Assembly (NCBI GenBank): GCA_943788055.1
Contig: CALSOU010000001.1
Coordinates: 1-64,000, forward strand
Direction: 5' to 3'
DNA length: 64,000 nt
Source of the DNA: an uncultured Saprospiraceae bacterium
GTDB lineage: Bacteria > Bacteroidota > Bacteroidia > Chitinophagales > Saprospiraceae
In this document: positions 1 to 64,000 of the stretch, piece after piece
Layout of the letters: each line of letters starts with the position of its first letter
How positions within the stretch are numbered: the stretch's first letter is position 1
The notes under the pieces: generated by a model
The model's input: the letters and a program-made list of their open reading frames with translations, nothing else
What the model was told of the DNA's origin: nothing
Database searches by the model: none
Made by a program: the position numbers and the translations under genes

Positions 1-372
1 TCAAAACTAAAGGCAAATGAGTGATGTGTTTGATTGAACCCACTTGGTAGTGACGCTACTTGTTCCCATTCTTGCCCTTGCGCTTGGAAGCATATTAAGA
101 GTAAAAAAATGTAAACTAATCGTAGTCTGAAGTGACTTTTTTCTGATTGCACGGAGTTGAAGTGTAGGACTTTATTCATATAACTGTGTCGATCTTGTTG
201 TTTTAAATATTATTATAAATATATATAAATAATTCCTGATTCTACTGTAAACCTATTGTATTGATTGACTTACGGTCGTATCCGAGACTATTCAAATTCA
301 CACACTACAGAGTTAATGGCTGGTGGACTATTCGTTACATACTTTTGTGATTCATTATACGGTTCGAGTATT
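1..372. other. No gene seen at left edge
   Basis: AT-rich stretch downstream (on the minus strand) of the MFS gene. I see no coding frame with family resemblance, no clear hairpin terminator and no RNA gene. A short plus-strand frame from 265 runs over the 3' end of the MFS gene and is a shadow. Confidence 0.5.
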
Positions 373-1716
373 TTATTGAGCTTCAAGATCATCCACTACG
401 TCGTTATCATCGACAATCAAACACAACAACCCTGCAAGGATGAAGGAAACACCACCAACGATCAATGCATAAATTGATGTATTACCGAAGAACGTCTTTA
501 GGATAAAGCCTAGAATTCCTGCTGCGACGATCTGTGGAATAACAATGAAGAAGTTGAACACTCCCATGTAGTAACCCATTTTGTTGGCCGGTAAAATACT
601 GGACAACATGGCATAAGGCATTGAAAGAATACTCGCCCATGCAATCCCAATCCCGATCATCGACACCAATAATAGATTGGGGTCGCTAATAAAGTACACG
701 GATAACAGACCGATGCCTCCACAGAACAAAGCCAACAAATGGGTCATTTTACGACTTATGCGTTTAGCTAATACTGGCAATAGAAAAGCAACCAAGGCTG
801 CAATACCATTATAAATAGCGAAGCAAATACCGACCCAATCAGCACCTTCGTTATACATTGCAGAAGACGTATCAGATGTACCGTAGACATGACTGGTCAC
901 CGCTGAAGTGGTATATATCCACATCGCAAACAGAGCAAACCATGAGAAGAATTGTACAAAAGCAAGTTGTAGCATCGTCTTAGGCATCGAAAATATGCCT
1001 TTGAAAGACTCGATTAATCCCGTAAAGACACCAGTTTCAGCATTTTCTTTTTTAAGAGCCTCCAAATCATCTGGTGGATATTCTTCTGTTTTAAGGACCG
1101 TCCACATCACTGCAAGAAAATAAGCTATTCCACCGATGTAGAACGACCATTTTACTGAATCTGGAATGCCACCATCTTCCGCTACATTACTTACCCCAAA
1201 CCAGTTGGTAAAAATATAGGGCAGAGCAGAGGCAATCACAGCACCAACACCAATAAAAAAGCTTTGCATTGCAAAACCATCTGTTCGTTGTTCGTTGGGT
1301 AACATATCCCCTACAAAAGCACGAAAGGGTTCCATACTGATGTTTATAGATGCATCCATCAGCCAAAGCATGATGACAGACATCCATAGTACAGTAGAAT
1401 TTGGCATAAGAAATAAGGCAATGGTCGCCAGAATTGCTCCTACTGCAAAGAAGGGCCGCCGACGACCCCACTTAGGATGCCAGGTGCGGTCACTGTAGTA
1501 ACCAATAATCGGCTGTACGAGCAAGCCAGTAACTGGAGCTGCCAACCATAAAATAGCTAATTCATCTTTGTGCGCACCTAGGGTTTCAAAAATACGACTG
1601 ACATTTGCATTTTGGAGGGCAAAACCAAATTGGATTCCTAAAAATCCAAAACTCATATTCCAAATCTGCCAAAAAGAGAGACGAGGTTTGGTAGAACTAA
1701 TGGAAATGGTGCTCAT
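373..1716 (-). CDS. MFS sugar transporter, SLC45/GPH-like
   Basis: A 447-residue inner-membrane protein with about 12 hydrophobic segments. The N-terminus (FWQIWNMSFGFLGIQFGFAL, then QNANVSRIF) and the loop YSDRTWHPKWGRRRPFF after TM2 are the signature of the SLC45-like MFS group. In Bacteroidota this group usually sits with maltose or sucrose utilisation genes and imports disaccharides with protons. The RxGRRRP loop is the MFS loop 2-3 motif. The length is normal and the frame is intact. No other sugar gene is visible beside it, since its downstream neighbours lie outside the window, so the substrate is inference. Start: ATG at 1716; there is no Shine-Dalgarno sequence, as usual in this phylum. 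Confidence 0.88.
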   Translation of the reverse strand: MSTISISSTKPRLSFWQIWNMSFGFLGIQFGFALQNANVSRIFETLGAHKDELAILWLAAPVTGLLVQPIIGYYSDRTWHPKWGRRRPFFAVGAILATIALFLMPNSTVLWMSVIMLWLMDASINISMEPFRAFVGDMLPNEQRTDGFAMQSFFIGVGAVIASALPYIFTNWFGVSNVAEDGGIPDSVKWSFYIGGIAYFLAVMWTVLKTEEYPPDDLEALKKENAETGVFTGLIESFKGIFSMPKTMLQLAFVQFFSWFALFAMWIYTTSAVTSHVYGTSDTSSAMYNEGADWVGICFAIYNGIAALVAFLLPVLAKRISRKMTHLLALFCGGIGLLSVYFISDPNLLLVSMIGIGIAWASILSMPYAMLSSILPANKMGYYMGVFNFFIVIPQIVAAGILGFILKTFFGNTSIYALIVGGVSFILAGLLCLIVDDNDVVDDLEAQ

Positions 1717-2506
1717 AAGTAGTAAAGTTGATTATAGAATCATTTGTGTATATGTCACTGATCCTTTTGTTTGTAATGATCTTGTCAAAATACCGTTCAA
1801 CACAAAGAAGCATAATTAGTCGCTCAAACATGGATTCGTGAATCATGATTTATGCTCTCTAAAGGCGCTTGCGGTCTGCTTATGCACTACAGCTATTCGA
1901 AGAGCAAATTATTCTAGCCGCCGTATTCATCTATGAACGTAAACTATGTGATAGGTCTACAATTTTACACATTTATTTTCTAAATGCATTCTTCTAACTA
2001 TTACTTCTGATGCTCTGTGGTTTGTAATATCTTCGATCATGATTTGATCCTGCTCAATAAGTATCAGCGGGTTCGTGCACTGTATTTCGATCAAAAAAAT
2101 CGATCCTTTAACTCCATATTATCGTTTTTCAAAGGATTCTTCTTAAATTATTTCTACTCCTTGTTATTTGGAACGACTGACATATGCGAATACTGATCAT
2201 GATAAGGATGAAAGAAAGTATATATTCTTCTCTCTATTGTTATGGAGGTGCTCATTCGTGATTGCTATGGTTCCTTTTTTGTTATTACGGTATGTGCAAA
2301 CGATGTAACGTCTTTAATTTATTCAACCGTTTTGCCCTTTGTGGCTGGACGTTTTCTCGTTGTAATTAGAGTGTTTATCAATGTATTTCTATATCTCATG
2401 TATAAAACCGTACTGCTTACAGATACAATTCTTTTTTGGGCGCACAGACTGGAACCAATTTAAAAGCTGAAAGAGCGGCAACTTAGATAGGGCGAAACTA
2501 GCTATA
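1717..2506. other. Long intergenic stretch without recognisable gene
   Basis: About 790 bases. The only open frame of note (2242-2463, plus strand) is hydrophobic by T-richness and resembles nothing I know. The region may hold the promoter of the MFS gene on the minus strand and eroded remnants, but I cannot support any feature. Confidence 0.5.
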
Positions 2507-2895
2507 TTATTTCTTGGCTTTTTTCAAGGCCCACATTTTAGCTGGTTCGTAACTTGAAAATACCTTAAAGTCCACTGGGTTTTTCTGAATGCTAAAGATG
2601 AATTTTAGTACTCCTCTTAATACTTTCCCAGGAATAACATATGCTACTCCATAACAGTATTGTTGAATCAGTTCTTTGTTTTCTTTCATCCAAGCAGCTT
2701 GCTTGAGTTGGTATTTTAGTTGAGGTAGGGGAGCTTCACTTAATTCAAAAATTAGAGAAAATGGAAGCTTTGCTTCATAGTTTTTGGCAAGTCCATTAAA
2801 TAGGCTGAGAAGTTTTCGTCTGTTTCTTTGGCACCAGTAAAGTAGATCGATATCAATGGCGGTTCTGAGCGATCGAAGTTTGCATATTTGTTCAT
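2507..2895 (-). pseudogene. Small conserved-looking protein of unknown function, one frameshift
   Basis: The first half reads MNKYANFDRSEPPLISIYF... from ATG 2895 and falls out of frame after ENFSAYL. The second half continues one frame over as LAKNYEAKLPFSLIFEL... to ...SSYEPAKMWALKKAKK. Restoring one A in the short A run near 2803-2806 gives ...AYLNGLAKNYE... and a 129-residue product; 389 bases plus one is exactly 130 codons. I do not recognise the family. It is soluble, basic at the C-terminus and has no signal peptide. A single-base loss or a sequencing error explains the break equally well. It lies downstream of the chaN-like gene on the same strand. Confidence 0.55.
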
Positions 2896-3054
2896 AGTAG
2901 GTATATCTGGTTTAATCAGATTAGCATTTAGTATTCGCCCTTTGTAGTAATAGTCTGGTGATTCATGCAATAGATTTTCAGCTAGCTATAGAGTAAGATT
3001 AAATTTCAATAGCTGCATTTTCTATTGATTCCTTTACCTTGAAGTAATATCACT

Positions 3055-3906
3055 CTAATAGGTCTTCGTCATATCGTCATCAACACAAATAATGAAGTCT
3101 GCTTTGTTGTAATTTTCTTGTAGTAATTTATTTACGTTTTCTTGAGACACAGTAGATATTGTGCCATATTTTAAATCATCTCTCTCCCTTTTAAGGTACC
3201 ATAGAATCCCTTCATAAAAATCGGAATGATAAGCACCATTGTAGTGAAAAAACAGATGGTCGTTTTTATAATTACTTAATATAAAGTAAGCCATTGTTGC
3301 ATCTTTTGTGGCTTGCGCTTGCACTAATTCAGGGCTGCCATGATCTCCCATATCCACGAGTATTTTCTTGTAAGTTGGTAGTTCACTATCAAATGGAATT
3401 GGCAAAGGAGCAATCCATTCTTTTTCTTCTGTATTAAGAGAATCAAGGGCACTAAAGCTTTTTCTGTAAACTAGGTTAGCATATCTTCTAGGTATATTGG
3501 TTGCAACAAATTGAAGTTTGTTTTCTTTTGCAAAATCAACTAAAGGCGCATAATCTGTACTATAATTTGACCAAAGTCTTGCCAATGAATCCAATTCCGA
3601 ATAAGAAATGCTCTCATTTATGTAATCACTTAAATAGCTTTGATTGTCAGCTTCAAACATTTCAGCACCCAAAATAAGTTTACGGGTTTTATGCAGATCA
3701 GATGTCAGTTCATATTGTAACCAGTGAGAAATAGGATTATTATGAAATTCACCAAATAGAATAATATCTTTCTTTTCCAGTGCTTTTTTCATTTTCTTGT
3801 AACTTACTTTTTTACCTTTTGAGTTATAAATTACGTAGGGGTTCTTTTGACTGAAGACGATATTGGAAAGAAGTAAAAAGCCTATTATAAAGATTATGTT
3901 TTTCAT
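3055..3906 (-). CDS. ChaN family (PF04187) secreted protein
   Basis: A 283-residue protein with an N-terminal signal peptide ending near ...LLLSNIVFSQ, so exported. The core motif IILFGEFHNNPISHWLQ and the later FEADNQSYLSDYI and VDMGDHGSPELVQAQATKDATMA blocks match the ChaN/DUF399 family, whose characterised member binds haem and is linked to iron uptake. There is no lipobox Cys, so it is periplasmic or secreted rather than a lipoprotein. The gene starts 25 bases downstream of an attC-like site on the same strand, so it may be the first gene of a cassette or sit at the edge of one. No matching 3' site was found. Confidence 0.82.
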   Translation of the reverse strand: MKNIIFIIGFLLLSNIVFSQKNPYVIYNSKGKKVSYKKMKKALEKKDIILFGEFHNNPISHWLQYELTSDLHKTRKLILGAEMFEADNQSYLSDYINESISYSELDSLARLWSNYSTDYAPLVDFAKENKLQFVATNIPRRYANLVYRKSFSALDSLNTEEKEWIAPLPIPFDSELPTYKKILVDMGDHGSPELVQAQATKDATMAYFILSNYKNDHLFFHYNGAYHSDFYEGILWYLKRERDDLKYGTISTVSQENVNKLLQENYNKADFIICVDDDMTKTY

Positions 3907-3930
3907 TTAGATGTTTTTTTGTTTTTTCCT

Positions 3931-4003
3931 TGTAGCCAACGTTCCGTGTATGGTGTCGTAGCATCCCGAAGGGTGCTATGCACTATACACATTGTTGTAT
4001 GCC
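3931..4003 (-). repeat. attC-like recombination site, minus orientation
   Basis: On the minus strand it starts with GGCATACAAC (R''-like), runs through a long imperfect hairpin with a TTCG turn flanked by GCACCC and GGATGC, and ends in GGAACGTTGGCTACA (R'-like, G^TT). The arms pair over about 20 bases with two unpaired bases on one side, as in attC folds with extrahelical bases. It lies 3' of hsdR and 5' of the ChaN gene, in the orientation expected for a cassette site. Forty-nine bases (3938-3986) are identical to the opposite-strand copy at 49812-49860. Confidence 0.7.
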
Positions 4004-4074
4004 GTTTTTATTTTATTCATTTCGTTTTTAGCGTTGGCGAGAAAGCTCTTTGCAACCGCAGGAACGAGGATTGC

Positions 4075-4099
4075 AATGTGCTTGAACTTGCGTTGGCTT
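4075..4099. repeat. Left copy of imperfect direct repeat flanking the hsd locus
   Basis: The plus strand reads aatgtgcttgaacttgcg followed by ttggctt. It matches the stretch at 10380-10405 (aatgtgcttgaacgtgcg then gtgggctt) with one substitution and one extra base. The two copies lie just inside the two ends of the restriction locus. Confidence 0.5.
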
Positions 4100-4107
4100 A
4101 TTCTTTA

Positions 4108-7100
4108 TCATCTATTCTTCTTAAAATTCTCTGCTTGTTCAAATATCTCTTTGTACACTTCATCTCTATCTACAGGTGGATAACCATTATCACCCAAGAG
4201 AATGATCAAGTCCACTTTTAGTTCTGCTTTGATATCATTACGTTCACTCCAGTCTGTGTATTTAGCTTTGTCGTCAACTATTTGTTTTACTTCTTTCGCT
4301 AGGAATAACAGTTTGTCTTTTGGATAGGAGAAATCATATTTCTCGGCTAATGCCTTTAGAATATCGAAAAAGGCTTTTTCTTCAAAATCAATACCTAAAT
4401 CATCACCAGCAGCAAACTCATCTTTAAGTTCCATGATTAGATTCGTCAATTCAGCAGCAATGGCTTCAAATTCTTCTCCCGTATAGACATTGTCTTTCCG
4501 CTCGTTATAACGATCTACAACAGCTTGCATTTTCTTAGAGAATTCGATTCCTTGAATCTTATTAACCTTTCGCATTTCTCCTATAGCTTTAGCTAATAGC
4601 TTTTGAAGTAATTGAATCTTAGTATTTGGCAATTTTATTTTATCAATATTCGCCAGATAATCTAAAGCAAATATGTCTTGTTCTTGTTTTCTTCATCTCC
4701 TAACTTGATGATTTCTTCAATACCATCACTTTCCAATGCAGCAGCTACTTTTCACGCACATAAGCATTCATTTGCTCTGTGTCTGGTGCTTGACCTTTGG
4801 TTAGCTTGTAAACAATAGAGCGAATTGCTAAATAAAAGTGGATATAGTCCTTATGCTCTTGAGTTAATTCTTCACTTCCGCAACAGATATCATAAGCAGA
4901 TTTTAAGCGCTTTACCATATCCATGAATCGCTTTTTATTCTCTTCAGAACGCAAGACAAATTCAGAGGCTCTATTTAAGCACTGCAATTGTGCTAAAGGT
5001 TGACCATTGAAATAATCACCGCTATCAAAGCCATGAAAGAATCTATCTAATAAATCCAAGTGATTTTTAACAACGACAACCGATTGACCTATATCTTCAA
5101 AATTCTGACCATCTACCTTATTGTAGATTGCCAAAGCCAGATTCATTTCTTTCTTGATGCCAATATAATCGACAATCAAACCTTTTCCTTTTCCAGCAAA
5201 CTTTCTGTTTACCCTTGAAATGGTTTGAATTAAATTATGTCTTTTGACAGGCTTGTCTATGTACATGGTGTCTAAGAACGGTACATCAAATCCAGTAAGC
5301 CACATATCTACTACAATGGCAATTTTAAAGTTTGATTTCTCATTTTTAAACTGTCTGTCTAATTCTTTTCGATAGGCTTTATCACCAAGTGCATTATACA
5401 TTTCTTCTGGGTCATCTTTCCCACGAGTCATAATCATTTTGATGCGCTCCATAGGTTTGATTTCCTTCTTATCCTTATCAGATAATTCGGCACCTTCTTC
5501 ACACTCCCTAACTTCTGCCCATTGTGGACGTAGTTTGATGACTTCCTTATAAAAAGCATAAGCCGTTGGACGGCTGGAAGAAACAAACATGGCTTTTCCT
5601 TTTACAGTTGAACCTTCTTTTATTCTTGTTTCGTAATGCTGCACGAAGTCCTTGGCAATGGCTTCTAAACGGTCTGGATCTCCTAAGACCATGTTCATGT
5701 TGGAACTTTCCTTCTTACTTTTTTCTACGTGATATTCAGAAGCACCTTCAGCAACTGCATTTTCGTAATAATTCTCAATGTCTTTCAGCACCGAATTATT
5801 CAAACTCATCTTTGCGGCTCTGCCTTCATAAACGATTCTAACAGTAATTTCATCCGTTACCGATTCGGTCATGGTATAAGAATCTACTATATCTCCAAAC
5901 ACGTCCAACGTGGCATCTACAGGTGTTCCTGTAAAACCAACATAAGTGGCATTGGGTAAAGAATCGTGCAAATGCTTTGCAAAACCATAAGATTTCTTTA
6001 CGGTTCCTTTTTCATGGTCAATTGTGATTTTCTGATCTAAATTGATTTGACTTCTGTGCGCTTCATCCGAAATACAAACCACATTGGTTCTTTCGGTTAA
6101 CACGTCTGTATCTTCATTGAATTTATGAATGGTGGTCAAGAATACACCACCACTGTTTCTGCCGTTTAGTTTATCTCGTAAGTCGGTTCTGCTCGTAACG
6201 GTTTGCACCACATTGTCTCCAATATAACCTTTTGCGTTGGTGAATTGACCGGACAACTGGTCGTCCAAATCAGTTCTATCGGTAATGATAACAATAGTTG
6301 GGCTTTCCATTTCCTGACTCTTCATGAGCAAACGAGTTAAGAAAAGCATGGTGAAACTTTTACCACAACCAGTAGTACCGAAATAGGTTCCACCTTTTCC
6401 ATCACCATTTGGTTTTTGGTGAAGTAGAATATTTTTAAATAGTTTCCGTGTGGCGTAATACTGAGGGTATCGACAAACGATCTTTTCATCTTTTTTAGAA
6501 GTATCCGGAATGAAAACAAAATTACGAATGATATCACGTAAACGATCATGATCAAACATTCCTTTGATAAGGGTTATCATGGAGTCTATACCTACAACTT
6601 CATTGGGTAAGCCTTCAATTTTTCGCCAAGCATAAAAGAACTCATAAGGTGCAAAGAAGGAACCTGCTTTGGAGTTTGCACCATCACTAATTACACAAAA
6701 GGCATTATATTTAAATAGTTCTGGTATGTCTCTTTTGTAGCGAGTGGTTAACTGCACATAAGCATCATGAATGGTTACATTTTCATTGATAGCTGTCTTA
6801 AACTCAAATACAACTAATGGAATTCCATTGATGTATAAAATACCATCTGGAATACGCTTGTGATATCCTGTAATCTCTAACTGATTGACAATTTTGTAGG
6901 TATTGTTATTCTTTTCTGAATAGTCAATGAAGTAAATCCAAATGTCTTTTTGAGAACGATCTTCACGTTTTAATGCAAAACCATCTGAAATGAGTTTCAT
7001 AATGGCTTTGTTGCTCTCGTATAAATCAGAAGAAGAAAAAACTTCTAATTGACGTATAATTTGATCCGCTTCTGATTCCGTTAACTTATCTGCCTTGTAT

Positions 7101-7246
7101 CGATTGAGTAAAAAGATTTTTAAGTCTTCTTTGATTAAGACTTCATCTTCTGAACGTGCAATATCTCCACCCAACACATGAGGAATATCCTCTTGTCCCA
7201 ATAGCTCAATAAAAGCTTCTTCTAATTGTGCTTCTGTGAACTTCAT
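4108..7246 (-). pseudogene. hsdR: Type I restriction endonuclease subunit R, two frameshifts
   Basis: Motor and nuclease subunit of a type I system: ATP-driven translocation and cutting of unmodified DNA. Visible parts: an N-terminal nuclease core (VVFEFK, residues 145-150), Walker A GTTGCGKS (290-297), SDEAH (393-397), and helicase motif VI ISRVNRKFAGKGKG. The first frame stops at 4745 after MNAYVREK. One missing A near 4750 restores VAAALESDGIEE, and a second missing A near 4673 restores QDIFALDYLANID, leading into the last 174 codons (EcoEI R-type C-terminal region). Correcting both gives 1047 codons including the stop, a normal HsdR length. It starts inside the hsdS stop (ATGA overlap). 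Either restriction is lost or these are sequence errors. Confidence 0.9.
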
Positions 7247-8481
7247 AAAGCTTGTTCAATTTTAGGCGATTCAACTTTTGACATTTTTTGAAGTACTAAA
7301 TCTGATAGTTTTTTTAATTCTATAATTTGTTTTGAATTATTGCAAAGGGATTTGTAAATAGGTGTGATTTTAGAATCATATAGTTTAGATACTTTTTTAG
7401 ACGTATTTAAAACCTTTTTACCTTCAAAGTCTTTAGTAACCAATGCTTTAAATACTGCACCTACAGCCTCCCTTTTTAGAGATTTAATTGTCTCCATGGT
7501 TAGTTGATGAATATAGTAGGCTCCAATTCTTTCATCGCCTAAAATAGCATAACAACTTTGATTCATTGCCATAGGTACTCCGGCTAATGAAACTGCACCA
7601 ACCGTCCCTCTAACTGTAACAAATACAGTGTTTTTAGGATAAAGTTTACTACTGCAATTTTCTAATCCTGAATTAGTAATATATTTTTCGGTAATTAAAC
7701 TATAATAAGAATCTTCAACATCTTTTGGTGTAAAAAAAGGTATATTACCATCCCAGTAATTCTGTTCATTTGTTTTAGGTGTTCCACCACCTTTAAGTTC
7801 GACAACTTTAGTAAAAGATTCGTTACTCCATCCCTCAGGAATCTCTTTATCCAACTCCTCATTATAAACCATTTTGCCACCAGAAGATTTATAAGACCGT
7901 CCATTTTCATTTGGGAATTCAAAATCTACAAACCAACGTTTGTAAAGTGCTCGTGCTGTTTCTTCTAGTTTTTGGTTGAGTTGTTCGTTAAGTTTTATGC
8001 GATTGTCAACAGTGTTATATTCTTTTACAATTTCTCGTTGTTTTTCAATTGATGGGACAGGGAGTTGCACATCACATAACTCGTCCCAATTGAAACCGCC
8101 ACGAACAGCACTATCACAACAGAAATATGCATACCTATCAAACTCTGAACGTCTAAACCACATCATTAAATATTCTGGATGAAGTAAATTTGAATCAATT
8201 ATCTCAAAAGTCGTATAGGCTGGAGAGACAATGATTTGCTCATCATTGTCTTGCATTACAACTGGTAATTTTCTTACTCGAATCGTTGACATGAAATCAC
8301 AAGCAAACTGCCATTGATTTACAACTTTATATCTAGATAAATCTGTGCCTATAATATTTGAAGCATGCGGCCTAAATTCTTTAGTCATACTAAGACCAAG
8401 TAGCTTAGTATTTTGAGAATTTTTATTTCTCACATCAATCTTATGAATGAAATCACCTAATCTTCTATAGCTCAATTTCAT
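7243..8481 (-). CDS. hsdS: Type I restriction-modification specificity subunit S
   Basis: A 412-residue DNA-recognition subunit that directs HsdM and HsdR to a bipartite target. It has two target-recognition domains (about 1-150 and 215-365). Between them is a conserved helical spacer with KLEETARALYKRWFVDFEFP (near residues 170-190), and a second helical spacer forms the C-terminus (IIELKKLSDLVLQKMSKVE). The second TRD begins at the usual IPEGW motif. It overlaps hsdM by 17 bases upstream and hsdR by 4 downstream, so the three genes form one translationally coupled operon. The target site cannot be read from sequence. Confidence 0.95.
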   Translation of the reverse strand: MKLSYRRLGDFIHKIDVRNKNSQNTKLLGLSMTKEFRPHASNIIGTDLSRYKVVNQWQFACDFMSTIRVRKLPVVMQDNDEQIIVSPAYTTFEIIDSNLLHPEYLMMWFRRSEFDRYAYFCCDSAVRGGFNWDELCDVQLPVPSIEKQREIVKEYNTVDNRIKLNEQLNQKLEETARALYKRWFVDFEFPNENGRSYKSSGGKMVYNEELDKEIPEGWSNESFTKVVELKGGGTPKTNEQNYWDGNIPFFTPKDVEDSYYSLITEKYITNSGLENCSSKLYPKNTVFVTVRGTVGAVSLAGVPMAMNQSCYAILGDERIGAYYIHQLTMETIKSLKREAVGAVFKALVTKDFEGKKVLNTSKKVSKLYDSKITPIYKSLCNNSKQIIELKKLSDLVLQKMSKVESPKIEQAL

Positions 8482-10033
8482 ATCCGATTTCTTTAAATAC
8501 GTTTAATAAATCTTTTTTTGACTTTGCTTCTTCTTTTAATAATTCTGAAAACTCAGTTTGTAAAGCCGACATTTTCTCATCAAAATTGATATTTTCATCA
8601 CGGTTGACGAATTCAATGTACTTACTCGCAGCTAAAGCATAATCCTTGCTTTTAATTTCTTCAAAAGTTGCAGAGTAACAGTATTCAGGGATGTCTTCAT
8701 ATCCTTTATCATTTTGCTGCCATTTATGATATGTTTCGGCAATTTCTACTGTTACTTCTGGTGTAAATTGAATGTACTTTTTCTCAAAAGGGACGCCTTT
8801 TTCACGTAAATCCATGAATAACACTTCATCTTTTCGGTCTCGGTAGTTTCTTTCTACATCATTTAGCTTGACAACACGTTCTTTCTTATTATTATTTATA
8901 ATCCAAAGTGTTACACTAATGTCAGTGGTATAGAACATTTTATTTGGCAAAATCACAATAGCTTCCACCAAACCGTTTTCAATCAATTTCTTTCGGATTT
9001 TATATTCCTCACTTCCTCCAGATAGAGCCCCATTTGCTAAGATAAATCCAGCAACACCATTGTCTGATAATTTGGAAACCATATTGAGAATCCAAGCATA
9101 GTTGGCGTTTCCAGTTTGCGGAACCTCATAACCTCTCCATCTTGGATCATCTAATAATTCATTGTTCGCTCGCCAATCTTTTTGGTTAAAAGGAGGGTTT
9201 GCCATAATGTAATCTGCTTTTAAATCTTTGTGCTGATCCTTTGAAAATGTATCTGCTGGAACTGCACCCAAATTGGCGGATATTCCCCTAATTGCTAAGT
9301 TCATTTTAGCCAGTTTGTAGGTAGTAGAGGTGTATTCTTGCCCGTAAATAGAAACATCCTTTTTGTTACCATTATGACTATCAATAAACTTCATAGATTG
9401 AACAAACATACCTCCCGAACCACAAGCTGGGTCATAAATTTTTCCTTTGTAAGGCTCAATCATTTCGGTGATAAGGTTTACAATGCTTTTAGGTGTATAG
9501 AATTCTCCTTTTCCCTTACCCTCAGCAATTGCAAACTTGCTTAAGAAATATTCGTACACACGTCCAACAATGTCTTGCTGTTTGTCCTTAAGCGTATCAA
9601 TGTTGTTAATGGTGTCTAACAGAGCCGCCAACTTGCTCACGTCCATATTTAAACGAGAGAAGTAGTTATCTGGCAAAGCTCCTTTTAAAGAAGGGTTGTT
9701 CTTTTCAGTAGTATGGAGGGCAGTATCAATAATCAATGCAATGTTGTCTTGCTTTGAGTTTTTGATGATATGGCTCCAACGAGATTCTTCTGGCAAAAAG
9801 AAGATGTTCTTCATATTATAGAACTCCTTCATCTCTAAATATTTCTCTTTACCTTCTTCAATCAGTTCTTGTCTTCTTTTTTCAAACTTGTCACTCGCAA
9901 ATTTGAGGAAGATCAACCCTAATACTACATGTTTGTATTCAGAGGACTCAACGGTTCCTCTTAATTTATTGGCAGCATCCCATAGCTGCTCTTCCATTGA
10001 TTTTGTCTTTTTTGCTGCTGCTTTTTTAGCCAT
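8465..10033 (-). CDS. hsdM: Type I restriction-modification DNA methyltransferase subunit M
   Basis: A 522-residue adenine-N6 methyltransferase. The N-terminal helical domain (MEEQLWDAANKLRGTVESSE, residues 13-32) is the HsdM_N type. The SAM-binding motif I DPACGSGGMF lies at 201-210 and the catalytic NPPF at 279-282. The frame is intact with a Lys/Ala-rich start (MAKKAAAKKTKSMEEQ). It is the second gene of the locus, 4 bases after the XRE regulator stop. M plus S can methylate without R, so even if hsdR is dead the pair may still mark the chromosome. Confidence 0.97.
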   Translation of the reverse strand: MAKKAAAKKTKSMEEQLWDAANKLRGTVESSEYKHVVLGLIFLKFASDKFEKRRQELIEEGKEKYLEMKEFYNMKNIFFLPEESRWSHIIKNSKQDNIALIIDTALHTTEKNNPSLKGALPDNYFSRLNMDVSKLAALLDTINNIDTLKDKQQDIVGRVYEYFLSKFAIAEGKGKGEFYTPKSIVNLITEMIEPYKGKIYDPACGSGGMFVQSMKFIDSHNGNKKDVSIYGQEYTSTTYKLAKMNLAIRGISANLGAVPADTFSKDQHKDLKADYIMANPPFNQKDWRANNELLDDPRWRGYEVPQTGNANYAWILNMVSKLSDNGVAGFILANGALSGGSEEYKIRKKLIENGLVEAIVILPNKMFYTTDISVTLWIINNNKKERVVKLNDVERNYRDRKDEVLFMDLREKGVPFEKKYIQFTPEVTVEIAETYHKWQQNDKGYEDIPEYCYSATFEEIKSKDYALAASKYIEFVNRDENINFDEKMSALQTEFSELLKEEAKSKKDLLNVFKEIGYEIEL

Positions 10034-10037
10034 TTAT

Positions 10038-10238
10038 TTATTTCTTGTCTTTCGATTCAACTAATAGGTCTTTTGCTTCTATACCCAATATCTCCGCAAT
10101 CTTGTACAGGTCTTCAATACTGGGTTGTCTTCTGTTTTGAGCATATGAGTTTACCATATTGTAGCTCTTGCCAAGCTTTTCAGCCAACCAGATTTGCTTA
10201 ATTCCTTTTTCTTCTAAAACCTCTTTAATTCGGTTCAT
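10038..10238 (-). CDS. Small XRE-type helix-turn-helix regulator of the hsd locus
   Basis: A 66-residue Cro/CI-type DNA-binding protein. The helices read IKQIWLAEKLGKSYNMVNSY and QPSIEDLYKIAEILGIEAKD, which fill the whole protein. I chose ATG 10238 (MNRIKEVLEEKG), because the nine extra residues from 10265 precede the domain. It lies immediately upstream of hsdM on the same strand. Controller-type XRE proteins often sit there and delay restriction until methylation is established; that role is inference here. Confidence 0.85.
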   Translation of the reverse strand: MNRIKEVLEEKGIKQIWLAEKLGKSYNMVNSYAQNRRQPSIEDLYKIAEILGIEAKDLLVESKDKK

Positions 10239-10379
10239 TTTTGAATTATTTAATTCAGATAGCAAAATAGGAATTATATTTCAATATCTCACTAAATGAG
10301 TATAAAAATAACCATCTAAGTTTGGGTGGCGGTGGGGAAGTGAAAGCGCTTTTGATTTTGTGAGGCACGAGCAAAATTA

Positions 10380-10405
10380 AATGTGCTTGAACGTGCGGTG
10401 GGCTT
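10380..10405. repeat. Right copy of imperfect direct repeat flanking the hsd locus
   Basis: The plus strand reads aatgtgcttgaacgtgcg then gtgggctt, the partner of 4075-4099. Together the two copies bracket hsdR-S-M and the regulator. The rest of 10266-10527 holds no gene. Confidence 0.5.
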
Positions 10406-10420
10406 TTCTTTTCTTCTAAT

Positions 10421-10430
10421 GGCATACAAC
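10421..10430 (-). repeat. R'-like half site at the 5' end of the hsd cassette
   Basis: The minus strand reads GTTGTATGCC, the exact complement of the GGCATACAAC that opens the attC-like site 3' of hsdR (3994-4003). In integron cassettes the first bases of a cassette are complementary to the start of its own 3' site. The rest of an attC site is not clearly recognisable on the upstream side (10431-10520), and the usual GAACGTT is replaced by AGTAAGTT. Confidence 0.45.
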
Positions 10431-10527
10431 TTACTTATAACCACCACTTATTTTCACTTTTCAGTCGTTTTTTGACGATTTTTTGCGAAAAAGTGAGCAT
10501 TGGTGTCGAATTATAAACCGAAGTTAC

Positions 10528-10563
10528 AAAAAAAAGAGATCGAATCCACAGACTTGATCTCTT
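10528..10563 (-). terminator. Rho-independent terminator of the S9 peptidase gene
   Basis: The inverted repeat AAGAGATC (10534-10541) / GATCTCTT (10556-10563) has a 14-base loop. On the minus strand it is followed by a run of eight T. It lies 43 bases past the S9 stop codon. Confidence 0.75.
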
Positions 10564-10605
10564 CTATATTATCAAAAAGTATTTCTACTTATTGTGTGTC
10601 AATTA

Positions 10606-12600
10606 TTACTTCAGGTGCTTAGCAAAGAAGCCCATCATTGATTGATATAACTCAATACGATTCTCTTCATGACCAAAACCATGACCTTCATTGTACTTAA
10701 CCATATAAGGAACATCAACGTTTCTATCTCTTAGTTTGCTTACGATCTGATCAGATTCATTGATATTCACTCGTGGATCGTTGGCTCCTTGCACTACAAA
10801 TAGTGGCTTCGTAATCTTATCAACGTGCAATGCAGGGCTAACTTCTTCCATAAGTTTCTTTTCTTCCTCATTGGTTTCGTCATACCATTGCTCGTAGAAT
10901 TGCGCCATAAATGGTTTCCAGTATGCAGGGAATGAATTGACAAATGTGAATAAGTTGGAAACACCCACATAGTCAACGCCACAAGTGTATAGATCTGGAG
11001 TTTTTACCAAACTTCCCAACGTCGCCAAACCTCCATAACTCGCTCCGTAGATTGCAACTCGATCGCCATCGATAAAGTCCATACTTTTGGCGAAAGCCAC
11101 ACCATCTTCTAGATCATTAAGCATTTTGCGACCGATCTGCTTGCTTCCTGCTAAGAAGTGTTTTTTACCATAACCTCCAGAACCTCTGTAGTTTACCTGT
11201 AGTGTAGCATAACCTCTACTTGCAAAAATCTGCGTTTCAGGATTGAAACCCCAATTGTCTCTTGGTCCATAAGGTCCACCATGTGGATTTACGATCAATG
11301 GTACTTTCTTGCCCACTTTAGCGCTGTTCGGAATGGTAAGATATCCGTGAACAGTCAGACCATCTCTTGTCTTATACATGATCGGTCTCATTTCCGCCAT
11401 ATCGCTTTCCTTAAGCTGCGGCATAAGGTCGATCACTTCTTTGAAACTATCATCTTCCTTGTCGTAAACGAAGTACTTACCATAAAGTCTATCTGATGTA
11501 ACGTAGATCAGGTACTTATCTTCAGCCTCCGTTTTACTAGAAATAGAAAACTGCTTATCACCAAATTGCTTTTGGAATTTCTTATGAAGTTTCTTGTAGT
11601 AATCACTCACTGGAATCACAACACGCTTTTCACCTGTATAAGAGTAGTAATCTACTTCGTAGTCGCGCTTACGAGATCGTGAAATACCGCTTACATCGTA
11701 CGTATCGTTGCTGTAGATCTTCTTGATCGTCTTCATTGTACCTAGATCCACAAGTAGAATCTCGTCTGTATCAGACTCAAGATTACTGATCACATAGGCG
11801 TGATCTGGATTTTTGGACTCATAGTCAAATCCTTGGATGTAGAAATTATCTTTCCACGTTGTTTCGATGATCTGTTCAAAATCTTCTGCTCCGTTTTTCT
11901 TGAAGAATAGAACATAGTTTACGCCTCCTTTTTGCTTCGTAAAAGCACGAAGATTTCCGTCCTTATCAAAATCATACGATGCGATCGGATTTGTAGGGTC
12001 TGGATTGTCGTATAATTTGACTAGATCACCATTAGTCACGTTTAGTTTGTATGGCTCAAAGACTTCAGGATTATCTTTATTCATTTGAATAATCATATAC
12101 TCCTTCTGATCTGGCAAACTATTAATGATTCCAGCTCTAACATCCTCAAAAGGCGTTAAGTCTTGTTGGTTTTTTCCATCAAGGTCGATTGCATAGATGT
12201 GGTAGTTTTCGTTACCACCTTGATCGCTAACATAAAGCAAACGATTGTCGTTGGCCCATCCATATCCTCTAATCAACTCTTCACCTTCTTCAATTACTTT
12301 TGAGACCTCATCCGTTTCCGTACTCTTTACGAAAACATGGCTTTTTCCATTTTCATCCCGCTCGCGGTATGAAACGTACTGTCCATTGGGAGAAAACTGA
12401 AAATCTGATTTTTCTGGTTTCTTAAAATAATCGGAAACTTCGTAGTCAAAACTACCAGTTTCAAGGGCAGCTAATGCTTGAAGATTTTCGGTTGAAGAGG
12501 GTAGGGACTTGTCTCCAGGAAGTTCGGCCTCTGTTGTCTGTGCTTGCATATAATTAATACTTAGGCAGGCTAATAAGAATAATAGTACTCTACTTGTCAT
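10606..12600 (-). CDS. S9 family prolyl oligopeptidase-type peptidase
   Basis: An exported serine peptidase of 664 residues from ATG 12600 (MTSRVLLFLLACLSINYMQA, a clear signal peptide). The longer frame from 12639 would put 13 polar residues before it. An N-terminal seven-bladed propeller-like region (about 50-400) with FSPNGQYVSYRERDE and repeated strands is followed by the alpha/beta-hydrolase domain. The catalytic triad is Ser521 in GASYGG, Asp608 in GANDPR and His640 in NEGHGF. This is the acylaminoacyl/dipeptidyl-peptidase pattern, which trims peptides in the periplasm. Monocistronic with its own terminator. Confidence 0.93.
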   Translation of the reverse strand: MTSRVLLFLLACLSINYMQAQTTEAELPGDKSLPSSTENLQALAALETGSFDYEVSDYFKKPEKSDFQFSPNGQYVSYRERDENGKSHVFVKSTETDEVSKVIEEGEELIRGYGWANDNRLLYVSDQGGNENYHIYAIDLDGKNQQDLTPFEDVRAGIINSLPDQKEYMIIQMNKDNPEVFEPYKLNVTNGDLVKLYDNPDPTNPIASYDFDKDGNLRAFTKQKGGVNYVLFFKKNGAEDFEQIIETTWKDNFYIQGFDYESKNPDHAYVISNLESDTDEILLVDLGTMKTIKKIYSNDTYDVSGISRSRKRDYEVDYYSYTGEKRVVIPVSDYYKKLHKKFQKQFGDKQFSISSKTEAEDKYLIYVTSDRLYGKYFVYDKEDDSFKEVIDLMPQLKESDMAEMRPIMYKTRDGLTVHGYLTIPNSAKVGKKVPLIVNPHGGPYGPRDNWGFNPETQIFASRGYATLQVNYRGSGGYGKKHFLAGSKQIGRKMLNDLEDGVAFAKSMDFIDGDRVAIYGASYGGLATLGSLVKTPDLYTCGVDYVGVSNLFTFVNSFPAYWKPFMAQFYEQWYDETNEEEKKLMEEVSPALHVDKITKPLFVVQGANDPRVNINESDQIVSKLRDRNVDVPYMVKYNEGHGFGHEENRIELYQSMMGFFAKHLK

Positions 12601-12649
12601 TAGTAATAGGTTTTGATATACGTAAACATAGCTATTCATGAAGCTTTCT

Positions 12650-12712
12650 TCTAGAAATTTCGATTAAGTACAAGAAATAGCCGATGTATTAATTGGCAAT
12701 AGAATTTCTAGA
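12650..12712. repeat. Inverted repeat between rocD and the S9 gene
   Basis: TCTAGAAATT (12650-12659) and AATTTCTAGA (12703-12712) are exact complements 43 bases apart. Without a T tract it is a poor terminator. It could be an operator upstream of the S9 gene or a weak hairpin after rocD. Confidence 0.35.
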
Positions 12713-12753
12713 GCCAATGAAACCCATAAACAGAATGTCAACTTCGTTTAGCT

Positions 12754-14022
12754 CTATTTTTTGAATGCTAGAATTGTTTTTTCGATAATATCACAGCATT
12801 GGTGGAGTTCTTCTTCCGTAATGACCAATGGAGGTGCAAATCGAATGATATTTCCATGTGTAGGTTTTGCCAAGAGTCCGTTGTCTCGTAAGGCTACACA
12901 CATATCCCATGCAGTAGAACTATCTTCTGTATCATTGATCACGATTGCGTTCAGAAGACCTTTTCCTCGAACCAAGTTAACCCAATCAGATTTATCAGCA
13001 AGATTTTGCATACGCTCTCTGAATATTTTACCAAGACTCATGGCATTTTCTGCAAGTCCTTCATCTTCGATCACTTCAAGGGCTGCTATTGCAACAGCAC
13101 AGGCAAGGGGGTTGCCCCCAAAAGTCGATCCGTGTTCACCAGGTTTGATACAAAGCATGATGTCATCATTGGCTAGTACAGCGGATACTGGAAAAACACC
13201 ACCAGAAATCGCTTTACCTAATACCAAAATATCTGGTTTTACTTCTGGCTGATGACCACAAGATTTTTCGCAAGAACAATTTCCACATGTTGCCAATAGA
13301 CGACCTGTTCTAGCAATACCAGTTTGAACTTCATCAGCGATGAACAATACATTATGCTCTTTACACAGATCAGCAGCTCCTTTAAGGTAACCTTCATCTG
13401 GAACGAAAACACCTGCTTCTCCTTGAATTGGTTCAACGATAAATCCTGCGACAAGCTCATCTTTAAGCGCCGTCTTCAGGGCTTCCAAATCGTTATATGG
13501 AATAACTTCGTATCCAGGCATATATGGTCCAAACCCTCCAGTACTTGAAGGATCAGTTGAAGCAGAAATAACTGCAAGCGTACGACCATGGAAATTACCT
13601 GATGCAAAAATGATCTTTGCTCTGTTTAACTCGATACCTTTTTTCTCATATGCCCACTTTCGGCATAATTTCAAAGCAGTTTCTACAGCTTCTACACCAG
13701 AATTGATAGGAAGCACCTTGTCGTAATCGAAATATTCAGCTAAGTATTTTTCATATGGACCCAATTGATCGTTGTAGAAAGCTCTTGAAGTTAGAGTCAA
13801 TACTTCTGCTTGGTCTTTGAGTGCCTTTACGATTCTAGGGTGACAGTGACCTTGATTTACAGCAGAATAAGCCGATAAGAAATCAAAATATTTCTTTCCT
13901 TCCACGTCCCATACATAAACGCCTTCACCTTTCGATAATACAACCGGCAGCGGATGATAGTTGTGAGCACCGTATTTATCCTCTATCTGCATCAACTCGC
14001 TTGAAGTCATTGTCCTTTCCAT
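12754..14022 (-). CDS. rocD: Ornithine aminotransferase
   Basis: A PLP enzyme (422 residues) converting ornithine and 2-oxoglutarate to glutamate semialdehyde and glutamate, linking arginine and proline metabolism. The N-terminal [36 protein letters not shown], the PLP lysine K270 in LGKAISGG, and [17 protein letters not shown] are hallmarks; the C-terminal half is strikingly like the eukaryotic enzyme. Odd feature: just before the lysine motif there is a Cys-rich insertion, C246-x2-C249-x-C251-x3-C255, where the usual enzyme has a short loop. The frame is intact. Confidence 0.95.
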
Positions 14023-14146
14023 ATCGTAATATTATTTTTTAAGTTTTGCCCAAATTTAGATATTATTATTGCAGAATATGGGCCAATTTCAATCTTTTTG
14101 TCGTCAGCTAGATCATGATAAGTACGATCAATTACGATAGTTGTAC

Positions 14147-14728
14147 TTACACGGACAACTCGCTATAAAGATCCTGGATTTGAAATAAAAGTGAATCTGT
14201 TAAGCCATTATAAAGGATATAATCTGCCTTTTGTGCTTTTAGATCTTGAGACATTTGCTTTTCAAGTCGCTGTCGAACAGCTGCTTCGTCGATCCCATCT
14301 CTTTTTGTACTTCTTTTAATCAGAAGCGCCTCAGGAGCAAAAACAAGAATTACATGATCCATAATCTTTTCTGCTCCGATCTCAAAGGTCAATGCTGATT
14401 CCTGTAATGTAAAAACGGCATCTTGATTTTCTCGCCAGCGATGATAGTCTTTTCGGACAGCGGGATGTACAATCTGGTTCATTTGTTGTAGCAGGGTCTG
14501 ATCGCTGAATATCTTGGATGCTACATGCGATCGGTTGAGCGTTCCATCTTCAGAATAGGATTCTTCACCTAGAAGATCTTTGATTGCTCCAATGACCTCT
14601 TGGTCTTCGATCATTAGTTTTTTTGCTCTTGCATCACTGTAATACACGGGGATGTCTAGTCGCTCAAAAAAGCGACAAGCTGTACTTTTTCCACTTCCGA
14701 TATTACCTGTAATTGCAAGGTGCTTCAT
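14147..14728 (-). CDS. coaE: Dephospho-CoA kinase
   Basis: Last step of coenzyme A synthesis: phosphorylates the ribose 3'-OH of dephospho-CoA. I chose ATG 14728 (MKHLAITGNIGSGKST), which places the P-loop GNIGSGKST at the N-terminus as in the family; the 9 upstream codons look untranslated. 193 residues, the normal length. YYSDARAKKLM (Asp of the DxxA motif), the lid region (LIKRSTKRDGIDEAAVRQR) and DYILYNG near the C-terminus fit. It follows the yigZ stop by 30 bases and so belongs to the eamA-yigZ-coaE run. Confidence 0.93.
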   Translation of the reverse strand: MKHLAITGNIGSGKSTACRFFERLDIPVYYSDARAKKLMIEDQEVIGAIKDLLGEESYSEDGTLNRSHVASKIFSDQTLLQQMNQIVHPAVRKDYHRWRENQDAVFTLQESALTFEIGAEKIMDHVILVFAPEALLIKRSTKRDGIDEAAVRQRLEKQMSQDLKAQKADYILYNGLTDSLLFQIQDLYSELSV

Positions 14729-14758
14729 ACTTTGACTTTTGGACGTAAGTCCCACACA

Positions 14759-15412
14759 CTATTCTATTTCTATATCTAGGAATTCTAGACCTTCCACTTC
14801 CGTGTCTTCTTCAATGTCTTCTATGTCCCGTCCTAGAAAATGCGCCTTTATCTTGTTTATCTGACGAAGGTAGGTAGATTTTCTAAACTCAACAATCAGG
14901 TGCGGTTTTAAATTAAACTGTTTATCCATTAGCTCTATTTTCAGTTGTTTGAGCACGTTCATGAGGTCACCCATCATTCCGTATTCAAAGTTAATCTGAT
15001 AAGGTAAAGTATCATATTTTTCGACCGTCTCAAGCTGTTGGATCGCATCTTCTGCCGCGGTTTTGTAGGCTCTAATTAATCCTGAAGCTCCTAGTTTTGT
15101 GCCACCGAAATAACGAACAACGCCTACTAGAATGACGTGAAGTTCAGCGCTCATAATTTGATTAAAGATGGGTTTGCCTGCAGTTCCGGACGGTTCCCCA
15201 TCGTCATTGACGCGAAATTGCTGATCCACTGGCCGCAAGCGGTATGCATAACATATATGTCGCGCTTTCGGATGAAGCTTTTTGATTTCTTCAAGCTTTT
15301 CTTCGACTTCCTCGACACTCCACACAGCATATGCGTAGCTATGAAATTTACTTCCTTTCTCTTTATAAAAGCCTTCGGCAGTGCCAACTGGGATTTTGTA
15401 TATGTCCTCCAT
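14759..15412 (-). CDS. YigZ/IMPACT family protein
   Basis: A 217-residue protein of the UPF0029/YigZ family. The domain core HPKARHICYAYRL, then NDDGEPSGTAGKPI and VVRYFGGTKLGASGLIRAYK, is diagnostic, and the C-terminus is the ferredoxin-like DUF1949 part. The family is tied to translation stress (IMPACT in eukaryotes); the bacterial role is uncertain. The start is taken at ATG 15412, which overlaps the eamA stop as TGATG and implies translational coupling. The longer frame from 15466 lies inside eamA. Confidence 0.9.
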   Translation of the reverse strand: MEDIYKIPVGTAEGFYKEKGSKFHSYAYAVWSVEEVEEKLEEIKKLHPKARHICYAYRLRPVDQQFRVNDDGEPSGTAGKPIFNQIMSAELHVILVGVVRYFGGTKLGASGLIRAYKTAAEDAIQQLETVEKYDTLPYQINFEYGMMGDLMNVLKQLKIELMDKQFNLKPHLIVEFRKSTYLRQINKIKAHFLGRDIEDIEEDTEVEGLEFLDIEIE

Positions 15413-16284
15413 CAGCTGATCGCAATTAAGATGATGCAGAGTGTACCAAGCCCGCAACCTATCCACTGAAGTGTGCTTAGCTTTTCTTTGAAGAGGGTCA
15501 AGCCCAAAAGGGCGGAACCGAGTATAATCGAAACATTAAGAATCGGAAATATTACCGAACCCTCAATCCCAGTATCGATGACTCGCAACAGAAGATATAT
15601 TGTGAAAAAATTGGGAATTCCTAAGGATATTCCAGCAATCACATTTTTCCATTCAAATTTCATTTTACCAGATATCCATCCGCCGATCATGATAATAGTT
15701 CCAATAAATGCCGCCATTCCAAATAGTCCTACGACAAAACCGATGTCTGCACTTTCACTTATGTTCATCGTTTCTACGTAGAATAGTATCGTCTCAATCA
15801 GTCCTGAAAAGAAGAAGTTCAGAAAAAGCATATACCAACCAGTCTTCGCTATTTTGGGATCAATGTGCAGACCTTTTGATGGAATGTTGATCAGAATAAT
15901 AGCAGCAAGAGCTGTAAAAATCCCTGCTATTTTGAGTGTGTTCACTTGTTCGTTGAAGAAAATAATAGCAAAACCGACACTTATGACCAATGCCATTTTC
16001 TGCGATATGCTAGCTAGTGTTACGCCGAAAGACTGAACTGATTTGGCTAGAACGTTGAAGCCAGTAATAAAGAGAAATCCTAGAGCGATGGCATATGGGA
16101 ACCATGCTTGTGAGAGACTTGATGAATCCAGTGCAAACCGACCCAAAACAATACTTCCTACTATAACCGCGGTTATGTAATTAAATACGATGGCCTGGAA
16201 GGTGTCGACCTTAAAAACTTTGTAGAATCGGAAAATAACCAACAGCAAGATATTTATTACAACCAGAACAGCAACTAGGCTCAT
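15412..16284 (-). CDS. EamA/DMT family transporter
   Basis: A 290-residue protein with ten hydrophobic segments in two EamA halves (about 1-130 and 145-290), typical of drug/metabolite transporters that export amino acids or related metabolites. There is no signal sequence and the first TM begins at residue 2 (SLVAVLVVINILLLVIF). The C-terminus QWIGCGLGTLCIILIAIS ends in the last TM. It is the first gene of the eamA-yigZ-coaE operon. The substrate cannot be told. Confidence 0.85.
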   Translation of the reverse strand: MSLVAVLVVINILLLVIFRFYKVFKVDTFQAIVFNYITAVIVGSIVLGRFALDSSSLSQAWFPYAIALGFLFITGFNVLAKSVQSFGVTLASISQKMALVISVGFAIIFFNEQVNTLKIAGIFTALAAIILINIPSKGLHIDPKIAKTGWYMLFLNFFFSGLIETILFYVETMNISESADIGFVVGLFGMAAFIGTIIMIGGWISGKMKFEWKNVIAGISLGIPNFFTIYLLLRVIDTGIEGSVIFPILNVSIILGSALLGLTLFKEKLSTLQWIGCGLGTLCIILIAIS

Positions 16285-16463
16285 TAAAATGTTTTGCCGC
16301 GAAGATATCCAAAAAATCGATTAGTTATATCGACAAGGTTTTGACATTCATTAACATGTATTATGAAAAAAACAATACATCTTTGCCCTGATGATTGTTT
16401 TTGTCTGCTAGCAAAAGAATCTTTGATATCTTCGTGCGCAGAATAAATAACTTACAACTTAAA

Positions 16464-17018
16464 GTGGAGCATACACTTAGACAGTACAATAATGAGCTTG
16501 AGGCATGCAGAAGTCTGTTTTTGAAAAAGACAGAAGACTACGGCACATCTTGGAGAATACTTCGCCCTAGTTCACTGACAGATCAGATTTTCATAAAGGC
16601 ATCAAGGATTCGTAGTATTGACGAAAAAGGAATCTCGAAGGTCGAAGAACCTCTGGACGATGCTTTTCGTGCTATGGTGAATTATGGAATTATGGCGCTA
16701 GTCCAATTGAGCCTTCCACTTGACGATATGCAAGATACTGAGTTGGAGTTGGATGTGGCGATTGCTCAGTATGACAAGTTTGAAACAATTGTCCGAGATC
16801 TCATGATAGCTAAGAATCACGATTATGGAGAGGCTTGGCGAGATATGCGAATTAGCAGTATGACAGATCTAATTCTTATGAAGTTGTTGAGAATCAAACA
16901 AATAGAGGAGAATGACGGTGTGACAACTGTTTCGGAAGGCTTGGATTCCAATTATATGGATATCATTAATTACGCACTGTTTTGCTTAATTAAGTTTACG
17001 GAAAGTAAGCAGAAATAA
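16464..17018 (+). CDS. DUF1599 protein (nucleotide-modification-associated domain 1)
   Basis: The protein holds two copies of the same motif: FLKKTEDYGTSWRILRPSS and, about 100 residues later, MIAKNHDYGEAWRDMRISS, each followed by a helix with DLILMKLLRIKQIEE. This tandem pattern is DUF1599, common in Bacteroidota and of unknown exact function. The open frame extends upstream to a TTG at 16395. I prefer GTG at 16464 (184 residues), because the family usually starts about ten residues before its first motif. It is divergent from the eamA operon. Confidence 0.8.
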   Translation: MEHTLRQYNNELEACRSLFLKKTEDYGTSWRILRPSSLTDQIFIKASRIRSIDEKGISKVEEPLDDAFRAMVNYGIMALVQLSLPLDDMQDTELELDVAIAQYDKFETIVRDLMIAKNHDYGEAWRDMRISSMTDLILMKLLRIKQIEENDGVTTVSEGLDSNYMDIINYALFCLIKFTESKQK

Positions 17019-17058
17019 TAGACATATTTAGTACAAAATATACCTGTAAAATAAAGTT

Positions 17059-18485
17059 ATGACACTTAGTACAATGTTAATCGGTATTGGAATTGCAGCA
17101 TTATTGATCCTCGCAGCTCAATACTTATTCAAGGCAAAGCCTGAATCTATCTGGATGAGTTTTCTACAAAACTTCGTGGGAGTTTTATTTCTTTTTTCTG
17201 GCTGGGTGAAGGCAATCGATCCTTTAGGCACAGCTTACAAAATGGAACAGTATTTCGCTGAGTTTGAAAGTGCCTTTGAACCGACATGGTTTGGATTCAT
17301 AGCGCCTGTATTTCCAGTTTTGAATGAATATGCTATTAGCTTTTCAGTCATCATGATTGTCTTCGAAATTGTACTAGGTTTACTGATTTTATTGGGGATC
17401 TATAGAAAACTTGCAGTTTGGGCTTTTTTCCTATTGGTGGTATTCTTTACAATCCTTACTGGCTTTACATACCTTACTGGATATGTGCCTCAAGACGGAA
17501 CGTTTTTCGACTTCTCTTCTTGGTCAACTTATGCTAAGTCCAACATGAAAGTAACGGATTGTGGCTGTTTTGGTGATTTTATCAAGCTAGAACCAAAAGT
17601 TTCGTTCTTTAAGGATATATTCTTACTGATTCCGTCTGTGTTGTTCTTGCTTTTTTTCCACGAAGATGCACACTTTATTGAAGAAAAAGACGGCTTTTTG
17701 GGCAACAATGGCTACACTCTTGCTTACTACTGTTTACTGCTTCAGCAACTACGTTTGGGATATTCCACACTTAGATTTTAGACCATTCAAGGAGGGGGTC
17801 GATATCCAAGCTCAGAAACTGATTGAAGAGGAGGCGATGGGTAATGTACAAGTGGTTGGATTCCTGATGAAAAATAAGCTTGATCCAAATAAGAAGCTTG
17901 AGATTTCAGTAGCGGATTATTCAAAGTACAGTGATGAATGGGAAGTCGATGAGCAAATCAAGACAGAACCAACTTTAGTGCCATCCAAAATAAGCGAGTT
18001 CACATTGAAAGATATCGATGAAAACGATGCTGAGTATGAAATACTAGAAAATGAAAATAAAAGCGTGGTAATTGTCGCTTACAAGCTGAAGGGAGAAACT
18101 GTTCGCTCCACCGAAACTGTAGTCGATACAGTCACGGTTTTTGATCCTGAATCAGAAGAGGAAATGGTGAAGTATGTCAATAAGGATATTGATGTTGTGG
18201 ATTATCAAGCTAAGCCAGAGTATGCTAAAAAGTACACTTCAAAAGTAGTTCCGTTTGTGGACGCTGCCATTGAAAAGGGGTATGATGTGTTCTTTTTGGT
18301 TGGTGGAACATCTGCGGAAGAAGTTCAGGACTTTGCTAATGATGTCAACTTGAACGCGACCGTGCTTAACTGGCGACGACATTCTGATGAAAACCATTAT
18401 ACGTTCGAATCCTGGGGTGATGCTCCTTGACAAGGCGACCGTTAAGAAAAAGTACCACATTCGAAAACTTCCGAGCATTCTCTGA
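17059..18485 (+). pseudogene. BT_3928-type DoxX family membrane protein, two frameshifts
   Basis: The N-terminal half (from ATG 17059) has four membrane helices of the DoxX/MauE type (NFVGVLFLFSGWVKAIDPLG) and a CGCFGDF motif. The coding then slips twice. An extra T in the T7 run at 17651-17657 moves it to the frame reading MHTLLKKKTAFWATMATLLL...YVWDIPHLDFRPF. A second extra base between about 18345 and 18375 moves it to GDDILMKTIIRSNPGVMLLD...RKLPSIL with its stop at 18483-18485. Removing both bases gives 475 codons (474 residues), a full BT_3928-like protein of unknown function. Whether this is real or a sequence error is open. Confidence 0.8.
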
Positions 18486-18633
18486 AAGCTCTGATTCGAG
18501 GAGTAGAAGCCTGTTCCCGAAGGCTTAGTAATTCTGGCTTGTCGGGGAATTAGGATCGCTTTGTTCAGCGTTTGAGATTAGCGATGTTGCTTTTCTTCAA
18601 ATAAATAACGACGATTAGAGTAGCTATATCCCT

Positions 18634-18641
18634 TATCTTTG
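18634..18641 (+). promoter_or_regulatory. Bacteroidota -7 box upstream of nusB
   Basis: TATCTTTG matches TAnnTTTG exactly, 38 bases before the nusB ATG. No TTG at the ideal -33 spacing. Confidence 0.45.
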
Positions 18642-18678
18642 CTTTTCTTTGTATTACGAAAAATCATAATCTGAAAGA

Positions 18679-19614
18679 ATGCTTAGCAGAAGAGGAATCC
18701 GTATAAAGGCGATGAAAAGGCTTTATGCTCTATCTAGAGTTGAAAGCTTGACCATGAGATCCGCAATTAATGCTTATCAAAAATCGATAGCGGATACCTA
18801 CGACCTTTACTTGTTTTGCGTGTATTCCCTTAGCGAAGATATGCAGAATGTCAACAGATGATGAAGAGAAGAGGAAAGTCTAAGTATCTACCCACCGAAG
18901 AAGACAAAATCTTCACAAGTAAGCTGTATAACAATCCCAATAATTCAGTCTGTTGATCTAAGCAAGGAACTTGGCAAAAGGGCCGAAAAGGGTTATTATT
19001 CGAACGTTGCGACTAAGGACTTTGCGTCAAAAATCTATTCTGGGTTTTGTAAAGAAGAAGCTTATCAATCTTACTTAGCTAAAGACTCCACCGACCAAGA
19101 GCATTTAGAGATTCTACTCGAGCTTTTTCGCTTCTGTCGAAAAAACGAGTATTTCAATGACGTTATGGAAGATCATTCGATTAATTGGATTGATGACAAA
19201 AGTCTTGTGATCGGAACGGTTAAGAAAACCTTGAAAGCATTACCTTCTGAAGAAAGTGTATTTCAAAAGCATTTGCCAGATGATGAAATAGTTACCGACT
19301 TTGGAGAACTCCTTCTAAAGACTACTTATGAGGACGACGATGAATTGCTGGAAATTGTTAAGCCTGTTCTAGATAACTGGGATCACGAAAGACTAGCTGT
19401 CATTGATATGATTCTCATCAAGATGGCTCTCATTGAATTCATCAATTTTGAAACGATTCCGGTTAAAGTGACTTTGAATGAATATGTAGAGATTTCAAAA
19501 ATCTATTCTACTCCCAAGTCCAAAGAGTTTGTTAACGGGATTCTCGACAAGCTCCTCAAGCAACTTCAAAGTGAAAATAAGATCGAAAAAGAGGGTAGAG
19601 GGCTAGACAGCTAG
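18679..19614 (+). pseudogene. nusB: Transcription antitermination factor NusB, two frameshifts
   Basis: NusB binds boxA RNA with NusE in rRNA antitermination. The gene opens MLSRRGIRIKAMKRLYALSR, the Bacteroidota NusB start. It shifts near 18836 (one A missing in GAAAGATATGC), continues as YAECQQMMKRRGKSKYLPTE, then shifts again near 18930 (an extra A in CCCAATAATT), and continues as IIQSVDLSKELGKR to the end. The C-terminal core (VKVTLNEYVEISKIYSTPKS then KEFVNGILDKL) is intact. One loss plus one gain leaves 936 bases, or 312 codons, the usual long Bacteroidota NusB. As nusB is rarely lost, sequencing error is likely. Confidence 0.85.
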
Positions 19615-19657
19615 TGCTTTTTATCTGTTTTTAGTGGATTTCGAACTAATTCATATG

Positions 19658-19665
19658 TATCTTTG
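19658..19665 (+). promoter_or_regulatory. Bacteroidota -7 box
   Basis: TATCTTTG, an exact match to TAnnTTTG, 35 bases before ATG 19700. It supports 19700 as the start over the in-frame 19634 ATG-like codon, because the box would lie inside the longer coding sequence. Confidence 0.5.
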
Positions 19666-19699
19666 TTCCTCGATTAACACTACTACAGAATCAGAACGT

Positions 19700-20491
19700 A
19701 TGAAACATTTCCTTTTGACATTGCTAGCTGCCTTGTTTTTTCTACAATCAAATGCACAGTCGAACTCAATAGTAGAAGGGTTCATCTTACATAAAGGATT
19801 CCCCTACTTTGTCAGCATGACCAATGAAGGTGATATCATAGAGTTTATTCAGACTGCTCCCGAAATCATGCCTTATCCTCGAAAGTACATGTCGATGGAA
19901 CCACCTATGCCTTTGGGACCTTATTCTAAACCTCCTGCATTTGCATTGGAAGTTTACAATTCGCCATTGAATTCGTCGGAATCAAGTGATGTAGTTGTTC
20001 TAGATATCACGGAAACAAAAAAAGTTATCGAGAAGGAAACAGTAGAGGTCGTTGACGTAGTTGATACTGGTGTTGATACCAATGTGGAAATGAAACCGAA
20101 TAGTGACAAACCAGAAATGAAGACCACAGTAATTCGGCGAACTAACGAAGATGCTGTAAGTCCGATTATCGAAAAGAGTGATTCTCCTGCAGCTGAGGAA
20201 GACAGCAGCTATGCTTTGAAGTTTCAAGGTTTTACAAGTCGTCTGACACCTGCATTGATTAATCAATTGAAGGATATCTACAAGGATTATCAAGCAAGTT
20301 CTAGTGAAAAGATCACTATTCGCAGCTTTGTAACTAGAGGAGATAATACAAATTTAAAACTTGCTGAAAATAGGATGGCTTCCTGTAAAGATCTTCTAAG
20401 TACTTATGGTGTTCCCGAGGATAAAATTGAGACAAAGGTTGAACCTTATCGAAGTGCTAACAGTGGACAGATAAATATTTCTCTAGATTAA
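19700..20491 (+). CDS. Secreted protein with OmpA-like C-terminal region
   Basis: 263 residues from ATG 19700, with signal peptide MKHFLLTLLAALFFLQSNAQ. The middle is acidic and low complexity, Val/Glu/Thr rich with VDVVDTGVDTN. The C-terminal 90 residues (LTPALINQLKDIYKDYQASS, then KITIRSFVTRGD, NLKLAENRMASCKDLL, YGVPEDKIETKV) follow the fold and spacing of OmpA-type peptidoglycan-binding domains, though the usual TDxxG is not clear. Probably a periplasmic protein of the outer membrane. It sits between nusB and guaA, with its own promoter box. Confidence 0.65.
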   Translation: MKHFLLTLLAALFFLQSNAQSNSIVEGFILHKGFPYFVSMTNEGDIIEFIQTAPEIMPYPRKYMSMEPPMPLGPYSKPPAFALEVYNSPLNSSESSDVVVLDITETKKVIEKETVEVVDVVDTGVDTNVEMKPNSDKPEMKTTVIRRTNEDAVSPIIEKSDSPAAEEDSSYALKFQGFTSRLTPALINQLKDIYKDYQASSSEKITIRSFVTRGDNTNLKLAENRMASCKDLLSTYGVPEDKIETKVEPYRSANSGQINISLD

Positions 20492-20559
20492 ACATGAAAT
20501 CCTTTTGGTGCGCTAAAATCAAGTAAAGAATTTGTACATTTACGCCTTAGAAATAGCAC

Positions 20560-22101
20560 ATGCACGAAAAGATATTAATCCTTGATTTTGGGTCGCAATA
20601 TACACAGCTGATAGCACGAAGAGTGCGTGAAGTGGAGGTGTATTGTGAGATTTTGCCGTATAATAAAATACCAGAGATTACTAGCGATATCAAAGCTATT
20701 ATCTTATCTGGATCTCCTTTTTCCGTTCGAGAAGAAAATGCCTTACATATTGAACTTGATAAAGTTATAGGTAAGGTGCCTATTTTAGGAATATGCTACG
20801 GTGCGCAGTATATCGCTCAGTACTGTGGAGGAAAGGTTGAAAGGAGTTCAAAGCGAGAGTACGGTAAGGCGGAGCTTCACGTAAAAAAAGATTCAGAGAC
20901 CTTTTTTAACGATATGATGCCTTCCTCTCAGATTTGGATGTCACATGGGGATTCTATTATCGAAGTTCCTGATCATTTTGAAATCATTGCTACTACAGAT
21001 AACATCCCTGTTGCTGCTTTCAAGTCAGAAGACGATGCGTATGAAAAGCCGGTTTATGGTATTCAGTTTCATCCAGAAGTACACCATAGTGTAGAAGGAA
21101 AGAAACTTCTCCATAATTTTATTCGTAAAATTGCTGGAGTAGAGTCTATTTGGACTCCAGCTCAATTTGTTGAAGAAACCGTCGAGGAATTAAAAGAAAA
21201 ACTTAAAGATGACAAAGTCATTTTAGGTTTGTCTGGAGGAGTTGACAGTTCTGTTGCTGCATTTTTGCTTCACAAAGCCATTGGAAAGAATCTTACTTGC
21301 ATATTTTTGAATAATGGATTATTGCGTAAGTATGAGTTTCAAGAAGTATTGGAATCTTATAAGGGAAAAGGTCTTAATGTCAAGGGAATTGACGTGAGTC
21401 AGGAATTTCTTTCGGAACTTGAAGGAGAAAGTGACCCAGAGACGAAGCGAAAAATTATTGGTCGTGTGTTTATCGAAGTATTTGAGCGAGAGTCAAAGAA
21501 AATAGAAGGTGCTAAATGGTTGGCCCAGGGTACCATCTATCCAGATGTAATAGAATCTGTCAGTGTACATGGCCCTTCAGTTACCATTAAGTCGCATCAT
21601 AATGTAGGAGGGTTACCTGATAAACTAAATCTGCAGATCGTAGAACCTCTTCGTATGCTTTTTAAAGATGAAGTAAGGAAAGTTGGTTTAGAAATTGGTC
21701 TTTCGCATGAGTTGATTAATCGTCACCCTTTTCCTGGCCCTGGCTTAGCAATAAGAGTCTTGGGAGCAATTACAGAAGAAAAAGTGCGTCTATGTCAAGA
21801 TGCAGATTGGATATATGTCAAAAATCTAAAAGAAAGTGGTTGGTACGATCGTGTATGGCAAGCAGGAGCGATCTTACTACCTGTCCAATCAGTAGGAGTA
21901 ATGGGTGATGAGCGTACATACGAATTTTCAATTGCTTTGCGTTGTGTTAATTCAGTTGATGGAATGACAGCTGAATGGAGTCCACTACCACATCCATTGT
22001 TGGCCAAGATCTCCAGCGAAATTATCAATGAAGTAAAAGGAATAAATCGAGTCGTCTATGATATCAGTACAAAACCGCCTGCAACAATTGAGTGGGAGTA
22101 G
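20560..22101 (+). CDS. guaA: GMP synthase (glutamine-hydrolysing)
   Basis: Makes GMP from XMP, ATP and glutamine. 513 residues. The class I amidotransferase domain has Cys79 in GICYGAQ and the His/Glu pair in QFHPEVHHS. The ATP-PPase domain has the P-loop [10 protein letters not shown]. The C-terminal dimerisation domain ends [12 protein letters not shown], the invariant GuaA tail. Length and frame are normal. The stop lies 44 bases inside the next gene's longest frame. Confidence 0.98.
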
Positions 22102-23443
22102 AAACCTGCTAGTTTTTGGTTTTATTTTCTTTTTTGCGATCACTCTTTCTTCTTGCGGGGTTTTTGGTAAGTCTAAGTACGATAGAGATACGGTCAAGAC
22201 CCATCCACCAATAGACAAACCTACCAAAGTCGATACTACTCGTTGGACAAAACTTCCTGAAGACAAATTTCCTCCTATTACATCCGACGAGAAGAGTGAG
22301 GAAGAAGCAGAATACGAAACCATTTTAAAGTATTCCTATCGCGTTGCTGCCTTTATTCCTTTTGAAATCAATAAGATGGATCTCAATATTGAGAATTCGA
22401 ACGATTTGCGATCTCTTAAATATTTGCATTACTATGCTGGAATGCAATTGGCAATGGAGCAGTTGAAGGAAGAAGATGTCAGATTAACCTTAGATGTATT
22501 TGATTCTGAAGAAAGTAAAAGTCGAATTGAGCAGATCCTAGATCAACAACTACCCCAAGAGACTGATGCAATTATGGGACCGATCAAGAAAGAGTGTTTA
22601 GTAACTTTGGCGGAATTTGGAAAAGAGAATAGAATGCCAATCATTTCTCCTTGGTACAGTAGTCAAAGTGTAGCAAAAGAGAATCCCTATTATATTCAGT
22701 TCAATCCTTTCCTTACAGAGCATTATCATGCAATTACTGAACATGCCTTGGAAGAGTTCTCCAAGGATCAGATATTCTTAGTAGGTAGGGAGAATACAAG
22801 GGACACTGATAGGTTTAAATATTTCCAAGAAACTGCTGAGATCATACTTGACGAAAAAGAAGCCTTAAAAACTTTTACCTTTGACCAGGACTCCCTTTCA
22901 GCAGAATTCGAGATTATCAAGGCCAAGTTGTTAGACGATAAAGCCACTGTTTTTATTCTACCTAATTATTCGAGTCGAGATGCTCAGTTTATTTATGATT
23001 TTATAAGAAGAATCAATGTAGAAAAGCTTGATCACGAAGTATATGTTTACGGGATGCCCGTGATGGCCTCTATGGATAAGCTATCTTATGACTATTTAAT
23101 TAATATGAATGTTCGAATCGTAATGTCACGTTTTGTAGATGTTAGCGGTCCTTTGGAAAAGAGATTTCAATCTGATTTTTTCGAAGAATATAATTGCTTT
23201 CCGATGGATGAAGCCTATGAAGGTTATGATAACTTGCTTTTTTTGGGACGTGCACTGAAGCGATACGGGACAGGATTTGTTCGAAAACTAGATCAAGATA
23301 GTTTAGAGTATCTTTCTACTCGTTTTAATATCCAGCCCGTTATGACGAGCAATAATGTAGAAGATCAATCCATCGAATACTTTGAAAATCAAAATTTGAG
23401 GATTATTCAGTTTGTAGAAAATCAATTTCAGACGCTCAAGTGA
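22058..23443 (+). CDS. Lipoprotein with periplasmic binding-protein (ABC amino-acid type) fold
   Basis: A 461-residue lipoprotein: a hydrophobic segment [17 protein letters not shown] with the lipobox Cys, then a charged linker. The rest resembles type I periplasmic binding proteins (PBP activator/Leu-binding-like): [24 protein letters not shown]-type helix, [30 protein letters not shown], and [18 protein letters not shown]. No transporter genes are near. The true start may be a TTG at 22088, which would avoid most of the overlap with guaA. It overlaps the next gene as TGATG. Confidence 0.72.
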
Positions 23444-24183
23444 TGGATGTTACAGGATTTTTGACAGACAAGCGGAAGCAAAGAATGAGAGATGTTGTTA
23501 ATAAACGTCAATTTGATCTCACAGTTGTGCTTGAAAATATCCACGATCCCCATAATATAGCAGCTGTGATACGCAGCTGCGATGCTGTCGGTATATCCGA
23601 AATCTTTGCAATCATTACAGATGAGCGAATCGATATAGAACGCTATGAAATGGATAATAAAGTTTCTTCGGGTAGTAGAAAATGGGTAGCAATACATACT
23701 TTTCGATCAGTTGGACAAGCAACCAAAGAGATCAGGAAAAAGTATGATAAGTTATATGGGACTCATATGTCATCGCAGTCTAAGAGCTTATATGATCTTG
23801 ATTTTTCAGAATCAATAGCTTTGGTTTTCGGTAATGAACACGAAGGTCTTTCTGATGAACTATTGCAGCAATTAGACGGGAATTTTCTCATACCTCAATA
23901 TGGTATGGTGCAAAGTTTGAATATTTCAGTTGCCTGTGCTGTTTGTGTTTTCGAGGCTTTGCGCCAAAAAACAAATCTTGGGCAATACGATGAATCTACA
24001 GAGTGGGGTGAACACAAGGAGGAGCTTTATCAACATTATAAAGTTAAGAGTAAAGAACACCTGACATTTGGAAAAGAAGAGAAAATGGCGAAGATCCAAA
24101 GAAAAAAGGAAGAACGTAAATATAGAAGGAAGCTTTTGAAAGAAGCGGCTAGGAACTCTGATCAAGCGAGTACTGAGGAGTGA
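23443..24183 (+). CDS. trmH: TrmH/SpoU family tRNA 2'-O-methyltransferase
   Basis: A 246-residue SPOUT methyltransferase. Motif 1 ENIHDPHNIAAVIRSCDAVG, motif 2 ALVFGNEHEGLSDE and motif 3 QSLNISVACAVCVFEALR form the knotted SAM site; the first holds the catalytic Asn/Arg pair. The N-terminal extension and the highly basic C-terminal tail are like TrmH (Gm18 of tRNA) rather than rRNA RlmB. ATG 23443 overlaps the previous stop as TGATG, so it is translationally coupled. Confidence 0.87.
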   Translation: MDVTGFLTDKRKQRMRDVVNKRQFDLTVVLENIHDPHNIAAVIRSCDAVGISEIFAIITDERIDIERYEMDNKVSSGSRKWVAIHTFRSVGQATKEIRKKYDKLYGTHMSSQSKSLYDLDFSESIALVFGNEHEGLSDELLQQLDGNFLIPQYGMVQSLNISVACAVCVFEALRQKTNLGQYDESTEWGEHKEELYQHYKVKSKEHLTFGKEEKMAKIQRKKEERKYRRKLLKEAARNSDQASTEE

Positions 24184-24328
24184 AGGATTTGTTTTTAATA
24201 AACTTCCTTCTGAAATTCACGTCCTCGGGAAATTATGTCAGGAAGATATTATTGGAAAATTAGATGCATTATCTATTATTGTGCAGAGCAATTAATAATT
24301 AAGTAGCCATACCGAAAAGAACTTTAAG

Positions 24329-24336
24329 TACTTTTG
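24329..24336 (+). promoter_or_regulatory. Bacteroidota -7 box upstream of the aminotransferase
   Basis: TACTTTTG, an exact TAnnTTTG match, 21 bases before ATG 24357. No good -33 TTG. Confidence 0.4.
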
Positions 24337-24356
24337 CAAAGACAAAGAAAGAACCA

Positions 24357-25556
24357 ATGAGCAATAATCACCTATCTGACAGAATATCACTTATTAATGA
24401 ATCAGCGACCATTAGAATGGCGCAGCTTGCACGTGAGATTTCTGCTCAAGGGAACGATGTTATAAGTCTTAGTCTCGGAGAACCAGATTTTGATACTCCT
24501 GACCACATCAAGGAGGCGGCTAAGAAGGCTTTGGATAATGGCTATACGAAGTACACTCCGGTGCCAGGGCATAAGGAATTTGTCTCGGCAATAATTGAAA
24601 AATTTAAACGTGATAATGATTTGCATTTTTCTGCAGAGCAGATTATGGTTTCTTGTGGTGCGAAACAATCAATAGCAAATTTGATGGCGGCTCTAGTAAA
24701 TCCAGGTGATGAAGTCATCATATTTACACCGTATTGGGTGTCTTATTTTGATATAGTTACGATGAATGGCGGAGTGCCTGTGTGCTTAAAAGCTGGTCTA
24801 GAGAATGACTTTAAGGTAACTCCGAGCCAATTGGAAGAAGCGATCACTGATAAATCTAAAGTGGTCATTTTCTCATCACCTTGTAATCCAACAGGGACGA
24901 TGTACTCGAAAGAAGAGTTATATGATCTCGCAAAAGTTATCGATTCGAAGCCAGATTTATTTGTAATATCTGACGAAATATATGAGTATATAAACTTCGA
25001 TGAAAAACACGTATCAATTGGCTCTTTCGACTTTATGAAAGACCAAGTCGCTACTGTTAATGGAATGGCAAAGGGCTTTGCTATGACAGGGTGGAGAATT
25101 GGTTATATGGGAGCTCCAGCTTGGTTGGCAAAAGCTTGTTCGAGAATTCAGTCTCAGGTGACTTCTGGTGCAGCTGCATTTTCTCAGATTGCATCGGCTC
25201 ATGCCCTGATGTCAGATATGACACCTACGCGTGAAATGCGAGAAGCATTTAGAGAAAGAAAGCATTTGATGATCAAAGGACTAAAAGATATACCCGGTAT
25301 AAAAACGAATGATCCAAAAGGAGCTTTTTATATCTTTCCTGATGTAAGTAGCTTTTTTGGAAAATCCAATGGAGAAGATACGATCAATAATTCCACTGAC
25401 TTTTCAGAATTATTGTTGCGGAAAGCTTTTGTCGCCACAGTGGCAGGTTCAGCTTTTGGGGATTCCGATTGTATAAGGATTTCTTACGCTGCATCAGATG
25501 AGCAATTAATAGAAGCTCTGAGAAGAATAAAAACCTTCTTAGCTGACTTTAGTTAA
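24357..25556 (+). CDS. Class I aspartate-type aminotransferase
   Basis: A 399-residue PLP enzyme of aminotransferase subgroup I-gamma. It shows SLSLGEPDFDTPDHI, YTKYTPVPG, SSPCNPTGTMYS, SDEIYEYI, and the PLP-lysine motif GMAKGFAMTGWRIGY. It probably exchanges aspartate and 2-oxoglutarate; some relatives use prephenate. Intact. The C-terminal GSAFGDSDCIRISYAAS holds the substrate-carboxylate Arg. Confidence 0.9.
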   Translation: MSNNHLSDRISLINESATIRMAQLAREISAQGNDVISLSLGEPDFDTPDHIKEAAKKALDNGYTKYTPVPGHKEFVSAIIEKFKRDNDLHFSAEQIMVSCGAKQSIANLMAALVNPGDEVIIFTPYWVSYFDIVTMNGGVPVCLKAGLENDFKVTPSQLEEAITDKSKVVIFSSPCNPTGTMYSKEELYDLAKVIDSKPDLFVISDEIYEYINFDEKHVSIGSFDFMKDQVATVNGMAKGFAMTGWRIGYMGAPAWLAKACSRIQSQVTSGAAAFSQIASAHALMSDMTPTREMREAFRERKHLMIKGLKDIPGIKTNDPKGAFYIFPDVSSFFGKSNGEDTINNSTDFSELLLRKAFVATVAGSAFGDSDCIRISYAASDEQLIEALRRIKTFLADFS

Positions 25557-25690
25557 AATTTTGTAGGTCGTTTGTGAGTCTATTTGCTATAACTTGTGGT
25601 CTTAGAACGTTACCCGAATCTAAGAAGAATTAGTTGTGAAGGTCCCTGAAGCTATACATCAATTTGTTCAAAATCAAAATAAAATTTTAA

Positions 25691-27232
25691 ATGCAGGATA
25701 AATTTGAAAAACTTCAAGAGTTAAAGGATGAAGCGTTACAGGGCGGAGGATTAGCGAGGATTCAAAAACAACACGCCAAGTCAAAACTCACAGCTAGAGA
25801 AAGAATAACTTTATTAGTCGATGAAGGATCGTGGGAAGAAATCGGGATGTTCGTTAAGCATCGGAGTACCGATTTTGGAATGGAAAAGGAGAATTATTTG
25901 GGTGATGGTGTAATTACTGGATATGGAACTGTAGCGGGACGTTTGACTTATATATTTGCTCAAGATTTTACAGTGTTTGGTGGATCGTTAAGTGAAACAC
26001 ACTCAGAGAAAATCTGTAAATTAATGGATCTTGCAATGCAGAATGGTGCACCGCTAATAGGTCTAAATGATTCGGGAGGAGCACGTATTCAAGAAGGGGT
26101 TAAGTCTCTTGGGGGTTACGCTGATATATTTTTCCGTAACACCATTGCTTCTGGGGTTATTCCTCAAATATCAGCTATAATGGGGCCTTGCGCAGGAGGG
26201 GCTGTTTACTCGCCTGCGATTACCGATTTTACGGTAATGGTTGACAAATCCTCATATATGTTTGTCACGGGTCCAAATGTTGTAAAGACAGTAACAAACG
26301 AGGAAGTTTCAGCAGAAGAATTAGGAGGTAGCAAGGCACATGCAACCAAGAGTGGTGTAACTCACTTGACAGCGCCAAATGATTTAGCTTGTATTCTCAA
26401 GATTAAACAATTGCTGTCTTATATTCCACAGAATCACCACGAGAAACCCAAAGATTTAGATTATGTCTTGAATGATGAATTACGTCCAAAGTTGGACACC
26501 TTCATTCCCGAAAGTTCGAATACTCCCTACGATATGAAATTGGTTATCAACCAGCTCGTTGATGAAGATAGCTTTTTCGAAGTTCATAAGGATTTTGCCG
26601 ATAACATTATTGTTGGTTTTTCTCGTATCGGTGGAAAAAGTATCGGAATAGTTGCCAATCAGCCATTTTCTCTAGCAGGAGTTCTAGATGTTGATAGTAG
26701 CCGAAAAGCAGCTCGATTTGTGCGCTTTTGTGATTGCTTCAATATTCCTCTACTTGTTCTTGTGGATGTTCCTGGATTCTTGCCAGGAACAGATCAAGAA
26801 TGGAACGGTATCATAACAAATGGTGCTAAATTACTCTATGCATTTAGTGAAGCAACAGTTCCGCGTATATCGTTAATTACAAGAAAAGCATACGGAGGGG
26901 CTTATGACGTTATGAACTCAAAACACATTGGAGCAGATATGAATTTTGCGTGGCCATCAGCAGAAATTGCGGTAATGGGAGCTAAAGGTGCAAGTGAGAT
27001 TATATTTAGAAGAGAGATCAAGGCTTCAGACAATCCAGAAGTTAAACTTGCTGAAAAAGAGAAGCTTTATGCTGAGGAATTTGCACATCCCTACAAAGCT
27101 GCTCATCGTGGATTCGTAGATGAGGTTATCGTTCCAAGCGAAACACGACGAAAACTCATCAAGGCGTTTCATATGTTAAAGAACAAGGAAGTACGAAGAC
27201 CAACTAGAAAGCACGGTAATATTCCATTGTAG
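25691..27232 (+). CDS. Acyl-CoA carboxylase beta subunit (propionyl-CoA type carboxyltransferase)
   Basis: A 513-residue carboxyltransferase with crotonase-fold halves. Motifs: [71 protein letters not shown] and [18 protein letters not shown] (oxyanion holes). The C-terminus RKHGNIPL is typical of PccB/MmdA. It transfers CO2 from carboxybiotin to propionyl-CoA or, run in reverse, in methylmalonyl-CoA decarboxylation. No biotin carboxylase or carrier gene is adjacent. Confidence 0.93.
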
Positions 27233-27252
27233 TTCTTTCGATAGTAAAATAT

Positions 27253-27285
27253 AAAAGCCTGACAAGATAACTTGTCAGGCTTTTT
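27253..27285. terminator. Bidirectional rho-independent terminator
   Basis: A perfect 14-base inverted repeat, AAAAGCCTGACAAG / CTTGTCAGGCTTTT, with loop ATAA. It is flanked by an A run on one side and a T run on the other. It serves the carboxylase gene (plus) and the convergent secreted-protein gene (minus). Confidence 0.92.
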
Positions 27286-27308
27286 ATATTTATTGTATGA
27301 GCTGTTTC

Positions 27309-29312
27309 TTAATGAGAGACAACTATTCGCTTGTTAACTTTCTTGCCATCGATAGAAATAATGGCATTGTACATTCCATTGGTCAAGTTACCAGCATCAA
27401 TAGTAAATATCTGGTTACCACTTAAAGTACCATAATTTTTTGAAGATACGATTTGTCCAGTCATTGTAACAAGTTGAATTTCTACGATTGCACTATTACC
27501 TAAATCTAATGCAATGTTTGTAAGGTCACCAGTTGGATTCGGGTAAACATCCACGGCAATATCAATTTCAAATTCTTTGTTATCAGCTAGAATTGCTTCC
27601 TCAAATGACACTTCAAAAGCATTGTCTATAAATCTAACTGGAGACGGAAGTGCCAAGAATGCAACTATACGTAAATTTTCTGTGTCAATTTCGTCAGACA
27701 AGACTGTTCCGAACGTAAAGTCCATCGAGTTGCCAGCTGTAATTTCTTCGCCTAATGCCATCCCATTGGCTGGTGTAAATAAAGCACGAGCAACATCGTC
27801 ATATACCATTTGCGAAGCAGGTACGGGGCTAGGTAAGTTTTCGTAACCTCCCATTGTACCGTTTCCACCTCCAGCGTAAGCGTTTGCTTGAGCATAAGCC
27901 GCACCAGTTCCAGTTACGCCATCTTCAACCAAAGCAACTACTAATCTTCTATTACTAGGAAGATCATTTTTTGCATTGACAGTAACAGTAGCAACTAGTT
28001 CTTTTAGTTCCTCATCATAAGTTGCCTGAATTCCAAAGGTTGAATTTACTTCTTCTTGTAGTCTTGTCACAATTGGAGATTCCATGCCACTTGGGTCGAC
28101 AACAGTTGCTCTATCAACGATAACACCAGGGTATCCTGTGAATCCAGGAAAAGCTCCAACGTAATTGTCATATTCGGTAACAGTCATCGGATCACCATTG
28201 TGAACAGCAATTCCCACGAAACGATCATCATACGTATCTTCCATTAATTTCATAAAGACTGTACCTCTAGGGCACCAAGGACACCAAGTTCCAGTTCCTT
28301 CTTCTGCAACAACCCGCTTGTCTTCTGCTAGTTTAATACCAGTTAAGCCAACAATAACATTGCTATTACAAGGTGCATCATCAGAACCAAGACCATCGAT
28401 ACTTGAAATTCCTACTTCAACTATATTGATACCTTGTTTTACGTCCAATGCTCCAATAAAGCTTAAATCAACTTCTTGACCTGGCTCTAATTTTAGATCA
28501 GAAAAGCTTTCATTTGACATTGCACCGTCTATATCTAAAGAAAGCTCGATATTATCAACCATTACTGATCCCGTATTGACAACAGTAACTCCAATGTCAG
28601 CCATATTACCAACAAATGCAGGTCCAACTGACCCTACGTCTGTCAATACTACATCTAATTCTTTTTCAACCATCGTTTCTGTGTAATCGAATGAAACATC
28701 GTCAATCCAAAATTCAGAAGTAGTTGCATTATCTGTAAGTGGGAAAATATCAAGTGAAGCCACGGCCGCTGGAGCTAAGAGGGTTCCAACACATTTATCG
28801 TTAATCTTTACAACCCACTCATTGTTATCTAAGTCAATGTTGTATTCAACTTTATTCCATTTCCCAGCATTAAATGGAGTTAGCATAACTTCCGCTCCAG
28901 CGTCAACTGTTAGTCTATCATCATTTCTATACCATGCATTTCCAGCCCATGTTACTCCAATCATTTCCTCTTGTTGAAAATTCCAGTATGCAGATGTGTT
29001 TTCAGTTACGAAAATACTGAAAGTCATATCAAATTGACCTGTTGTGTATTTAGCCCCAAAATCAAGAACGACATCTTGAGGACCTTGTCCCGTGCTGTAA
29101 AAGTAAATTGATTTCGTGCCACTGTTTGCTTTGTCATCGACAACCTGCGCATCTTCAGTGCCACCAGTAGCTCCGCTCCATGTGGTCCACTCGTCAGCAT
29201 TGTTTCCTAAGTATGAACCGACATCATATGATTCAAAGTCATCGCTAAATGACTGTGCAGTCACGTATGAAAAGCTTGCGGCAATAAAAAGTAATGTAAG
29301 TAAATGTTTCAT
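27309..29312 (-). CDS. Omp28-related secreted protein with T9SS sorting tail
   Basis: An exported protein of 667 residues (signal peptide MKHLLTLLFIAASFSYVTAQ; start at ATG 29312, although a preceding ATG is possible). An N-terminal lectin-like beta domain (about 20-220; SFSDDFESYDVGSYL... and FWIDDVSFDYTE) is followed by a CARDB-like Ig domain. Then comes a thioredoxin-fold Omp28 domain with GTGTWCPWCPRG (CxxC), and a C-terminal type A sorting domain, VDVYPNPTGDLTNIALDLG. The product is expected on the cell surface. It lies divergent from the giant surface protein. Function unknown. Confidence 0.85.
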   Translation of the reverse strand: MKHLLTLLFIAASFSYVTAQSFSDDFESYDVGSYLGNNADEWTTWSGATGGTEDAQVVDDKANSGTKSIYFYSTGQGPQDVVLDFGAKYTTGQFDMTFSIFVTENTSAYWNFQQEEMIGVTWAGNAWYRNDDRLTVDAGAEVMLTPFNAGKWNKVEYNIDLDNNEWVVKINDKCVGTLLAPAAVASLDIFPLTDNATTSEFWIDDVSFDYTETMVEKELDVVLTDVGSVGPAFVGNMADIGVTVVNTGSVMVDNIELSLDIDGAMSNESFSDLKLEPGQEVDLSFIGALDVKQGINIVEVGISSIDGLGSDDAPCNSNVIVGLTGIKLAEDKRVVAEEGTGTWCPWCPRGTVFMKLMEDTYDDRFVGIAVHNGDPMTVTEYDNYVGAFPGFTGYPGVIVDRATVVDPSGMESPIVTRLQEEVNSTFGIQATYDEELKELVATVTVNAKNDLPSNRRLVVALVEDGVTGTGAAYAQANAYAGGGNGTMGGYENLPSPVPASQMVYDDVARALFTPANGMALGEEITAGNSMDFTFGTVLSDEIDTENLRIVAFLALPSPVRFIDNAFEVSFEEAILADNKEFEIDIAVDVYPNPTGDLTNIALDLGNSAIVEIQLVTMTGQIVSSKNYGTLSGNQIFTIDAGNLTNGMYNAIISIDGKKVNKRIVVSH

Positions 29313-29604
29313 CATTATGTAAAGTGTTTAAGTGAAAAGAATTAAAATGATTAATTCAGTGTGCTAAGTTAACTACTAAAATACTTAAAATATAAAAAGT
29401 ATCCTCCATAATTAACTTTAGAGGTTAAAGATAGTCTAATTCTAGTCATTTCTCTTAAGAATTTGAATTTAACATATGTAAAATATATACATATGTAATT
29501 AGTAGTATATCATCGTATTTATTTATTCGAAAAATTATGAAATGAAGGATAAATAGCATAAAATTGTGGAGATTTTTATCTGTAAAATGCAAACTTGATT
29601 ATAT

Positions 29605-32600
29605 ATGAACATTCGATCACACATTGGGATTACAGTTGCTTTTTTATTAGTATTTGTAGTATCCTCATTTACAATAATATATCTCGCAGAACCGCCAGTT
29701 GTTGAGAATATAGAGGTCTGTGATGGTGGATCTACGGTGATTATTCCCGAGGGAAGTGGAGAGGAAGGGCAGGATCCTGTCGTTAATAGCTTTTGAAGAT
29801 TTTGATGGTGGTGGAATTGGTTACACAACTGACATGGCTTTTAATGATAGCGCTAATGACCATTTCAATCTTACTGATGGGTCAAATATATCTAATGTGT
29901 CTGGACCATATTCTTTTCAAAATGGCACAAATTTTTTCTGGGCAGCTGAAGATACAGATGATAATGGTGGAAATGGCAATGACGAGCAGGTACTTACCTT
30001 AAGTGCAGTTGATATATCAAGTTATACAGATATTCAAGTTTGTATTGATTTAGCAGCTGGAAATGAGAAAGGACCTAATGAGGGGAATTATGATGACAAT
30101 GATCATGTTTGGGTAGATTACAGTATTGACGGTGTTTCGCAAAGATCGCTGTGTTTCGAGTCAGCACTAGATGGTGATTCATTCAATTCATCTTTAAATC
30201 ATGACTTAAACTGCGATGGTGACGGAGTTGATGGTCCTCAAATACTGAATGATGCTGCAACTTTTTGTTATTCAATTCCAAATAGTGAAACTGCTGGAGC
30301 GACCGAACTCATAATAGACATCTTAGTATATATGGATGCTGGGAGTGAAGAGGTCGCCTTCGATAATATTGAGATTTTCGGTGCGCTGGAGTCGAGTGGT
30401 CCTACTACGTTTAATTTCTACGATGAATTGCCTATACCAGGAATGACTGTGCCATTAGCAGCGAACCAACTTTCGTACGATCCCATGACTACTGCAGAGA
30501 CAAGCCCAGATACCATTTGGGTTACTGCCGATGATGGTCAAATGGAGAGTGCTCCAACTCAAGTTATTATTATAGTAAATCCACTTCCAAATGCAACGTT
30601 GGTTAAAAATACAGCATATGGATGTGGTGTGATTCCAATAGAGATCGAGGCCATGCCTGCTGATGAAGGACTGTTTGGTTCTTGGTCAGGTGGATCAGGA
30701 AGCTTCGATGATGCAACTTCGGCCGTTACTGTCTACAATCCAGATGCTTCAGAGCTAAATCAGATAACTCTACTACAATGGAAAGTTGAAGGTGTTTGTG
30801 GAGTTGATTCAGTTATGGTGCCAATTTATTTAGTTGAAACTGGTGATCCAGAGTTTTCATATCAAGTAGACACAATATGTCCGGGGAATGGTTCATTGTT
30901 TCCTGTTCACGTTACAGGCGAAGATGGCATATATAGTGTCGTTGAAGGAGATTCTGACAGTATTGCTTTAGACCCAGCCACAGGAGAAGTGACGCTTAAT
31001 CAAACTGCCGAAGGGACATATACAATCAGAAATACTCTAACCGCATGCGGCAATATGATGATTACAGGTGTTGTTGATGGACCGATTCCAGGCGGATTAC
31101 CAAAAGCAATAGAACTTTACGCTGTCCAAGATATTTCAAATCTTTCTGATTATGGAGTAGGTTCTGCAAACAATGGGAATGGAACAGACGGAGAAGAATT
31201 CACCTTTGATCAAATGCAAATATCTGAGGGTACTTTTATTTATATTGCCTCGGACTCAACAGAATTTGAGGCGTTTTTTGGGTTCAAACCTGATTTTGTA
31301 AGTAATGCTGCCTTAATAAATGGTGATGATGCGATAGAGCTTTTCTGTAACGGAAATGTTATCGATGTTTTTGGAGATATAGACGTAGATGGCAGTGGGC
31401 AAACATGGGATTACCAAGATGGTTGGACTTATAGAAAAACTAATGACGAAATAAATCTTGGCGTTTTTATTGACACTCAGTGGGACTATTCAGGCGCGAA
31501 TGCGCTAGATAACGAGACCAATAACGCCACAGCAGAGTTCCCGTTTCCTGTAGGAAGCTTTACAACTTCATTTGATGGTATTTGTCCACCTGTTTTCTTC
31601 GATGATGAATTGACAATAGGTGATTTTGAGGGGCCAATGATCGTTTGTCCATCTGACATGACAATATCTTTGGATCCGGGTGATTGTGGAACAACTATCT
31701 ATCTGATGGATCCGACAGCAATGGACAATTGTAGTGATTCAATAGTATTTGTTCAGGTAGCAGGTCCCATGAATGGCGACTTTTTGGACAAAGAAAATTC
31801 TCCCTACATCGTAACTTATGAAGGGACTGAGATGAACGGTAATGTTCTGATTTGCTCTTATATGATAACAGTTGAGGAGTTTGAGACTTCAAATAATACT
31901 TTAGCATGCAATGGACAAGTGAATTTGTCTTTTGATCAAGATTGTGAAGTTTTGGTAACAGCTGACTTGCTTTTGGAAGGGAATAATTATGGATGCTATG
32001 AAGATTACACGGTTTTCGCAAGTTTGAATGGTGCTCCTGTTGGAGTAGCCGTTGATAACGATTTTGGAGATGGTCAATCGGTCATTCTTGACATTAGTTT
32101 ACTCAATCAAACGGTTGAGGTATCAGTTACTGACCTGGAAACGGGTAACAGCTGTTGGGGAACGGTATTCATCGAAGACAAGTTAGATCCTATCTTTACA
32201 GATTGCCAAGACACTACCGTGGTATGCGGTGCCAATACAGATGCCGTAGTACCTGATGTATTTGAAAATTGCGCTGTAGCGGATGTCATTTTAGACGAAA
32301 ATGAAATATTTGGTACTTGCCAAGATACTTTTTACAAGCAAATTGTCCGCACATGGATAGTAGTAGATATAAATGGAAACTCTAGTGAGTCTTGTACACA
32401 AGTCACAACCATATTAAAAGATGCACTTGAAGATTTAGTCTTTCCTCCAAATTATGATAGTCTTGAGGGTAACGAAGATGCACTTCAATGCGATAAAGAG
32501 GGGATAGACTTTGCATTGGATGCTAATGGTTTACCTTCAGCAACCCAAGTAGGTTTCATACCAGGGACAGGGGAGCCTGTGCTTGGCAACGGATGTGCAG

Positions 32601-35600
32601 AGTTGATTATTTATTATTCTGACGATGTAATTGAGACTTGTGGAACAACTTACAAAGTGCTTCGACACTGGAGCGTTGTAGATTGGTGTTCTGGTATGAC
32701 TGCTGAGCAAACTCAAATTATTAAAGTTATGGATGTTGAAGGTCCTTCATTTTCTGTACCTGAGAATGTAGTAGTACCTGTAAATACTAATTGCGAAGGT
32801 GAATATGGTCTACCGTTGATAGCTGCCCTAGACAACTGCAATGCAGCAAGTGTGACTTTTGAATCAAATCAAGGAGAGATAAGCGGTGGAGTTTTTTATG
32901 TTCAAGATCCAATTTTGGGAAGTCCTTACACGATAGACGCTGTGGGGACAGATGATTGTGGAAACAAAACTATTATACCTTTCACAATAGTTTTCGCAGA
33001 TTTAACTGCACCAATTATAAATGCTGAAACTTCACTGACTGTGAGTCTTTCTGCTGATGGTACTGCAAAGCTATTTGCGGAATCATTCGATGATGGTTCT
33101 TATGATGCTTGTACGGATGTTGGCTTTGATATCATTAGAATGGTGAATTCATGTCAAAGCGTTGATTACCTTCCACCAGCAGGAAACGATAATTACCAGT
33201 TTAATGACGTTGTTCACTTCTGTTGTAGCGATGTTGGAGAACCACAGATGGTGCAGCTAAGAGTTTGCGATGATGCAGATCAAGATGACACTTTCGGTTC
33301 TAGCGGGGACAATTGTAATTTCGTTATGGTTGAGGTACAAGTGCAAGATAAGCTACCACCGATTTTGATATGTCCTGGACCGATTGAGATTTCTTGTATC
33401 GATTTGCAGGGAATTGATCTTGAGGATGCGGATCTGCTTGATGAACTATTTGGTGAGCCATCGGTCGAATTTGCATGTGAAGCAAGTGTTACACAATCTG
33501 CTGTATCCAATGCTAATTGTGGTGCTGGTGTTATTTTTAGAACGTTCACAGCTGCAAACTCTATTAATTCAGTTTCATGCACGCAAGTGATTACCGTTTC
33601 TACAGATGCTGATAACACCCTTACTTGTGATCGAATCCAATTTGCTGACTTGAACAACAATACATACAATTGGTGTAGTGTAAATGATAATGTTAACGAC
33701 AATGATGATGATCTTCCTGCACTTCAGATAGAATGTAACGATGGTTTTGAAATTCCAGTCTTAGATATTGATATTGTTGGCTTGTGCACGGAAGTCGGTC
33801 TTGATGTTGAGGTTGATTCTTTTCAATTTGCTGGTGGTGCTTGTAAAAAGTATTTGGTACACTATGAGGTAATTGATCAATGTATATTTGATGATAATTT
33901 TGTTGATATTGTTACTGGTGAAATTGACCCTTACAATAGTAAAAATGGCTACTTCGAATTTTATATTGAAGTAGATGCATTTGATAACGAAGGGCCAATT
34001 TTTGAACCAGAGGAAATTACACACATAGCAGATTTCTGTGATTTTAGTTCGATTCCAATTTCTGCAGAGGCAACCGATGCCTGTACTAATGCGGAATACC
34101 TATCTTACCTTTATAGAGTAGATTTCAATAATGACGATGATATTGACTTCCCAGCTTCTGGTTGGGCATCTGGTAGTGATATTATTACAGGAAATAACGG
34201 CTTAGATAACCTCCCTCTTGGGAATCATAAGATATATTGGATCGTGAGTGATGGGTGTGGTAACTCAACAGCTCGTTCGCAGAATTTAACGATTCTGCCC
34301 AACGACAAGCAACCAACTCCTTATTGCAAAACTGGTTTCGTAGCTAATATTAGCGCCATGGGAATGATCAGCATCAGTGCAGAAGATTTTGATGCTGGAT
34401 CCTTTGATAATTGTGATGCTCAAGAAGACTTGAGATTTAGTTTTTCACCAGATGTAGACGATACTGAGCGTATGTATACTTGCGATGAACTTGGATTTCA
34501 ATTCATAAAGGTTTATGTCACAGATCTAGCTGGAAATCAAGACTTCTGCAGTACAACATTCCTAGTTCAAGATAATGGTAGTTTCTGTTCAAATACACTA
34601 CAAAGTGGTAGTGTGACGTCAAGTGAAGGATACACAAATAAATCTGCGGATGTTGTAATAGAAGATATAGAGCAAGGTAATGTGCATCTCTCCACTGATG
34701 AGAATGGTGCATACTTCGTCAATCCTGATGCTTATTCTGAAATTGCCACGATGCATATCGAAGATGATCAAGATATTTTGATGGGAGTAACTACGTTAGA
34801 CATCATTACCATTCAGAAGCATATTCTAGGAATCGCTCCTTTAGAATCTAATAGTTCAATTATAGCAGCGGATGTTAACAATAATGGCGTTGTATCGGGC
34901 TCTGATATTATACAAATTCGTAAAGTAATACTTGGGTATCAAGACTACTTTAAGAATAATCACTCATGGGTAGCATATCCTTCTGAATTTGATTTAGATG
35001 GCTTGGCTGATCCATTCGATTATCCTAAAACAGCTCTCGTTAGCGAGATGCAAGATTTTGACTGGACGACTATAAAGGTTGCCGATGTCAATGGATCTCA
35101 CCAGTTCAATAGCGAGAGTATTGATACAAGAACTTCGTATGAATTGGAATTTGAAATAGTCGAGGAACATGATCAGTTTATTGTGAACTTCTATGGAGAG
35201 GCAAATGAATTGGTTGGGCTTGACTTAACATTTCAAGGGATCAACAATGAAAACTTCGTTTCAATTAGCTCGAACTATTTGGATATCAATGCCGATAATG
35301 TAAAAGTTGACGAATATTTAAGAGTACTGTGGAGTCAGATATCGCATGAAGATGTCGATGGGCCATTGTTCAGTATTTCTCTTCAAGAAGCTGTTTCAAA
35401 ACTTCAGACAGGGTTAGGAAGTCAACTAGCGTACTTAGGGAAAGGAGTATTAACTGAAACATCTTCAGTTAACTTGATAAAAAGGAACAAGGTACAAGAA
35501 GAAATCTCGGGTGATGTTGCAGTTTATCCAAATCCTTTTACATCAAACGTTGCTATTGATCTTTCAGAATTGAATGATGAACTGGCTAGAATAGTTATAT

Positions 35601-35758
35601 CAGATGTATCTGGTAAAGTTGTTTCAAGTACATTGGTAAATGGGGGAGGAGTCAAAAGATTTGATGGAAGTATATTTACAGTGCCAGGATTGTACACGGT
35701 TCAGATAAAGACTTCAAATAAGGTGTTTGTCAAGAAATTAATCAAACTTGCTGACTAA
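29605..35758 (+). pseudogene. Giant multi-domain surface protein with T9SS tail, one frameshift
   Basis: The N-terminus MNIRSHIGITVAFLLVFVVS (signal/TM) and VENIEVCDGGSTVIIPEGSG are in one frame and the remaining 2000 codons in the next. Removing one A near 29784 gives ...GQDPVVIAFEDFDGGG... and 2050 residues. In order: a beta-sandwich, Cys-rich Ig/HYR-like repeats each closing on 'DxCG' motifs, a lamin-tail-like domain (about 490-640: KAIELYAVQDIS, GDDAIELFCNG), more Cys-rich repeats, a dockerin-like Ca2+ pair (DIITIQKHILGI and ADVNNNGVVSGSDIIQIRK), and the type A sorting tail VYPNPFTSNVAIDLS. A Saprospiria-style adhesin or surface structural protein; the ligand is unknown. Confidence 0.8.
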
Positions 35759-35787
35759 GTAATTACATCTACAGCAAGAGAGTAAAT

Positions 35788-35820
35788 GAGAGGCAATCGC
35801 ACAGCGATTGCCTCTTTTAT
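35788..35820 (+). terminator. Rho-independent terminator of the giant surface protein
   Basis: GAGAGGCAATCGC / GCGATTGCCTCTTTT with loop ACA, followed by TTTTAT, 30 bases past the stop codon. Confidence 0.9.
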
Positions 35821-35996
35821 GTGCCATGCATACCATATACTAGTAGGGTTTGAGTCGCGAGCGAGGCTGTTGACGGGAATTACTAGCTTCTAGGTAGTGC
35901 TTTAAGCCAAAACATTGATTGTAATTTTAGTCACTTTGCGATGGAGAAAATACGGAATTAGTACCCTGCTAAATATTATACAAGTCGCATATTAGC

Positions 35997-36004
35997 TATT
36001 TTTG
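35997..36004 (+). promoter_or_regulatory. Bacteroidota -7 box upstream of the nucleoside transporter
   Basis: TATTTTTG, an exact TAnnTTTG match, 50 bases before ATG 36054. Confidence 0.35.
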
Positions 36005-36053
36005 CCGCGTTACGAATAATTTATCTATTTTGCGTCAACAAAGGAATTAAACC

Positions 36054-37352
36054 ATGAGTTTTGGTATGTCACTAGCGCGAGGCGCACTAGCTATCGCAGT
36101 ATTACTAGGTATTTGTGTGTTGTTGAGCAACAATAGAAAACGAATAGATTGGAAGCTAGTCGGCATAGGAATGGGCTTTCAACTGACGCTTGCGCTTTTG
36201 CTATTGAAGGTTCCATTGGTGAATCTCTTCTTCGATAAAGTAGCCAAAATTTTTACAAAGGTTTTAAACGTAAGTGAAGCAGGTGCTGAATTCATGTTTG
36301 GTAATCTAGTGACCGACCTAAATGCATTTGGTTATATTTTTGCCTTTAAGGTTTTGCCCACGATCGTGTTTTTCTCTGCACTTACTGCAATTCTATACTA
36401 TCTAGGGATACTTCAATTAGTTGTCAAAGGAATGGCTTGGGTTATGTCTCGCACCATGGGGCTTAGTGGTCCAGAATCATTGGCGACAGCTGCTAATGTG
36501 TTTATCGGACAGACTGAAGCTCCGTTGGTGGTTAAACCCTATTTGGAAGGTATGTCGAGGTCTGAGTTACTTTGTTTGATGACAGGAGGAATGGCAACCA
36601 TCGCAGGGGGCGTTTTTGCGGCCTATGTTGGCTTTCTAGGAGGAGGTGATCCCGAAATGGAGCTTTTCTATGCAAAGCATTTAATAACAGCAAGTTTAAT
36701 CTCGGCTCCCGCGGCCATTGTAGCCTCCAAGATTATATTTCCAGAATCGCTAGAGAATAAAGAAAACAAGGAGCTAAGAATGCAAAAGCCAGATTATCAC
36801 AATCTGCTTGATGCAATTTCAAAAGGTACTAGTGACGGCCTAAAACTCGCAGTAAATGTTGCTGTAATGCTTGTAGTTTTCACAGCACTTATTGCATTGG
36901 TTAATAAGATATTGATGTTTCTAAGTCCAGAAGTAATTGATTCTTGGATTGTTGAAAGTACTGGTGGTCGATATGAAGGTCTAAATTTCACTTATATTAT
37001 GGGTGTGATATTTGCACCTTTTGCTTGGCTACTTGGAACACCAAATACAGATGTGCTCTACGTAGGTCAACTTTTAGGTCAGAAGACTATGATTAATGAA
37101 TTTGTAGCCTACGCTGAACTTGATAATCTTAGACAAGCAGGTGTTGAGCTAGAGAGAAAATCTCTCTTGATTGCTACATATGCCTTGTGTGGTTTTGCTA
37201 ATTTTGCTTCTATTGGAATACAAATTGGAGGAATCGGCGCTATTGCACCAGGTCAGCGAAAAGCATTGACGGAGCTTGGATTAAAAGCTTTAATAGCAGG
37301 TACAATCGCCTGTTTTTTAACTGCCGCAATCGCAGGAATAATTGCTAACTAA
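36054..37352 (+). CDS. CNT family concentrative nucleoside transporter
   Basis: A 432-residue inner-membrane nucleoside symporter (NupC type). It has about ten hydrophobic segments: an N-terminal helix pair, the 'gate' stretch ALTAILYYLGILQLVVKGMA, NVFIGQTEAPLVVKPYLEGM (substrate/cation-binding HP1 region), ATIAGGVFAAYVGFLGGGDP, and a C-terminal FANFASIGIQIGGIGAIAPG. The last codon overlaps the uridine kinase start (TAATG), so uptake and phosphorylation of pyrimidine nucleosides are coupled in one operon. Confidence 0.95.
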   Translation: MSFGMSLARGALAIAVLLGICVLLSNNRKRIDWKLVGIGMGFQLTLALLLLKVPLVNLFFDKVAKIFTKVLNVSEAGAEFMFGNLVTDLNAFGYIFAFKVLPTIVFFSALTAILYYLGILQLVVKGMAWVMSRTMGLSGPESLATAANVFIGQTEAPLVVKPYLEGMSRSELLCLMTGGMATIAGGVFAAYVGFLGGGDPEMELFYAKHLITASLISAPAAIVASKIIFPESLENKENKELRMQKPDYHNLLDAISKGTSDGLKLAVNVAVMLVVFTALIALVNKILMFLSPEVIDSWIVESTGGRYEGLNFTYIMGVIFAPFAWLLGTPNTDVLYVGQLLGQKTMINEFVAYAELDNLRQAGVELERKSLLIATYALCGFANFASIGIQIGGIGAIAPGQRKALTELGLKALIAGTIACFLTAAIAGIIAN

Positions 37353-37972
37353 TGAAGAAGCCTTTTATCATAGGAATTACTGGAGGTAGTGGATCTGGTA
37401 AAACAAGTATCATAAAGCTTTTACGTGAGAAGTTTTCAGAGGATGAATTATGCTTGATTTCGCAGGATAATTACTATTTGGATCGAACTCAGCAGCTACA
37501 AGATGCAAACGGAGTAACCAATTTTGACCTTCCTACCTGCCTCAATGAAAAGCAATTTTTGCAAGACATACGAACTCTAATGGAAGGTAAGTCAATTGAA
37601 TTTACCGAGTATACATTTAATAATGACCTACGGGAATCCAGAGTTATAAAAATAGATAGTGCTCCAATTATTGTTGTGGAAGGTCTATTTGTTTTTTACT
37701 ATGAAGAGATGCGTAAACTGATGGATTTAAAAGTCTACGTTGATGCTTCAGATATTGTCAAGTTAAAAAGAAGAATACAGCGTGATCAAGTTGAGCGGAA
37801 CTATCCAATTGATGATGTCTTGTATCGATATGAGTATCACGTTACACCAGCTTATCAGAACTATATACTTCCTTTCAAAAGACAAGCTGATATTATCATT
37901 AACAATGAGTATAAGTTCGACAACGCCGTCCAAATGATCGAAGGTTTCATAAGATCAAAAATAAATGAATGA
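37352..37972 (+). CDS. udk: Uridine kinase
   Basis: A 206-residue P-loop kinase, phosphorylating uridine/cytidine with ATP or GTP to salvage pyrimidines. P-loop GITGGSGSGKTS at the N-terminus, SQDNYYLDRT (catalytic Asp), NFDLPTCLNEKQF, VEGLFVFYYEEM, and the RRIQRD lid. It is translationally coupled to the nucleoside transporter and faces the RidA gene. Confidence 0.95.
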   Translation: MKKPFIIGITGGSGSGKTSIIKLLREKFSEDELCLISQDNYYLDRTQQLQDANGVTNFDLPTCLNEKQFLQDIRTLMEGKSIEFTEYTFNNDLRESRVIKIDSAPIIVVEGLFVFYYEEMRKLMDLKVYVDASDIVKLKRRIQRDQVERNYPIDDVLYRYEYHVTPAYQNYILPFKRQADIIINNEYKFDNAVQMIEGFIRSKINE

Positions 37973-37993
37973 TCTAGTCGGCATCAAAGAGAA

Positions 37994-38395
37994 TTATTCG
38001 ATCACTTCACGCATAACTGCTGAAAACTCAATCTCAACTAGTAAGCGTGGGTCTATTAATCTACTAACTTCTACAAGGGTAGTTACGGGATAGATTCCAC
38101 GGAAGCAATCTCCATGAGCCTTTCCTACAGTTTCCCAATCTTCAATATTGGTTACGTAGATTCTTGTTCTGATTACATCACTTAGATCAGCGCCAAGTTC
38201 GTTAAGAGCTTCTTCCGCCTTTCGGATGATGAACAGAGTCTGCTCGTAGGGATCGTTTTCACCCACAAATTCACCTTGCTTATTCACTGCCGTAGTACCA
38301 GCAACTTCTATTACATTTCCTACTTGGACTGCTCTTGAGTATGCAACAATATCTTCCCATTGTACACCAGATCTAACTCGTTTTCTATTTGGCAT
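37994..38395 (-). CDS. RidA/YjgF family enamine/imine deaminase
   Basis: A 133-residue RidA-like protein. Visible: the N-terminal NRKRVRSGVQWEDIVAYSRA, AGTTAVNKQGEF, QTLFIIRKAEEALNELGADLSDVIRTRIYVT... (long helix), and TTLVEVSRLIDPRLLVEIEF containing the family Arg-x-x-x-x-x-x-x-x-x-Glu pair near the C-terminus. It hydrolyses reactive enamines/imines from PLP enzymes such as threonine dehydratase. The second family subgroup (Rid7-like) is possible. Confidence 0.88.
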   Translation of the reverse strand: MPNRKRVRSGVQWEDIVAYSRAVQVGNVIEVAGTTAVNKQGEFVGENDPYEQTLFIIRKAEEALNELGADLSDVIRTRIYVTNIEDWETVGKAHGDCFRGIYPVTTLVEVSRLIDPRLLVEIEFSAVMREVIE

Positions 38396-38438
38396 GTTCT
38401 TTTTTCGTTTTGATTGTTTCCCACTATTTCTAAACGTC

Positions 38439-38954
38439 TTAAATCCTATTAGCCATATACATTTTTCGTGAAATCTGGAAATAAATTGTTTCGCCTATTT
38501 CGGAATCTATTTCTGTTTTCCAATGCAATAAAGATAACTTCTTAAATACTGTTATTAAGGCTAGATTATTGACGTTTGATCGAGCAATAATGCGATTCAG
38601 TTCTAGATTTTCAAAAGCATATTTGAGGCATGCATTTGATGCCTCTGTCGCATAGTCTTTGTTCCAAAATCTCCTTTGGAATCTAAACCCAAGATCCACA
38701 TGTCCAAAGGTGTTCTTACGGAGCCCACACCAACCAGTCCACGTATTATTTTCCTTTGTCCTAACGCTCCATCTACTAAAGCCATGTTTTTCATAGCTAT
38801 CATATTCCTGCAAAAACTATCTTGCTGAGTTGATATTTCTGAAAGCTTGATCACCAGTGTATCTTAAGACTTCCTTGTCAGAGTTGACCTCATAGAATTC
38901 TTTTGCAATATTAGGTGAAAATTCTGTGAGTCATAGACGTTCCGTTTCGAACAT
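38439..38954 (-). pseudogene. GNAT acetyltransferase broken by two nonsense codons
   Basis: Read in one frame from ATG 38954: MFETERL-stop-LTEFSPNIAKEFYEV...VLRYTGDQAFRNINSAR-stop-FLQEYDSYEKHGFSRW...GWCGLR...YATEASNACLKYAFENLELNRIIA... It aligns with RimJ/RimL-type N-acetyltransferases throughout. The stops are TGA (38931-38933, where Arg CGA is expected) and TAG (38817-38819, where Lys is expected). No base needs adding or removing. These are point mutations in an otherwise normal protein, so a genuinely decayed gene (or reassigned stops, unlikely here). Confidence 0.8.
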
Positions 38955-38996
38955 CACATTGCTGCTAGACAGTGGCATGATAAACTAACTTTCCTG

Positions 38997-39281
38997 TTAT
39001 AAGATGCCTTCTACCATAGGTACGTCGTCATCGTCTTCTGTTGAAAGGTCCAACAAATGCATTAAATTATCTCCCAGGTCAAGAAATACTCGATCTACTT
39101 TCTTTAAAAAGGCTGATGTAACCAGGGCTATGACGTCTGAAGCATTTTGAATCTTATCGCTTTCACGAAGTTTATACGATTGCTCTATAGCATCGGACTC
39201 TATTTTCAATGTAAATCTTCCCATGTTTTGTAAAATGCTAATCTTGTAACTTGGGTGTGGTACTTCGCCGACTATTCTCAT
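38997..39281 (-). CDS. Small conserved-looking protein of unknown function
   Basis: 94 residues, MRIVGEVPHPSYKISILQNM, then a GRFTLKIESDAIEQSYKLRE strand, a helix with SDVIALVTSAFLKKVDRVFL and an acidic C-terminal tail (STEDDDDVPMVEGIL). No signal or TM. It overlaps the end of the DUF2520 gene by four bases (ATGA), so it is part of that operon. I do not recognise a family; a small ferredoxin-like or DNA/RNA-binding protein is possible. Confidence 0.65.
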   Translation of the reverse strand: MRIVGEVPHPSYKISILQNMGRFTLKIESDAIEQSYKLRESDKIQNASDVIALVTSAFLKKVDRVFLDLGDNLMHLLDLSTEDDDDVPMVEGIL

Positions 39282-40036
39282 TTATTGAATTTTATAATGT
39301 TTTGGCTAATGAGTTTGTACATTTCTTTGATCCTGTTGTCTTTGATTAAATCAATGTGACGATCCATTGTCCTGTAATCCTCTCTAATTGCTGGTCCAGT
39401 CTGTTTCTCTTTCGCAATTCCTCTATTCCAATTTTGGGTACTTTGTTGAATGATAGGAAGAAGAATTTTTAGGTCTAAGTCATGCTGTTCAACTATTTCA
39501 AATGCTTGTGACATCATGAAATTGGCAAAGTTGTTGGCAAAGACCGCCGCTACATGAAGTTGTGCTCTTTCTTCATCGGTTACCTGATATATTTTCCAAG
39601 TAAGATCAAGTGCAAGAGTTCTTAAAGAGCTAATCACCTCATCATCTGATGACGTAATAAGAAATGGTATTTTCTTAAGACTTAGCCTTCGTTTATGTGA
39701 AAAGCTGTAAAGAGGGTAAAGTATACCATACTTTTCATGACCATTAAGAGCAGTCGAAGGTATAGCACCCGAAGTATGCAGAACGATCCGTGATGAATCT
39801 GGCTTGATTTGGCTGGATACCTTTTCAATTTGATCGTCGTTAACAGCGATCAGAATTACATCCGTTTGTGGTAAGATAGAAAGGTCAGTAATAAATATAC
39901 TATCGTATTTTTTTGCTAGCGGTTTTCCTGTTTTGGAGTTTCGGCTGTGCACAAAGTCAATTTTATGACCTGCATTAAAAAGCCCCCTTGATAACTGAAA
40001 GGCAACATTCCCCGAACCGATTATTCCAATGTTCAT
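39278..40036 (-). CDS. Rossmann-like and DUF2520 domain protein
   Basis: 252 residues. An N-terminal NAD(P)-binding Rossmann domain with GIIGSGNVAFQLSRGLFNAG and a ProC-like IAVNDDQIEKV, then a C-terminal DUF2520 helical domain (HVAAVFANNFANFMMSQAFE ... TGPAIREDYRTMDRH). A putative pyrroline-5-carboxylate-reductase-like oxidoreductase with unknown substrate. It overlaps the cytochrome biogenesis gene by 4 bases, on the same strand. Confidence 0.88.
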   Translation of the reverse strand: MNIGIIGSGNVAFQLSRGLFNAGHKIDFVHSRNSKTGKPLAKKYDSIFITDLSILPQTDVILIAVNDDQIEKVSSQIKPDSSRIVLHTSGAIPSTALNGHEKYGILYPLYSFSHKRRLSLKKIPFLITSSDDEVISSLRTLALDLTWKIYQVTDEERAQLHVAAVFANNFANFMMSQAFEIVEQHDLDLKILLPIIQQSTQNWNRGIAKEKQTGPAIREDYRTMDRHIDLIKDNRIKEMYKLISQNIIKFNK

Positions 40037-42858
40037 TTTGACGAAAGTCTATAAAATGATCCTAATCCTAATCCGAGCATCATAGCTATACAGCCCCACC
40101 AAACAAAGTTGATACCAGGGAACTCAAGCACTTCAATAGCAATTAAGTCACTTCTAGGTACATTATTGGCTATTTCAAGAAATACTCGCTGTTCAGCATC
40201 TTGATCTACTGCAAAATCTAATGTAGCTTTTCCAGTTGATGGATCGATTGATGACAGACGTCCGTAGAATGCCTTTTGCCACCATAAGTCTCTGATAGGC
40301 AGGATTTTATTTTCTCTTATTGTGAAAGTAGGTTCAATGATCTTTTGCTCTCCATCTAGTGCTGTGATTTCCAATGATGCTTTTACCGATATGTCTTCAG
40401 AATTTTGCTTTGAAGTTTCTGCCTCTGTCAATTTACGGAATCCGTCGAAACGAATCTTAAAGCCTTTATAGTCAATAGTTTTTCCACTCTCCATTTCTGT
40501 TTGATCATATTCCAAAAGTGGATCAGGCTTGATCAGCTTTTCGAAAGATCTTTCATTAATTCGATACCTACTATGCAGGTCATCTACTTGTCCATGAAAC
40601 TTGTACACAACCGTGTTTCGTAAGACCGTCGCTGGCTTTGTGATATGGTTATTTCCTAAAGAATCTTGAATATTTAACGTAACTTCGATTGGCAGATCAC
40701 CGAATTCAGGTTCGTACTCTCGATGCTTAGTAGCGAATTTGAGATCAGCTACTTCAAGGGTATATCCGTCATATTCAGATACTTTACCGATTTCGAAATC
40801 TACAAGTTTATAGTTCAAAGTATCTTCCATTTCTCGTGCAAACTTGACATCTTGCTGCGCAGTAGGAAGACTTGCGATACTGGTGAAGATGTCTTTATGC
40901 CAATAGTGTTTTGTGTCAGGATTGGTAGCCGCCACCTTTGAAAAGTCGTTAGAGTATAAAACATTTGGACGCACAGTAAAGGAATCAATGACATTTTCTA
41001 ATTGATCGACTTGTTTGAAAGCTAGATCGAAATATCTGTTTTGACCAATTACCGTATCTGATTTATATTCCACCCAATACCCATTCATGAACATAGGCTT
41101 ATTCTTGATAAGTGGGATGTTTTTCATCACTTTATCTTCCGCTATGACATCTGTAAATACAAAGGTGTTGTTACTTAGATTTCTTTTGTTGATCCCGCTT
41201 GCCAGAACACCTACCAGCATGATTCCAAACCCTGCATGTGATAGTGTCGATGCCGCCGTTGATCCGCTAATTTTGGCATAAGCCAGCAAGTAATCGAGAT
41301 TACTAACAATAGTAAACAGACCAGCAAATAGTAACAAGTGAAATTGGAATGCTGGAAGTTTCAGCCATTGGTTAAGTAAGATATGTAGAACAATAGATAT
41401 TACAAGTGAGATTCCAAGGTGAACGCTTGGTTTTCCAAAGATTCTTCCAGGCTTGCGTTCATTGTATCTAAAGAAAATAGATACTGCACTTAAAACACCA
41501 ACTAACAAGCCTATCCATAGTTGATATTTGTTGTAATGTGCAATCGGATCGTCCAATACCATTGAAACAAATTCTGGGTTGAAAAGCTGAATGATCTTAT
41601 TGAAAATAGGAAGTGAGCTCGACGCTGTAATCATGAGGGCTGAAAATAGCAATACAAGGGCACCTATAAACATCCAAAATTCCCTACTACCTATGGATTC
41701 CTCTACCTTTGGTGTAGGTATGTTTCTGCTTCTAGAAAAGTAAAAATATAGAGAAAGTAGTGTGAATAGTCCGATAAAGAATCCTAGTTGTGATTCAAGA
41801 CCCATTTCAGTAAATGCATGAACTGAAGTATCGCCTAGTACACCAGATCTAGTCAGCGTGGTAGAGTATACGATCAACAAAAATGACAAAATGTAGAACC
41901 AGTAAGTACTTTTAACCGAATACTTGGTGCTTCTCGCAATCATGTTGGTGTGAACTCCAGCAACCAAAGTAATCCAAGGTACAAGAGAAGTGTTTTCTAC
42001 TGGATCCCATGCCCAATAACCACCGAAAGTTAAGGCTTCATATGCCCAAGCTGCTCCCATTAAAATGCCAATTCCCAGAATCGAAGCTGAGAACAAACTC
42101 CATTTTAGCGTTGGTTTTAGCCATGAGCGATAATCCTTTACTAATAGTGAACCCAGCGCGTAGCAAAAAGGAATACTTACTGAGGCAAAACCTAAAAATA
42201 AAACCGGGGGATGAATCGTCATCCAGTAGTTCTGCAATAAGGGATTAAGACCTGTACCTTGAAGTAGACTGACGTAGTCTGCATTGGCAAACAAGGGAAT
42301 ATCCATTGTTTCGCGTAGCAGCGAAAGCGGATTGCTTCCGAGCTTATACATCCAATCGCCCACCACGAAGTGAATCCCTTGAATCATGCTTAGGATTACA
42401 ATTTGGATCAAACTCAAGAAGAACAATGATGGAGCTACCCACTTAGAGTTCTTCAGCATTATAATCCAAGCTAGAATATTATGCCAGAAAATCCACAACA
42501 TAAAGCTACCTTCTTGACCCTCCCAAAATGCTGAGAATATATATTGAAAAGGTAGATCATCGCTGACGTGGGCTTGAACGTAGGTATATTCATAGTGCTT
42601 GTTGATCATGAGATAGAAGATCAAGCCTACGACAATCAGCATACTAATTCCTTGTGCTGAGAAAGCTATATTTCCTAGCTTTTTCCAGCTTTGATCAGTA
42701 GTAGGCGGTGTTGCTTTTGATGGATCAAAAGCCTCTCTCTTGCAAGCCTGATAGTAGCTGTAGGCTGCTAGAAATGTTGAAAAGAAACTAAGAAGTAATA
42801 GAATTTGGCCCAAGTTTTTCGGCCACAAGAGCTCACCTGCGTATTGTATTTCCGTCAT
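40033..42858 (-). CDS. Cytochrome c maturation haem-lyase subunit (CcmF/CcsA type)
   Basis: A 941-residue membrane protein with 13 or more hydrophobic segments in its first 560 residues. It carries the WWD-type haem-handling signature WGGYWAWDPVENTSLVPW, and periplasmic loops follow. The second half has soluble beta domains (about 610-900) and a final TM (FVWWGCIAMMLGLGLGSFY). Such a long CcmF is usual in Bacteroidota. With CcmE 15 bases upstream it forms the system I ligation/chaperone pair that attaches haem to CxxCH in c-type cytochromes. CcmA/B/C/H are not in the window. Confidence 0.87.
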   Translation of the reverse strand: MTEIQYAGELLWPKNLGQILLLLSFFSTFLAAYSYYQACKREAFDPSKATPPTTDQSWKKLGNIAFSAQGISMLIVVGLIFYLMINKHYEYTYVQAHVSDDLPFQYIFSAFWEGQEGSFMLWIFWHNILAWIIMLKNSKWVAPSLFFLSLIQIVILSMIQGIHFVVGDWMYKLGSNPLSLLRETMDIPLFANADYVSLLQGTGLNPLLQNYWMTIHPPVLFLGFASVSIPFCYALGSLLVKDYRSWLKPTLKWSLFSASILGIGILMGAAWAYEALTFGGYWAWDPVENTSLVPWITLVAGVHTNMIARSTKYSVKSTYWFYILSFLLIVYSTTLTRSGVLGDTSVHAFTEMGLESQLGFFIGLFTLLSLYFYFSRSRNIPTPKVEESIGSREFWMFIGALVLLFSALMITASSSLPIFNKIIQLFNPEFVSMVLDDPIAHYNKYQLWIGLLVGVLSAVSIFFRYNERKPGRIFGKPSVHLGISLVISIVLHILLNQWLKLPAFQFHLLLFAGLFTIVSNLDYLLAYAKISGSTAASTLSHAGFGIMLVGVLASGINKRNLSNNTFVFTDVIAEDKVMKNIPLIKNKPMFMNGYWVEYKSDTVIGQNRYFDLAFKQVDQLENVIDSFTVRPNVLYSNDFSKVAATNPDTKHYWHKDIFTSIASLPTAQQDVKFAREMEDTLNYKLVDFEIGKVSEYDGYTLEVADLKFATKHREYEPEFGDLPIEVTLNIQDSLGNNHITKPATVLRNTVVYKFHGQVDDLHSRYRINERSFEKLIKPDPLLEYDQTEMESGKTIDYKGFKIRFDGFRKLTEAETSKQNSEDISVKASLEITALDGEQKIIEPTFTIRENKILPIRDLWWQKAFYGRLSSIDPSTGKATLDFAVDQDAEQRVFLEIANNVPRSDLIAIEVLEFPGINFVWWGCIAMMLGLGLGSFYRLSSK

Positions 42859-42873
42859 TTATTTTTTTGTTAA

Positions 42874-43269
42874 TTAACCTGCGTTTTGGGCATTGATTAA
42901 TTCTTCTTCTCCTTTGTACTTAGATGGACATTTCATTAATATTTCATCGGAAACAAAGACATCATCTTTTAATTTGCCGGTTACTACTAATGACTCTGAC
43001 ATTTCGAAATCTTGTGGTTTACCTTTTGTGTAGATAACTTTCTTCTCCACACCATTATCATCTTTCATGAAGAATGTAAAAAGATTAACGTCTACATTTG
43101 GATCATAGATCATAGGTTTTTCTTTTGAGAGCTGACCTACAATTTTGACGCGATTTCCAGGTTCAGCAGCGCTAAAATCTGCATACGTTGTTACATCTTT
43201 TGCAGCATTCGCAATCAAGAAAACCCCTAAGGCTATGGCTACAAGAGCAACAATATATATCTTCTTCAT
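42874..43269 (-). CDS. ccmE: Cytochrome c maturation haem chaperone CcmE, CxxxY type
   Basis: 131 residues: a short cytoplasmic start, one TM (IVALVAIALGVFLIANAAK), and an OB-fold domain (VKIVGQLSKE, NLFTFFMKDDNGVEKKVIYT, LVVTGKLKDDVFVSDEILMK). CcmE carries haem covalently to CcmF. The usual haem-binding HxxxY is here CPSKY (C114, Y118), i.e. the CxxxY variant known from some delta-proteobacterial and archaeal CcmE proteins. First gene of the ccmE-ccmF run. Confidence 0.88.
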   Translation of the reverse strand: MKKIYIVALVAIALGVFLIANAAKDVTTYADFSAAEPGNRVKIVGQLSKEKPMIYDPNVDVNLFTFFMKDDNGVEKKVIYTKGKPQDFEMSESLVVTGKLKDDVFVSDEILMKCPSKYKGEEELINAQNAG

Positions 43270-43629
43270 TTCTTCTAAGTTTATAACGTTCTTCTACGGC
43301 TGTTATATAACACTTGAAACGCAGAATCGATTCAAATATATCTATATTTTCTAAACAAATTTAAAGCTTTAAAGCCTGCAAGAAGCTTTAGGGAAGACTT
43401 ATCGAATGAAATACTATCAAAAATGACACTAAAATAACAATTCAGACTTTGGAGCATAGAGTAAGCCTGTTGTCTAGAGTGTAATCAGTAGCCTCTATTT
43501 TCAGATCATTTTTGAAGTCAATGAAATAATAATGTAGTAAGGAAAGGATTGACTAAAGCTACTTAAGTAGAACAGAATAGATTTGAAAACAGTAATTTTG
43601 CAGCCATTAATCATTTCGTATAATTTCCA
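43270..43629. other. Divergent intergenic region of ccmE and queD
   Basis: 360 bases without a gene. It holds the queD -7 box and presumably the ccmE promoter on the minus strand. No hairpins of note. Confidence 0.5.
43593..43600 (+). promoter_or_regulatory. Bacteroidota -7 box upstream of queD
   Basis: TAATTTTG, an exact TAnnTTTG match, 30 bases before ATG 43630. No TTG at the ideal spacing. Confidence 0.4.
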
Positions 43630-43995
43630 ATGATCATTTATAAAGAATTTAGTTTCGATTCAGCACATTATTTGCCGCACGTTCCGGAAGGACATAAATG
43701 CAGAAACCTCCACGGTCATACTTATCATATTAAGATTTACATCGATGGACCTCTTAATCCAGTTGTTGGTTGGGTGATGGATTATGGTGACATGAAGAGA
43801 GTGTGGAAACCAATCGAAGAAATGTTGGATCATCAATATCTAAATGAAATTGAGGGTTTAGAAAACCCAACAGCCGAGGTAATTGTTGTTTGGATTTGGA
43901 GGAAACTCAAACCGGTACTCCCCGAGCTTTACAAATTGGAATTGAAGGAAACACCGAGTTCAGGTGTAGTATATAGCGGGCAGGACGAAATTTAA
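43630..43995 (+). CDS. queD: 6-carboxytetrahydropterin synthase QueD
   Basis: 121 residues with close similarity to E. coli QueD. FDSAHYLPHVPEGHKCRNLH places the zinc histidine and the catalytic Cys (C-x3-HGH). GWVMDYGDMKRVWKPIEEML, LDHQYLNEIEGLENPTAEVI and KETPSSGVVYSG complete the T-fold. It converts dihydroneopterin triphosphate to carboxy-tetrahydropterin, the second step of queuosine/7-deazaguanine synthesis. It precedes the ABC exporter by 5 bases, on the same strand. Confidence 0.93.
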   Translation: MIIYKEFSFDSAHYLPHVPEGHKCRNLHGHTYHIKIYIDGPLNPVVGWVMDYGDMKRVWKPIEEMLDHQYLNEIEGLENPTAEVIVVWIWRKLKPVLPELYKLELKETPSSGVVYSGQDEI

Positions 43996-44000
43996 CAAAA

Positions 44001-45792
44001 ATGGCAAAATCACAATATAGTTCTTCCGATTCGGCTGATGAACAGAAGAAGCGACTTAGTTTATCTGAGTTAAAAGAAGCACTTAAAATTTTCACCTTTG
44101 TAATACCCTACAAATGGTACTTCATAGGAGCCTTTGTTATGTTGGTATTTTCAAGTGTTTTGACAATGGTGTTCCATTTATCGCAGGAGTACTAACAGAT
44201 ATCGCTACGGGAACAGATAGATACGGAGTAACCCTTAATGATCTAGGATACTATTTGATTCTTGTTCTTCTTGTACAAGGTGTCGTCTCATATTCCCAGG
44301 TAATACTAAATGCGATTGTAAGTGAAAAGTCAATGGCTGATCTGAGGAAGGCATTGTATGCCAAGCTTATTAGCTTGCCGATCTTCTTCTTTGAAGAGAA
44401 TCGAGTAGGGGAATGATGTCCAGAATATCATCGGATGTTGGTCAACTACAGTCCGTATTTTCATTTACACTACTTAGTTTTTTTAGACAGATACTAATAT
44501 TAATTATTGGTATTACGCTTCTACTTGTAACGACACCTAAGTTATCTTTAATTATGCTAGCTACTTTCCCATTCGTTGTGATAGGAGCGTTATTTTTTGG
44601 ACGATTTCTAAGAAGGATGTCGAAGGAAAGACAGAAAGATCTTGCAGAAACGAATGTTGTTGTGGAAGAGTCTTTGCAAAATATTAAATCAGTCAAAGCG
44701 TACACAAATGAGTTGTATGAATCAGGTCGGTATAATACCAAGATTTTTAAACTTGTTGGTATCTCATTGAAACTAGCACGTGTGAGAGGACTCTTCTCCA
44801 CATTTATAGTGGTATTACTTTTTGGTGGGATGTTCTTTGTCTTGTGGATGGGTGCCAAATATGTTTCGCAGGGGATTATGACAATTGGAGAATTGGTTCA
44901 GTTTATAGCATACACTGGATTCATCGGAGGAGCGATTGCAGGTCTTGGGAATTTCTATTCAGAAATAATTGCTGCAGTAGGTGGAACCGAACGAATCAGA
45001 CAAATCCTAGCTAAGGAATCTGAACTTGAAATTGAAAAACATCAAGAATTAGATTTATCAGGATCGATTGAGTATAAGAATGTACATTTTTCATATCCAA
45101 CACGTAAAGAATTTCCGATACTTAAGGGGATATCACTTTCAATAGGTCAAGGAGAGCAAGTTGCACTTGTAGGACAAAGCGGTAGTGGTAAAAGCACCAT
45201 CGTACAATTGCTTATGCGCTATTATGATGTTGACGAAGGTCAGATTGGAGTTGACGGAAATAATATCCAGAACTATGATATCGTAGGGTATCGTAAGCAC
45301 GTTGCGATCGTGCCGCAAGAGATTATGCTTTTTGGGGGAACCCTAAGAGAAAACATACTTTACGGGAGACCTGATGCAACTGATGAAGAATTATATGAAG
45401 CTTCTCGCAAGGCAAATTGCTATGATTTTATAATGTCTTTTCCTGACGGATTCGAGACCGCAGTTGGCGAACGTGGTGTAAAGCTCAGTGGGGGACAAAA
45501 GCAGAGAGTTGCTATTGCCCGAGCAATATTGAAAAATCCAGCTATTCTGATATTAGATGAAGCTACCAGCGCCTTGGATACTGAGTCTGAGAGATTAGTT
45601 CAAGAGGCTTTAGACAACTTAATGAAAGGTAGAACATCCATTATTATTGCCCATAGATTATCGACTATTAAGAACGTGGATCGCATCTATGTTATCGAAG
45701 ATGGGCAAATTAAAGAAGAAGGAACGCACGATTCATTGATAGATAATAAAGCTGGCAAGTATTCTCTTCTAGCTAAGCTGCAGTTTGAGTAA
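44001..45792 (+). pseudogene. ABC transporter, exporter type (ATPase and permease), two frameshifts
   Basis: The reading MAKSQYSSSDSADEQKKRLS...VLTMVF shifts near 44173-44177: one C is missing, and restoring it gives VFPFIAGVLTDIATG. It shifts again near 44408-44413: one T is missing, and restoring it gives NRVGELMSRISSDVG. The corrected 597-residue product has six TM helices, Walker A GQSGSGKST, signature LSGGQKQR and Walker B ILILDEATSALD, a half-transporter of MsbA/lipid or peptide exporter type. The last three-quarters are read intact from 44413. It lies right after queD. Confidence 0.85.
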
Positions 45793-45948
45793 TCTAGAAG
45801 AATTTCCTACTTTTAGCAGAATTAGTATTTCAGTGGCTAGTACCCTCTATTGAATAAATCTAATGATCAAATACGATGATCCATAAAGAGCCCACGAATA
45901 CATGAACTTGCGATAACAACATGAAAAACTTAAAAGAACAAACAGCAT

Positions 45949-46602
45949 ATGTTAAGAGTCATTTTAGTTAGTATAGTACTTACAGTTGTATCATTTCAAG
46001 TCGTTCATAGTCAAGCAAATATTGGCTTTGTAACAGGTGGAGATCTTTATCAACGTTATGTAAACCCGGAAGATGGCACTGGTTTCGACCAATCAGCTGG
46101 TTCAGCAATTCTCAATAGCACTCTGGGCTTGAAAACATGGTTGGGTACAAGGAAGGTGGCTTTAAGTATTGAATCATATGTTAATTTAGGTGTACTCGGT
46201 CTCAATGTGGAAGAATATTATGGCTTGGGTACTATGCATATTCCGGTGATGGCAAAATTGAACTTTGGAGGCTTGACAGGCCTTGGTGATTTGAAAAGAT
46301 TTGGCTACTACATTGGTGGAGGTTGGCAAATCAACAAAACAGAGCTATTTGGATTGAATGATAAGGCACAGGATCGTGGAATTCAAAGACCATATTACAA
46401 TACGTATGTGGTGGAAATCGGAACTGGACGCGGAAATAAATCCAAAATGACTGAGTTTTTCGTCAGATTTGGACTGAATCCGGAAATGCCATCAAATTCT
46501 TTATCTATAGGATTAAATACTTCTTACAGTTTTCCATTTATGAAAATGCCAAGTTTCAACGTGACTCCAGAGAAGGATGAGAGAGACGTGATCAAGATGT
46601 AA
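45949..46602 (+). CDS. Outer-membrane beta-barrel-like protein
   Basis: 217 residues, with signal peptide MLRVILVSIVLTVVSFQVVH. The rest consists of alternating short amphipathic strands (GLKTWLGTRKVALSIESYVN, HIPVMAKLNFGGLTGLG, FGYYIGGGWQINKT, FFVRFGLNPEMPS, SLSIGLNTSYSF) of a small outer-membrane barrel. There is no aromatic terminal residue; the protein ends in a charged tail (KDERDVIKM). Family not recognised. It lies upstream of murB by 29 bases, on the same strand. Confidence 0.6.
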   Translation: MLRVILVSIVLTVVSFQVVHSQANIGFVTGGDLYQRYVNPEDGTGFDQSAGSAILNSTLGLKTWLGTRKVALSIESYVNLGVLGLNVEEYYGLGTMHIPVMAKLNFGGLTGLGDLKRFGYYIGGGWQINKTELFGLNDKAQDRGIQRPYYNTYVVEIGTGRGNKSKMTEFFVRFGLNPEMPSNSLSIGLNTSYSFPFMKMPSFNVTPEKDERDVIKM

Positions 46603-46631
46603 GAATACCTTTCAATTCAATCAACTAAACT

Positions 46632-47633
46632 ATGGCAAGCCTAAAAGATTTCAATACATTCGGCATTGATGTTAATGCGCGTGTTTTACATCACATTACT
46701 TCTGTTGAAGATCTCAAGATTTTTACTTTCAAAAAGCGAGACGAGTTCTTTATTCTGGGTGGTGGATCCAACATGTTATTAACTAAAGATGTAGAGATTC
46801 CAGTATTAAAGAATGAAATATGTGGAATAACCACTATTGAAAGTAGTGAGCACCAAGCTGTTGTCAAAGTTGGTGGTGGTGAAAACTGGCATCAGTTTGT
46901 TCTTTGGGCCTTGAGCCAAAATCTAGGTGGTATTGAAAATCTTTCACTTATTCCGGGAACTGTAGGAGCATCACCCATTCAGAATATTGGTGCTTACGGA
47001 GTCGAAGTTGCAGATGTAATTTCTAAAGTATATGCATACGATATGTTAAACCAGAAGGAAGTAAGTTTCAGACCAGGAGAGTGCAACTTTGCCTATAGGG
47101 ATAGCATATTTAAGTCGAGCGAACATAAGGGCCAGTTTTTTATTCTATATGTCGAATTCAAGCTGCACAAGGCCATCCACGAAGTAAATGTGAGTTATGG
47201 TCCAATCAAAAATATATTGCAAGAAAAGGGTATTTCGACACCCAACATTCAAGATGTGAGTCAAGCGGTTATAGAAATTCGACAGTCGAAGCTTCCTGAC
47301 CCTGCAGTGACAGGTAATTCAGGGTCTTTCTTTAAGAATCCTATAGTACTGAAAAAAGTGCAAGAGAAGATTGACGAAGACTACGATTATGTGCCTTTTT
47401 ATCCAGTTGGTAATGATACTCATGTAAAAATACCAGCAGGTTGGTTAATAGAAAAATGTGGATGGAAAGGTAAGCGAGTCGGGAATACTGGTAATTATAA
47501 GTATCAGTCTCTAATTATAGTAAATCATGGAAATGCAACTGGAGCCGAGATTTACGATCACGCAAAGAATGTGCGGCAATCAGTCAAAGACAAGTTTGGT
47601 ATCACCCTCGAATTTGAAGTAAATATTATTTAA
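46632..47633 (+). CDS. murB: UDP-N-acetylenolpyruvoylglucosamine reductase
   Basis: 333-residue FAD enzyme of peptidoglycan synthesis, reducing UDP-GlcNAc-enolpyruvate to UDP-MurNAc. Visible: FNTFGIDVNARVLHHI, FILGGGSNMLLTKD (FAD site), NLSLIPGTVGASPIQNIGAY, YRDSIFK, RQSKLPDPAVTGNSGSFFKN (catalytic Ser) and the closing Glu in KFGITLEFEV. Length matches type I MurB of Bacteroidota. Intact. Confidence 0.96.
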   Translation: MASLKDFNTFGIDVNARVLHHITSVEDLKIFTFKKRDEFFILGGGSNMLLTKDVEIPVLKNEICGITTIESSEHQAVVKVGGGENWHQFVLWALSQNLGGIENLSLIPGTVGASPIQNIGAYGVEVADVISKVYAYDMLNQKEVSFRPGECNFAYRDSIFKSSEHKGQFFILYVEFKLHKAIHEVNVSYGPIKNILQEKGISTPNIQDVSQAVIEIRQSKLPDPAVTGNSGSFFKNPIVLKKVQEKIDEDYDYVPFYPVGNDTHVKIPAGWLIEKCGWKGKRVGNTGNYKYQSLIIVNHGNATGAEIYDHAKNVRQSVKDKFGITLEFEVNII

Positions 47634-47854
47634 GATGAGTTTGGTTTACCCAATAGAAGCCCCATTTCACGTATATAAGTAGGTTTGTTTGAGTAGTTCC
47701 AAACGAGAACTTTTATTTCGTTACCTACTTGAAGAATATCCGGAATCCCGATGTCACCTTTGACAATTTTTGTTGTATTCATTTGTCCATTACTATATTT
47801 GTACTTACTGCTCTTATATTTTATTATTTCAGTTTCCGAATCCTCGATTGTCAT
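47630..47854 (-). CDS. Short open frame of unknown status
   Basis: 74 codons convergent with murB: MTIEDSETEIIKYKSSKYKY then SNGQMNTTKIVKGDIGIPDI and NKPTYIREMGLLLGKPNSS. No signal, no family. It could be a small real gene, or the tail of a lost one. Three bases short of touching the murB stop (overlapping by 4). Confidence 0.3.
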   Translation of the reverse strand: MTIEDSETEIIKYKSSKYKYSNGQMNTTKIVKGDIGIPDILQVGNEIKVLVWNYSNKPTYIREMGLLLGKPNSS

Positions 47855-47942
47855 GGATTAAATCATTGAGACCGAGGAGTTGGAAATAGTCCTAACCGTC
47901 TAGTAAGCACAGAATAATGTGCCGAATCGATTGACAATTTTG

Positions 47943-47950
47943 TAGTTTTG
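47943..47950 (+). promoter_or_regulatory. Bacteroidota -7 box
   Basis: TAGTTTTG, an exact TAnnTTTG match, 33 bases before ATG 47983. Confidence 0.35.
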
Positions 47951-47982
47951 AAGTTCTATTAGGTGAATCAAAAACTAAATCT

Positions 47983-48987
47983 ATGAAGTTCATTTTATCT
48001 TTACTATTCGCAACCTTCTTTGTGTTTATGACACAAAATGGATATACCCAAGTAGCTAAAAACGTGATTGTAGAGCATTTTACAAACACTAGGTGTTCTA
48101 TATGTGCTAGTTCGAGTAAAAATCCAGCATTTTATACAAATTTAGAGGGTTATCCAGATGTTTTCCATGTGTCATACCACCCAAGTAGTCCTTATTCGAC
48201 TTGTCTTTTCAGCCAACACAATCCTAGCGAAAACGATGGTAGAGCAAAGTATTATGGAGTTTTTGGAGGTACCCCACGATTAGTTGTTCAAGGAGTTCTC
48301 AATCCGATAAGTGTTCAATTTGGAAGTCCTGAAGTCTTTACCCCACATATAGATCAGATGACAGAGGTCAGCATAGATATTATACAAACGAAGACTGCTG
48401 ACGACAAAATAGAGGCAACGATTACCTTAAAAACAGAAAGTGAGCATAATTACTCAGGCACTAGTATTCTTGTAGGATTAGCTGAGAAAGTTGTTAATTA
48501 TCAAGCTCCAAATGGAGAGGATGTGCACTATGATGTATTTAGAAAAGCATTAACAGACGTTGACGGTGACGAAGTAACTTTACCAGCCGTAGGAGAATCT
48601 GTTTCATTTACTTATTCTGTCAATAAAGAAGAGGAGTGGGATATGTCGGAAATGTTTGTATATGTAATTCTCAATGATTCACAAACTAAGACTGTGGTGC
48701 AATCTGACGCTGCTTCACCGTCTGAAAATACGGTAGCTACTCAGGATTATCAAACTCTTAGAAATGTTACTGTGTATCCAAATCCTGCACAAAATTTCCT
48801 GAGTATTGAGTTAGAGGGAGGAAAAACTGCGTCTGTAAGTTTAACAGATGTTCAGGTAGTGTTCAAAGTAGATCCGAATTTCAAGGTAAAGCGACAATTA
48901 ATATAAGTAATTTACTTCCTGGGATTTACCTTTTGAAGATTGAGAGCGTCGATGGAAGTTATTCTCAAAAAAATCATTATCAAGTAA
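47983..48987 (+). pseudogene. Omp28-related secreted protein with T9SS tail, two frameshifts
   Basis: The signal peptide MKFILSLLFATFFVFMTQNG is followed by a thioredoxin-like Omp28 domain with NTRCSICASSSKN (CxxC). The frame is lost in the C-terminal sorting domain after VYPNPAQNFLSIELEGGKTA-SVSLTDV. One T is missing near 48854 (restored: DVSGSVQSRSEFQGKATINI). An extra A in the A7 run at 48967-48973 follows (restored: SQKIIIK-stop). One loss and one gain give 335 codons ending at TAA 48985-48987, which overlaps the next gene's ATG as TAATG. It should be surface-attached if intact. Confidence 0.8.
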
Positions 48988-49496
48988 TGAATACGATATT
49001 TCGAATAGCTCAGAATACTGATGCAGGAGAGATTTGGGAGATTTTGCAATCAGCTATTGAGAGACGTAAAAAAGATGGCAGTAATCAATGGCAAGATGGC
49101 TATCCAAATCCAGAAGTTGTGGAACGAGATATTGCAAATAGCTATGGGTACGTCCTTTGTAATCAAGATGAAATCATCGGGTACTGCGCATTATTGGTGA
49201 ATGACGAGCCTGATTATGAGGTCATCGAGGGTAAGTGGTTGACGGAATCTGAATTTGTCGTTTTTCACAGAGTTGCTATTTCGGAGAAGTACCTAGGGAA
49301 GGGTCAAGCCCAAAAGATGATGTTGGGAATTGAAGAGCAGACTAGATCTTGGGGAATTCGCAGCATAAAGGCGGATACAAATTTTGATAACGCGGCAATG
49401 CTGAAGATTTTCGAAAAGATGGGTTATAACTATTGCGGAAAAGTGTACATGCGAGGAAGTCCGAGAAGAGCTTATGAGAAGGTATTAGATATCTAG
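48987..49496 (+). CDS. GNAT family N-acetyltransferase
   Basis: 169 residues from ATG 48987, MNTIFRIAQNTDAGEIWEIL. The acetyl-CoA site is VVFHRVAISEKYLGKGQAQK, followed by MMLGIEEQTRSWGIRSIKAD and a C-terminal FEKMGYNYCGKVYMRGSPR. The start codon overlaps the preceding stop as TAATG. Frames from further upstream are the frameshifted tail of the Omp28 gene. The substrate is unknown. Confidence 0.88.
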   Translation: MNTIFRIAQNTDAGEIWEILQSAIERRKKDGSNQWQDGYPNPEVVERDIANSYGYVLCNQDEIIGYCALLVNDEPDYEVIEGKWLTESEFVVFHRVAISEKYLGKGQAQKMMLGIEEQTRSWGIRSIKADTNFDNAAMLKIFEKMGYNYCGKVYMRGSPRRAYEKVLDI

Positions 49497-49521
49497 ATTG
49501 AATTGCATTTAGGGTTGTCCT

Positions 49522-49553
49522 AAAAGCCGAAAATCAATGTATTTTCAGCTTTT
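49522..49553 (+). terminator. Imperfect hairpin after the GNAT gene
   Basis: AAAAGCCGAAAAT / ATTTTCAGCTTTT, with one C-A mismatch and a 6-base loop, 25 bases past the stop. The T run is inside the stem, so efficiency is uncertain. Confidence 0.5.
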
Positions 49554-49801
49554 CTCGTCTCAATGAATGCTAAATTATGGATGTCGGCGAAACTCTATTT
49601 TTCAATGTAAAGTCTGCCTTATGTTGTATTTTTGGTTACTTTTTACGATAGATTATCGTCTTACTTCTAAAATACAGAACAATGAAACTAGCATTTACCA
49701 ATTCTTTATCTTTTGTTTGATAATCTTGCTGAAATGGAGTAGGGGGAATTACTGAGTAAACTTGGTGCTGTCGATCAAATTATTGAACCTTTTGATATAT
49801 T

Positions 49802-49866
49802 TAGGCAGACAATAGTGCATAGCACCCTTCGGGATGCTACGACACCATACACGGAACGTTATGGGC
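49802..49866 (+). repeat. attC-like site 1 (start of cassette array)
   Basis: Shortened R''-like GGCAGACAA, then the hairpin arms with a TTCG turn, then ACGGAACGTTATGGGC (R'). The 49 bases at 49812-49860 equal those on the minus strand at 3938-3986. GTTATGGGC at 49858-49866 is the exact complement of GCCCATAAC at 50411-50419. Confidence 0.7.
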
Positions 49867-50048
49867 AAGTTATTAAAACGAAATAGCAAAATGACAAGAG
49901 AGCCACCAAATAAATTACTTTGATTGTTCATAATTATCGAATTGACCATAGGTTGATTGATAAATTTTAATCAAAAAAAAAACACAGCGGAACCGAAAAG
50001 CTTTATGAGTAGGGAAAACAAATTATTAATAACATTAAAGAAAAGATT

Positions 50049-50358
50049 ATGTCAGAAGAAATTAAAACTAACGAGCAAAGCAACGCAGGACAAACAATTA
50101 TTGTTAACCAGCAAGAAAAAAAAAACAAATGGTGTTGGAACAGCAGGTTTCGTACTTGCTTTAATTGCAATATTCCTTGGTTGGATTTCCAGTTCTTGGT
50201 TGGATAATATGGGGTTTTAGGACTTATTTTATCTTTTGTAGGTGTTTTTAAAAAACCAAAGGGGAATGGCAATTGCTGGATTAGTGATTTCACTAATTGG
50301 AATAATTTTAATTCTTACTGTATTTGGTGCTCTTTTAGGGGCTGCTGCTGCTCTCTAA
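50049..50358 (+). pseudogene. DUF4190-like small membrane protein, four one-base insertions
   Basis: The corrected product opens MSEEIKTNEQSNAGQTIIVN. The reading is displaced four times by one extra base: in an A10 run (50106-50115), in GGATTTCC (near 50187), in TGGGGTT (near 50212) and in AAAGGGGAA (near 50262). Dropping all four gives 102 codons: NGVGTAGFVLALIAIFLGW, a second helix WVLGLILSFVGVFKKPKG, and a third helix GLVISLIGIILILTVFGALL. The DUF4190-like three-helix pattern is clear; function unknown. It is the payload of cassette 1. Confidence 0.65.
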
Positions 50359-50410
50359 TAAATAAATTATACTTTCGATTAATATTTGCGAAAGTAAAAC
50401 AAGAAAACCA

Positions 50411-50440
50411 GCCCATAACAAAGGCTCATAAAGCATTGCT
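50411..50440 (+). repeat. attC-like site 2, truncated
   Basis: GCCCATAACAAAGGCTCATA, continuing AAGCATTGCT, is the left half of a site. The usual right half with GAACGTT is absent and the sequence runs straight into the damaged SHOCT gene. Its nine leading bases pair with the start of cassette 1. Confidence 0.6.
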
Positions 50441-50458
50441 ATTATAGTTGGTAGTTGT

Positions 50459-50785
50459 ATGACTATACGATTGGAAAAAGAAGGTTACGAGTCATTTAAC
50501 ACCAATATTTGCCGTAACGAAGAAGCAGACGTTGGAGCAATCATTGGAGGCGTATTTCTACTGGTACCTTTTTTATGGACAATGAAATACAAACCAACAC
50601 ATACATACGAGTTGATAACTTCTTCAGACAATCAAGAAGAATTTGAAATTGAGCCTGAAAAGACGAATAAAACGACCAAATCAAAGGCTGATAGACTTCG
50701 TGAGATAAAACAGTTACTTGATGAAGGAGTCTTAACGCAAGAAGAATACGAAAAAGAAAAGAAAAAAATATTAGAAGAAGAATAA
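50459..50785 (+). pseudogene. PEGA/SHOCT protein fragment, 5' truncated
   Basis: The 108 codons from ATG 50459 begin in mid-domain, VTIRLEKEGYESF-like PEGA sequence after MTIRLEKEGYESF. One TM follows (DVGAIIGGVFLLVPFLWTM), then a charged spacer and a C-terminal SHOCT motif (ADRLREIKQLLDEGVLTQEE, YEKEKKKILEEE). Full-length proteins of this kind have a lipobox and a PEGA domain upstream. Here the frame upstream is closed at 50429-50431, and attC-like site 2 ends just before it. A deletion through the cassette border probably removed the 5' part. Confidence 0.55.
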
Positions 50786-50794
50786 ATCAAAACG

Positions 50795-50850
50795 TTAGCT
50801 AACAAAGCCTAAACTGCATTAAAACGCAGTTTAGCCAGAACGTTGCCCAC
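50795..50850 (+). repeat. attC-like site 3
   Basis: TTAGCTAACAAAGCCTAAAC then TGCATTAAAACGCAGTTTAG and CCAGAACGTTGCCCAC. The arms CTAAACTGC and GCAGTTTAG are perfect complements around an 8-base turn. GTTGCCCAC at 50842-50850 is the exact complement of GTGGGCAAC at 53008-53016, the next site. Confidence 0.72.
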
Positions 50851-50885
50851 AATTAAAACGGACAGCAGTAATACAATTAAACTGA

Positions 50886-53002
50886 ATGAATAAACAGCCA
50901 AAACCAGACTCAAAAAAATATACGGACTTGATATCCGAAATTCAAAAAGGTCAAATTAAAATTCCCGAAATTCCAACGGGATTTTGTTTGGAGCATTGAC
51001 AAAACTGCAAAACTTTTGGACAGTATTTTAAAAGGCTATCCGATTGGGACATTCATTCTGTGGGAAACTAACGAGAGATTAAACGACATTAAAAATATTG
51101 GAAATCTTGCCTTGCCACCTGTTCCAGACGACATAAAAGTTCAATACGTTTTAGACGGACAACAGACGAATTACATCTTTGTATGCTGCATTTTTGGGTG
51201 CTCACATTCAAAAAGAAGGAGAGAAAAAAATCACAAATTATGGTTCAATATTCGTTGATTTGGAAGGCGACATTGATAATAATGACGAGCAAATAATTCT
51301 TTCTGAGCAACCTGAAACTAAAAACATTTCTCTAAAAGATTTACTAAATTCAAAATATCAGCGATTTAAGAGAAAAATATTCAAATGAGGATATTGACAA
51401 AATTCAGGAATACAAAGAAACTTTCTACTTCTTATGATTTCTCAACAGTCGTACTTCGTAAAGAAGATATTGATTCTGCAATAGAAGTTTTTACTCGAAT
51501 AAATACAGGCGGACAAACTTTAACTCTTTTTGAGATAATGTCTGCAAAAACTTATGACGAGGAACAGAAATTCGATATGCAAGACCGATTTCAAAAATTA
51601 CTCAAACAACTTGAAGTCAGTAAATACGAAACTATTTCAAGTACAGTAATTCTAAATGTTTTAGGTTTAATATTAAGTAAAAACAAAGAGTGTAAACGAA
51701 AAGTCGTTTTACAATTAGACAAGCAAAGTATCATTGATATTTGGGACGATGTAATTTCCTCGCTAAAAGAAAGCATTGACTATTTCCGTTCAGTTTACAG
51801 AATTCCTGTATCAACTTTATTGCCATACGATGCACTTTTAGTTCCTTTCAGTTACTTTTTCTACTACCAAAAAGAAAAACCAAAAGGCGAACAGATTAAA
51901 TATTTAGAAGAATTCTTTTGGAGAATTTCATTATCGTACAGATATTCAAGTTCAACAGAATCTAAACTTGCTCAAGATATTAAGAGAATTGACCAAATTT
52001 TAAATGGAGAACGACCAAATTACGATGAAATAAAAGTCTTTTTAAGTTCACCAAGAGATTTAATAGACACAAATTTTAGTGCAGGAAATAGTTATTGTAA
52101 AGCTGTTCTTTGCTTTTAGCTTATTCAGAGCCTAAAGACTTTCAAGATAACGGAAAAGTTATCCTTGACAACTCTTGGTTAAAAATGGCAAATAGTAAAA
52201 ACTATCATCACTTTTTCCCAAAATCGTATTTAAGAAAACAAGGAATTGGAAACGAAAATAGTATTGTGAATATAACGTTGGTTGGTGCAGATTTAAACAA
52301 ACGTAAAATACGAGCAAAAGCACCTTCAATTTACATTCAAGATTTCTTGGACGAAAATGCAGAATTACATAAATCTATAAAATCACATTTAATTGACAAC
52401 ATAGATGATTTCGGAATTCACAGCGATGATTATTCCGTATTTTTAGAAAAGAGAGCGACCTCTATCTATAATGCTTTAAAGAACAGAATAGAATTCACAA
52501 ACACAGAAAAGATTGAAGATACAGAATTGAAAGAATTAATCTTAATCGGAGAAAATGAAAAGTTGGAAATGAAATCAACTTTGCGTTATGATTTAAGGCA
52601 GAACATTGTAAATAAAAATTTAGAGTATGTTATCGCCAAAACCGTTTCAGCATTTTTAAACAGCGAAGGTGGAATTTTAATAATCGGAGTTGATGATAAT
52701 GGAAATGCGTTAGGACTTGAAAAAGATATTGAAACCTTTTCAAAAAAGGACGTTGACGGATTTGAATTGCATTTAAGGAACATCATAAAAAACATTTAGG
52801 TTCAAACTTTGAAAAGCATCTAAAAATTACGTTCCCAATAATTGACGAAAAGACTATTTGCAAAGTTAAAATCCTAAAAAGTGGAAAGCCAGTATTTGCA
52901 AATTTTGAGGGAAAAGATAGTTTTTACGTGCGAAATGGAAACTCATCAATTCCGAAAAACAGAGAAGAACAAAGCGAGTACGAAAAGCTACATTGGAAAT
53001 AA
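50886..53002 (+). pseudogene. DUF262-HNH (GmrSD-type) protein fused to an AlbA_2 domain, six indels
   Basis: Corrected, this is a 704-residue protein (2117 bases minus four extra plus two missing is 705 codons). The N-terminal DUF262 domain has FVWSIDKTAKLLDSILKGYP and the VLDGQQR motif, and an FTRINTGGQTLTLFEIMSA block. The HNH-type nuclease region shows NYHHFFPKSYLRKQGIGNEN. The C-terminal ~170 residues (ENEKLEMKSTLRYDLRQN, NSEGGILIIGVDDNG) are an AlbA_2/Schlafen-type DNA-binding domain. Extra bases are near 50969, 51165, 51354 and 51430; missing bases are near 52110 and 52790. DUF262-HNH (GmrSD/type IV-like) proteins cut modified phage DNA; the AlbA_2 addition is uncommon. Payload of cassette 3. 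Confidence 0.75.
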
Positions 53003-53007
53003 TATCT

Positions 53008-53143
53008 GTGGGCAACAATGTATAAAAACAATAGCGGTTTAATCGCTAAAACGAAAGCAAGTAAATATAAAAAAAGGTCTGTGTTTAACCGAAAAGTTAG
53101 TGCGTGTTAATCCGCTACTATTCTTATACTAGAACGTTGGCAG
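53008..53143 (+). repeat. attC-like site 4
   Basis: Begins GTGGGCAACAATGTATAAAA and ends CTTATACTAGAACGTTGGCA with a final G. The outer arms are near-complementary (ATAAAAACAATAGCGG near the start against CCGCTACTATTCTTAT near the end). Longest site of the set. Confidence 0.7.
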
Positions 53144-53163
53144 TAGATTAAAAAAGAATAATC

Positions 53164-53802
53164 ATGAAAACAGCACATCTTCTTTGCATAATATTTCTTT
53201 TGACAGGAATAAAAGGGTATACCCAGATAGAGCTAAAGCTTTACGCTACTAGTTTAGGGCGATTGGGTGCCGGTATTGAGCACTTTACAAATGAGTATAT
53301 TGGATTTGAATTAGGAAGTTCCTATTGTAAAAAAAAGATAAGTAGTTATCTTATTAATGCTGATATTGAAGAAAAAGAGGTTAATTTTCATGTTAATGCA
53401 ATGATTAAAAGATATTCAGCAAAGAAACTTAATAATGCAGGTTTATTCTATGGTGGATATATTAGATACTGGATGGAGGCTCAGTCAATAATTAACGAGA
53501 ATAACTGGACGATTGAACAAAAAGATTATTATACAAGTAACAATAGAAGAAGGACCTTAAGGAATCATAAGATTTCATTGGGTGGGCTTATGGGGTACAA
53601 AACACAATTTAGTAGTAAGTTAAGTCTTGCGGTCACAGCTGGTCTTGGCAGTTCCATCCCCTCGTCTTATTGGAGTAAAGTAACTTATTATGATTACTCT
53701 ATAAATACATCTTCTCCAATTAACACTGCGTTATTCGGAAATTTAGAGCTGATAAGTGTACTTTGTCAAGTAAGTGTAAATTATAGATTTGGTAAGATTT
53801 AA
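53164..53802 (+). CDS. Outer-membrane beta-barrel protein of cassette 4
   Basis: 212 residues, with signal peptide MKTAHLLCIIFLLTGIKGYT. It has strand-rich segments, FGRL-free barrel style: LKLYATSLGRLGAGIEHFT, YIGFELGSSYC, LFYGGYIRYWMEA, KISLGGLMGYKTQFSSKLSL, AVTAGLGSSIPSS, and a final VCQVSVNYRFGKI-like strand. DUF3575-like small barrel; function unknown. Twenty-one bases after the 3' border of attC-like site 4. It is the only intact reading frame among the first four cassettes. Confidence 0.65.
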   Translation: MKTAHLLCIIFLLTGIKGYTQIELKLYATSLGRLGAGIEHFTNEYIGFELGSSYCKKKISSYLINADIEEKEVNFHVNAMIKRYSAKKLNNAGLFYGGYIRYWMEAQSIINENNWTIEQKDYYTSNNRRRTLRNHKISLGGLMGYKTQFSSKLSLAVTAGLGSSIPSSYWSKVTYYDYSINTSSPINTALFGNLELISVLCQVSVNYRFGKI

Positions 53803-53825
53803 ATTCTAATTCTCTAGGAGAACAA

Positions 53826-53880
53826 TTGGACAAGGGTCTTGTCGCAAGAGTAGGGTTAACCTTTATATTAGGAAATTAAA
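53826..53880 (+). pseudogene. Detached last strand of a barrel protein
   Basis: Read from the TTG at 53826, it gives LDKGLVARVGLTFILGN then TAA. This is the shape of a final outer-membrane barrel strand, duplicating the end (VSVNYRFGKI) of the intact gene 24 bases upstream. It suggests an older or longer gene end left after recombination. Confidence 0.35.
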
Positions 53881-53884
53881 GCCA

Positions 53885-53940
53885 GTAGAGAACAACACCT
53901 AAATTACATTAAAACATAATTTAGCCGGAACGTTCTCTGC
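53885..53940 (+). repeat. attC-like site 5
   Basis: GTAGAGAACAACACCTAAAT then TACATTAAAACATAATTTAG and CCGGAACGTTCTCTGC. The inner arms CTAAATTAC / ATAATTTAG pair with one wobble, and the turn ATTAAAAC equals that of site 3. R'' GTAGAGAAC pairs with R' GTTCTCTGC in the same site with one mismatch, not with the start of the preceding cassette. Confidence 0.68.
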
Positions 53941-54021
53941 AAGCAATGAAAAATGAGAAAATTGTGATCAATTTTGCGTAAAATTTGTTAAAGAGATATA
54001 CGTTAACAAAATAGATTTTTG

Positions 54022-54813
54022 ATGAACAAAATTGAGCAAATAGAGGATCACATCTCAGAATTGAGAGAAAACTTAAAAAATCATGAACTTTATTATCATT
54101 TGTCAGAAGTACAAGATGTAAAGGTTTTCATGGAAAAACATGTGTATGCAGTTTGGGATTTCATGTCTCTCTTGAAAGCACTTCAACAACGACTAACTTG
54201 CATTTCGATACCGTGGAAGCCTTCTAACAATGCAAAAACAGCAAGATTTATTAATGAAATTGTTTTGGGTGAAGAAACTGATGTAAATGAATTAGGAGTG
54301 CCAAAAAGTCATTTCGAAATGTATATTGAAGCAATGAATGAAGTTGGAGCTGATACGGAGAAAATAGTAAATTTTGTTAACTCAACACATTTAGAAAAGG
54401 ATATTGTTGGGAAGATACAAAGTTCTAACTTAAAAAAAGCCGAAAAGGAATTTTTGAAATTCACGTACAAGACAATCGAAACTAATGAAGTGCACAAAAT
54501 AGCAGCGGCATTTACTTTTGGAAGAGAAGACCTCATCCCTGACATGTTCTTTGCTATTATAGATAAATCAAATCATAATCATAAAAATAAATTCCCAAAA
54601 CTTACCTACTATTTAGAAAGACACATTGAATTAGACGGGGATGAACATGGACCTTTATCACTTGAAATGATTTCTGAACTTTGTGGAGATGATGAAAATA
54701 AATGGAACGATGTTATTCAGATTTCGGTAGAAGCCTTACAAAAAAGGATTGATTTATGGAATGAAATTACTGATGACATCAAACAAAGGAAGCCAGCAGG
54801 TATCGTTGCATAA
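54022..54813 (+). CDS. DUF3050 family protein
   Basis: 263 residues from ATG 54022 (a TTG one codon before is also open). Characteristic stretches: LRENLKNHELYYHLSEVQDV, VFMEKHVYAVWDFMSLLKAL, QQRLTCISIPWKPSNNAKTA, KIAAAFTFGREDLIPDMF, LTYYLERHIELDGDEHGPLS. This is the DUF3050 family, with a haem-oxygenase/TenA-like all-helical fold and conserved His/Glu residues suggesting a metal site. Function unknown. Payload of cassette 5. No clear closing attC site. Confidence 0.85.
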   Translation: MNKIEQIEDHISELRENLKNHELYYHLSEVQDVKVFMEKHVYAVWDFMSLLKALQQRLTCISIPWKPSNNAKTARFINEIVLGEETDVNELGVPKSHFEMYIEAMNEVGADTEKIVNFVNSTHLEKDIVGKIQSSNLKKAEKEFLKFTYKTIETNEVHKIAAAFTFGREDLIPDMFFAIIDKSNHNHKNKFPKLTYYLERHIELDGDEHGPLSLEMISELCGDDENKWNDVIQISVEALQKRIDLWNEITDDIKQRKPAGIVA

Positions 54814-55374
54814 ATCGGCAAGTAAGAAGACTATGCGCCCCACCTACGTTCACACTCATCTTGGTGTTTAATCAAGAATAGAAAAACAGAGAGCAACACT
54901 ACTTATTGGAATTATGGTTTTACTTAGTGTTCTATTCTTCTGACCTTACGTATTCTGTGCTGCTCTAATTTTTTAGTAGGGGATACAATATTCATATTTA
55001 GGCAATCAGTAAATAAGACAAACTTGCATGCTTAATCTGCGAGTACTTCTTATCTTTGATTAGCAGTAATGGTATTTTGGTTGTACACTTGTAATTTAAT
55101 TGGTAAAGGCAATGGTGTGATAAGGTTAGAATTCAACTAGCATTGGCAAATATGTCACCAACGTAAGCATTTATTAACAAATCATAGTATCTTTATGTGA
55201 CCCAACATGCGTTATTGCTGATTTCTGTGAGGAAGTCCACTTGGCAAGAGTATTTAATATGCTTATTAGCTAAAAAAACTCTTACAAAGTTCCTTAAAAC
55301 GAAAGTGTGTGTCACTATGTCAACACTGTCAACTACAATGATCGAGATTAGAAGATTGGAAAAGTTAAGAAGGA
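54814..55374. other. Intergenic stretch at the end of the cassette array
   Basis: About 560 bases. CAGAGAGCAACACT at 54887-54900 may be a decayed site 6, similar to the left half of site 5 but lacking GAACGTT. TATCTTTG at 55051-55058 is an exact -7 box. The GTG-initiated frame 55197-55385 has no known family and I do not call it. Confidence 0.4.
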
Positions 55375-55377
55375 ATG

Positions 55378-56271
55378 ATGAATAAAGAACAGTTTATAAA
55401 CAAGGCTTTTAATAAATTACTATCTGAGCGAGTTAAAGAGAAAGGCGAGCGAGCTATTCTTGCAATCGCTATTATTAGTTATTTGATTCACTTATTACTA
55501 ATAGCACTAACGAATTTTGATTTTATCGAAATTGAATCCAAATTATTAAAGAATCCAATTGCTGCAATTTACACACCTTTCTCGTTCATACTAGTATATG
55601 AAGTTTATCTTCTCATATTTTTTCTACCTAAATCAATTTCTTCCTACATCGGAAAGCAATACGAAATCATTACTCTGATCGTTATTAGGAGAATATTTAA
55701 GGATATTGCCAATCTGGAACTTACCTCGAAATGGTTCCAATCACAAAGTGATTTGCAATTCACCTACGATGCAATGACCTCGTTAGCGCTATTTCTAATA
55801 ATTGTCTTCTTCTATCAGAACATAAAAAAGAGAAATACTGTAATTAATAAAGTTGATCAAAAACCAGGAAAAAAGATTCATACTTTCATTTTATTGAAAA
55901 AAGCAATTGCCATTCTGCTAGTTCCAATTCTAGTTTCAGTTGCTATTTATACATTTGCACTTTGGGCAAATACTGCTATAAGTGATTCTGCAAACGGCGT
56001 GGCAGCGTTTAAGAATATAAACAGTATATTTTTTGATGAGTTCTTTACTGTGCTCATTATTGTTGATGTTCTTTTGTTACTTGCTTCTTTTTTTTACTCA
56101 GATAAATTTCATAAGATAATTAGAAATTCAGGTTTTGTCATTTCTACCATTCTGATTAAGATTTCATTTTCTACCGAAGGGATTGTTAATAATGCTCTGA
56201 TTGTAGGTGCTGTATTATTCGGATTTTTAATCCTTTTGATTCATAACAAATTTGAAAGCAATACTGCTTAG
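55378..56271 (+). CDS. Polytopic membrane protein of unknown function
   Basis: 297 residues from ATG 55378, MNKEQFINKAFNKLLSERVK, then about seven hydrophobic segments (ILAIAIISYLIHLLLIAL, AAIYTPFSFILVYEVYLLIF, ALFLIIVFFYQNI, ILLVPILVSVAIYTFALWA, FTVLIIVDVLLLLASFFY, and two near the C-terminus). There is a conserved-looking cytoplasmic loop FKDIANLELTSKWFQSQSDL. I do not recognise the family; it looks like a phospho-relay-free integral protein with no enzymatic motif. Confidence 0.6.
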   Translation: MNKEQFINKAFNKLLSERVKEKGERAILAIAIISYLIHLLLIALTNFDFIEIESKLLKNPIAAIYTPFSFILVYEVYLLIFFLPKSISSYIGKQYEIITLIVIRRIFKDIANLELTSKWFQSQSDLQFTYDAMTSLALFLIIVFFYQNIKKRNTVINKVDQKPGKKIHTFILLKKAIAILLVPILVSVAIYTFALWANTAISDSANGVAAFKNINSIFFDEFFTVLIIVDVLLLLASFFYSDKFHKIIRNSGFVISTILIKISFSTEGIVNNALIVGAVLFGFLILLIHNKFESNTA

Positions 56272-56325
56272 CTAGAAAGAGAGAGAATAGCGGAACTATT
56301 AGCCAATTAATTACAACAGAGAATA

Positions 56326-56845
56326 ATGATGCGTACGAGTTTCCTATTCTTCATATTTAATTTTGCTATTCCAGACAGCTAACTTTGGACAAAGTCAAGA
56401 GGAATTTATTCCAAAATTCAGAAAATCAAAGAAGACCACACATAAGATTAAGAAAGGTCAGAACTAGACTTTTGGGTACCTAGTAGTTTTGGAAAACAGG
56501 CAGGACAGGCAAAGCGGAACAATTGAACTACCTATTTATATTTTTGAAAGTAGAAGTGATAATCCAACGAAAGATTCCATTATTTATACTGTTAGAGGGC
56601 CAGGGTCAACTTCAATGCCCACAGCCCATTACATGAATTATTATCAGTATCTTGATGATCGAGATTTTATACTTGTAGAACAGCGTGAAAACTACTATGA
56701 AAACCACATTTAGATTTTCTAGAATGGTCCAATGCAATTTATGAATCCAATCAGCCATATTTCAACAGCAACAATTACGATCAACTTTTCGAGAAAGCTG
56801 CACAAGCATGCAGAGATAGACTCGAAGGAAAAGGAATAGATTCTT
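56326..56845 (+). pseudogene. Alpha/beta-hydrolase (TAP-like peptidase) remnant
   Basis: N-terminal third of a secreted proline-iminopeptidase-like hydrolase. The signal region MMRTSFLFFI... and FGQSQEEFIPKFRKSKK are split by an early frameshift. GYLVVLENRQDRQSGTIELP then IYIFESRSDNPTKDSIIYTV, RGPGSTSMPTAH and DFILVEQR match the family, and a further frameshift leads to PHLDFLEWSNAIYESNQPYF...CRDRLEGKGID. It ends before the nucleophile elbow, where a minus-strand remnant begins. Real decay, several lesions. Confidence 0.75.
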
Positions 56846-57128
56846 TTCTCAGGATAGTGATATAGAAAGTTAAGACTTAGTATATCTTCGTCTGCTTTAA
56901 CATTGCCAAATTCCTGATAGACGTACGAATTCTGATTTTTAAACACGAAGTTCTTTCCTGTTCTAAGACTTAAGTCTGTTTTGGCTCTAAAGATTAGAGT
57001 TTCGACATTGCCATCTTGATATAGTCCAGAAATAGATAAACCAGTTTTCCGTCTAGTGTGTCACTCTCGTTTATTTGACAAATGAGAAAAGTCGGTAGGA
57101 GAAGAATTAATAGAATAAGCTTTTTCAT
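56832..57128 (-). pseudogene. DUF481-like outer-membrane protein remnant
   Basis: From ATG 57128 on the minus strand: signal peptide MKKLILLILLLPTFLIC..., NESDTL, a frameshift (one base missing near 57055), then KTGLSISGLYQDGNVETLIF, RAKTDLSLRTGKNFVFKNQN, SYVYQEFGNVKADEDILSLN, FLYHYPEKRIYS. This is the first ~90 residues of a DUF481 beta-barrel. The rest is gone; the fragment runs tail-to-tail into the hydrolase remnant. Confidence 0.75.
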
Positions 57129-57215
57129 TCTGAATCTGGGTAGTTAGCAAAATTTCGTGAATATAGAAAGCAAAGTTTTAAAAGGATGTTTCGAAAGGTA
57201 AAGTGTTTATCCTTC

Positions 57216-60086
57216 TCAATAATCTAAGATAAACTTTGCTAGATTTTGACCTTGCTGCAAGTTTAGCTTTTTTCTCAATCTGAACCTGCCAATTTCAACA
57301 CCACGTTTCGAAATATTCATCAGACTTGCGATTTCTTTAGTGCTAAGATTAAGTCGTAGAAACGTGCACAGCTTCTGATCATTCGGAGATAAATCCTTGA
57401 AGCGGTTTCTAAGGCGCTCTAAGAAGTCTCCGTGAACTTTGTTGAACTGACTTTCAAACTGAACCCAGTCATCTTGTACTCTTAGAGATCTTTCTATATC
57501 TAGTATTATCGAATTGAGCGACTTTTTAGTTTTGTCGCTGATTCCGCTTTCATTGAGGCTTTCCAAACGAGATTTAATCTTTTCAATAAGCTCGTTTTTT
57601 ACTACAAGATTCATAGTCGAACCTGAAAGTGCTTGGTTCAAGAAGTTGAGTTCATTTTGTGCTTTTTCCAACTGTAATTGACGCACTTCATCTTCTTTCT
57701 TAGATTCAATACGCGATATTTCTTCCTTTTTACTTTGGGTAAGCTGTACTTTCGATTTCTCAAATTCCACGTTTTGACGACTAAACCACCTTGAAATGTA
57801 ATAATATAGTAGAGAAAGTGCAACCAATGCTAGTAAAGCATAAATGTATTTAGCGAAAGTTGTTGCGTAGAACGGAGCTAGTACTTCAATAGACATTGAT
57901 CTGCCAGAAATTGTTCTACCCATTCGGTCTCTACTTTCAAATCTGAACTTGTATGAACCAGACTTCAGGTTAGTGTAAGTCTTATATGGTGTGTTTTCCC
58001 AAGGTCCGAATTCCTTATCAAACCCTTCTAGTTGGAAACGGAATTCATTCCCATTGCCTAGGTTGAAGGCAGGAAGGGCAACAGCTAATTGTATCAAATT
58101 GGCATTGGGGGGCACATCTAGTTCTATTGCGGTATTGTTTTCCTCACCAAATACTTCCTTTTTGTATAAGAAGTCATTTTCAGAGGAAGTTTTAACCCAC
58201 TTTACGTATAAAGGATATGTTTGAATGATTTGATTTTCCTCTTCTGGGTAGTATCTTATAAACCCCTCATTTGCAGCATAGCTTACTCCCTTTGTCATAG
58301 TCCTAGAAAAATTCAAAAGGTCGTTATTCATGGAATATCGTAATGGTGATAGGGATGAGTTTTGGAATTTGTAATTGTTGTTACTTATCCTTTTGAAATA
58401 CCCTATGAAATCATCCGTAAACACATGTATGTTATTATACGCATCTTCATCAATTAGGTGAACTTGTCGATTCTCTAGCTGACTTTCAAATAGATGAGAG
58501 TCTTTGAGAACGATATTTTGTTGGTCTAGGACATAAAGTCCTTTTTTCGAAGCTACGTATATTTCTCCTTGGATTTTCTTAACAATTACTTCGCTTAAAG
58601 GTACATTATTGGCTGAATCGATTTCTGTTGTTGATATCAGTTTTAGATTGTCCAAATCTACTTTTAGATTATATAGGCCTTTATAAAACTGACTTACCCA
58701 TAGAGTTCCTCTATCATCTTCTTCGAAGAATCTACTTGACTCGTTAAATCCTTCAATTTTTCCTAAATGAACAAGCTTGTCGTCAACCCACTTAAAAACG
58801 TGTAGACCCTTGTAAGTACCACCTATGAGGTAATTTGAATTTTGTGTCAGTGGCTTAATATCCCATAGACCTTCTATTGGAGCTATTTGCTCCACTTTCT
58901 CTCCATCAGCCAAGAGAAGTCCTGACTGGCTGCAAACATAGACGTCATTTCTTAGTTTTTTTATACTGTAGGAAGGTCCTTCAGTTGATGGAATTAGCTT
59001 TGCTTTCTCTTCATTTTCCGCCTTGATAAATAAACCCGACGATGTTGTGTAGTAAGTGTATTTACCATCTTCCAAATAGTCATAGCCACTGCCATCGAGG
59101 CCGTTTTTATCATTAACCAATCGAACAGAGGAATGTAAATCAACTATCGAAATTCCATTTTGCATACCTATCCACAAGTTACCGTTGAAATCTTCAAATG
59201 TTTTGAGGCACACATCACTTTGTAAGCCGTCAGATTTAGACAATTGTATAATCTCACGACTTTTCCAATCTGCAATATAGATACCCGAGGTTTGTGTAGA
59301 AATAGCAATTCTTCCATCTGATAATTCTTGCACGTGATTAATGTATTGGCCAACTAGCTTCATTTGTAATTTATTCAAAAAGTCGAAATTAATAGAGCTA
59401 CTTTTCGAGTATATCTTGCCAGATTGACTGAACAGGATCAATTCGCGATCATTTTCTACGATGCCCTTGATGATTTCACTTGGTTCTTCAAGCTTTTGAT
59501 GTAACTCTAGAGAATTTCCTTTGAGCCTGTAGATATGACTTTCGTTCGATTGAACAAAAAGTTGATTGTTTACTAAAAAACTCCTTCTCAAGCCTGAAGG
59601 GAGAGTTATCGGATTTAGGGAATTTCCATCGAATTGGAAAATACCTCGAAATGTGCAGAAGTAAACTTTTCCATCTAGGTAAAATACGTCCCATACCTCA
59701 TCAAAATCTCTGAATTGCTCATGTAAAAGCTCTGTTAGTGAATGATATTTCCAGTCATTTTCGTAATACCCGAAGTCACCTTGGGAACCAAAAAAGAGTC
59801 GATTGCTAACACTATCGAAAAACAGTGAGCGTTCCTTTTTGCCCGAGTTAACTCTGTGCACTGTCCATTCTGTACCGTCGAATTCTAGGATCCCCAAGTT
59901 GTTTGCTACAAAAACTGAAAGACTTCTATTTTGAGCGAAGGAGTTGTTTTGTATTCCAGCTCGATAGTCCTCTGGGCTAAAATTTCTAATAAGATATTGT
60001 CCATTTTGACCTGTCAAAGTGTAACATGTAAAAAGAAGGATGAAATAAGCTAATAATTTCAACTTGTAGCAATGGAATTTTTCCAT
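57216..60086 (-). CDS. Membrane-spanning one-component regulator: Reg_prop propeller, Y_Y_Y, TM, LuxR HTH
   Basis: 956 residues from ATG 60086 (MEKFHCYKLKLLAYFILLFT signal/anchor). It has about 14 Reg_prop propeller segments (40-650; SDGLQSDVCLKTFEDFNGNLWIG-type blade pattern), a Y_Y_Y domain (about 680-740: NTPYKTYTNLKSGSYKFRFE), one TM (AKYIYALLALVALSLLYYYI), a coiled coil, and a C-terminal LuxR/GerE HTH (LRLNLSTKEIASLMNISKRG then VEIGRFRLRKKLNLQ). There is no kinase or receiver domain. Such proteins sense extracellular glycan fragments and switch on adjacent polysaccharide utilisation genes. It is divergent from the glycosidase-barrel gene, which fits. Confidence 0.9.
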   Translation of the reverse strand: MEKFHCYKLKLLAYFILLFTCYTLTGQNGQYLIRNFSPEDYRAGIQNNSFAQNRSLSVFVANNLGILEFDGTEWTVHRVNSGKKERSLFFDSVSNRLFFGSQGDFGYYENDWKYHSLTELLHEQFRDFDEVWDVFYLDGKVYFCTFRGIFQFDGNSLNPITLPSGLRRSFLVNNQLFVQSNESHIYRLKGNSLELHQKLEEPSEIIKGIVENDRELILFSQSGKIYSKSSSINFDFLNKLQMKLVGQYINHVQELSDGRIAISTQTSGIYIADWKSREIIQLSKSDGLQSDVCLKTFEDFNGNLWIGMQNGISIVDLHSSVRLVNDKNGLDGSGYDYLEDGKYTYYTTSSGLFIKAENEEKAKLIPSTEGPSYSIKKLRNDVYVCSQSGLLLADGEKVEQIAPIEGLWDIKPLTQNSNYLIGGTYKGLHVFKWVDDKLVHLGKIEGFNESSRFFEEDDRGTLWVSQFYKGLYNLKVDLDNLKLISTTEIDSANNVPLSEVIVKKIQGEIYVASKKGLYVLDQQNIVLKDSHLFESQLENRQVHLIDEDAYNNIHVFTDDFIGYFKRISNNNYKFQNSSLSPLRYSMNNDLLNFSRTMTKGVSYAANEGFIRYYPEEENQIIQTYPLYVKWVKTSSENDFLYKKEVFGEENNTAIELDVPPNANLIQLAVALPAFNLGNGNEFRFQLEGFDKEFGPWENTPYKTYTNLKSGSYKFRFESRDRMGRTISGRSMSIEVLAPFYATTFAKYIYALLALVALSLLYYYISRWFSRQNVEFEKSKVQLTQSKKEEISRIESKKEDEVRQLQLEKAQNELNFLNQALSGSTMNLVVKNELIEKIKSRLESLNESGISDKTKKSLNSIILDIERSLRVQDDWVQFESQFNKVHGDFLERLRNRFKDLSPNDQKLCTFLRLNLSTKEIASLMNISKRGVEIGRFRLRKKLNLQQGQNLAKFILDY

Positions 60087-60267
60087 GAGAAGTTCTTGGA
60101 ATTTTATAAACAATTGATAAACAATATTTTAATATTTTTTGGTTGAACTAATGTAGTATAATTTTTTTGACACAAGAAAGAATTGATGAAAGTATTTTCG
60201 TTTGTAGCCTTGATATTTTACTTAATATTGCAACGTTTGTCAACCACCACTGCAAATTTTATGTGGT

Positions 60268-60294
60268 TTGCACATGTGCAATTAAATTTAAATT
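60268..60294. promoter_or_regulatory. Candidate operator between the regulator and the glycosidase
   Basis: Perfect 14-base palindrome TTGCACATGTGCAA (60268-60281) followed by AATTTAAATT (60285-60294). A nearby TGCAAA...TTTGCA pair sits within 60251-60272. Central in the 317-base divergent promoter region. Confidence 0.4.
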
Positions 60295-60403
60295 GTAGAT
60301 CAGTAGTTCTGGAATGAGAAATATTTAAACTATCTATTTTAATTAAGCTATTTTACTTTGTGTGGTGTCTTATGCACCGCTGGAACCTTCAAAACTTTTG
60401 TAC

Positions 60404-63400
60404 ATGAAGAATTTTACATGTGTCTTCTTGCTTCTATTATTAGGTGTTTTAAGCCATGGTCAAACTCAGAGAGTCCATGTCATTAGTGATGTGACAGGAA
60501 ACAAGCTCCAAGTTAATGGAAAGCCATTCATGATAAATGGTATGAATTGGGATTATATTCCAATAGGAACTAATACTGTAAATGCAGATTTTTGGAATAA
60601 TTCAGATGATGTTATTAAAGCAGGTTTGGATTCTGAAATGGCTTTATTGAAGAATATGAACGTCAATGTGATTAGACAATACACAGGAGTGCCAGCAAGA
60701 TGGATAAAGTATATCTATGAAAATTATGGCATATATACAATGCTAAATCACTCTTTTGGTCGATATGGCCTTACCTTAGATGGAGTCTGGACACCTGTTA
60801 CTCAATATGATGAAGAGAGAACCCAGAAGTTCTTGATGGATGAAGTAGCAAAGCTAGTAGCGGAATATCGAAATACGCCTGGATTATTGATGTATTTACT
60901 AGGTAATGAAAACAATTATGGTCTTTTCTGGCAAGGATCTGAGACTGAAGAGTTTCCAGATGATGAAGGTAGAATAAACTTTATTGGAGAGAAGAGGGGA
61001 AGGCCAATGTACAAGTTGATGAACGACGCTGCAAAAGCCATTAAAGCTGTTGATTCAAATCACCCTGTTGCTATCTGTAATGGGGATGTTTTGTTTATCG
61101 ATATTATTGCGCAAGAATGCACGGACGTTGATATTTACGGGACAAATACTTATAGGGGAGAATCGTTTGGCGATATGTTTCAAGTTGTTGAGGACAAACT
61201 TGATATGCCAATCATGTTTACTGAATTTGGTGCAGATGCATTCAGCGCAAAAAATAATGCGGAAGACCAAGAGTCGCAAGCATATTACATGGTCAAAAAT
61301 TGGAAAGAGATTTATGAAAATGCTGCAGGAGTTGGAAAAGTAGGTAATTCGATTGGAGGTTTTACATTTCAATTCAGTGATGGTTGGTGGAAATTCGGTT
61401 TTGACGATAGAGAGAATGCTGATCAACATGATAACAATGCGTCTTGGAGCAATGGAGGGTATTATAAAGACTACACTGAGGGGCAGAATAACATGAATGA
61501 GGAGTGGTTCGGCATTTGCGCCAAAGGGCCAACCAATGAAAGAGGTCTTTATACACTATATCCTAGAGCTGCTTATTACTCTCTGCGAGAAGCTCACAAG
61601 TTGAATCCATATGCTAGTGGAACTACTGTACAGTCTGTAAATGCCTATTTTGACAATATTCAGATAGTTGATGCAATGCTCAGAGCAAGAGGTGACAAAG
61701 CTGCTCTAGGGGGGGGCAAGAAAGTTAGCCTCAGTAATTTTCGAGCTAAGTTTGAAACGTACAACACAGGCGGCACGCTTCTTACTACTCCAAGTTCGCC
61801 AGATCCAGATGCGCTTAACAATCCTGCCGCAGCTTCCTATCCGGATGAAACGGGTTTCGATCACATGCAGTCTTTCTTTATAGGTGTGGAAGCTAATCCG
61901 ACTCCTAATTTGAGAGCAAGTACTACATTCAATGTTGTTGGTAATGTAGCAGATAATCCAATCAATGAGATTTTTTATGAGAACATAGTCCGCGGTCGAA
62001 ATGGAACTCGTGTTGATGGAAATTTGAGGTTGTACAATGCAGATTTCGATTGGACAACGAAGGATTTTGACCTACGAGGATTTTATCGAACTGGTCACTA
62101 TCATTGGCAATATGAAGGAGATTTTTTTGGACTCTATCCAGAATCTAACTACGGTCCGAATCTAGATATTTACAATGGTGAAATTTTGGGTATGGAAGTA
62201 GATGGGAAGAATGTATTTTCGGGATTCCATGCTGCATTTGGGCCTCAATTGTGGTGGGGTGCAAACCCAGCTGTACTTTTAAAATATGGTCGTAAAATCA
62301 AGAAATTCAAGATAACCGGTATCTTTCATGAAGATATTGATGATGCTCCTGAATTTGTTACATCTATAGCCGTACCAATGCCAAAAACAAGAAGGGCTGC
62401 CGTACATGTCGAACGTAAGATTGGGCCTTTAACATTTGAATTTGGTGGAATTTGGGGAGGGTCCCCTCTAAATGGTAGAGGTTTTCAGATTGTAACTGGA
62501 GAATCTGGTAATTATACAGTTTACGAAGATGAGATTAAGGCTACTGATAACTGGGGCGCAAAAGCGAAGGTGAAGTACACGAACGGAGCATTTAATTGGT
62601 ACGCTCAAGGTTCTACAATGGGACTTGTGGCTAACGGTGGTTTTGATGCAACTCGTACATTTACAGGTTGGACATTAAAAGATAGTGGCAGTGGGAATAT
62701 GAATAATTTCTTAACAGGATTTACTTTCTTATTTGGAAACTTCCAGATCGCACCAAATTTCTTATGGCAAAAACCACTTGTCGACCCTATGCCAAATGAC
62801 GTTGGAGCACCAGGAAGACTAAGGAATATTTTAGATGATCCGTTTGCAGTCCGAGGTGGTAACAGAGAAACTGTTGCTGGAGAATTACTTGTAACTTTCG
62901 ATCCAACTCCGGGAACGTGGATGTATGAGTGGGATAATGATCGAACGGAGGATGCAAAATTCGCCATCAGCGCTGGATTTGTTTACCGACATCTACCAAC
63001 AACACAAGATGCTGCAATTGGATTCTTAGGAAATAGAACTTCTTTTGCGTTTCCTCAGTCAGCACCTGCACAAGATTTATGGCAAGCAAATGTAAGGATG
63101 GTTTCAAAAATCAATTCTGATTTAGGTTTTATAGCTAATTTACTCGCTGGAACCGCACAATCTAACGGTAGTGATGACAGGGTTATCGAAAGGTATGCAA
63201 TAGATTTAAGAACTGTTTACAAAAAGATGAAACTTACAACTAATTATAAAATTAATGATTGGGGGCCATTTGATTATCATAGAGATTTTAACTTGACTTA
63301 CCCACAACAAGCGGTATTGGATATTTCAACTACTTTAGGTAAACCCGATTGGTTCTTGTTACCGAGTACACAGTTAGGACTTCTATGTACTTGGAGGACC

Positions 63401-63541
63401 TTAAATCAGTTTTCACCTCGGTATCTTCCAAATCAAACTGCTTCTGAATTTGCAACAGAACCAATACTTACTCCTGTCGGATTTGGTAATGGTACTGAAT
63501 GGGAAATCAGAACTTACTTCCATATTAATATTGGTAAATAG
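60404..63541 (+). CDS. Glycosidase with TIM barrel fused to an outer-membrane beta-barrel
   Basis: 1045 residues from ATG 60404 (signal MKNFTCVFLLLLLGVLSHGQ). Residues 35-420 are a clan-A type TIM barrel: PFMINGMNWDYIPIG, NVNVIRQYTGVPARWIKYI, acid/base Glu169 in GNENN, nucleophile Glu274 in MFTEFGADAF, as in GH2/GH5-like enzymes. From about 430 to the end it is strand-rich with Gly/aromatic girdles (FFIGVEANPTPNLRASTTFN, DLRGFYRTGHYHWQYEGDFF, FEFGGIWGGSPLNG...), ending in WEIRTYFHINIGK, i.e. an outer-membrane barrel. Likely a surface-tethered glycanase of a polysaccharide utilisation locus. Substrate unknown, perhaps a beta-glucan. Confidence 0.8.
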   Translation: MKNFTCVFLLLLLGVLSHGQTQRVHVISDVTGNKLQVNGKPFMINGMNWDYIPIGTNTVNADFWNNSDDVIKAGLDSEMALLKNMNVNVIRQYTGVPARWIKYIYENYGIYTMLNHSFGRYGLTLDGVWTPVTQYDEERTQKFLMDEVAKLVAEYRNTPGLLMYLLGNENNYGLFWQGSETEEFPDDEGRINFIGEKRGRPMYKLMNDAAKAIKAVDSNHPVAICNGDVLFIDIIAQECTDVDIYGTNTYRGESFGDMFQVVEDKLDMPIMFTEFGADAFSAKNNAEDQESQAYYMVKNWKEIYENAAGVGKVGNSIGGFTFQFSDGWWKFGFDDRENADQHDNNASWSNGGYYKDYTEGQNNMNEEWFGICAKGPTNERGLYTLYPRAAYYSLREAHKLNPYASGTTVQSVNAYFDNIQIVDAMLRARGDKAALGGGKKVSLSNFRAKFETYNTGGTLLTTPSSPDPDALNNPAAASYPDETGFDHMQSFFIGVEANPTPNLRASTTFNVVGNVADNPINEIFYENIVRGRNGTRVDGNLRLYNADFDWTTKDFDLRGFYRTGHYHWQYEGDFFGLYPESNYGPNLDIYNGEILGMEVDGKNVFSGFHAAFGPQLWWGANPAVLLKYGRKIKKFKITGIFHEDIDDAPEFVTSIAVPMPKTRRAAVHVERKIGPLTFEFGGIWGGSPLNGRGFQIVTGESGNYTVYEDEIKATDNWGAKAKVKYTNGAFNWYAQGSTMGLVANGGFDATRTFTGWTLKDSGSGNMNNFLTGFTFLFGNFQIAPNFLWQKPLVDPMPNDVGAPGRLRNILDDPFAVRGGNRETVAGELLVTFDPTPGTWMYEWDNDRTEDAKFAISAGFVYRHLPTTQDAAIGFLGNRTSFAFPQSAPAQDLWQANVRMVSKINSDLGFIANLLAGTAQSNGSDDRVIERYAIDLRTVYKKMKLTTNYKINDWGPFDYHRDFNLTYPQQAVLDISTTLGKPDWFLLPSTQLGLLCTWRTLNQFSPRYLPNQTASEFATEPILTPVGFGNGTEWEIRTYFHINIGK

Positions 63542-63565
63542 ATAAAAGCTAAATAGATATATATT

Positions 63566-64000
63566 ATGAAGAAAAATATCATCATGAAATCAAACTTGTT
63601 ACTACTGCTTGCAATCACGTTCATTTTTAGTAGTTGTGAAAGAGATATTTCGGAAGATGCGACATTAGCAACTTTCCCTAAGAACGGTAACGTTTTCATC
63701 GATGATTTTAGCTCAGGCTTAGAATACCTGCCATTTGAAGGTTCCTTTTTTGCTGCTTTTTCAGTAGATACAGAAACAAAGTACGACGGAACCGCTGCAA
63801 TGCGTTTTGATGTGCCTAATGTCAATGATCCAAATGGAGCATATGCTGGAGCGATTTTTCCAGACTATGGAAAAAGAGACCTTTCCGATTTCGATGCGCT
63901 TACATTTTGGGCGAAAGCCACAAAAAAAGGAACTATTAATGAAATTGGTTTTGGACAGGATTTCCTAGATAATAAGTACTTAGTTACGTACAAAAATCTT
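63566..64000 (+). CDS. Surface glycan-binding lipoprotein, cut by window end
   Basis: Starts MKKNIIMKSNLLLLLAITF, with lipobox IFSSC. DDFSSGLEYLPFEGSFFAAF, then DGTAAMRFDVPN, GAYAGAIFPDYGKRDLSDFD and ALTFWAKATKKGT resemble CBM11/CBM-like jelly-roll domains. 145 codons fall within the window and there is no stop before the edge. It follows the glycosidase by 25 bases and is probably its operon partner. Confidence 0.75.
   Translation, partial: MKKNIIMKSNLLLLLAITFIFSSCERDISEDATLATFPKNGNVFIDDFSSGLEYLPFEGSFFAAFSVDTETKYDGTAAMRFDVPNVNDPNGAYAGAIFPDYGKRDLSDFDALTFWAKATKKGTINEIGFGQDFLDNKYLVTYKNL

Follow-up and report, generated by a model that had tools for sequence, protein, structure and literature searches.

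A type I restriction-modification operon arranged as a probable giant integron-type cassette in a Saprospiraceae genome

The window analysed here is a stretch of 64,000 nucleotides from an uncultured Saprospiraceae bacterium (contig CALSOU010000001.1, positions 1 to 64,000). Between a ChaN-like gene (3055–3906) and an S9 peptidase gene (10606–12639), both assigned by Pfam and located on the minus strand, lie four genes on that same strand: an XRE-type HTH regulator of 66 aa counted from its ATG (10038–10238; HTH_3, 8.5e-12), hsdM (8465–10033; N6_Mtase, 1.6e-101, and HsdM_N), hsdS (7243–8481; Methylase_S) and hsdR. The latter is split into two frames, with its first 833 aa encoded at 4745–7246 (HSDR_N, SWI2_SNF2) and its last 174 aa in another frame at 4108–4632 (T1RH-like_C). 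All the genes of the complete type I restriction-modification (RM) system with XRE regulator described in the initial annotation were recovered by Pfam, HsdM, HsdS and HsdR included, except that hsdR is not intact. The split reflects either a real break or a sequencing error; if hsdR is broken, the RM copy in this cassette may be inactive. No Rfam family was assigned to the window at gathering thresholds.

The four genes are enclosed in a unit of 6,490 bp (3941–10430, minus strand), around ten times the usual cassette size, which starts with R' = GTTGTATGCC (10421–10430, minus strand) and ends in a putative attC site (3941–4003, minus strand) whose R'' is GGCATACAAC (3994–4003). R' and R'' are complementary at 10/10 positions, as had been proposed from the initial inspection, in which the block was delimited at 3931–10430; its right end was retained, while the left end was corrected to 3941. 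Within the window, GTTGTATGCC is present in exactly two copies, at 10430–10421 on the minus strand and at 3994–4003 on the plus strand (where the minus reading is GGCATACAAC), and in the 3.0-Mb genome it occurs 6 times vs. 3 for a reversed control word. Given this density, we estimate a partner within about 10 kb and on the right strand to be roughly a 1% event. An empty site (TATAAGTAAGTTGGCTAC, joining 10439 to 3940) was not found, the relatives searched being too distant or, in the single close one, the contig stopping 125 bases beyond the neighbouring peptidase gene. For the ChaN-like gene, a search of the plus strand of 1–3925 with GTTGGCTAC, allowing up to 1 mismatch, likewise gave no attC whose R'' would match.

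With the cassette's own start attached, the bottom strand of the attC site is predicted to fold more stably than the top strand (-20.2 vs. -16.7 kcal/mol). The predicted structure comprises a 10-bp R stem and an L stem carrying one bulged base, separated by a 4/2 spacer, and so shows the R, spacer, L and extrahelical base of integron cassettes. Among reconstituted attC sites of up to 110 nt, the predicted bottom-strand fold was the more stable one in 15/15 cases (16/16 if one spurious pair is included). Since RNAalifold detected no consensus pairing among 13 attC sites aligned with MAFFT, the model built from them (R1) described sequence alone and was set aside. Viral contigs did not contain the exact attC word GGCATACAACAATGTGTATA.

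A second copy of the hsd cassette was found within a cassette array in a Crocinitomicaceae MAG (locus L072). Similarity between both loci runs from base 10430 to the predicted GTT at 3940, and nothing is shared outside. A relative carrying the block precisely between its ends, the comparison suggested at the outset, was thereby obtained. HsdM is 97.3% identical in the two copies, the XRE regulator 98% over 64 aa, and the first and last parts of hsdR 94.7% and 96%, respectively, compared with 56% for a chromosomal XerD. HsdR is unbroken in L072 (1046 aa), in contrast to its two frames in the window. By comparison, hsdS is just 57.7% identical, with one stretch at around 40% at the DNA level, and its target domain has probably been exchanged between the two. 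Just inside the 5' end, identity is only 56% over the first 100 bp, which we counted against the cassette explanation. At the level of sequence comparison, a hsd unit common to two distant genomes, with exact ends and differing in one hsdS stretch, is thus shown. Because the L072 match has exact ends but lies in another context, within an array, the block is taken to have moved as one piece bounded by the predicted ends. Of the 80 retained HsdM loci, L072 alone was convincing as a cassette. A loose test for end complementarity plus a hairpin was passed by 57/80 of these loci and, being uninformative in AT-rich DNA, was abandoned.

At the cassette start lies an attI-like site, TATAAGTAA followed by GTT (10428–10439, minus strand); the cassette is adjoined on its 5' side by this word rather than by an attC. 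In 4.83 M strand-bases of loci, the exact word was present at 4 distinct places: the window, directly 3' of the integrases of L162 and L174, and L191. A looser motif, which the window word also fits with no resident integrase there, was located 3' of 15/32 integrases; as it was drawn up with its sites already in view, this count is descriptive and no blind test. A strict word, TATAAGTAAGTT, fixed before fresh loci were taken, recurred in 1/20 of them (L253).

The imperfect direct repeat of 25–26 bases initially noted at the insides of both ends is real and extends further, to 32 nt with 84% identity (4075–4106 and 10380–10411); it forms part of two hairpin elements. A pattern built from the two copies matched those two only, with 0 matches in 100 shuffles. 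The 5' element (10324–10404, minus strand) is a hairpin with C-rich flanks that contains one repeat copy and whose counterparts, judged by eye, are present in all 11 giant cassettes listed. The 3' element (4031–4097, minus strand; core CCTCGTTCCTGCGG) is a covarying hairpin. Of 28 retrieved places with this core, 20 did not represent the element on visual inspection, including L183, which still scored 4e-7 with the 3' element model. Covariance-model hits weaker than 1e-10 were left aside, with the exception of one at 1.6e-9. Many of the weaker hits, around 85 nt long, may represent tRNA-like sequences.

Paired 5' and 3' elements and the same anatomy were observed in nine further cassettes of about 5.5–9.3 kb, whose cargo comprises type I or III RM, RM with PrrC, AbiE or Drt2, a helicase-methylase system and metal efflux. 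In L189, PADLOC identified type I M, S and R subunits, the first gene is XRE-like, and the cassette starts around 94 nt 3' of an integrase gene. The giant cassettes of L188 and L061 lack a GTT following the attC.

Smaller cassettes are also present on the plus strand of the window. An attC-type site with the R'' part missing (49812–49857), which matches the hsd attC without any difference over 49 nt (49812–49860), precedes a small cassette (49858–50419; start GTTATGGGC, R'' GCCCATAAC) whose attC failed the automatic hairpin test, and a 2.3-kb cassette with its attC spans 50842–53135 (start GTTGCCCAC, R'' GTGGGCAAC). Their ends pair at 9/9 positions (49858 with 50411 and 50842 with 53008), and contig C2 of the same genome has two pairs at 9/9 and one at 8/9. 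The end complementarity that the initial annotation attributed to the short cassettes holds for these pairs and fails in two cassettes, one in C2 and one in the window. Overall, 36 rows of cassette pairs were obtained in 0.62 M strand-bases vs. 12 in 2.46 M shuffled, a far higher density.

Related arrays begin beside XerA/IntI-like integrases in 13/32 loci, with the cassette start within 260 nt and integrase and array on the same strand in 12 of these 13, unlike canonical IntI. The 16 regions fetched yielded 12 integrase loci, after leaving out L163 (incomplete) and L175–L177 (weak matches in G003); further IntI-like matches (e.g., in G146, G179, G181, G070 and G257) lie outside this set. Seven integrases were compared with canonical IntI (TIGR02249; PDB 2a3v). 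The R-H-R-H-Y motif, which we take to be the catalytic residues of tyrosine recombinases, was invariant in 7/7 (alignment A4), and these proteins resemble IntI as well in their IntI-like C-terminus (SPLD) and in their place beside an attI-like site and an array. They differ from it in the absence of the additional (I2) domain: all seven fall below the 265-bit cut-off of TIGR02249 and match it in two stretches, 54–67 profile positions are replaced by 13–25 residues in the five integrases checked, and residues 183–245 of the IntI4 chain of 2a3v correspond to 21 residues in the L170 integrase. The best-scoring solved structure for the latter was 4a8e, an XerC-like recombinase, with XerA (5hxy) in third place. 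Two of the seven passed the cut-off of NF040815 ('site-specific tyrosine recombinase/integron integrase'); unlike XerA and this family, the array-side enzymes adjoin attI-like sites and cassette arrays. In the window genome, neither an A4-type integrase (E ≤ 1e-75) nor an IntI over the cut-off was detected, and the hsd locus lacks an integrase gene beside its attI-like site. IntI over the cut-off was found in 0/22 genomes searched, namely the window's own, three of the same genus, that of L072 and 17 with 3' core matches, part of which are chance matches.

We regard it as highly probable that the hsd locus, as first suspected, is a single giant integron cassette, a reading supported by the L072 unit with its predicted ends and the high HsdM and HsdR identities, the R'/R'' complementarity, the bottom-strand preference of the predicted attC folds, the excess of cassette pairs over shuffles, the attI-like word, the nine further giant cassettes and the integrases beside arrays. 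Against it count the failure to find an empty site, the lack of a detected integrase in the window genome, the position of L072 as the sole convincing cassette among the 80 HsdM loci, the missing GTT in L188 and L061, and the split hsdR. In the proposed mechanism, a XerA/IntI-like tyrosine recombinase of the family beside the related arrays would excise the cassette as a circle, pairing R'' with the cassette's own R' in the folded bottom-strand attC, and insertion would take place at attI-like sites of the form TATAARYAA followed by GTT, the window site being one without a resident integrase. Once inserted, the operon would be expressed from its own XRE-controlled promoter, so that an array promoter would not be needed, and the paired hairpin elements may insulate or stabilise it. 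That the locus is instead an ordinary chromosomal or island type I RM system beside an attC-like site by chance, with coincidental end complementarity, is very improbable: close HsdM relatives are frequent and, apart from L072, no cassette is apparent among the 80 retained, and GTTGTATGCC does occur 6 times in the genome, but this reading is contradicted by a common unit whose two limits coincide with the predicted bases, and the attI-like word at the cassette start and the recurrence of the layout with different R'/R'' words also speak against it.

A transposon-like unit (IS200/IS605- or MITE-like) bounded by the hairpin elements, with attC-like sites merely as its target, could account for the recurrence of these elements near the ends of 11 giant cassettes and for the covariation of the 3' one. 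It is nevertheless very unlikely, since identity with L072 continues beyond both elements to R' and R'', a transposase is not among the genes of the unit (XRE, hsdM, hsdS and hsdR), and small cassettes show the same end complementarity, with no hairpin element noticed in those on C2 or in the window. The L072 unit ends at R'/R'' and not at the hairpin elements. Both this and the island reading were rejected. We also consider it unlikely, though less remotely so, that a canonical I2-bearing IntI from another host moved the cassette and that the array-side enzymes are unrelated and Xer-type. The window genome carries neither enzyme, and IntI1 is reported (PMC9668308) to recombine attC sites of distant organisms, archaeal ones among them; on the other hand, an IntI over the cut-off was found in none of the 22 genomes searched, while 13/32 I2-less integrases lie directly beside arrays.

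Typical integron cassettes measure around 0.5–1 kb and carry one ORF. The hsd cassette shares with these and with CALINs (attC clusters without integrase) the R''/R' complementarity, the folded bottom strand, insertion at GTT, an array context in L072 and a genome, that of the window, in which no integrase was detected, and differs in being a 6.5-kb, four-gene operon with its own regulator. Relative to other type I RM systems (hsdMSR), every subunit is recognisable by Pfam and the difference is the packing of the set as a single mobile cassette. Work from 2025 on anti-phage cassettes in Vibrio and mobile integrons, as cited in PMC12444791, likewise describes phage defence carried on integron cassettes; compared with what is described there, the cassettes reported here hold whole RM operons (type I, type III, or with PrrC, AbiE or Drt2) and have conserved ends. 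Both type I RM and integron cassettes are known already; what looks new is the existence of operon cassettes of giant size and with conserved ends, in an integron lineage that apparently lacks I2. We lean slightly towards a broader reading, in which Bacteroidota-type genomes harbour a separate integron lineage, whose integrases without I2 (never gained or lost) recombine folded attC sites, together with a cassette pool partly made of modular 'operon cassettes' of 5–9 kb, in which the 5' and 3' hairpin ends are fixed and whole defence or metal-resistance operons are swapped.

On this interpretation, the cargo of an integron cassette can extend beyond one small promoterless ORF to an entire restriction system together with its regulator, and defence operons would gain a precise route of recombination between distant bacteria. 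Common integron-finding tools require the IntI patch. Cassette searches have also capped the spacing at 4 kb, according to PMC9668308; searches with either restriction would overlook a giant-cassette system. The I2 helix is thought to give integron integrases their single-strand cassette recombination, its deletion abolishes IntI1 activity, and it is reported in no other protein, as stated in PMC7790495 (2020). I2-less integrases beside folding attC arrays would thus be natural test cases for the I2 requirement.

The hsd locus, which comprises a type I restriction-modification (RM) system and its XRE regulator, is predicted to occupy a 6,490-bp cassette on the minus strand of the window (3941–10430). 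From 10439 downwards, the order on this strand is TATAAGTAA / GTTGTATGCC, a 5' hairpin element, XRE, hsdM, hsdS, hsdR, a 3' hairpin element, GGCATACAAC, the attC body, GTTGGCTAC and a ChaN-like gene. The complementarity of the ends proposed in the initial annotation was confirmed, as the 10-base start and the R'' word at the attC are exact reverse complements, and this pair is unique in the window, where both words lack further exact copies. In the whole 3.0-Mb genome, the end word occurred six times vs. three for the reversed control word. Gene relatives suggest that this genome belongs to the Bacteroidota. Altogether, the locus is very probably a single giant integron-type cassette.

Of all HsdM proteins in the genome collection, the nearest one (97%) is encoded by L072, a contig of 8.3 kb from a Crocinitomicaceae MAG. 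By blastn, L072 1694–8171 aligned with window 10430–3935 in two pieces, with part of hsdS between them. In either sequence, the alignment begins on the left with the initial base of GTTGTATGCC; on the right, identity ends at the GTT that follows the attC (3940), and agreement over a few more bases is due to chance. In 100-base steps, identity at the right end was 94% in the last cassette step and at most 37% outside; at the left end, the initial 100 cassette bases were 56% identical, and steps outside reached at most 42%. The remaining cassette was 79–98% identical, the hsdS stretch excepted (38–72%). Hence, the prediction that a relative would carry the hsd block precisely between these ends held, with similarity running from 10430 to the GTT at 3940. 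An empty site was not found among the relatives compared, which were too distant or had a contig ending 125 bases past the peptidase gene. The L072 copy sits in a cassette array: directly 5' is the attC end of a cassette starting GTTGGCGGT, further 5' a cassette with ends GTTACCATG and CATGGTAAC, and 3' of the hsd cassette the next start, GTTAGCACC.

DNA similarity led to a congeneric genome (G003) with three complete giant cassettes, all having 9/9 complementary ends: L064 (7.7 kb; XRE, type I M, S, PrrC and R), L065 (7.3 kb; XRE, type I R, an M-S fusion and Drt2) and L066 (9.3 kb; XRE, SNF2/DrmD-like helicase, IIG-like methylase and ATPase). A conserved non-coding stretch 5' of the Drt2 reverse transcriptase (L065 1795–2253), possibly its template RNA, is repeated on contig C115 (L068, about 5240–5650). 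Further, the 3' hairpin core CCTCGTNCCTGCGG was present at 29 places in 23 of the 298 genomes of the order, one being the window, vs. nine places for the reversed control word. By eye, eight of the other 28 places have the element (one partially) and 20 do not; R'' follows it in six of the eight, with its complement 5.4–9.2 kb upstream. Three of these, L184 (DUF6088, AbiEii, type I M, S, R), L191 (XRE, type I M, S, PtuA-like ATPase) and L199 (AbiEi, AbiEii, type I M, S, R), were also accepted by the automated hairpin test, using ends of eight bases. End words and elements are the basis for L188 (3839–13175; Fur, RND efflux, HlyD, P-type ATPase), L189 (XRE, type I M, S, R) and L200 (XRE, type III RM). 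The labels of HsdS and HsdR in L184, of HsdS in L064 and L199 and of the small XRE-like genes derive from gene order or a sequence look only. L188 carries metal efflux, not defence, and has the usual end elements around this operon and its start at an attI-like motif. L188 lacks a GTT behind its attC, as does L061, which is represented by a 3' end only.

Both hairpin elements were recognized by eye in 11 cassettes (the window, L072 and nine others), the 3' element being present by construction in the six found via its core and not so in the other five; the L191 5' hairpin is unlike the other ten in sequence. Across the 11 sequences, the 3' hairpin covaries in the number of cells changed on both sides (13 vs. 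4.9 in shuffles, with 0/500 as high), while changed pairs (4 vs. 3.1) and pair types (4 vs. 5.1) were not above shuffles. Of 396 genomes, 41 matched a covariance model of this element at E ≤ 1e-4, and 18 hits in 13 genomes reached 1e-10. In the 11 new loci fetched (ten at ≤1e-10, one at 1.6e-9), an R''-like word lay by eye within about 100 nt after the element in eight, ending in AAC in five and in a one-base variant in three. A complementary start could be assigned in L242 (5.3 kb, including a 5' element) and in L244 (about 1.2 kb) and in none of the other six, three of which had less than 1.6 kb of upstream DNA. Rfam matches to group II introns lie beyond the 3' element in L198 (5292–5374, 16 nt away) and L236 (11686–11859, 386 nt away), near the expected attC position; group IIC introns target attC. 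The C-rich tail of the 5' element, CCCACCCACCACCC (e.g. L064, L065, L066 and L200), corresponds to GGGTGGTGGGTGGG on the opposite strand, which may form a G-quadruplex. As a guess, the elements might insulate the cassette or confer RNA stability.

The initial annotation had also attributed end-complementarity to the short cassettes, which holds for two window pairs (49858/50411 and 50842/53008, both 9/9) and three on C2, another contig of this genome (9/9 in two and, as judged visually, 8/9 in the third), but not for the C2 cassette starting GTTATTCTT and the window cassette starting GTTGGCAGT, neither of which pairs with the next R''. The 49858/50411 pair lacks a hairpin acceptable to the automatic test. 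When 9-base starts were sought automatically together with their complement and an L-box hairpin, 0.62 M strand-bases (22 sources) gave 36 rows, including alternatives and some clear false pairs, vs. 12 in 2.46 M shuffled strand-bases. In the usage of the integron literature (R, L, spacer, extrahelical base, bottom strand), the reconstituted circular attC sites of up to 110 nt, longer ones being left out, had predicted folds with an R stem, spacer, L stem and bulges (11 source strands). The bottom strand was the more stable in 15/15 sites, or 16/16 with one pair judged spurious. At 53886–53945, the window has an attC whose R'', GCCAGTAGAGAAC, is nearly that of giant cassettes, followed by GTTCTCTGCAAGC, the start common to three of them; R'' GCAGAGAAC is absent downstream within the window, and the site is possibly a remnant. 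A tmRNA match (L019 11758–12001) lies near the small cassette array on C2.

XerA/IntI-like proteins adjoin the arrays, and the canonical IntI model TIGR02249 gave no match above cut-off in the 22 genomes searched. In six of the first 12 integrase loci, cassettes start within 260 nt, on the same strand as the integrase in L164, L170, L172, L173 and L174 and divergently in L171; the cassette adjoining L172 is the giant L189, matched by end words. Among 20 further loci chosen by score, 11 of whose contigs end within 1.2 kb of the gene, a cassette lay 59–254 nt 3' of the gene in seven and at 1,195 nt in one more. The attI-like word TATAAGTAAGTT, first spotted in three loci (L162, L174 and the window), occurred in 4.83 M strand-bases at four distinct places, namely those three and L191, and once in the further loci, 3' of the integrase gene in L253. 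A looser motif, TATA[AT][AG][CT][AG]AGTT, lay within 300 nt 3' of 15/32 integrases (12/20 further loci) and nowhere else in those loci, a count that is no blind test as the motif was composed after viewing the 20. Other loci, totalling 4.90 M strand-bases, contained it 17 times; six were the window cassette start, the duplicate of that locus (L023), the L188 start, the L244 cassette start, an upstream L244 site and the L191 site, and the remaining 11 look like chance. Catalytic residues were kept in all seven integrases aligned. The L170 integrase lacks the additional domain, having 21 residues in place of IntI4 (2a3v) 183–245. A seven-integrase profile matched 113/248 genomes at E ≤ 1e-75, with array adjacency known from the named loci; the window's genome gave no match at this threshold.

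Published articles describe the additional domain I2 as found in no other protein and its deletion as abolishing IntI1 activity (PMC7790495), define attC clusters by less than 4 kb between attCs (PMC9668308), name Bacteroidota or the Bacteroidetes/Chlorobi group as carriers of integrons (PMC8618304, PMC2426708) and cite 2025 work on integron phage defence (PMC12444791). Among the open-licence matches listed, a scope outside which subscription journals and preprints fall, no title concerned giant operon cassettes or I2-less integrons.

Between L072 and the window, XRE, HsdM and HsdR are 94.7–98.4% identical and HsdS 57.7%. The window hsdR is split over two frames and, since the L072 HsdR is intact (1046 aa), it would be either decayed or affected by sequencing errors; the large gene at 51016–52799 in the 50842–53135 cassette seemingly also lies in several frames, through decay or homopolymer-type sequencing errors. 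The XerD orthologs of the two genomes are 56% identical. Set against this value, the high identity of XRE, HsdM and HsdR, together with the shared ends, shows a recent horizontal transfer of the hsd unit as one piece, with the ends that the cassette model predicts.
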